The notes beneath the pieces are model-generated. The model was not told where the DNA came from. It did no database searches and was given only the letters and a program-made list of their open reading frames with translations. A program made the translations under genes and the position numbers. From a virus: a stretch of 25,386 bases of DNA. Shown here piece after piece: positions 1 through 25,386 of this stretch. Within the stretch, counting starts at the first letter, position 1. The number at the start of each line of letters is the position of its first letter. The stretch is taken from positions 1 to 25,386 of IMG/VR virus record IMGVR_UViG_3300012936_004344; one strand, given 5' to 3'.

Positions 1-1353
1 ATTTCACCTGAATCTAAGATTGGTAAAATTCAAGATTGGGATGCTAATAAATTTATTAAAGGTGAAGTTGATACATACTATATTGGTGAAGATACTATAT
101 CACGAGATAACCTTAAAAAATATTTAGAACAATCAAAGTTTTCAGTAGCATCTAATGGTGTTTTATATAGAACAGATTCGGTAGGATGTATTCCTGGTAT
201 TCTTGATTTGTGGTTTCAACAAAGGGTTGAATACAAAAATGAGATGAAGAAGTATGGAAAGGCTGGTAATAAAGAAAAATATGCATTCTTTCACAAAAGA
301 CAGTTAGTACAAAAGATTCTACTTAACTCATTATATGGTGTTTTAGGATTACCTGCGTTTAGATTCTATGATGTTGATAATGCTACTGCAGTTACAACCA
401 CAGGTCAAACTGTGATTAAATCAACTGCTGATATGGGTAATATCAAATACAACAAAGAACTAAATACACCTGATGCTGATTCCAATATATACATTGATAC
501 TGATTCTGTTTTCTTTTCAGCAGTTCCTTTGATGGATAAAAGAATACCTAATTGGAAAGAACAAGACCAAGATACAATTGCTGGTTATGTAAATGAGATT
601 GCAGAGGAGATGCAAGATTATCTCAATGATTTTTACGATATACTTTCAACTAAAATTTTAAATGTTGATAAAGATAAACACAGATTAGAGATTAAGAAGG
701 AGTATGTTGCTAAGGCTGGATTGTGGATTGCAAAGAAAAGATATGCTCAATGGATTATTTCTGATAATGGAGTACCAGTAGATAAGTTAGATGTAAAAGG
801 ATTGGATGTAAAGAGAAGTTCATTCCCAAAGGCATTTCAAGAATGTATGGGTACAGTTTTGATTGATATTCTAAAAGGTAAATCAGAAGATGAGATTTCA
901 GATTATGTAGTTGATTTCAAAAAGAAGATGATAAATAGACCTACATCAGAGATTGCAAAGAACTCTGCTGTAAAGAATCTTTCAAAATATATTCCAAAAG
1001 GTAAAAGACAATTGTTTCAATTTGGTAAAGGAACACCTGCTCATGTAAAGGCAGCGATATCTTACAACGATTGTTTGAAACATTTTAATGCACCATTCAA
1101 ATACGAACCTATGAAAAATGGTGATAAAGTAAAATGGGTTTATCTAAAAGATAATCCATTAGGTTTAGATGGGTTGGCCTTCACTGGTTATTCAGACCCA
1201 CCAGAGATAGAACAATTTTTAGCTACTTACATAGACCACAATAAAATCTTTGAAAGAGAGTTAAAAAATAAATTACAAGATTTCTTCGATGCTATTGGTT
1301 GGGGTGATGTTGTAAGTGAACAAAGAACAGCCGAAAAGTTCTTTACTTTCTAA
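1..1353 (+). CDS. 43: DNA polymerase, family B, T4 gp43-like (5' end missing)
   Basis: The 3' part of a replicative family B DNA polymerase; the reading frame is open from base 1, so the start lies upstream of the window and 450 codons are visible. Motif B (KILLNSLYG, bases 313-339) binds the incoming nucleotide and motif C (IDTDS, with DTDS at 496-507) carries the catalytic metal-binding aspartates. Between them the stretch RFYDVDNATAVTTTGQ resembles the equivalent part of T4 gp43. A later KGLDVKRSS element fits the thumb-side region of the same family. The N-terminal exonuclease half is outside the window. Sliding-clamp and clamp-loader genes downstream fit a T4-type replisome. An internal ATG at 208 is not the real start because the polymerase fold clearly continues upstream. 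The family assignment is firm; exonuclease activity cannot be judged here. Confidence 0.95.
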   Translation: MSPESKIGKIQDWDANKFIKGEVDTYYIGEDTISRDNLKKYLEQSKFSVASNGVLYRTDSVGCIPGILDLWFQQRVEYKNEMKKYGKAGNKEKYAFFHKRQLVQKILLNSLYGVLGLPAFRFYDVDNATAVTTTGQTVIKSTADMGNIKYNKELNTPDADSNIYIDTDSVFFSAVPLMDKRIPNWKEQDQDTIAGYVNEIAEEMQDYLNDFYDILSTKILNVDKDKHRLEIKKEYVAKAGLWIAKKRYAQWIISDNGVPVDKLDVKGLDVKRSSFPKAFQECMGTVLIDILKGKSEDEISDYVVDFKKKMINRPTSEIAKNSAVKNLSKYIPKGKRQLFQFGKGTPAHVKAAISYNDCLKHFNAPFKYEPMKNGDKVKWVYLKDNPLGLDGLAFTGYSDPPEIEQFLATYIDHNKIFERELKNKLQDFFDAIGWGDVVSEQRTAEKFFTF

Positions 1354-1398
1354 GAATTTTTTGCAGGCATACTTATATTAAAACAAATAAAATTAATT

Positions 1399-2754
1399 AT
1401 GAAATTTAGAGATTGGAACAAAACATATACAGCACCTACAAAAGATGGAAGTAACCCATGGGATTACTCAAAATCACCAATTTATGATGAGATTTTGAAT
1501 TGCTTTCATGAAACACAAAGACCAGAAGATGTTAAACCATACAAAACAGATGGTAACACAAGGTTAAGAGACCCATTTAGAAAAATTAACAAATATAAAA
1601 TACAACAATTCCTTGGTCATATGAAAAAAAATGAATATAAGGAAGTTGATTGGGTAGAAGATGATGAAGGTAAAATAAAAGCAATTATATTATTTTATGA
1701 TTTAAATAAAATGAGTACACAAAATAAAAATGTAAACTCATTTTGTAATGAAACATATGTTCTTCAAAAATCAAGAGGTGATAAGTACATAAAGGAAATA
1801 GCTTGTTATCCTGGTTATGAAGAGTGGTTACAAAAATTAGTGGAAAAACATATTGCAAAACCACAAACATCTGCTTTCTTTGAAGTAGAAGAACCAATCA
1901 CTTTAGTTGAAATAGATAATCAATTAAAAAGAAATAGAGATATTCTAACAAACTTAGGATTCACTTGTATTGATAACATTATAACTTCGTTTGCGGATGT
2001 ATATGGTATTTGGGTTAAGGGTGGTGATTATCAGCCGATAGAACGAGCACAACAACTATCTCTACAAAAATTAGATGTACCTACTCAAGATACATCAAAG
2101 ATAATGGAACAAATTCTTAAACTAAACATGGATGAGTTTGCTAACCATTATTCAAACTATAATAAAGGAAATAGTTGGAGAGGTATGGTTGTAAAAGGAT
2201 ATGGTGGTTTAGTAGATTTTATTATTAAACCAGCAGAGATGACAAACTCTTGGAAAAAAGAAAATAAAGAAAAGTTAGAATGGACTGTACAAGATACACC
2301 ACTAAGAAAAACTGTATCTGAAGTTGAACATTTTGTTAATATTTTAAAAGAAGAATTACCACACCTAAAAGATGAAGATAAACATATAGAAAGAATTAGA
2401 ATTCTAAGATTATCAAAAGGTGAGGGTGAATTAGAAAGACATACAGATAGACAAGATAAAGATGCTGGTATTGGTGATGGTCAATGGACAAGAATCCATT
2501 TCCCACTTCAAACTAATCCTGATGTAAAGTTTACACAATGGAATTATGATGGTTCAAAAACTACTTTAAGAATGGGATTGGGTGAATGTTGGTATTTGGA
2601 TATGAGAAAACCACATACAGCAATAAACTTTGGTGATGAAGATAGATATCATTTAATTATTGATATTCAATCAAACGCTGAAACAAGAAGATGGTTAGAA
2701 AAAGGAGCTGATAAATATCCTACTACACAAGAACCTGATGACTATACAGAATGA
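1399..2754 (+). CDS. 2OG-Fe(II) oxygenase, Asp/Asn hydroxylase-like, with possible GNAT-like N-terminal part
   Basis: A 451-residue protein whose last third looks like a 2-oxoglutarate/Fe(II)-dependent dioxygenase of the aspartyl/asparaginyl beta-hydroxylase type. The iron ligands would be H348 and D350 (ERHTD) and H406 (KPHTAINFG). R416 in DEDRYHLIID is the likely 2-oxoglutarate-binding arginine, and RIHFPLQT is the usual core strand. The family hydroxylates protein side chains or small molecules. The first 200 residues are separate; the stretch ending NLGFTCI...DVYGIWVKG has the look of the C-terminal half of a GNAT acetyltransferase fold, but this is weak. The gene follows the polymerase after a 45-base gap and overlaps the next start by ATGA. 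The substrate is unknown. Confidence is good for the oxygenase domain and low for the N-terminal part. Confidence 0.72.
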   Translation: MKFRDWNKTYTAPTKDGSNPWDYSKSPIYDEILNCFHETQRPEDVKPYKTDGNTRLRDPFRKINKYKIQQFLGHMKKNEYKEVDWVEDDEGKIKAIILFYDLNKMSTQNKNVNSFCNETYVLQKSRGDKYIKEIACYPGYEEWLQKLVEKHIAKPQTSAFFEVEEPITLVEIDNQLKRNRDILTNLGFTCIDNIITSFADVYGIWVKGGDYQPIERAQQLSLQKLDVPTQDTSKIMEQILKLNMDEFANHYSNYNKGNSWRGMVVKGYGGLVDFIIKPAEMTNSWKKENKEKLEWTVQDTPLRKTVSEVEHFVNILKEELPHLKDEDKHIERIRILRLSKGEGELERHTDRQDKDAGIGDGQWTRIHFPLQTNPDVKFTQWNYDGSKTTLRMGLGECWYLDMRKPHTAINFGDEDRYHLIIDIQSNAETRRWLEKGADKYPTTQEPDDYTE

Positions 2755-3218
2755 GAATATCAGAAGATAAATTACAATCAATGTTTCGTTTAGCTGGTAT
2801 TGAAAAAGAAAAGTTACACGAAGCTCTTATTAAGATGGGTAAGAAACATCTTAAAACAAAAGCGATGAAAGATAATTGGAGTGAGGATAATCCTACTAAA
2901 AATTATTGTTATGTAATCGCTGAGTTTGTTTATTACTATCTTTCACCAAAAGGTTCTAAACCTTTCAAGTTACCTGGTATACCTGGTGATGATGGTTTAC
3001 ATAGATTTATTATGTGGCCAGATAATCAAATAGTTGATTTGGCTATTGACCAGTTTCCAAACTATGAAGAAGTAAATTATTCAAATGCAAAGATATGTTA
3101 TTTTATGACAACTAAAAATAACAAAGGCCCATCAAAGAGAACAAGAATACTGGCAGAACATTTAGGTTATGAACTACCAGAACAAAGAGAAAAAGAAGTT
3201 AACACAAAATTTTGGTAA
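2751..3218 (+). CDS. Small protein with candidate Cys/His/Asp triad
   Basis: A 155-residue protein I cannot name. It has no signal peptide or membrane segment. The centre has C53 at the start of a helix-like stretch (YCYVIAEFVYYYL), H84 in a strand-like segment (LHRFIMWPDNQ) and D96 in IVDLAIDQF. This Cys, His, Asp order with a helix after the Cys resembles papain-like or NlpC/P60-like cysteine hydrolase folds, so a peptidase or amidase-like role is conceivable. This is inference from residue order only. The start codon overlaps the stop of the oxygenase gene (ATGA), and its stop TAA is followed directly by the next ATG, so the three genes are probably translated together. Confidence 0.6.
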   Translation: MRISEDKLQSMFRLAGIEKEKLHEALIKMGKKHLKTKAMKDNWSEDNPTKNYCYVIAEFVYYYLSPKGSKPFKLPGIPGDDGLHRFIMWPDNQIVDLAIDQFPNYEEVNYSNAKICYFMTTKNNKGPSKRTRILAEHLGYELPEQREKEVNTKFW

Positions 3219-4049
3219 ATGAGTATAAGTAAATTTTTAGAACCTACCTATGAAGATAACAATGGTAGATTTTGGACAGTAGATGAATTGTTGGAATTGG
3301 TTAAGGATTGGGAGGACCCAAATCCAGACCCAATCATTACAAAGTTTGATGATGTGTATGTAGTACAAGATGAACTTTTAGATTATGGTGCAAAGATAAG
3401 ATTTGTTGACAAGTTTATAAAAGATACACCACATAAAGAAATTGTATTTGGTTCTTCACCTGCTACAGGTTATGCTCAAATATCCTTACCAGCAGTTACA
3501 AACAGATATGGTAAAAAAACTGTATTGTTTATGGCTAAGAGAAATCCTGAAAACTATCATGATTATCAGAAAAGAGGAATGGCATTAGGTGCTGAGTATA
3601 AATGGGTAAACATGGGAATGTTATCAGTTACTCAATCAAGAGCAAGAAAATATGTTGAAGAAAATCCTGATGAAAGAGTTGTATTTCCAATAGGGTTAGA
3701 ACATCCAACTGTAATTGCTTCTATCATAAAAGTTGCAAGAAAACATATTGACCCAACAAAGATATCTGAAATTTGGAGTGTTGCTTCAAGTGGTACTTTG
3801 GCAAGAGGTTTAGCATTAGCCTTTCCTGATTTACCAATTAATATTGTATCAGTTGGTCATACAATGAGTGAACGAGAAATCGGTAGAGCAAAATATTACA
3901 GAAGTGAATATAAATTTGATAAACCTATTAAAGAATCTGAATTAAAAGAACTGCCATTTAAATCAGCAATCACATACGATGCAAAGGCATGGAGATTTGT
4001 AAAGGAGTTTGGTAAGAAAGATTGTTTATTTTGGAATGTTGGATATTAA
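3219..4049 (+). CDS. Fold-type II PLP-dependent enzyme-like protein
   Basis: A 276-residue protein resembling the tryptophan synthase beta/cysteine synthase/ACC deaminase superfamily. The early segment DELLDYGAKIRF offers K59 as the candidate Schiff-base lysine. GSSPATGYAQ could be the substrate-side loop, and SVASSGTLARGLA (around residue 190) resembles the glycine/serine-rich phosphate-binding loop normally written SGGT. The end, DAKAW...LFWNVGY, is also like this superfamily. At 276 residues it is somewhat shorter than typical 300-400 residue members. The reaction is unknown, and a non-catalytic or sugar/nucleotide-related role cannot be excluded. The ATG directly follows the previous TAA. 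The gene is the last of the polymerase-led run; a new promoter begins 17 bases after its stop. Confidence 0.55.
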   Translation: MSISKFLEPTYEDNNGRFWTVDELLELVKDWEDPNPDPIITKFDDVYVVQDELLDYGAKIRFVDKFIKDTPHKEIVFGSSPATGYAQISLPAVTNRYGKKTVLFMAKRNPENYHDYQKRGMALGAEYKWVNMGMLSVTQSRARKYVEENPDERVVFPIGLEHPTVIASIIKVARKHIDPTKISEIWSVASSGTLARGLALAFPDLPINIVSVGHTMSEREIGRAKYYRSEYKFDKPIKESELKELPFKSAITYDAKAWRFVKEFGKKDCLFWNVGY

Positions 4050-4065
4050 AAAAAATCAAAAAAGA

Positions 4066-4097
4066 CTTGGATATATGAAAATAATTTCGTATATTTG
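4066..4097 (+). promoter_or_regulatory. Bacteroidetes-type promoter P1
   Basis: The -33-like CTTGGATAT starts at 4066 and the -7 element TATATTTG lies at 4090-4097, with a 24-base start-to-start distance identical to the other copies in this window. TTTCG immediately precedes the -7 box. It drives the HD-domain gene through a leader of about 29 bases. The first base of the -33 box is C instead of T. Confidence 0.8.
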
Positions 4098-4126
4098 TAC
4101 TACAAATAATAAAACTTAAAAGAATT

Positions 4127-4786
4127 ATGAATAGATACGATGCAAAACAGTTAGAAGAGAACTACAATAAGTTTATTGAAGCTCTTAAGAAATCGTTTGA
4201 TGGAGAACGATTAGATAAATTACTTCATATGTACTCAATGGAAGAGTTAGGACCAAACCTAATGTTATCCCCAGCGAGTGGAAATAAGAATTACCACAAT
4301 GCTTACGAAGGTGGTTATATTGACCATGTTATAAATGTAAGTAGGAATGCTATCAGAATGATGAGAATGTACGAACAGGCTGGTGGTACGATTGATTTTA
4401 CACAAGAAGAACTTCTGTTTACGGCCTTTCATCACGATTTGGGGAAACTCGGAACAAAAGGTGAACTTCACTATATTCAGAACGATTCTCAATGGCACAT
4501 AGATAAGTTAGGACAAGTTTACAAATCAAATCCTAACATCGTATATTTAACACACACAGATAGAACTATGTTTCTTTTAAATCAATATGGTATTAAGTTC
4601 AATGAGAAAGAATACCTTGGTATGAAATTAACAGATGGTTTATTTGATGAAGATAATAAAAAATACTTAATCACTTTTGATAAAGATAAGATTGTAGGTA
4701 AAACTACGAATATGGGATATATCATGCATTGGGCCGACCATATGTCAACCATTATTGAGAGAGATGAGGTATTCGGTAGAAAATGA
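4127..4786 (+). CDS. HD-domain phosphohydrolase
   Basis: A 219-residue metal-dependent hydrolase of the HD superfamily. Metal ligands are visible in order: H67 in GGYIDHV, the signature H101-H102-D103 in FHHDLGKLG, and D204 in HWADHM; H57 is also conserved-looking. Such proteins remove phosphate from nucleotides or cyclic nucleotides, and related ones act as nucleotidases, (p)ppGpp hydrolases or phosphodiesterases; the substrate cannot be told here. It is a single gene with its own promoter (P1). Its TGA stop lies inside the first of two perfect palindromes that precede the next gene. A role in recycling host nucleotides, or in removing a signalling nucleotide used in defence, is inference. 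Confidence 0.82.
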   Translation: MNRYDAKQLEENYNKFIEALKKSFDGERLDKLLHMYSMEELGPNLMLSPASGNKNYHNAYEGGYIDHVINVSRNAIRMMRMYEQAGGTIDFTQEELLFTAFHHDLGKLGTKGELHYIQNDSQWHIDKLGQVYKSNPNIVYLTHTDRTMFLLNQYGIKFNEKEYLGMKLTDGLFDEDNKKYLITFDKDKIVGKTTNMGYIMHWADHMSTIIERDEVFGRK

Positions 4787-4797
4787 CAATTTGTCAT
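4783..4797. promoter_or_regulatory. Perfect palindrome 1 (candidate operator)
   Basis: ATGACAA-T-TTGTCAT is a 15-base perfect dyad with a one-base centre. It overlaps the stop codon of the HD gene and lies upstream of the GHKL ATPase gene. No T-run follows, so it does not look like an intrinsic terminator; a dimeric repressor or activator site is more likely. Confidence 0.5.
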
Positions 4798-4800
4798 GTA

Positions 4801-4815
4801 GTACCATTTTGGTAC
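4801..4815. promoter_or_regulatory. Perfect palindrome 2 (candidate operator or short hairpin)
   Basis: GTACCA-TTT-TGGTAC is a second perfect 15-base dyad. Its centre is 18 bases downstream of the centre of palindrome 1, but the half-site sequence differs. It ends 40 bases before the ATG of the GHKL ATPase gene. A TTTG at 4808-4811 and a TAnnTTTT at 4836-4843 could be a weak promoter overlapping it, though the spacing (28) is off the 24 seen elsewhere. Confidence 0.45.
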
Positions 4816-4855
4816 AATTTAAGATATAAACTAATTAATTTTTAAAAATAATTTT

Positions 4856-6652
4856 ATGGCAGAAATACTTGCACCTCCGAAACCTACACAGGAGGAATTT
4901 AAACAAAGTGTAGAAAAGTTCTCAAATCCAAAAGCGGAACATGATTTTAGTGGAATGATTCATGGACTTGAAAAAAATGGTACATGGATATCATCTTTTA
5001 TAGATTTATTTCATAATCACTTTGCTGTTGACCCTGAGAATCCAAATCAACTTTCTCCACTAGGAGTAGATAATCTTCTAAAAATCCAATGGGATTTTAC
5101 GAGGTTAAAAAATGGTAAATATAGATTTGATAGTTATGAAGTAGGTGGAACAGGATATGGTTTTGTACCAACTACTAAAACTTTAACAAAACTGATGGGA
5201 AACTCATCGGTAACAGAAGGTAACTATACATTTTCTCAACACGGTCTTGGTGCTACAGCCACCTTTTGTTTTTTAACACATGGAACTTCTAAATGGTTCA
5301 TTATTGTAAAAACAAAAAATTGTGATAAGTGGTATGTTTATGAAAAGGATTTTTACAACGATAAGGATACCTACGATGGATATCACACGACACAAGAAAT
5401 TAAACAATTATTTCCTCATGTTAAGATAGAGGCACTACAAGAATCAGGTCTATATCAGAGTTATGAAATTTTAGACCCTACGAAGTTAAATCATATTAAC
5501 GATAATAGTTTTAAAGCAGCAGGAAGTGATTGGTTTGAAGTTTTAGAAGCTGAAATTGGTACAAGATTTCGTAGATTAATAAGGAACAACAAACTTGAAG
5601 TAAGATTCACAATGACTGATGAAACAGGTAATACTGTTCATAATGATTTAGTACCAGCTTTTGTAGATGATATTAAGGATACACCAACAACTATAAAGTA
5701 TATGCCTGGTGGATTTAAAAAACTTGACCTTATCTATAACTTTAGAAATCCAACTGGTTCTGATAAACACAAGACTTTAAAAAGTGATAATAAGAATAAA
5801 GTTGTTGGTTATGGTACAGCTACTAAAGATTTAAAATATGATGACCATACTATATTAGAAATAGTTGATGACCATACTGGTGCTACCTTATCTTGGGTTG
5901 AAATACCAAATAGATTTTTAAGACAAGGAAACTTTTCGGTAGTATTAAGATTACCAAGAGGAATGTGGAAATCTACCACAGATAAGGCACATATCGAATT
6001 AACCCATCCTACTGATAAATCAAAAAATCTCACAAAAACAAAACTTGTTCAGAGTGTGATGAATAAACTTAAAACTTTATTTAAAGATGAATCATTAATT
6101 CGTTGTGAAGATGATTTGAGAGACCAATTAATTGATGTGGCGAGTGGATTATACTTCCCTTCACAATGGGGAATGAGAGCTATTACAGAATATAGAACCT
6201 TTTTTGATTTATTAGGAGTACCCAACTTTAGTGGTAAAGGAAGTACACCAAAACAAGTTTATAAAGAAGAATTCAATTGGTGTAAAAAACATTTAAAAGG
6301 AAGGGATGTTGGTGTTAAATTAGGTGATTCTATTTTAGATATATATGTTAGTGAACCAAATGCATGTATCGAACTTATAGATGGTGATTTAGATAAAAAT
6401 CATTATCACAAAAATGATACATATATTCTTGAATCAGATGAAAGTAAGAAAGGAAGATTCTCAAAAATCACCACTCTTTTTGTAAATAATAAACAAGATT
6501 ATCTTCAATCAGTTGAAGATGGTGCTAATTCTCAATGGGGACCTAAGTACAAGAAAAGAAGGAACAATGTTGATAGAGCTATTGGTAATCTTTCATACTT
6601 TGGACTTGATGTTCTTTTAGTTGATAATTTAAGAACAACTATTGCAAAATAA
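4856..6652 (+). CDS. GHKL (Hsp90/MORC-like) ATPase with unassigned C-terminal domain
   Basis: A 598-residue protein whose first 300 residues fit a GHKL-type ATP-binding fold. N54 in DLFHNHF matches the N-box asparagine that holds Mg-ATP. VGGTGYGF (96-103) matches the DxGxG loop, with G98 where Asp is usual. HGLGATATF (129-137) matches the glycine-rich lid. After this, EIGTRFRRLIRNNKLEVRF (from residue 233) resembles the segment after the GHKL domain in MORC-like ATPases. The C-terminal 170 residues, including LDIYVSEPNACIELIDGD, form another domain; a nuclease-like fold is possible but no clear catalytic set is seen. MORC-type proteins close as dimers on DNA. The gene is monocistronic, behind two palindromes and ahead of promoter P2. 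It could be a DNA-handling or anti-defence factor. The replaced Asp means ATP binding is not certain. Confidence 0.6.
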   Translation: MAEILAPPKPTQEEFKQSVEKFSNPKAEHDFSGMIHGLEKNGTWISSFIDLFHNHFAVDPENPNQLSPLGVDNLLKIQWDFTRLKNGKYRFDSYEVGGTGYGFVPTTKTLTKLMGNSSVTEGNYTFSQHGLGATATFCFLTHGTSKWFIIVKTKNCDKWYVYEKDFYNDKDTYDGYHTTQEIKQLFPHVKIEALQESGLYQSYEILDPTKLNHINDNSFKAAGSDWFEVLEAEIGTRFRRLIRNNKLEVRFTMTDETGNTVHNDLVPAFVDDIKDTPTTIKYMPGGFKKLDLIYNFRNPTGSDKHKTLKSDNKNKVVGYGTATKDLKYDDHTILEIVDDHTGATLSWVEIPNRFLRQGNFSVVLRLPRGMWKSTTDKAHIELTHPTDKSKNLTKTKLVQSVMNKLKTLFKDESLIRCEDDLRDQLIDVASGLYFPSQWGMRAITEYRTFFDLLGVPNFSGKGSTPKQVYKEEFNWCKKHLKGRDVGVKLGDSILDIYVSEPNACIELIDGDLDKNHYHKNDTYILESDESKKGRFSKITTLFVNNKQDYLQSVEDGANSQWGPKYKKRRNNVDRAIGNLSYFGLDVLLVDNLRTTIAK

Positions 6653-6664
6653 AATATGAAAACA

Positions 6665-6696
6665 TTTGGATATCTCAAATATTTTTCGTATATTTG
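6665..6696 (+). promoter_or_regulatory. Bacteroidetes-type promoter P2
   Basis: TTTGGATAT starts at 6665 and TATATTTG lies at 6689-6696, start-to-start 24 bases, with TTTTTCG just before the -7 box. It precedes the sliding clamp gene by 30 bases and probably transcribes the compact clamp-methyltransferase-clamp loader-IMPDH run. Confidence 0.85.
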
Positions 6697-6726
6697 TACA
6701 AATATAAATTATAATTTAATAAAAAC

Positions 6727-7440
6727 ATGGAAAAACAATCATTAAATCGCTTCGTATCGAAGTACAATCTTGCAGGTTTAGTAGAATCTGTAAAATGGGA
6801 ATCAAAAGAAGGTTCTCTAACAACATCATTCATTTCAGATGATAAATCTGTTTTGGGTAGTGTTACTATGAAAGAGTTTGATAATTCAGATGCATCATTT
6901 GGTGTATATGATACAACCAAACTTACAAAAATGTTATCAGTTCTTGGTGATGATGTTGATTTCTCAATCAATGATATTGATGGTAAGCCAGTTTCTTTGA
7001 AATTCAAAGATGGTTCTACATCAGTAAATTATATGTTGGCTGATTTATCAGTTATCCCTAATGTACCTGATTTAAAACAATTACCTCCTTTTAATGTGGA
7101 GATTAAATTAGATTCAAACTTTATTTCAAAGTTCATCAAAGCTAAAGGTGCTTTGGCAGATGAGAATAATTTTACATTCACTTGTAAAGATAATAAAGGT
7201 CAAATCATTTTAGGTTATTCTAATATCAATACAAATAGAATTAATATCGATGTTGATTGTACTTGTGAAAGTGATATTGAACCAATCTCTTTCTCAGCAA
7301 ATTTCTTAAAAGAAATCTTGGTTGCTAACAAAGAAGCCACAGATGCTACATTAAAAATTTCATCTCAAGGATTATCACATATTTCATTTGAGGTAGATAA
7401 CTACGAATCAAACTATTATTTAGTAGAAATACAATCTTAA
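6727..7440 (+). CDS. 45: Sliding clamp, T4 gp45-like
   Basis: A 237-residue DNA polymerase processivity clamp. Length and the two-domain strand pattern fit T4 gp45 (about 228 residues), which forms a trimeric ring around DNA. GVYDTTKLTKMLSVLGDDVDF resembles the gp45 element in the first domain, and the end SFEVDNYESNYYLVEI is the usual last strand. It works with the polymerase at the window start and the gp44- and gp62-like loader subunits downstream; in T4 it is also the late-transcription clamp. The start ATG follows promoter P2 with an A-rich leader. Its TAA stop shares one base with the next ATG (TAATG). Confidence 0.9.
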   Translation: MEKQSLNRFVSKYNLAGLVESVKWESKEGSLTTSFISDDKSVLGSVTMKEFDNSDASFGVYDTTKLTKMLSVLGDDVDFSINDIDGKPVSLKFKDGSTSVNYMLADLSVIPNVPDLKQLPPFNVEIKLDSNFISKFIKAKGALADENNFTFTCKDNKGQIILGYSNINTNRINIDVDCTCESDIEPISFSANFLKEILVANKEATDATLKISSQGLSHISFEVDNYESNYYLVEIQS

Positions 7441-9074
7441 TGGCTAAATACTTCTACGAAAAAAGCAGATTTTCTGAGTTTAAATCCAATACTACTTATC
7501 ATCAGTTGTTACAAATGACTGATGATGAGTTTGTGTCTTGGGCTAGAATTCTTCGTAAGGAAGTTACAGAACAATGGGATGAAAGAGGAACACCACCAGT
7601 TATTGGTAAAAATGAAGAAGGTATAATAAAGAACTTCAAGAAACTTAAATCTAATCCAGCAGATTATTGGGAAAAGGATTTGAGTGGTGATGAAGAATCT
7701 TTAGGTATCATTAAAAACTTTAACAAAGATGCATCAGTTGTAAATCAGTTTTTTCCTACAATGTTAAAAACTAAGATTTCAAGTGGTAAATCTGCTGATA
7801 ATGGTTTATCTATTTATGACCATTTCTCAGACCCGAACATGGAAGATAAGTTTGTTCGTATTATGAAACGAGCAGTGAAAAGAGATTCTATGTATTCATG
7901 GTCAAGGTCTATTGTAGATAAAAAAGATGAGAATCCTTTTTGGAACGGCCAAGGTGCTATCGATTTTATAAAAGATGTACATGATGGTAAAGTATTTGTT
8001 GGTAAATATTCTAATCTTGATATTTGGATATCAAAAGTAAATACAAGAACTATTTCCAATTATGGTACATTTAATCAAGAGTACATTGGTTCAAAGAATC
8101 TTTATCTAAAGGCAGAACAAGTTCAACAATTAAAAGATGATGGATATCTTAATGATACACAATTATCAAATATAGATAGAATAGAATCATCATGGACTTC
8201 TGAGGCTGGTACAACACAAACTTATGTATATCAGATTCGTTGGTATGAAAAAGAAGTAGGAATCTTTCCGAAGATTATTCAAGTATTTAGATTATCTTGT
8301 GGTCAACCTGCTGTAAACTTTCCCGCACTTACGGCAAAGTGGATTTACGAAAACTATACGAATCATATTGATACAGATGAACCTTTAACTATTTATGATT
8401 CATCAAGTGGTTGGGGAGGTAGAATCTTAGGAGCAATGAGTTCTCGTAAGAAGTTTCATTATGTTGGTACAGACCCTAATCCTGATAACTTCTTAGATGA
8501 AGAAGGTATTTCTCGTTATGAATATATGGCTAAGTTCTACAATGATAATTGTGTTGATAACTTTTCAGATAAACTTACAACATTCTTTGATGTAGAAAAA
8601 CAATCAAATACTTTTGAATTATTTCAAGATGGTTCAGAGTTAATTCATAACAATCCAAAGTTCCAAAAGTACAAAGGAAAGTTAGATATATCATTTACAT
8701 CTCCACCCTATTTTAATAGAGAACAGTATTCTCAGGATGAAACCCAATCTTTCAAAGCTTACGGAGAATATGAAGATTGGAGAGATAATTTTCTTAAACC
8801 TACATTGACTAATATTTATCAGTACTTGAAGAACGATAGATACATATTGTGGAATATAGCTGATATTAAAATTGGTGAAAATACATATTATCCTCTTGAA
8901 CAAGATTCGATAGATATACTCAAAAATCTTGGGTGTGAATACAAAGGGAAATTAAAGATGTTGATGACACGAATGGTTGGGTTAGACCCATCTAAGAGTG
9001 GTATTAAAAACGCAGTTGAATATGATGGAAAACAGTATAAATTTGAACCGATTTTCGTGTTCCATAAAAAATAA
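7440..9074 (+). CDS. DNA methyltransferase (N6-adenine or N4-cytosine type)
   Basis: A 544-residue amino-methyltransferase. Residues 319-328 (YDSSSGWGGR) are the S-adenosylmethionine-binding loop. GTDPNP (around 345-350) follows as the acidic motif, and the catalytic TSPPY motif has S421-P-P-Y424. Motif I before the SPPY motif is the order of gamma- or alpha-type enzymes. About 300 residues precede the catalytic domain; this part has no motif I recognise and may supply target recognition. No restriction endonuclease partner is near, so it looks like an orphan enzyme that would protect phage DNA from host restriction or mark it for replication or packaging. It starts within the stop of the clamp gene (TAATG), tying its expression to replication. 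Confidence 0.85.
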   Translation: MAKYFYEKSRFSEFKSNTTYHQLLQMTDDEFVSWARILRKEVTEQWDERGTPPVIGKNEEGIIKNFKKLKSNPADYWEKDLSGDEESLGIIKNFNKDASVVNQFFPTMLKTKISSGKSADNGLSIYDHFSDPNMEDKFVRIMKRAVKRDSMYSWSRSIVDKKDENPFWNGQGAIDFIKDVHDGKVFVGKYSNLDIWISKVNTRTISNYGTFNQEYIGSKNLYLKAEQVQQLKDDGYLNDTQLSNIDRIESSWTSEAGTTQTYVYQIRWYEKEVGIFPKIIQVFRLSCGQPAVNFPALTAKWIYENYTNHIDTDEPLTIYDSSSGWGGRILGAMSSRKKFHYVGTDPNPDNFLDEEGISRYEYMAKFYNDNCVDNFSDKLTTFFDVEKQSNTFELFQDGSELIHNNPKFQKYKGKLDISFTSPPYFNREQYSQDETQSFKAYGEYEDWRDNFLKPTLTNIYQYLKNDRYILWNIADIKIGENTYYPLEQDSIDILKNLGCEYKGKLKMLMTRMVGLDPSKSGIKNAVEYDGKQYKFEPIFVFHKK

Positions 9075-9079
9075 AAAAT

Positions 9080-9292
9080 ATGAATTTAAAAGAAATATCA
9101 AGAAAGTTTAGAGTATCAGAAAATTTTCTAAACTCAAAAGATGATGGATTATTGATTGTAGCATCATCATTACAAGATATCATCGGTGAAATGAATCGTG
9201 GTGATATTGATAGAAATAGAAAAGAATCTATAATTGAAAAATTAGAAAGATTAACCGATTTCTGTAAAGAAGTAAAAAACTCATCATTCTAA
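9080..9292 (+). CDS. Small charged protein of unknown function
   Basis: A 70-residue, mostly helical and charged protein, not recognised. It has no cysteines in a metal pattern, no signal peptide and no membrane segment beyond one short hydrophobic stretch (LLIVASSLQDIIG). It is not the T4 RegA repressor by length or sequence. It sits 5 bases after the methyltransferase and 1 base before the clamp-loader ATPase, so it is co-transcribed and probably co-translated with replication genes. Its tight placement supports it being a real gene. Confidence 0.65.
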   Translation: MNLKEISRKFRVSENFLNSKDDGLLIVASSLQDIIGEMNRGDIDRNRKESIIEKLERLTDFCKEVKNSSF

Positions 9293-9293
9293 T

Positions 9294-10238
9294 ATGGCAT
9301 TCTTCGAAGATACAACCAATAAAGAAGTTAACAATTCGTTATGGGTTGAAAAGTATAGACCTCGTAAACTGACAGAATATGTTGGTAACGAACACCTTAA
9401 ACAAAAGGTAAGTGATTATCTTCAAAGTGGAGATGTACCTCACCTTTTATTTTTTGGTAAGGCAGGTACAGGTAAAACAACCTTAGCAAAGTTAATTGTT
9501 AACTCAATCAATTGTGATTACATTATAATAAACGCATCCGATGAGAACAATGTAGATACTGTTAGAAACAAAGTAAAAGGTTTTGCTTCCACTATTGGTT
9601 TTAAGGATATGAAAGTAATCATCTTGGATGAGTTTGATTACATGACACCAAATGCACAAGCAATCCTTAGAAACTTGATGGAAACATTCTCAAAACATTG
9701 TAGATTTATTCTAACTTGTAACTATGTAGAAAAAGTTATTGACCCGATTCAATCTCGTTGTCAAACTTTTCAGATAGTACCACCATCTAAAAAAGAGGTG
9801 GCAGTACAAATCTCACAGATTTTGGGTAAAGAAGGAGTTGGATTCCAACCAACAGACCTTGTACCTATCATTGATAGTTCATATCCTGATATTAGAAAGA
9901 TTATTAATACTTGTCAACTAAATTCATCAAAAGGTAAATTAAAACTCGATACAACCTCTGTAATCGATTCAGATATCAAATCTAAAGTAGTTGAGATTCT
10001 TAAATCAAGTGATGATAAAAGAAACAAATGGAAGAACATTAGACAAGCAGTTGCTGATGCGAGAATACAAGATTTTACTGAATTATATTCTTTCCTTTAT
10101 GAAAAGGTAGATGAATATGGTGGTGGAAATACATCTAATATTATTCTTATACTTTCAGAATCACAACACAAAGATGCTTTGGTAGTTGATAAAGAAATTA
10201 CATTTATGAGTTGTATAATACAAATAGTAGCATTATGA
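9294..10238 (+). CDS. 44: Clamp loader ATPase subunit, T4 gp44-like (AAA+)
   Basis: A 314-residue AAA+ ATPase of the RFC/gp44 type that opens the sliding clamp and loads it onto primed DNA. The N-terminal LWVEKYRPRKL is the RFC-box start. Walker A is GKAGTGKT (residues 55-62), Walker B is ILDEFD with D112-E113, and the arginine-finger SRC motif is at 154-156. Length matches T4 gp44 (319). Its partner, a gp62-like subunit, is about 5.3 kb downstream instead of adjacent as in T4. The stop overlaps the ATG of a 38-codon ORF (ATGA). Confidence 0.95.
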   Translation: MAFFEDTTNKEVNNSLWVEKYRPRKLTEYVGNEHLKQKVSDYLQSGDVPHLLFFGKAGTGKTTLAKLIVNSINCDYIIINASDENNVDTVRNKVKGFASTIGFKDMKVIILDEFDYMTPNAQAILRNLMETFSKHCRFILTCNYVEKVIDPIQSRCQTFQIVPPSKKEVAVQISQILGKEGVGFQPTDLVPIIDSSYPDIRKIINTCQLNSSKGKLKLDTTSVIDSDIKSKVVEILKSSDDKRNKWKNIRQAVADARIQDFTELYSFLYEKVDEYGGGNTSNIILILSESQHKDALVVDKEITFMSCIIQIVAL

Positions 10239-10351
10239 ATGAAGTAACATACAATATTGATTTTTCAATTTATAAAAATCATCCATATTATCAAAATTTT
10301 TCTGTTACAACAGATAAAATAACATTTTACACAAATAAAGAAAAAAGTTAA
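10235..10351 (+). CDS. 38-codon micro-ORF between clamp loader and IMPDH/GMPR gene
   Basis: A short ORF starting MNEVTYNIDFSIYKNHPYYQ and ending TNKEKS. It is coupled on both sides: its ATG overlaps the clamp-loader stop (ATGA) and its TAA overlaps the next ATG (TAATG). That double overlap, typical of this genome, is the main argument that it is translated. It is aromatic- and lysine-rich with no recognisable motif. It may be a small protein in its own right or serve mainly to carry ribosomes to the next gene. Confidence 0.5.
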   Translation: MNEVTYNIDFSIYKNHPYYQNFSVTTDKITFYTNKEKS

Positions 10352-11403
10352 TGAACTATTCCTTAACATACGATGATATTCAATTAGTACCTAAGTACTC
10401 GAATATTCCTACTCGTACACAAATCAAATTACATACTCTCGTATCTCGTAGATACGGTCTTTTAAATCCGATTGTAGCCTCTCCAATGGATACAGTTTGT
10501 GGTTTAGAAATGGCATATAAAATGTTTAAACTCGGTGGAGTTGGTTGTATCCATCGTTTTAATTCAATAGAAGAACAATCAAATATAGTAAAAGAATTAT
10601 ATCACAGAATCTTTTATATTTCATCTGATGTACCATTATTAGAATGGGCAAAAATAGGATGTGGAATTCCACCAATTATGGCTGCAATTGGTGTAAGTGA
10701 AAGTGATAAAGAAAGAGCTAAATCATTAGTAGAAGCAGGATGTAATGTTTTACTAATTGATGTTGCTCATGGACACCATCAAAATGTTTTAAACATGATT
10801 AAGTGGTGTAAAAAGAATCTTGATGATAAAGTGGATATAATCGCTGGTAACATTGCAACCGCACATGCCGCACAAGAATTAGAAACTTGTGGAGCAGATG
10901 GGTTGTGTGTTGGTATTGGTGGTGGTTCACTTTGTACAACAAGAGTTAAGACAGGATTCGGAGTACCGAATGTAAGTTGTTTAGAAGATATTACATCTGT
11001 TGCGTTAACTCCAGTTATGGCTGATGGAGGTATTCGTTCAAGTGGTGATATTTCAAAGGCTCTGGCAATCGGAGCGAGTTCTGTTATGTTGGGTTCATTA
11101 ATCGCTGGTACTGATGAAGCACCAGGTCAGATTGTTGAAACACCCAATGGTCTTTATAAGAGATATAGAGGTTCGGCCTCATTAGAAACGAAAGTAACAC
11201 ATGGTCAACAGACCAGAAATGTAGAAGGTGAATCTACGACCATTCCCTACAAGGGCGGAGTAAAGTTCATAGTGAATGGTTTAATTGATGGAGTAAAATC
11301 AGCACTATCTTATGGTGGTGCTCAAGATTTGGAACACTTTAATCCATCCTATGTAATTGTTACTAATTCTGGTATTAATGAAGCAAAACCACATCTTTTA
11401 TAA
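10351..11403 (+). CDS. IMP dehydrogenase / GMP reductase family enzyme
   Basis: A 350-residue TIM-barrel enzyme of the GuaB/GuaC family. The N-terminus LTYDDIQLVP, the phosphate loop ADGGIRSSGDISKALAIGA and the catalytic-cysteine loop GIGGGSLCTTR (C195) are all present. IMPDH makes XMP from IMP; GMP reductase makes IMP from GMP. Length and the lack of CBS domains favour GMP reductase (about 347 residues). DVAHGHHQNVLNMIKW is closer to IMPDH, but the IMPDH flap with Arg-Tyr is not seen after YRGSASLE, where only a short HGQQTRNVEGE segment occurs. The reaction is therefore left open. It is the last gene of the P2 transcript and would adjust the guanine nucleotide pool for phage replication. 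Confidence 0.85.
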   Translation: MNYSLTYDDIQLVPKYSNIPTRTQIKLHTLVSRRYGLLNPIVASPMDTVCGLEMAYKMFKLGGVGCIHRFNSIEEQSNIVKELYHRIFYISSDVPLLEWAKIGCGIPPIMAAIGVSESDKERAKSLVEAGCNVLLIDVAHGHHQNVLNMIKWCKKNLDDKVDIIAGNIATAHAAQELETCGADGLCVGIGGGSLCTTRVKTGFGVPNVSCLEDITSVALTPVMADGGIRSSGDISKALAIGASSVMLGSLIAGTDEAPGQIVETPNGLYKRYRGSASLETKVTHGQQTRNVEGESTTIPYKGGVKFIVNGLIDGVKSALSYGGAQDLEHFNPSYVIVTNSGINEAKPHLL

Positions 11404-11413
11404 TAAAAAAATC

Positions 11414-11427
11414 GTTCAGAAATGAAC
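11414..11427 (+). other. Short hairpin GTTCA-GAAA-TGAAC before the receptor gene
   Basis: A perfect 5-bp stem with a GAAA loop, 10 bases after the stop of the IMPDH/GMPR gene. It has no T-run, so termination is doubtful; it may be a weak terminator, a processing site or a regulator-binding site. It is followed at 11435-11448 by AATTAATTTTTAAA, which also occurs upstream of the GHKL ATPase gene. Confidence 0.4.
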
Positions 11428-11462
11428 AGGTTACAATTAATTTTTAAATTAAAACAATTATT

Positions 11463-14168
11463 ATGAGAAAACTATTATTAGTTGGATTGATGCTCTTAAC
11501 GAGTATCACAGCCTTTGCACAAATTAGTGGGAAGGTCATCGATGCTGAGACTGGTGATGTTTTACCAGGTGCAACTATCGTTATTGAGGGAACTCAAGAT
11601 GGTACTGTATCAGGTTTTGACGGAACTTTCAGTATTGATGTATCGGAAGGAGAAGCTTTGATTATCTCTTACATTGGGTACGAAACTGTGGTTGATTCTG
11701 CAGAAGAAGGTATGGTTGTTGCGTTACAAGCAGACCTAAATGTACTTGGTGAAGTAGTGGTAACTTCTGGTGTGATTGATGTTGCTAAGGTGAGAGAAAC
11801 ACCAGTTGCAGTTTCAACCATTTCACCATCAGAAATTGCACTGAAAGTAGGTAACCAAGAATTTCCTGAAATTATGAACAAAACACCAGGTGTTTACGCT
11901 ACCAAACAAGGTGGTGGATATGGTGATTCGAGAATCTCTCTTAGAGGATTTGACCAAAGAAACACATCATTCCTTATCAATGGGCAACCAGTTAACGATA
12001 TGGAAAATGGATGGGTTTATTGGTCTAACTGGCAAGGTTTAACAGATGTTGCTAGTGGTATCCAATTACAAAGAGGATTAGGTGCATCGAGATTGGCGGT
12101 ACCATCAGTAGGTGGAACAGTTTCAATCTTTACAAAAGCAGCTGAGGCTCAAGAAGGTGGTTCAGTACAACAAGTTATTGGTAACGATGGCTATACTAAA
12201 ACTACTACTTCTTACTCAACTGGTCTAAGTGAAAGTGGGTGGGCTTCATCTTTCCTTCTTTCAAGATGGGCAGGTGATGGATATATCTATAATACAAGTG
12301 GTGAGGGTTATACTTACTTCTTTGCATTAGGATATGCACCCGAAGATTCAAAACACTCAGTTAACTTTTCTTTCTTAGGTGCTGGTCAATGGCACCACCA
12401 AAGAGATGTTTGGGTTTCTATTAGAGACTACCAAAACTTTGGTGAAGAAGGAATTGATAGAAGATGGAACACTAATGGTGGTGTTTTAAATGGAGAAGAA
12501 TATTCTTTAAGAAGAAACTTCTACAACAAACCATTAGCAACATTGAATTGGGATTTTGATATTTCTGATAAACTTAAACTTGCTACATCATTATATGGTT
12601 CGGCAGGTAGAGGTGGAGGAACAGGTCCAAGAGGTAGAAGTTACTACAACTCGGAAACTGATGTTTTACCATTCAGAAAAGACCTTACTCAACACTACTT
12701 AGAAAATGGTAGAGGTTCAAGAACACCAGAAGGATTTATTGACTTCGATGCTATTGTGGCATATAACCAAGCAAACACAGACCCTTATAGTGGTGATTTA
12801 CCATTTACAGGTCAGTTAATTGGTTCTAATGGATTCAATGAAGATGGTGTTAACAGAAGTGCTTTGATTAGAAGAGCATCTATGAACTCACATGACTGGG
12901 TTGGAGCAATCTCTAACTTAGAATATGAGAGTGGAAATTGGAAAACATCAATTGGTGTTGATTTGAGAAACTACACAGGATACCATTATAGAGTTTTGAA
13001 TGACCTTCTTGGTTTAGATGGTTATTACTCAACTGGTAATGATAATTCTGCGGGACAAATTATCAACACTTTAGTTGATGCTAATCCTTTCCAAAACACA
13101 GGTCTAAATGGCCCTAAAATTGCTTATTACAATGTTGGTAAAGTTGGATGGCAAGGTTTAAATGGTTTAGTTGAATATAACAACTCTACTATATCTGCTG
13201 TATTACAAGCAGGTTTATCAAACCAATCCTTCCAAAGAATTGATTACTTTGGACAACCTGATAATCCAGAATCAGATACAGAAAATGTTGGTGGTGGATA
13301 TCTTAAAGGTGGTGCAAACTACAACATTGATGATAAACAAAATGTATTCTTTAATGCTGGATTCATTTCAAGACAGCCAAACTTTGATGGGGTATTCCCT
13401 AACTATGCAAACACAGTTAATCCTGATTTACAAAATGAAGAGATTAAATCTGTTGAATTAGGATATGGATTTATCAGTAACAGCTTCAAAGCAAATGTAA
13501 ACTTATACTCAACAGTATGGGGTAATAGATTTGTTTCAAGAAGTTTATCTAACCAACAAGGTGTTGATGGATTCGCTCAATTTAAAGATATTGATGTAGT
13601 ACACAATGGGATTGAAGTTGAAACACAATGGAATCCAAATTCTAACTTAAGATTAAAAGGTATGGTTTCAATCGGTGATTGGAGATATACTAAAGATTTT
13701 GAGGCAGCTTTATTTGATGATAACAACGAACAAATCGGAACAGGTACATTGTACTTAAAAGATGCGAAAGTTGGTGATGCCGCTCAATTTGTTTCTTATT
13801 TAGAAGCTGATTACAAAGTAGGTAATAAACTAAATGTAGATTTAGGATATAGATTTGTTGATAATCTTTATGCAGATTATTCAATTACTGATTCAGAATT
13901 TACATCACCTGATAATGCAGGTGCATTAAAATTACCATCTTATGGATTAGTTGATTTAGGTTCAACCTTTAGATTCAACTTATTCGGAAATGATGCTTCA
14001 TTCAGAGTAAATATCAACAACTTGTTTGATACTACTTACATTGCAGAATCTAATTCAAACATCCATGCTGGAGATGCTTCAGAAACATGGAATGGTATTG
14101 ATACAAGAAACTCAGTATGGTTCGGATTCGGCCGTACTTGGAATGCTTCTTTAAAATATAGATTCTAA
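11463..14168 (+). CDS. TonB-dependent outer-membrane receptor with carboxypeptidase-like N-terminal domain
   Basis: A 901-residue, apparently complete TonB-dependent receptor of the Bacteroidetes type. Residues 1-19 are a Sec signal peptide (two basic residues, a leucine-rich core, AFA before Q20). Residues 21-95 (ISGKVIDAETGDVLPGATI onward) form the CarboxypepD_reg-like beta-sandwich common in Bacteroidetes receptors. LGEVVVTSGVID then leads into the plug, with ISLRGFDQRN and GGTVSIFT as typical plug elements. The rest is a 22-strand-type barrel ending in the outer-membrane phenylalanine signature (LKYRF, F901). Such receptors import siderophores, vitamins, glycans or peptides, and also serve phages as entry points. 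The frame is open throughout. Codons use AAC, TAC and TTC more than neighbouring genes, suggesting high expression or separate origin. It lies between phage replication genes, with its own leader and a strong terminator. Confidence 0.95.
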   Translation: MRKLLLVGLMLLTSITAFAQISGKVIDAETGDVLPGATIVIEGTQDGTVSGFDGTFSIDVSEGEALIISYIGYETVVDSAEEGMVVALQADLNVLGEVVVTSGVIDVAKVRETPVAVSTISPSEIALKVGNQEFPEIMNKTPGVYATKQGGGYGDSRISLRGFDQRNTSFLINGQPVNDMENGWVYWSNWQGLTDVASGIQLQRGLGASRLAVPSVGGTVSIFTKAAEAQEGGSVQQVIGNDGYTKTTTSYSTGLSESGWASSFLLSRWAGDGYIYNTSGEGYTYFFALGYAPEDSKHSVNFSFLGAGQWHHQRDVWVSIRDYQNFGEEGIDRRWNTNGGVLNGEEYSLRRNFYNKPLATLNWDFDISDKLKLATSLYGSAGRGGGTGPRGRSYYNSETDVLPFRKDLTQHYLENGRGSRTPEGFIDFDAIVAYNQANTDPYSGDLPFTGQLIGSNGFNEDGVNRSALIRRASMNSHDWVGAISNLEYESGNWKTSIGVDLRNYTGYHYRVLNDLLGLDGYYSTGNDNSAGQIINTLVDANPFQNTGLNGPKIAYYNVGKVGWQGLNGLVEYNNSTISAVLQAGLSNQSFQRIDYFGQPDNPESDTENVGGGYLKGGANYNIDDKQNVFFNAGFISRQPNFDGVFPNYANTVNPDLQNEEIKSVELGYGFISNSFKANVNLYSTVWGNRFVSRSLSNQQGVDGFAQFKDIDVVHNGIEVETQWNPNSNLRLKGMVSIGDWRYTKDFEAALFDDNNEQIGTGTLYLKDAKVGDAAQFVSYLEADYKVGNKLNVDLGYRFVDNLYADYSITDSEFTSPDNAGALKLPSYGLVDLGSTFRFNLFGNDASFRVNINNLFDTTYIAESNSNIHAGDASETWNGIDTRNSVWFGFGRTWNASLKYRF

Positions 14169-14184
14169 ATATAATTTAAGAAAA

Positions 14185-14204
14185 TGGGGGATTGATTTCC
14201 CCCA
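14185..14204 (+). terminator. Intrinsic terminator after the receptor gene
   Basis: TGGGGGA pairs with TCCCCCA (stem 14185-14191 with 14198-14204, loop TTGATT), followed by CTTTCTTTT and preceded by AAAA. It is the only GC-rich hairpin of this kind in the window. It ends 21 bases before the ATG of nadE. Confidence 0.9.
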
Positions 14205-14208
14205 CTTT

Positions 14209-14220
14209 CTTTTATAAAAG
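14209..14220. other. 12-base palindrome CTTTTATAAAAG before nadE
   Basis: A perfect 12-base palindrome overlapping the U-tract of the terminator and ending 5 bases before the nadE start. It could be a regulator site or just AT-rich chance; it may also lengthen the terminator structure. Confidence 0.3.
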
Positions 14221-14225
14221 ATTTT

Positions 14226-14969
14226 ATGTTACATAGAAAAATATCAGATTGGTTAAAAGATTATTTAGAAAACGCAAACTTAGATTCATTTGTAGTTGGT
14301 GTTAGTGGTGGAATAGATTCAGCCGTAACTTCAACATTATGTGTAATGACAGGTAAACCTACTTATCTTTTATCAATGCCTATTCACCAAAACGAAAAAG
14401 AATTACAAAGAGCTGAAAACCATATGAGGTGGTTAGGAGAACATTATGAAAATGTTCAAAACTTAGAATTTGATTTAACTCAAACTTATGAAACATTTAA
14501 GTTGATGTGGTTAAATGAAGATGATAATTTAGCGTTAGCAAATACTCGTTCAAGATTAAGAATGACAACTTTATATCATGTAGCAACAATGAACAATGGA
14601 TTAGTTGTTGGTACTGGTAATAAAGTAGAAGATTATGGAATAGGCTTTTATACCAAGTATGGTGATGGTGGTGTAGATATTGCACCAATAGCAGATTTAA
14701 TGAAATCAGAAGTTATAGAACTTGGTAAACAATTAAACATAAATCAAGAAATTATCGATGCTCCTCCTACTGATGGTTTATGGGATGATGGTAGAACAGA
14801 TGAAAATCAAATTGGAGCAACATATGATGAGTTAGAATGGGCAATGAATTTCAAAGGTGATTATGGTGATTTAAATGAAAAAGATAAAGAGATATTAGAT
14901 ATATATCATAAATTCAATACACAAAATAAACACAAAATGATTCCCATACCTACATTCAAAAAAAATTAA
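14226..14969 (+). CDS. nadE: NAD+ synthetase, ammonia-dependent NadE
   Basis: A 247-residue NAD+ synthetase, which amidates nicotinate adenine dinucleotide to NAD+ using ATP and ammonia. The PP-loop SGGIDS is at residues 27-32. GTGNKVEDYGIGFYTKYGDG is the family's substrate-binding region, and DIAPIADLMKSEV with APPTDGLW completes the signature. It has no glutaminase domain, and its length is near the short bacterial form (about 270). No promoter is visible between it and the receptor terminator, so it may rely on read-through. Maintaining NAD could support phage metabolism or counter NAD-depleting host defences; this is inference. Confidence 0.92.
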   Translation: MLHRKISDWLKDYLENANLDSFVVGVSGGIDSAVTSTLCVMTGKPTYLLSMPIHQNEKELQRAENHMRWLGEHYENVQNLEFDLTQTYETFKLMWLNEDDNLALANTRSRLRMTTLYHVATMNNGLVVGTGNKVEDYGIGFYTKYGDGGVDIAPIADLMKSEVIELGKQLNINQEIIDAPPTDGLWDDGRTDENQIGATYDELEWAMNFKGDYGDLNEKDKEILDIYHKFNTQNKHKMIPIPTFKKN

Positions 14970-14976
14970 CATTTTG

Positions 14977-15008
14977 TTTGGATATTTATAAATAATTTCG
15001 TATATTTG
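14977..15008 (+). promoter_or_regulatory. Bacteroidetes-type promoter P3
   Basis: TTTGGATAT starts at 14977 and TATATTTG lies at 15001-15008, start-to-start 24, with ATTTCG before the -7 box. It begins 7 bases after the nadE stop and serves the three overlapping genes up to the gp62-like subunit. Confidence 0.85.
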
Positions 15009-15030
15009 TAAAACAAATAAAATATAAGAT

Positions 15031-15291
15031 ATGAAATACGACCCAACAAAACCAGACCCATCTAGTGAAGAACTTGATAAACTAACTGAAGAAGAATTTT
15101 TTGAATGGTTAGATACAAAATCAGAGTATCTTAAAACAAAAACAAGACCATACAATACACATGAATTAAAAGAACTCACATATTTAGATGCTTCATATAA
15201 AAATAAAGAAGTATCAGATAAAGAATGGGATACTATTAAAAAGATTGGAAAAGAAAACGAAGATAAAATGAACAAAAGATGGCAAAAATAG
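15031..15291 (+). CDS. Small acidic, charged protein of unknown function
   Basis: An 86-residue protein, very rich in Lys and Glu/Asp, with no recognised family. It starts MKYDPTKPDPSSEELDKLTE; TEEEFFEWLDTKSEYLK looks helical. No cysteine pattern, signal peptide or membrane segment is present. It is first after promoter P3 and its end overlaps the start of the zinc-ribbon gene by 13 bases, so it is probably translated with it. Confidence 0.6.
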   Translation: MKYDPTKPDPSSEELDKLTEEEFFEWLDTKSEYLKTKTRPYNTHELKELTYLDASYKNKEVSDKEWDTIKKIGKENEDKMNKRWQK

Positions 15292-15539
15292 TAGGAATGA
15301 ATGGTGGTAACACCCCACAACAACCAAAAATAGATTTATCAAAGGCAAAAGAAATATCATGCCAAGAATGTGGTGGTACAGTATTTATACCAGGTACTAA
15401 GTTCTTAAAGATTTCTAAGATAGTAACAGGTACACCAAATGATGCAATCGTACCAGTAGAATTATATCTTTGTGGTGATTGTGGAGAGATTTGTGAAGAG
15501 TTACTACCAAATGAATTAAAAAGTAATGGCAAAAAGTAA
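15279..15539 (+). CDS. Zinc-ribbon protein
   Basis: An 86-residue protein with two CxxC knuckles: C28-x-x-C31 (CQEC) and C65-x-x-C68 (CGDC), 33 residues apart, enough for one structural zinc site. Between them lies a strand-rich segment (FIPGTKFLKISKIVTGT). The pattern suggests a small nucleic-acid- or protein-binding adaptor, but the function is unknown. Its start overlaps the previous gene by 13 bases and its end overlaps the gp62-like gene by 14, so it is embedded in a replication operon and might act with the clamp loader. Confidence 0.7.
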   Translation: MAKIVGMNGGNTPQQPKIDLSKAKEISCQECGGTVFIPGTKFLKISKIVTGTPNDAIVPVELYLCGDCGEICEELLPNELKSNGKK

Positions 15540-15981
15540 AACATTATTTGACCACATAAAAGCAGTCACACAATTTCAAGACCCAAAGTATTGGGATAAA
15601 CTTGAAGAGAGTGATAAGAAAACATGGAGTAATTATATGATTCATCGTTTCTTATCTATGAATCCTGATTGGATAGAAGTTCTTTCAGAAATACAACCCT
15701 ATACACAAATATTACAACCTCAACAATTGTATTTAGCACTCATTGGAATTATTCCAAAAGGTAGATATTTTCTCAAATATACTAAGGGTAAAAAAGATAA
15801 TAAATTTGAACCCTTCTTAGTTGATTTAATTAAAGAAGATTTTATGTGTTCTTCTAAAGAAGCAGAAGATTATTGTGAAATATTTTATTCAACACGAGAA
15901 GGTAGAGAAAATCTGAAGTATATATGTGAAAAATATGGTATTGATAAAAAACAAATAACAAAACTAAAATTAAAGGTCTAA
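15526..15981 (+). CDS. 62: Clamp loader small subunit, T4 gp62-like
   Basis: A 151-residue protein that lines up with T4 gp62 (187 residues) in several places: YMIHRFLSMNPDWIEVL matches the FMVENALSQFPECMPAV region, LYLALIGIIPKGRYFLKY matches YLMAAVPRGKRYGKW, and EAEDYCEIF matches the DAINYKSIL region near the end. gp62 is the non-ATPase subunit that joins the gp44 tetramer to form the clamp loader. Such subunits are poorly conserved, so the match of these spaced segments is meaningful. The first 35 residues, with SDKKTWSNYM, precede the aligned part. Unlike in T4, it is separated from the gp44 gene by about 5.3 kb that include the TonB-dependent receptor. Confidence 0.82.
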   Translation: MAKSKTLFDHIKAVTQFQDPKYWDKLEESDKKTWSNYMIHRFLSMNPDWIEVLSEIQPYTQILQPQQLYLALIGIIPKGRYFLKYTKGKKDNKFEPFLVDLIKEDFMCSSKEAEDYCEIFYSTREGRENLKYICEKYGIDKKQITKLKLKV

Positions 15982-15984
15982 ATA

Positions 15985-16016
15985 TTTGGATTTCTCATAT
16001 TTTTTTCGTATATTTA
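15985..16016 (+). promoter_or_regulatory. Bacteroidetes-type promoter P4
   Basis: TTTGGATTT starts at 15985 and TATATTTA lies at 16009-16016, start-to-start 24, with TTTTTTCG before the -7 box. The last base of the -7 element is A rather than G. It lies 3 bases after the gp62-like stop and drives the nuclease gene. Confidence 0.8.
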
Positions 16017-16035
16017 CATAGTAAATAGAGATAAT

Positions 16036-16896
16036 ATGGCTAGAGTAAGTTACTCACAATATGGAATGTATTCAACTTGTCAAGAACAATATAAGTTAAA
16101 TTATGTTGATAAGTTAGGAACATCATCCGCAAATATTCACACAATTTTCGGTAGTGCGATGCACGAAACTATCCAACACTTTTTGGATGTAATGTATAAT
16201 GTAACTAAGAAACAAGCACTTCAGTTAGATTTAGAAAAGATGTTATACAATCAAATGGTAGAACACTTTAAGAAAGAATCAGAAAAAATGGATGAGGGTG
16301 TGTATCCATGTAAGAAAGAAGAGTTAGGTGAGTTTTTTGAAGATGGTAAAAAAATATTATCTTACTTCACTAAAAAATTAGATAAGTTATATACTAAGAG
16401 TGGTTTTGAATTAGTAGCTATTGAACAAAGATTAAATGCTGAAATAAAACCAAATGTTCATTTTATTGGTTTTATCGATGTTTTATTAAAGGATAAAACA
16501 ACTCAAGAATATATCATTATAGATTTAAAAACATCCACACGAGGTTGGAACAAATATCAAAAAGCTGATAAAGTAAAAACTTCTCAGATGTTATTATATA
16601 AAAAGTTTTATTCACAAAAGTATGATATTCCTTTAGATAAAATTAAAGTAGAATATCAAATTCTTAAAAGAAAGATTTCAGAAAATTACGAATTTCCTAT
16701 TCCAAGAATATCCAAGTTTGTACCAGCAAATGGTAAACCATCTGTAAATAAAGCGTGGGATGGATTTATGAATTTTGTTGATTCTGTATTTGATGATAGT
16801 GGAAATATAATACAAGAAATATTTCCTCATAACAAAGGTAATCATTGTAAGTGGTGTGAGTTTAAACAAAGAGGTTTATGTTCTGCATGGAATTGA
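16036..16896 (+). CDS. Cas4/RecB-like PD-(D/E)XK nuclease with four-cysteine cluster
   Basis: A 286-residue nuclease of the PD-(D/E)XK RecB/Cas4 type. Catalytic residues are D148 in GFIDVLL, then D163-x-K165 in IIIDLKTS, and Q184/Y188 in SQMLLYKKFY (motif QxxxY). The N-terminal YSTCQEQY gives C15 and the C-terminus gives C271, C274 and C282 (CKWCEFKQRGLC). This one-plus-three arrangement binds an iron-sulfur cluster in Cas4 and AddB. Such enzymes resect DNA ends, and in phages serve recombination and replication or break down host DNA. No Cas1, Cas2 or repeats are present, so there is no link to CRISPR. It is expressed alone from P4, and its stop overlaps the next promoter. Confidence 0.9.
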   Translation: MARVSYSQYGMYSTCQEQYKLNYVDKLGTSSANIHTIFGSAMHETIQHFLDVMYNVTKKQALQLDLEKMLYNQMVEHFKKESEKMDEGVYPCKKEELGEFFEDGKKILSYFTKKLDKLYTKSGFELVAIEQRLNAEIKPNVHFIGFIDVLLKDKTTQEYIIIDLKTSTRGWNKYQKADKVKTSQMLLYKKFYSQKYDIPLDKIKVEYQILKRKISENYEFPIPRISKFVPANGKPSVNKAWDGFMNFVDSVFDDSGNIIQEIFPHNKGNHCKWCEFKQRGLCSAWN

Positions 16897-16923
16897 GTTG
16901 TTTTTTAAATTTATATATATTTA
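16892..16923 (+). promoter_or_regulatory. Degenerate promoter P5 with overlapping dyad
   Basis: ATTGAG at 16892 and TATATTTA at 16916-16923 keep the 24-base start-to-start distance of P1-P4, though the GGATAT and TTTCG extensions are lost. An 8-bp AT-only inverted repeat (16910-16917 with 16922-16929) overlaps the -7 box and could be an operator for the RHH protein encoded just downstream. Confidence 0.5.
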
Positions 16924-16944
16924 TATAAAACTAATAATAATGTT

Positions 16945-17139
16945 ATGGCAGATACAAAACTTACAACTGTAAAAATTATAAAAGATATTTATTCAAAATT
17001 TAAAAAAATATCATTTGATTCAAATATTACACTACAAAAACTAGTTAATAGGTCAGTTAACAAATATATCGAAGAAGAAGATTTCAGAAACGAAATTAAT
17101 AACTATGACCAACTTATATCAAGTGGCTCTACATTTTAA
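16945..17139 (+). CDS. Ribbon-helix-helix (CopG/Arc-like) protein
   Basis: A 64-residue protein with a ribbon-helix-helix layout: a short strand (TKLTTVKII), helix A (KDIYSKFKKISFDSN), a turn, and helix B starting with the typical TLQKLVNRSVNKYI. RHH proteins bind DNA as dimers through the strand and often repress their own promoter; some are toxin-antitoxin antitoxins, but no toxin-like partner is evident here. It is first in the long glycan operon after promoter P5, whose -7 box lies in an AT-rich dyad. An out-of-frame ATG at 16940 is not used. Autoregulation is inference. Confidence 0.7.
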   Translation: MADTKLTTVKIIKDIYSKFKKISFDSNITLQKLVNRSVNKYIEEEDFRNEINNYDQLISSGSTF

Positions 17140-17140
17140 T

Positions 17141-17278
17141 ATGAACAAACAAGACAACGGAAATACACAACTCAATCAAGCTCGTGAGGAGTTTAATGAT
17201 AGAATAGTTCGTAAAAAATACTTAGGTAATACACCGAGAGTTTATTGGAACTCATCAAGAAGATTTAGAACAATTTAA
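17141..17278 (+). CDS. 45-codon micro-ORF, basic small protein
   Basis: A short ORF starting one base after the RHH stop, encoding a 45-residue basic protein that begins MNKQDNGNTQLNQAREEF and ends in an arginine-rich tail (SSRRFRTI). Ordinary codon usage, tight spacing to the preceding gene and the otherwise unexplained 149-base gap support it being real. No family is recognised. The Arg-rich C-terminus could contact nucleic acid. Confidence 0.5.
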   Translation: MNKQDNGNTQLNQAREEFNDRIVRKKYLGNTPRVYWNSSRRFRTI

Positions 17279-17288
17279 ATAAAGGTTA

Positions 17289-18674
17289 ATGGCAAAGAAG
17301 AAAATTCTACTATTATCTGATGATTTAAGGATGTCATCAGGTATTGCAACAGTATCAAAAGAATTAGTTTTTGGTACATTTGAACATTATGATTGGATTC
17401 AATTAGGTGCGGCAGTAAATCATCCTGAAAAAGGTAAAGAAATTGATTTAGGTGAAGATGCTAGAAAATTAAGTGGAGTAAAAGATGCATCACTTAAAAT
17501 TATCCCATGGACTGGATATGGAGATGCTAATATTCTAAGAGAATTGATAATGAGACATCAGCCAGATGCGATTCTTCACTTTACAGACCCAAGATATTGG
17601 AGATGGTTATATGAAATGGAAGCGGAATTAAGACAGAACATTCCAATTCTATTTTATCATATATGGGACGATTTACCAGACCCTCATTACAACAGAGATT
17701 ATTATGAATCGTGTGATTGGTTGGGATGTATCTCAAGACAAACTTATGGTATCGTAAATAGAGTTGGTAATATTGATTCAGAAACAATCAAACCCTTAGA
17801 AGATTGGCAAGTATCCTATGTACCACATGGTATTAATGATACTGTTTTCAAACCAGTTGAAGTACCATCTGATTTTAGAAAATCATTACTAGGTGATAAG
17901 GATTATAAGTTTGTTCTATTTTGGATGAATAGAAATATAAAAAGAAAACAACCATCGGATGTTATCTGGTCATTTAAAAAGTTTGTAGATGGTTTACCAG
18001 AGGAAGATAAAGATAAAGTATGTTTGGTTATGCACACAGCTGTAAGAGACCAAAATGGTACTGATTTAGTTGTTGTAGCGGATAGAATAGCACCTGGTCT
18101 TGATATTAAATTTTCAACAGATAGGATAAACCAAGAACAACTAAATTATCTTTATAACTTATCAGATTGTACAATTAACATTGCTGGTAATGAAGGATTT
18201 GGATTAGTAACTGCTGAATCAGTAATGGCAGGAACTCCTATCATTGTTAGTGTTACTGGTGGATTACAAGACCAATGTGGTTTTAAAAAGAAATCAGATA
18301 ATAAATACTTTACTGCTGAAGATTATAAACAAATTGGTTCACTTCATAATTGGAGAGATTGGGAAGATAAAGTAACTTGGGGTGAATGGGTAAAACCAGT
18401 ATGGCCAAGAGTACAAACACTAGTTGGTTCAATTCCAACACCATATATCATTGATGATAAAGTAGATGTATATGATGTTGCTGATGCAATTAGATATTGG
18501 TATGATATTCCAAGAGATGAAAGGAAGAAAAGAGGATTGGTTGGTAGAAAAGAATTCTTAGGTGAAATGGGATTGAATGCAAAGAATATGTGTAAACAAC
18601 TTGTTGATGGAATTACTACTACATTCATAGATTGGAAACCAAAACCAAAATATAATGTTTATAAAATCAGATAA
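17289..18674 (+). CDS. GT-B glycosyltransferase (GT4-like) 1
   Basis: A 461-residue retaining glycosyltransferase. The N-terminal Rossmann-like domain begins KKILLLSDDLRMSSGIATV, with the glycine-containing acceptor loop. The C-terminal domain has the diagnostic EX7E motif EGFGLVTAE (E302, E310) that binds the donor nucleotide-sugar. VPHGIND (around residue 179) is the usual start of the second domain. No membrane segment or signal is seen, so it is cytoplasmic. It opens the sugar-gene run; its stop overlaps the next ATG (TAATG). Donor and acceptor are unknown. Confidence 0.88.
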   Translation: MAKKKILLLSDDLRMSSGIATVSKELVFGTFEHYDWIQLGAAVNHPEKGKEIDLGEDARKLSGVKDASLKIIPWTGYGDANILRELIMRHQPDAILHFTDPRYWRWLYEMEAELRQNIPILFYHIWDDLPDPHYNRDYYESCDWLGCISRQTYGIVNRVGNIDSETIKPLEDWQVSYVPHGINDTVFKPVEVPSDFRKSLLGDKDYKFVLFWMNRNIKRKQPSDVIWSFKKFVDGLPEEDKDKVCLVMHTAVRDQNGTDLVVVADRIAPGLDIKFSTDRINQEQLNYLYNLSDCTINIAGNEGFGLVTAESVMAGTPIIVSVTGGLQDQCGFKKKSDNKYFTAEDYKQIGSLHNWRDWEDKVTWGEWVKPVWPRVQTLVGSIPTPYIIDDKVDVYDVADAIRYWYDIPRDERKKRGLVGRKEFLGEMGLNAKNMCKQLVDGITTTFIDWKPKPKYNVYKIR

Positions 18675-19396
18675 TGATTAACAGAATCTTTATAATTGGT
18701 GATAGTTTTTGTGATGGCGTAATGCATCCAAAGGAAAATGGATTATCATATAAAGATATGCATTGGGTTAATTATGTAGATTATCATTACGAAGATACAG
18801 AAGTTATAAATGATGCTTTTGGAAGTAGAGATTTACAATCAATGATAGATTATTGGATAAAGTTATTTCCAATTCTTACAGAAAATGATAGAGTTATTAT
18901 TGGATTTTCTGATTCACAAAGACAAAGAATACCAATTGAAGATGAAAAAAATTATAGAAAGTTAGAGTGGAGTGGTGGTGTTTGTAAAAATATGTTCTTA
19001 ACAAGACAGTGGTGGAGTGCGTATCAAGATTTCAAAACAACTTCAGCTTCAGATGTATTTTCTGAAAATGATATGGATAAAATGTTAGATTTTTTAGAAG
19101 TAATGAATCAAAGTAAAACAACTTCTAAAAATTATAAAGAAGTTATTGAATCACTATTTAAGGTTGCTCCATGTAAAACTTACTTATTTTCATGGCATGA
19201 CCATACAAAATATGAAACACCCAAAGCAAGTTGTGTTGAAGATAAAGTTGATTTAACAGAAAAACTTGGAATGTGGAGTACAAGACATATTTTGTGGGAA
19301 GAAACAAATGGAAAAGAAGGTTTGGAACATGACCATCATTGGGATTATAGAACTATGGAATCCTTTGGTAACTATGTAATTAACAAAATAAAATGA
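18674..19396 (+). CDS. SGNH/GDSL-like hydrolase
   Basis: A 240-residue protein with the block-I motif IIGDSFCDG (GDS at residues 9-11), giving a nucleophile serine at 11. A C-terminal DHHWD (D220, H222) is like the D-x-H-W of AlgX/PatB-type SGNH proteins. NDAFGSRDLQSM fits the block-II glycine region. These enzymes remove or transfer acyl groups such as O-acetyl on polysaccharides. No signal peptide is present, so it would act in the cytoplasm on a glycan intermediate. Its position between two glycosyltransferase genes with overlapping stops and starts supports a sugar-modifying role. The family call is moderate because only the terminal blocks are clear. Confidence 0.68.
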   Translation: MINRIFIIGDSFCDGVMHPKENGLSYKDMHWVNYVDYHYEDTEVINDAFGSRDLQSMIDYWIKLFPILTENDRVIIGFSDSQRQRIPIEDEKNYRKLEWSGGVCKNMFLTRQWWSAYQDFKTTSASDVFSENDMDKMLDFLEVMNQSKTTSKNYKEVIESLFKVAPCKTYLFSWHDHTKYETPKASCVEDKVDLTEKLGMWSTRHILWEETNGKEGLEHDHHWDYRTMESFGNYVINKIK

Positions 19397-19671
19397 GTAA
19401 ACCAATTTTTATTATAAGATTTCCAGGTTATTGGACAAATAATCAAGTTAATGAATCTCGTAGAGCTATTCATAATATGAAAGAATTAAATGAAGATTAT
19501 CATATTTTAACTTTACAAGATAATGAAATAGAAACTACTAGATTTGAATGTTACAATTCACCACATGAACCAGATACATTAGAAGAAATTACAAAACTAA
19601 CAAAACTCTCAATAGAGAGATGTTTGAGAAACGAAGAAGAAAACCGATTAAGAGAACTAGAAGATGAATAA
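19393..19671 (+). CDS. Hypothetical 92-residue protein in glycan operon
   Basis: Not recognised. The N-terminus KPIFIIRFPGYWTNNQ looks like one strand and loop, followed by a helix (RRAIHNMKEL), another strand (YHILTLQDN) and a charged helical tail (RCLRNEEENRLRELEDE). The compact strand-helix-strand order and the cytosolic composition suggest a small alpha/beta protein. It overlaps both neighbours (ATGA before, 8 bases after), so it belongs to the same operon. Confidence 0.65.
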   Translation: MSKPIFIIRFPGYWTNNQVNESRRAIHNMKELNEDYHILTLQDNEIETTRFECYNSPHEPDTLEEITKLTKLSIERCLRNEEENRLRELEDE

Positions 19672-20923
19672 ACCATTATTAATATTTCAGGCACCGATAG
19701 CAACAAGAAGTGGTTATGGTGACCATTCAAGAGATATCTTGAAATCATTATTTGAATTAGATAAGTACGATGTAAAGATTGTACCAACAAGATGGGGAAA
19801 TACTCCACAAGACCAAATCAATCCACAAACTGAATTTGGAAAAAAAATATTAGAAAATATAGTAACTAAAGTTGATAAACAAATCGATATTTTTATCCAA
19901 GTTTCAGTTGCTAATGAATTTAAAAAAGTTGGTAAATATAATATTGGAATTACAGCAGGTGTAGAAACTACTGTTGCACCACAAAACTTTTTAGAAGGTT
20001 CAAATCAAATGGATTTAGTAATTACACCATCTCAATTTACTAAAGATGTATTAGTAAACACCACATATAATCAAATGGATAAAAAAACAAATCAAAAAGT
20101 AGGTGAGATAAAATTACAAAAACCAGTAGAAGTTTTATTTGAGGGAGTAGATACTACAATATTTAATGGTAAATCTTCAAACTCTATTTTAGATTCAGTT
20201 GATACTGATTTTAACTTTTTATTTGTAGGACATTGGTTAGCAGGAGATTTAGGACACGATAGAAAAGATGTTGGTATGATGATTAAAACATTTTGTACTG
20301 TGTTTAAAGGATTATCAAAGAAACAACAACCAGGTCTTATCCTAAAAACATCTCACGCTGGATTCTCAGTTGGTGAAAGAGAAAAAATATCTAAAACAAT
20401 TAAAACTGTTACAAAAGAATATGGTGATAATTGTCCTCCTATTCATTTAGTATTTGGTGATTTATCTGAATCACAATTAAATGATTTGTACAATGATGAT
20501 AAAGTTAAAGCAAAGATAATGTTTACTAAAGGTGAAGGTTATGGTAGACCACTTGCAGAGTTTGCTACAACAGGTAAACCAATCATTGTTTCAGATTGGA
20601 GTGGACATAAAGATTTCTTACCAGAGGAAAGTACAGTTTATTTAGAAGGTGAATTAAAAGGTGTACATCAATCAGCTCAAAATAATTTTTTACTTAAAGA
20701 TGCGAAATGGTTTTATGTAAATTATTCAAAGGCAGCTGGAAAAATATTTGATGTACATAAAAATTATAAATCTTATCTTAAAAAGAGTAAGGGTTTAAAA
20801 ACTAATATTAATTCTAACTTTACACTAAATAAAATGACAAATAAATTAGGTGAAATACTTGATAAGTATGTTAAAGTACAACAACATATTGAAATGAAAC
20901 TTCCAACTATTGAAAAAATATAA
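19664..20923 (+). CDS. GT-B glycosyltransferase (GT4-like) 2
   Basis: A 419-residue glycosyltransferase of the GT-B fold. The N-terminus LLIFQAPIATRSGYGDHSRD has the same SGxG acceptor loop type as the first GT-B gene. VLFEGVDTTIF (around residue 157) starts the donor domain, and the EX7E motif is EGYGRPLAE (E291, E299). It is cytoplasmic, with no membrane segment. It begins 8 bases before the end of the preceding small gene and ends overlapping the next ATG (TAATG). The two GT-B proteins are clearly different, so they would add different sugars or act on different linkages. Confidence 0.87.
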   Translation: MNKPLLIFQAPIATRSGYGDHSRDILKSLFELDKYDVKIVPTRWGNTPQDQINPQTEFGKKILENIVTKVDKQIDIFIQVSVANEFKKVGKYNIGITAGVETTVAPQNFLEGSNQMDLVITPSQFTKDVLVNTTYNQMDKKTNQKVGEIKLQKPVEVLFEGVDTTIFNGKSSNSILDSVDTDFNFLFVGHWLAGDLGHDRKDVGMMIKTFCTVFKGLSKKQQPGLILKTSHAGFSVGEREKISKTIKTVTKEYGDNCPPIHLVFGDLSESQLNDLYNDDKVKAKIMFTKGEGYGRPLAEFATTGKPIIVSDWSGHKDFLPEESTVYLEGELKGVHQSAQNNFLLKDAKWFYVNYSKAAGKIFDVHKNYKSYLKKSKGLKTNINSNFTLNKMTNKLGEILDKYVKVQQHIEMKLPTIEKI

Positions 20924-21456
20924 TGGCTACTAATTACACAAGACAATATACAAAATTTTTAAGACCAGAAAGAAGAATACCTCGTTCACAAATTAGACCG
21001 AGAAACATTTATCGTATTGTTACATATAAAGGTGGTGTTCCGCCTACAAAACAAGCTGAAGAATCAAGATATGTTTTCGTAATAGGAATTATTGATAATA
21101 AATTACATTGTATAAAATTAAATCCAATAAATCCATTACACTTTACACAGTTGATTGGTAAATTAAGAGATAAAAGATTACCATTAAGTTCTGATTTGAG
21201 ATTAGAATTAATGTTAAAAAAATTTGATAGAACTGGTAATCAACTCTTTGATGGTTACATAAAAAATAATCAGAATTTGTATCGAAGAGATTTTAATAAT
21301 TATAGAACTTATATCTTAGATAAGATTACGAATGTTTTTGAAATAAGATTTGAACAAGATGCATTAGAAAATCTTTTCGGTGAAAAAACAACAACATCTC
21401 AAAAAAGGGATATCCTTAGAGAAGAAATAAATGAAATAGAAAATGATGACATTTAA
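20923..21456 (+). CDS. Hypothetical basic protein, 177 residues
   Basis: Not recognised. The N-terminal 45 residues are basic and proline-containing (RQYTKFLRPERRIPRSQIRP). A strand-rich core follows (IYRIVTYKGG, YVFVIGIIDNKLHCIKLNP) that could be a small SH3- or KOW-like barrel. The second half is helical with an acidic tail. Basic character and no signal peptide suggest a cytosolic or virion protein that contacts nucleic acid or another protein. It lies between glycosyltransferase 2 and the MazG-like gene with overlaps on both sides, so it shares their transcript without any evident sugar-related motif. Confidence 0.6.
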   Translation: MATNYTRQYTKFLRPERRIPRSQIRPRNIYRIVTYKGGVPPTKQAEESRYVFVIGIIDNKLHCIKLNPINPLHFTQLIGKLRDKRLPLSSDLRLELMLKKFDRTGNQLFDGYIKNNQNLYRRDFNNYRTYILDKITNVFEIRFEQDALENLFGEKTTTSQKRDILREEINEIENDDI

Positions 21457-21748
21457 TGAATTAGAAATAAAAGTAAGAAATTGGGCAATAGAAAAAGGTA
21501 TTGATAAACCTGAAAATGCACCAAAACAAATGTTAAAAGTAATGGAAGAAGTAGGTGAAACTGCTGGAGCATTACTCAAAGGAAAAGAAAATGAGATTAA
21601 AGATGGAATTGGAGATTCTTTCGTAACTCTTATTATCCTTACACAACAATTAGGATACACACCAACAGAATGTTTACAATTAGCATACGATGAAATTGCT
21701 GATAGAAAAGGTAAAACAGTTGGTGGTGTTTTTGTAAAAGAAGAATAA
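21443..21748 (+). CDS. MazG-like nucleotide pyrophosphohydrolase
   Basis: A 101-residue all-helical protein with the MazG metal-binding pattern: E35-E36-x-x-E39 in MEEVGETAGALLKG, then E51-x-x-D54 and D58 in EIKDGIGD. These enzymes split NTPs or dNTPs to NMP and pyrophosphate, clearing abnormal nucleotides; phage versions were proposed to lower (p)ppGpp but may prefer dGTP or dCTP. Two adjacent ATGs (21443 and 21446) could each be the start. It overlaps the previous gene by 14 bases. Confidence 0.85.
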   Translation: MMTFNELEIKVRNWAIEKGIDKPENAPKQMLKVMEEVGETAGALLKGKENEIKDGIGDSFVTLIILTQQLGYTPTECLQLAYDEIADRKGKTVGGVFVKEE

Positions 21749-22372
21749 ATGAAATCTATAAGTTACGCAATTACAGTTTGTAATGAACTTGAAGAAATTA
21801 CAAAATTAGTAAATTTTTTATCAACAAAATTAAACGAAAACGATGAGATTGTTATTCAGTATGATGAATCATCAGTATCGGATGAGGTGCTATCATATTT
21901 GAATTTACAAAAAGCAATGCATCAATATACTATAATAGGTTTTTCACTCAACAAAGATTTTGCAACATTTAAAAATAATTTAAAATCACATTGTAAGGGA
22001 GATTATATTTTTCAAATAGATGCCGATGAAATTCCACATGAAGTTCTTATTGGAAATTTACCAGAACTACTAGAAAATAATCCTGTGGATGTTATTTTCG
22101 TTCCAAGAGTTAATACAGTAAGTGGTTTAACTGATGGACATATTGAAAAATGGAGATGGAATGTAAATGAAAAGGGTTGGGTTAATTGGCCTGATTATCA
22201 GATGAGAATTTATAAAAGAACTGATGATGTAATGTGGATGAATAAAGTACATGAAAAGATAACAGGATATGATACATTCTCAAATTTTCCAGCTGAGGAA
22301 CATTGGAGTTTATATCATCACAAACAAATAGATAGACAAGAAAAACAAAACGAATTTTATGAAACAATTTAA
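21749..22372 (+). CDS. GT2-like glycosyltransferase (GT-A fold)
   Basis: A 207-residue family 2-type glycosyltransferase. It begins with the nucleotide-binding strand ISYAITVCNELEEITKLV. The metal-binding DxD-type motif is FQIDADEIP, and the acceptor-side region has QMRIYKR and WMNKVHEKITGY, as in short LPS and glycan GT2 proteins. No membrane anchor is present, so it is cytoplasmic or peripheral. The ATG directly follows the MazG-like stop, and its last 14 bases overlap the GroES-like gene. It is short for GT2 but holds the essential domain. Confidence 0.85.
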   Translation: MKSISYAITVCNELEEITKLVNFLSTKLNENDEIVIQYDESSVSDEVLSYLNLQKAMHQYTIIGFSLNKDFATFKNNLKSHCKGDYIFQIDADEIPHEVLIGNLPELLENNPVDVIFVPRVNTVSGLTDGHIEKWRWNVNEKGWVNWPDYQMRIYKRTDDVMWMNKVHEKITGYDTFSNFPAEEHWSLYHHKQIDRQEKQNEFYETI

Positions 22373-22658
22373 ACCACTTGGAGATAGAGTTATAGTTAAA
22401 CCTATTCAAGTAGAAGAAACAAAATCAAAATCAGGTTTGATTTTATCAGATTCCTCAAATCAAGGACAAAAAATATATGGTGAAGTGATAGAAGTAGGTA
22501 CAGGTATATTTTCACAAAGTGGAGAAAGAATTCCTATGACAGTGAAACGAGGTGATGTTGTTGTTTATGAAAAATCACACGCTACTAATGTTTTAAATAT
22601 AGATAGTGAGAAGTATCTTCTTTTTAATGAACATCAACTTATAGGAATCGTATCGTGA
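22359..22658 (+). CDS. groES: GroES-like co-chaperonin
   Basis: A 99-residue Hsp10 with the family start KPLGDRVIVKPI, a mobile loop with SGLIL (residues about 25-29) that contacts GroEL, and GEVIEVGTG followed by VKRGDVVVYEKS. It fits the GroES length (about 97). T4 and relatives use gp31 in place of host GroES to fold the major capsid protein; this protein resembles GroES itself far more than gp31. No GroEL gene is visible, so it would work with host GroEL. The two extra residues before GERIPM are a small insertion in the roof region. Confidence 0.93.
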   Translation: MKQFKPLGDRVIVKPIQVEETKSKSGLILSDSSNQGQKIYGEVIEVGTGIFSQSGERIPMTVKRGDVVVYEKSHATNVLNIDSEKYLLFNEHQLIGIVS

Positions 22659-23500
22659 AAATTTTAGTAACAGGTGGTGCAGGATTTATCGGTACTAATT
22701 TAATTAAAAAATTAGTTAAAGAAGGTCATCAAGTTTTATCTCTTGATGATTATTCAACTGGTAAAAAGGGAAACCAAATAGAAGGTGTTACATATTGGAA
22801 AGGTGATATTGAAACAATTGAGTATTTAACAGGTGATTACGATTTGTGTTATCACTTAGCTGCTCAATCAAGAGTACAACCATCATTTAATAATCCAACA
22901 GAATCTTTTAGAATTAATGTAAAGGGAACTCAATCTGTAATGGAATGGGCAAGAGCAAAAAATGTTAAAGTTATATACGCTGGTTCATCTTCTAAACACC
23001 ATGACCCATCCGATTCACCTTATGCTATGTACAAATACTTAGGTGAGGAAGTTTGTAAACTATACAAAAAAACATATGATTTAGATGTAGAGATTTGTAG
23101 ATTCTACAATGTATATGGGCCAGGAGAATCGTTAAGTGAAAAGTATGGTAGTGTAATTGGTATTTGGAGAACTAAAGTAAAAAAGAATCAACCATTACCT
23201 ATTGTTGGTGATGGAGAACAACGAAGAGATTTTATTCATGTAGATGATATAGTAGAGGGATTATACAGAATTGGATTGGTGGATAATAAACATGAAGATG
23301 CTTGGGAACTTGGAAGTGGTGTAAATTATTCAGTAAATGAACTTTATAATTTTTTTAATGAAAGATTTGGATGTAAGGCGAATTATATACCTGAACAGAA
23401 AGGAAATTATAGAGAAACTCTAAATAAAAATACAGATGCTAAAGAAAGATTGGGTTGGAATACTGAAGATAAATTAAAAGATTATATATTAAATTTATGA
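22655..23500 (+). CDS. NAD-dependent sugar epimerase/dehydratase (extended SDR)
   Basis: A 281-residue extended short-chain dehydrogenase acting on nucleotide sugars. It has the Rossmann loop GGAGFIG at residues 7-13, the catalytic Y123-x-x-x-K127 (YAMYK), YAGSSS just upstream, and FYNVYGPGE and DFIHVDDI in the substrate domain. It is likely a UDP-sugar 4-epimerase, dTDP-glucose dehydratase or UDP-glucuronate decarboxylase; the exact reaction cannot be told. The start codon is GTG and overlaps the groES stop (GTGA). It is followed by a UDP-sugar dehydrogenase, which would give glucuronate- or xylose-type precursors if the two act in sequence. Confidence 0.88.
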   Translation: MKILVTGGAGFIGTNLIKKLVKEGHQVLSLDDYSTGKKGNQIEGVTYWKGDIETIEYLTGDYDLCYHLAAQSRVQPSFNNPTESFRINVKGTQSVMEWARAKNVKVIYAGSSSKHHDPSDSPYAMYKYLGEEVCKLYKKTYDLDVEICRFYNVYGPGESLSEKYGSVIGIWRTKVKKNQPLPIVGDGEQRRDFIHVDDIVEGLYRIGLVDNKHEDAWELGSGVNYSVNELYNFFNERFGCKANYIPEQKGNYRETLNKNTDAKERLGWNTEDKLKDYILNL

Positions 23501-24315
23501 TTGGGATAATTGGACAAGGTTTTGTTGGTAACGCAGTTTATCAAAAGTTTAAAAAGTATTATAAGGTTTTAACTTATGATATAGTATCTGAAAAATGTAA
23601 TTCTACATTTGATAGATTAGAAAGAGAATGTAAAACTATTTTTGTTTGTTTACCAACACCTATGAACTCAGATGGAAGTTGTAATGTATCTATAATTGAA
23701 AATGTTTTAGATGAACTTAATTATAGAGGGTTTCATGAAGTAGTTATCAAATCTACAATTTCACCAGGAACAACACAGAAGTGGAATGAAAAATATAAAG
23801 ATTTACAAATAGTTTTTAATCCAGAATTTCTTACAGAAAGAAATGCAGTATCAGATTATGAAAATCAAAATAGAATTATTTTAGGTGGACCAAGACCAAC
23901 TACAACAAAATTAAAAAGAATCTTTTCAAAAGTATTCCCATCCGCACATATTATCAAAACAGATTCAACTCATGCGGAAATGGTGAAATATTTAACAAAC
24001 ACTTTCTTATCAGTAAAAGTATCTTTTGCAAATGAAATATATCAATTATGTGATAGTTTAGATATTGATTATGATAAAGTTGTAGAATATGCAACTTATG
24101 ATAAAAGATTAGGAAAATCACATTGGAATGTACCAGGTCATGATGGTGATTTTGGATTTGGAGGACATTGTTTTCCTAAAGATTTAGCAGCATTACTACA
24201 TTTATCAGATAAACTAGGAACAATCAACAATGTTCTTCATGCTACACAAGATACAAATGATGAAGTTAGAAAGAATAGAGATTGGGAACAAATGAAAGGA
24301 AGAGCAGTATCATGA
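23497..24315 (+). CDS. UDP-glucose/GDP-mannose dehydrogenase, short form
   Basis: A 272-residue nucleotide-sugar dehydrogenase that oxidises the C6 hydroxyl to a carboxylate using two NAD+. It has the dinucleotide loop GIIGQGFVG, VFNPEFLTE, the catalytic lysine K164 in EMVKYLTN, and the catalytic cysteine C225 in GFGGHCFPKDL. Usual family length is about 390-440, so the C-terminal UDP-binding domain is missing, while the N-terminal and central domains are complete. The protein ends soon after the cysteine motif at a normal stop overlapped by the next ATG, so the short form looks natural and not a window artefact. Confidence 0.88.
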   Translation: MIGIIGQGFVGNAVYQKFKKYYKVLTYDIVSEKCNSTFDRLERECKTIFVCLPTPMNSDGSCNVSIIENVLDELNYRGFHEVVIKSTISPGTTQKWNEKYKDLQIVFNPEFLTERNAVSDYENQNRIILGGPRPTTTKLKRIFSKVFPSAHIIKTDSTHAEMVKYLTNTFLSVKVSFANEIYQLCDSLDIDYDKVVEYATYDKRLGKSHWNVPGHDGDFGFGGHCFPKDLAALLHLSDKLGTINNVLHATQDTNDEVRKNRDWEQMKGRAVS

Positions 24316-25386
24316 ACAAACCATACGAAAAAATAGATGTAGTAATTTCAACAATTACAAAGTTTTATCCAACAGATATTGAACCTTGGGTTGAATCACT
24401 TAATAGAAGTGGTTTTAGTGGTAAACGAATGATGATTGTATATGATGTACCACAACAAACAATTGATTACTTAAAGGAAAATCATTTTGATGTTTATAAA
24501 TCAGATTTATCTCACCATCTTTTCAATCAAAGATTTAGAGATACTGCAATGATTTTAGAAAACTATGAATGTGATAGAATCATTTGGACAGATATTAGAG
24601 ATGTAGTATTCCAATCAAACCCAACAACATGGTTAAACAAATACCAAGAGAAACCTATCATTGCTTGTTCAGAAGCGGTTAAACTTGGTGATGATGATTG
24701 GGCACAGGTTTGTGCTGGTACTTCATTTAAGTTAGAATGGAATTGGTTACAACACGAAGAATCTTATTGTGCTGGTTCTATTTGTGGTGATAAAGATTAT
24801 ATCATTCCTTTATTCCATAATATTTTTAGATGGGGAATTACTGGTGAAAATCCACAACAAGCGGCTGACCAACCTGCGTACAATATCTTAATTAAACAAA
24901 AACAATGGAAAGATAAAGTACAATTTGTAAAACAAGAAGAAGGTCTTGCAGTACAAATGGGAACTACATTTATAAAAAAAGATTTCTTTGGTGATAAATT
25001 AATGGAACCAACTCCTTTAGTAAAAGAAGATGGCACTGTTACCAATCAAAAAGGAGAACCATTCACAATTGTTCATCAATACGATAGGAATCCAAAATTA
25101 AAACAAATAATTCATAACAAATATAAAATGGGAGTTTATCCAGAACCACCAAAGATTGATAATCCAAAAGGATTTACTTATAAAGAATGGTTAGATATTA
25201 GAAACAAAGGTCAATACGATACTCAGTATAATGAAATGTTAAAAGGAAAAAGAGTTGTGATTGTAGGGCCAGCACCATCGTTAGAAGGAAGTGGTAAAGG
25301 AAAAGAAATTGATGATTATGATATTGTAGTGAGAATCAACAAAGGATTTCCTGTTGAACAAGGAATTGAATCCGACATAGGTTCAA
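24312..25386 (+). CDS. Two-domain glycosyltransferase with sialyltransferase-like (GT29) motif, 3' end cut
   Basis: The frame is open from the ATG at 24312 (overlapping the previous stop as ATGA) to the window end; 358 codons are visible. The N-terminal part looks like a GT-A transferase: IDVVISTITKFYPTDIEPWV is the first strand and helix, and IIWTDIRDVVF has the acidic D94-I-R-D97 metal site. After about residue 313 a new domain starts, RVVIVGPAPSLEGSGKG (314-330), then EIDDYDIVVRIN and GIESDIGS. This matches the large sialylmotif of family 29 sialyltransferases and related phage/bacterial proteins. The combination would be a bifunctional transferase. The rest of the second domain lies beyond the window. 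Confidence 0.78.
   Translation, partial: MNKPYEKIDVVISTITKFYPTDIEPWVESLNRSGFSGKRMMIVYDVPQQTIDYLKENHFDVYKSDLSHHLFNQRFRDTAMILENYECDRIIWTDIRDVVFQSNPTTWLNKYQEKPIIACSEAVKLGDDDWAQVCAGTSFKLEWNWLQHEESYCAGSICGDKDYIIPLFHNIFRWGITGENPQQAADQPAYNILIKQKQWKDKVQFVKQEEGLAVQMGTTFIKKDFFGDKLMEPTPLVKEDGTVTNQKGEPFTIVHQYDRNPKLKQIIHNKYKMGVYPEPPKIDNPKGFTYKEWLDIRNKGQYDTQYNEMLKGKRVVIVGPAPSLEGSGKGKEIDDYDIVVRINKGFPVEQGIESDIGS

What the first reader, a model, noticed from the sequence alone, without database searches (positions are those of the whole stretch)
4856..6652. Phage GHKL/MORC-like ATPase with an unassigned C-terminal domain
N-box-, DxGxG- and lid-like motifs are recognisable, but the usual Asp of the second motif is Gly (G98). 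The protein is single-gene, has an elaborate upstream region, and carries a second domain that may be nuclease-like. MORC-type ATPases are known from eukaryotic silencing and bacterial conflict systems; a lytic-phage version could compact DNA or block defence.
Basis: partly seen in the sequence, partly recalled or inferred. Interest (0 to 1): 0.68.

Follow-up and report, generated by a model that had tools for sequence, protein, structure and literature searches.

The report
Swappable phage gene with degenerate GHKL-like domain
In a group of marine T4-like phages one gene slot holds one of at least three nearly unrelated, same-sized proteins that are swapped between viruses as a unit; all three look like a worn-down ATP-clamp domain joined to a nuclease-like tail, which suggests a weapon or shield in phage-phage or phage-host conflict.

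Summary
The 598-aa ORF at 4856-6652 is real and under purifying selection. No Pfam, NCBIfam, PADLOC or PDB family matches it, and PHROGs gives only one chance-level hit. A low-confidence AlphaFold model of the N-domain returns only GHKL structures in its first 17 PDB hits, so a diverged Bergerat-type domain is likely but not proven. It is not the rIIA orthologue: related phages carry a separate, genuine rIIA. The larger result is the locus. In an otherwise 86%-identical relative, only the ORF body is replaced by a same-length, nearly unrelated body behind an identical leader and first ten codons. A third body sits one gene upstream in other relatives, and some phages have an empty site. Between two other contigs the ORF has no synonymous differences, while the adjoining gene has dS 0.62. 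All three bodies carry the lid motif and a D...E nuclease-like hairpin near the C-terminus. Best reading: an exchangeable conflict cassette encoding a degenerate GHKL-like/PD-(D/E)XK-like protein; ATPase and nuclease activity are untested and doubtful for this allele.

The parts
4856..6652 (+). ORF 'W', 598 aa, the finding
   Evidence: dN/dS 0.24
4856..4885 (+). first ten codons (MAEILAPPKP), identical in allele B of another phage although the body differs
4928..5755 (+). N-terminal GHKL-like domain plus start of a transducer/S5-like region (residues 25-300); strongest purifying selection, dN/dS 0.07
5003..5017 (+). N-box-like motif D50-L-F-H-N54
   Evidence: sequence; invariant in relatives; DVFMN in allele B
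5147..5164 (+). G-box-like motif G98-T-G-Y-G-F103; the canonical Asp position is Gly98 (Asn in alleles B and C)
5234..5254 (+). lid-like motif S127-Q-H-G-L-G-A133
6338..6379 (+). D495-x10-E506-L-I508 hairpin, PD-(D/E)XK-like but without the Lys; lies in the fastest evolving region (dN/dS 0.61)
4785..4795 (.). imperfect palindrome GACAATTTGTC in the leader, overlapping the HD stop codon
4801..4815 (.). inverted repeat GTACCA-TTT-TGGTAC in the leader; among 285 fetched loci only in window-type and allele-B phages; lies inside a sigma70-like match TTGTCA-16-TACAAT (4791-4818)
4127..4786 (+). HD-domain protein, directly upstream; anchor of the variable slot
1399..4049 (+). rest of the block: Asp/Asn beta-hydroxylase-like (1399-2754), YunG-like (2751-3218), phrog_7093 'threonine dehydratase' (3219-4049)
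6661..6714 (+). Bacteroidota-type promoter repeat (TTTCGTATATTTGTAC) downstream of the ORF; a near-identical copy follows allele B

Best explanation
The ORF is one allele of an exchangeable cassette gene in T4-like phages of (probably) marine Bacteroidota. The protein has an N-terminal, strongly diverged GHKL (Bergerat-type) domain of the MORC/SMCHD1/Topo VI-B kind, followed by a transducer-like region and a C-terminal restriction-endonuclease-like, PD-(D/E)XK-type domain. The cassette (leader with inverted repeats, ORF) is swapped by recombination at the conserved leader and the downstream promoter repeat. Proposed mechanism: the GHKL-like module dimerises and clamps or senses a DNA or protein target through the transducer region, and the C-terminal domain cuts or binds that target, so each allele acts against a different competitor phage or host defence. 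SHOWN: ORF, motifs, allele replacement with same length and position, recent horizontal spread, conserved N-domain and fast C-terminus. INFERRED: the fold, the nuclease-like domain, the conflict role. UNCERTAIN for this allele: ATP binding (Asp to Gly98) and catalysis (ExK Lys missing); it may work as a DNA-binding, catalytically dead form.
For: (1) Replacement: L188 is 86.4% identical to the window over 1-4884 and again from 6646, but bases 4885-6645 are replaced by a 1768-bp body coding 597 aa. A third body of 595 aa lies between the PLP-like and HD genes in L183 and relatives; L186 and L187 have nothing between HD and the next gene, groEL. (2) Horizontal spread: between L002 and L003 the ORF has 0 synonymous changes in 369 sites, HD dS 0.62; window vs L003 ORF dS 0.16, HD 0.84, TDH 0.82. 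(3) Fold: PDB hits 1-17 of the N-domain model are all GHKL from at least six families, first SMCHD1 (E 4e-3); VIA-align best Z 5.7, mostly GHKL. (4) All three bodies have the lid motif (background 7/574) in GHKL order; W and B N-domains are related beyond the shared peptide at about p 0.005 (5/1000 shuffles, 2/401 decoys), C-terminal halves are not. (5) D...E hairpin about 95-106 residues from the end in W, B, C; ExK intact in B; decoy rate 12/586. (6) N-domain dN/dS 0.07, C-terminal 0.61, Fisher p 0.002. (7) Precedents: VcSduA has GHKL plus clamp-like middle plus PD-(D/E)xK and defends against phages (PMC12137116); phage rIIA has GHKL plus variable C-terminus, listed as counter-defence (PMC7824862).
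Against: No HMM library or PDB sequence search matches W, B or C convincingly. The N-domain model is low confidence (pLDDT 44, pTM 0.41) and no Foldseek hit reaches E 1e-3; BFVD gave no GHKL hits and the full-length model (pLDDT 34) gave none in PDB. The adenine Asp is missing in all three alleles. W-B similarity without the shared peptide is weak (BLAST E 0.08); W-C is marginal and B-C absent, so common ancestry of all three bodies is not shown. The Lys of ExK is missing in W and C. hhalign to rIIA is not significant. The conflict role is inferred from mobility and precedent alone.
Confidence: 0.5

Rival explanations
1. The slot is a landing site for unrelated orphan genes; the GHKL-like motifs in W are chance and W, B and C share only length, leader and first codons because recombination happens there.
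For: No significant HMM match for any allele; W-C and B-C similarity at or near background; BLAST without the shared peptide E 0.08; low-confidence model.
Against: All three bodies independently carry the lid motif in GHKL order (background about 1.2%) and the D...E hairpin near the end (about 2%); 17 of 17 top PDB hits are GHKL; near-equal lengths 598/597/595.
Confidence: 0.27
2. It is the rIIA protein of this phage lineage (GHKL plus variable C-terminus), acting like T4 rIIA in lysis control or against Rex-type exclusion.
For: rIIA is the known phage GHKL protein with a variable C-terminus (PMC7824862); the best hhalign stretch of L003 falls on the rIIA SREALSLDDRT region and ranks third among about 245 non-rIIA ORFs.
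Against: Three related 134-170 kb phages that carry the same AspHyd-YunG-TDH block have a separate genuine rIIA (761-aa frame, E about 1e-87); no rIIB next door; hhalign probability about 2% or less.
Confidence: 0.05
3. A MORC-like DNA compaction or silencing ATPase of the phage itself.
For: SMCHD1 and Topo VI-B are the nearest folds of a weak model.
Against: Rare accessory gene: no match in 33 related records that share the clamp loader; Asp of the nucleotide site lost; alleles swapped for nearly unrelated ones, which is unlike a housekeeping chromatin function.
Confidence: 0.08
4. A special case of the best explanation: a phage-borne interference nuclease that works like Shedu type I-D (GHKL sensor controlling a PD-(D/E)xK nuclease) against competing phages.
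For: Same proposed domain order as VcSduA (PMC12137116); allele B keeps D...ExK; exchange of whole alleles.
Against: No DUF4263/SduA profile match in Pfam or PADLOC; W and C lack the catalytic Lys; no canonical GHKL Asp.
Confidence: 0.2

Closest known systems
VcSduA (Shedu type I-D), Vibrio cholerae anti-phage protein
   Same: N-terminal GHKL, clamp-like middle, C-terminal PD-(D/E)xK-type nuclease (PMC12137116); similar proposed domain order
   Different: VcSduA has all GHKL motifs and the DUF4263 nuclease motif and is bacterial; here the Asp is lost, Lys of ExK is lost in W, no profile match, and the gene is on a T4-like phage
T4 rIIA
   Same: Phage GHKL N-domain with highly variable C-terminus; T4-like phages
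   Different: Canonical motifs, linked to rIIB; related phages carry it separately
SMCHD1 / MORC / paraMORC GHKL proteins
   Same: Best structural hit of the weak N-domain model is SMCHD1
   Different: No sequence match to HATPase_c_3; canonical Asp missing
Topoisomerase VI subunit B and GyrB/ParE ATPase domains
   Same: Structural hits of the weak model; similar glycine-rich lid
   Different: No Toprim or topoisomerase partner next to the gene; Asp missing

Membership tests
GHKL (Bergerat) superfamily | N-box acidic residue and Asn (E/DxxxN) | tested here: met
   D50-L-F-H-N54, invariant in relatives
GHKL (Bergerat) superfamily | DxGxG motif with adenine-binding Asp | tested here: not met
   G98-T-G-Y-G; Gly in W, Asn in B and C
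GHKL (Bergerat) superfamily | Glycine-rich ATP lid (GxxGxG) | tested here: inconclusive
   S-Q-H-G-L-G: last two Gly present, first Gly replaced
GHKL (Bergerat) superfamily | Bergerat alpha/beta sandwich | tested here: inconclusive
   Model pLDDT 44; first 17 PDB hits all GHKL but E at best 4e-3; full-length model gave none
GHKL (Bergerat) superfamily | ATP binding or hydrolysis | not testable with these tools
   needs purified protein
MORC / HATPase_c_3 (PF13589) | Profile match to HATPase_c_3 | tested here: not met
   no match at E up to 10
MORC / HATPase_c_3 (PF13589) | S5-fold transducer domain after GHKL | tested here: inconclusive
   helix then two strands predicted at about residues 226-265, low confidence
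T4 rIIA | Sequence relation to rIIA profile | tested here: inconclusive
   hhalign probability W 0.6%, L003 2.2%, within the range of decoys
T4 rIIA | Is the lineage's orthologue, next to rIIB | tested here: not met
   related phages hold a separate rIIA; neighbours are HD and gp45
PD-(D/E)XK nucleases | D...(D/E)xK catalytic triad | tested here: not met
   W: D495...E506-L-I508, Lys absent; C: E-F-F; B: E-W-K intact
PD-(D/E)XK nucleases | Restriction-endonuclease-like fold | tested here: inconclusive
   only element order of a very poor model
Shedu type I-D (SduA, DUF4263) | DUF4263/SduA profile match | tested here: not met
   no Pfam or PADLOC match to it for W, B or C

The most novel reading that the evidence does not exclude
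A phage allele-exchange system: one genomic slot with a fixed regulatory leader and start peptide into which same-sized, sequence-unrelated GHKL-like/nuclease-like effectors are swapped between phages, forming a pool of inter-phage weapons or anti-defence proteins that use a GHKL scaffold without the adenine-binding Asp, that is, without normal ATP control.
Probability: 0.22. Interest if true: 0.8.

Novelty: new variant of a known kind. Interest (0 to 1): 0.55.

Why it matters
If right, it gives a testable case of a phage gene slot that works like an allele cassette for conflict proteins, with natural alternatives (W, B, C, empty) at the same place in closely related phages. It would also add a family in which the GHKL scaffold persists after loss of the residue that binds adenine, and a phage counterpart of the bacterial GHKL-nuclease defence proteins. 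Even without the function, the locus shows whole-gene replacement with conserved leader and start codons, recent enough to leave no synonymous change between two environmental phages.

Tried and rejected
Pfam, PHROGs, NCBIfam, PADLOC and PDB sequence searches gave nothing usable. tblastn in phages and plasmids gave none except chance hits. A motif-pattern scan of IMG/VR found 79 stretches, of which only the known relatives encode the family. A leader-pattern scan found only the allele-B phages plus chance. Two scans of bacterial genomes found nothing, so no bacterial relative and no named host. Search of related phage records with the W profile: none. The full-length AlphaFold model was unusable. 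The BFVD fold search gave no signal; PADLOC HEC-03A with allele B (E 0.012, 33 residues) was judged too weak. rIIA orthology rejected. The leader RNA fold has only z -1.5; no Rfam match. One search scripted scrambled rows of the protein to force degenerate search patterns; they were never used and IUPAC patterns were used instead.

Full report
Observation. The window is a whole IMG/VR record of 25,386 bases, a fragment of a T4-like phage: family B DNA polymerase, sliding clamp-like protein, clamp loader. Promoter-like repeats of the form TTTCGTATATTTGTAC at about 4060-4112, 6661-6714 and 14977-15027 and a TonB-receptor-like gene point to a Bacteroidota host; that is inference. The ORF at 4856-6652 is as stated. 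It matches no family in Pfam, NCBIfam or PADLOC; PHROGs returned one 25-residue hit at E 0.042, taken as chance. There are only two close relatives in IMG/VR, L002 and L003, at 92-93% identity. Against L003, dN/dS is 0.24 over the whole gene.

Motifs. D50-L-F-H-N54, G98-T-G-Y-G-F103 and S127-Q-H-G-L-G-A133 stand in the order of GHKL motifs and are invariant in the relatives. The strict GHKL pattern is not met. The relaxed pattern, with the Asp position free, is met by W (this ORF) and B (below), by rIIA proteins and by 2 of about 575 other phage ORFs; those two are a helicase-like ORF and a frame without an evident gene.

The locus. In most relatives found through the clamp loader, polymerase and clamp are adjacent or separated only by groEL-like or methylase genes. 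In the window the block AspHyd-YunG-PLP-like(TDH)-HD-ORF lies between them. In L003 the same block, at 89-93% identity, lies upstream of a polymerase only 55% identical to the window's, so the block itself has moved between phage lineages.

Allele replacement. Using the HD and PLP-like genes as anchors, the slot next to HD proved variable. L188 carries, behind a near-identical leader and identical first ten codons (MAEILAPPKP), a different 597-aa protein B; the DNA matches at 86.4% over window 1-4884 and again from 6646, but not between. L183, L184 and L187 carry a third protein C (595 aa in L183, partial in the others) upstream of HD; in L183 it lies between the PLP-like and HD genes with its own promoter repeat. 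L186 and L187 have nothing between HD and groEL, an empty site. L002 and L003 share the W body but have a different leader and a different first 25 or so residues.

Recent spread. Between L002 and L003 identity runs at about 76-92% across the block and jumps to 99-100% in the ORF. The ORF has 0 synonymous changes in 369 sites while HD has dS 0.62 (Fisher p about 1e-35). Window against L003 gives ORF dS 0.16, HD 0.84, TDH 0.82. Within the ORF, residues 27-300 have dN/dS 0.07 and residues 480-598 have 0.61 (counts differ, p 0.002).

Are the alleles related? Without the shared start peptide, W and B N-domains score above shuffles at 5/1000 and above other phage ORFs at 2/401; W-C gives 20/1000 and 6/401; B-C is background; C-terminal halves are background in all pairs. 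Pairwise BLAST is weak, E 0.08. All three have the lid motif (7 of 574 other ORFs do) and, 95-106 residues from the end, a D...E hairpin like that of PD-(D/E)XK nucleases: W LDIYVSEPNACIELI, B LDLAVIKEDWKIANEWK with a full ExK, C IDMMFKKEGEKPTMIIEFF (W fits only if Cys is allowed before the Glu, which the scripted pattern did not). These patterns were partly shaped after seeing the sequences, so the rates are a guide only.

Structure. A full-length model from three near-identical sequences is unusable (pLDDT 34; no GHKL in the fold search). A model of residues 25-280 from W, L003, L002 and B has pLDDT 44 and pTM 0.41. Its PDB hits 1-17 are all GHKL: SMCHD1 first (E 4e-3), then Topo VI-B, GyrB, ParE, sacsin SR1 and PMS1, with the first other protein at rank 18. 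VIA-align gives Z up to 5.7, mostly GHKL. These Z values are in the range that can mean only a common arrangement, and the viral library gave no GHKL hit. I read this as moderate support.

Known relatives in function. rIIA is the established phage GHKL protein with a variable C-terminus (PMC7824862). A profile of rIIA proteins does not match W significantly, and three 134-170 kb relatives with the same block have a genuine rIIA elsewhere, so W is not rIIA. VcSduA joins a GHKL domain, a clamp-like middle and a PD-(D/E)xK nuclease and protects bacteria against phages (PMC12137116); W, B and C resemble it in proposed layout but match no Shedu profile.

Conclusion. What is shown: a real, selected, accessory gene in an allele-exchange slot with recent horizontal spread. 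What is likely: a degenerate GHKL-type N-domain. What is plausible: a nuclease-like C-terminus and a role in phage-phage or phage-host conflict. What is doubtful for this allele: ATPase and nuclease activity. From general knowledge, the adenine-binding Asp is needed for ATP binding in Hsp90 and MutL, so its loss in all three alleles argues for a nucleotide-independent or altered use of the fold.

Noticed in passing
window 11463-14168: 901-aa protein with CarboxypepD_reg, TonB plug and TonB-dependent receptor barrel domains, conserved at about 70-92% in many related phage contigs: a phage-encoded TonB-dependent outer-membrane receptor.
   Followed up: no
L188 about 9600-11229, L016 5723-7345, L045 3480-5105 and others: Related phages carry a groEL-like chaperonin between polymerase or HD and the clamp gene; the window phage lacks it there.
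   Followed up: no
window 4060-4112, 6661-6714, 14977-15027: Dispersed near-identical promoter repeats (TTTCGTATATTTGTAC) that could serve as recombination sites for cassette exchange.
   Followed up: partly
L002 2306-2536, L003 786-1007, L078 1695-1946: Small ORFs ending ...KTWTHL/KTWIHL with an HTH-like segment (homing-endonuclease DNA-binding remnant?) at the edge of the mobile block.
   Followed up: no
window 14226-14969 and 10351-11403: NAD synthetase and an IMP dehydrogenase/GMP reductase-like enzyme; NAD synthesis could counter NAD-depleting defence.
   Followed up: no
L190, L194, L205, L245 next to HD: Other phages have a class II glutamine amidotransferase/asparagine-synthetase-like protein in the slot beside HD.
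   Followed up: no
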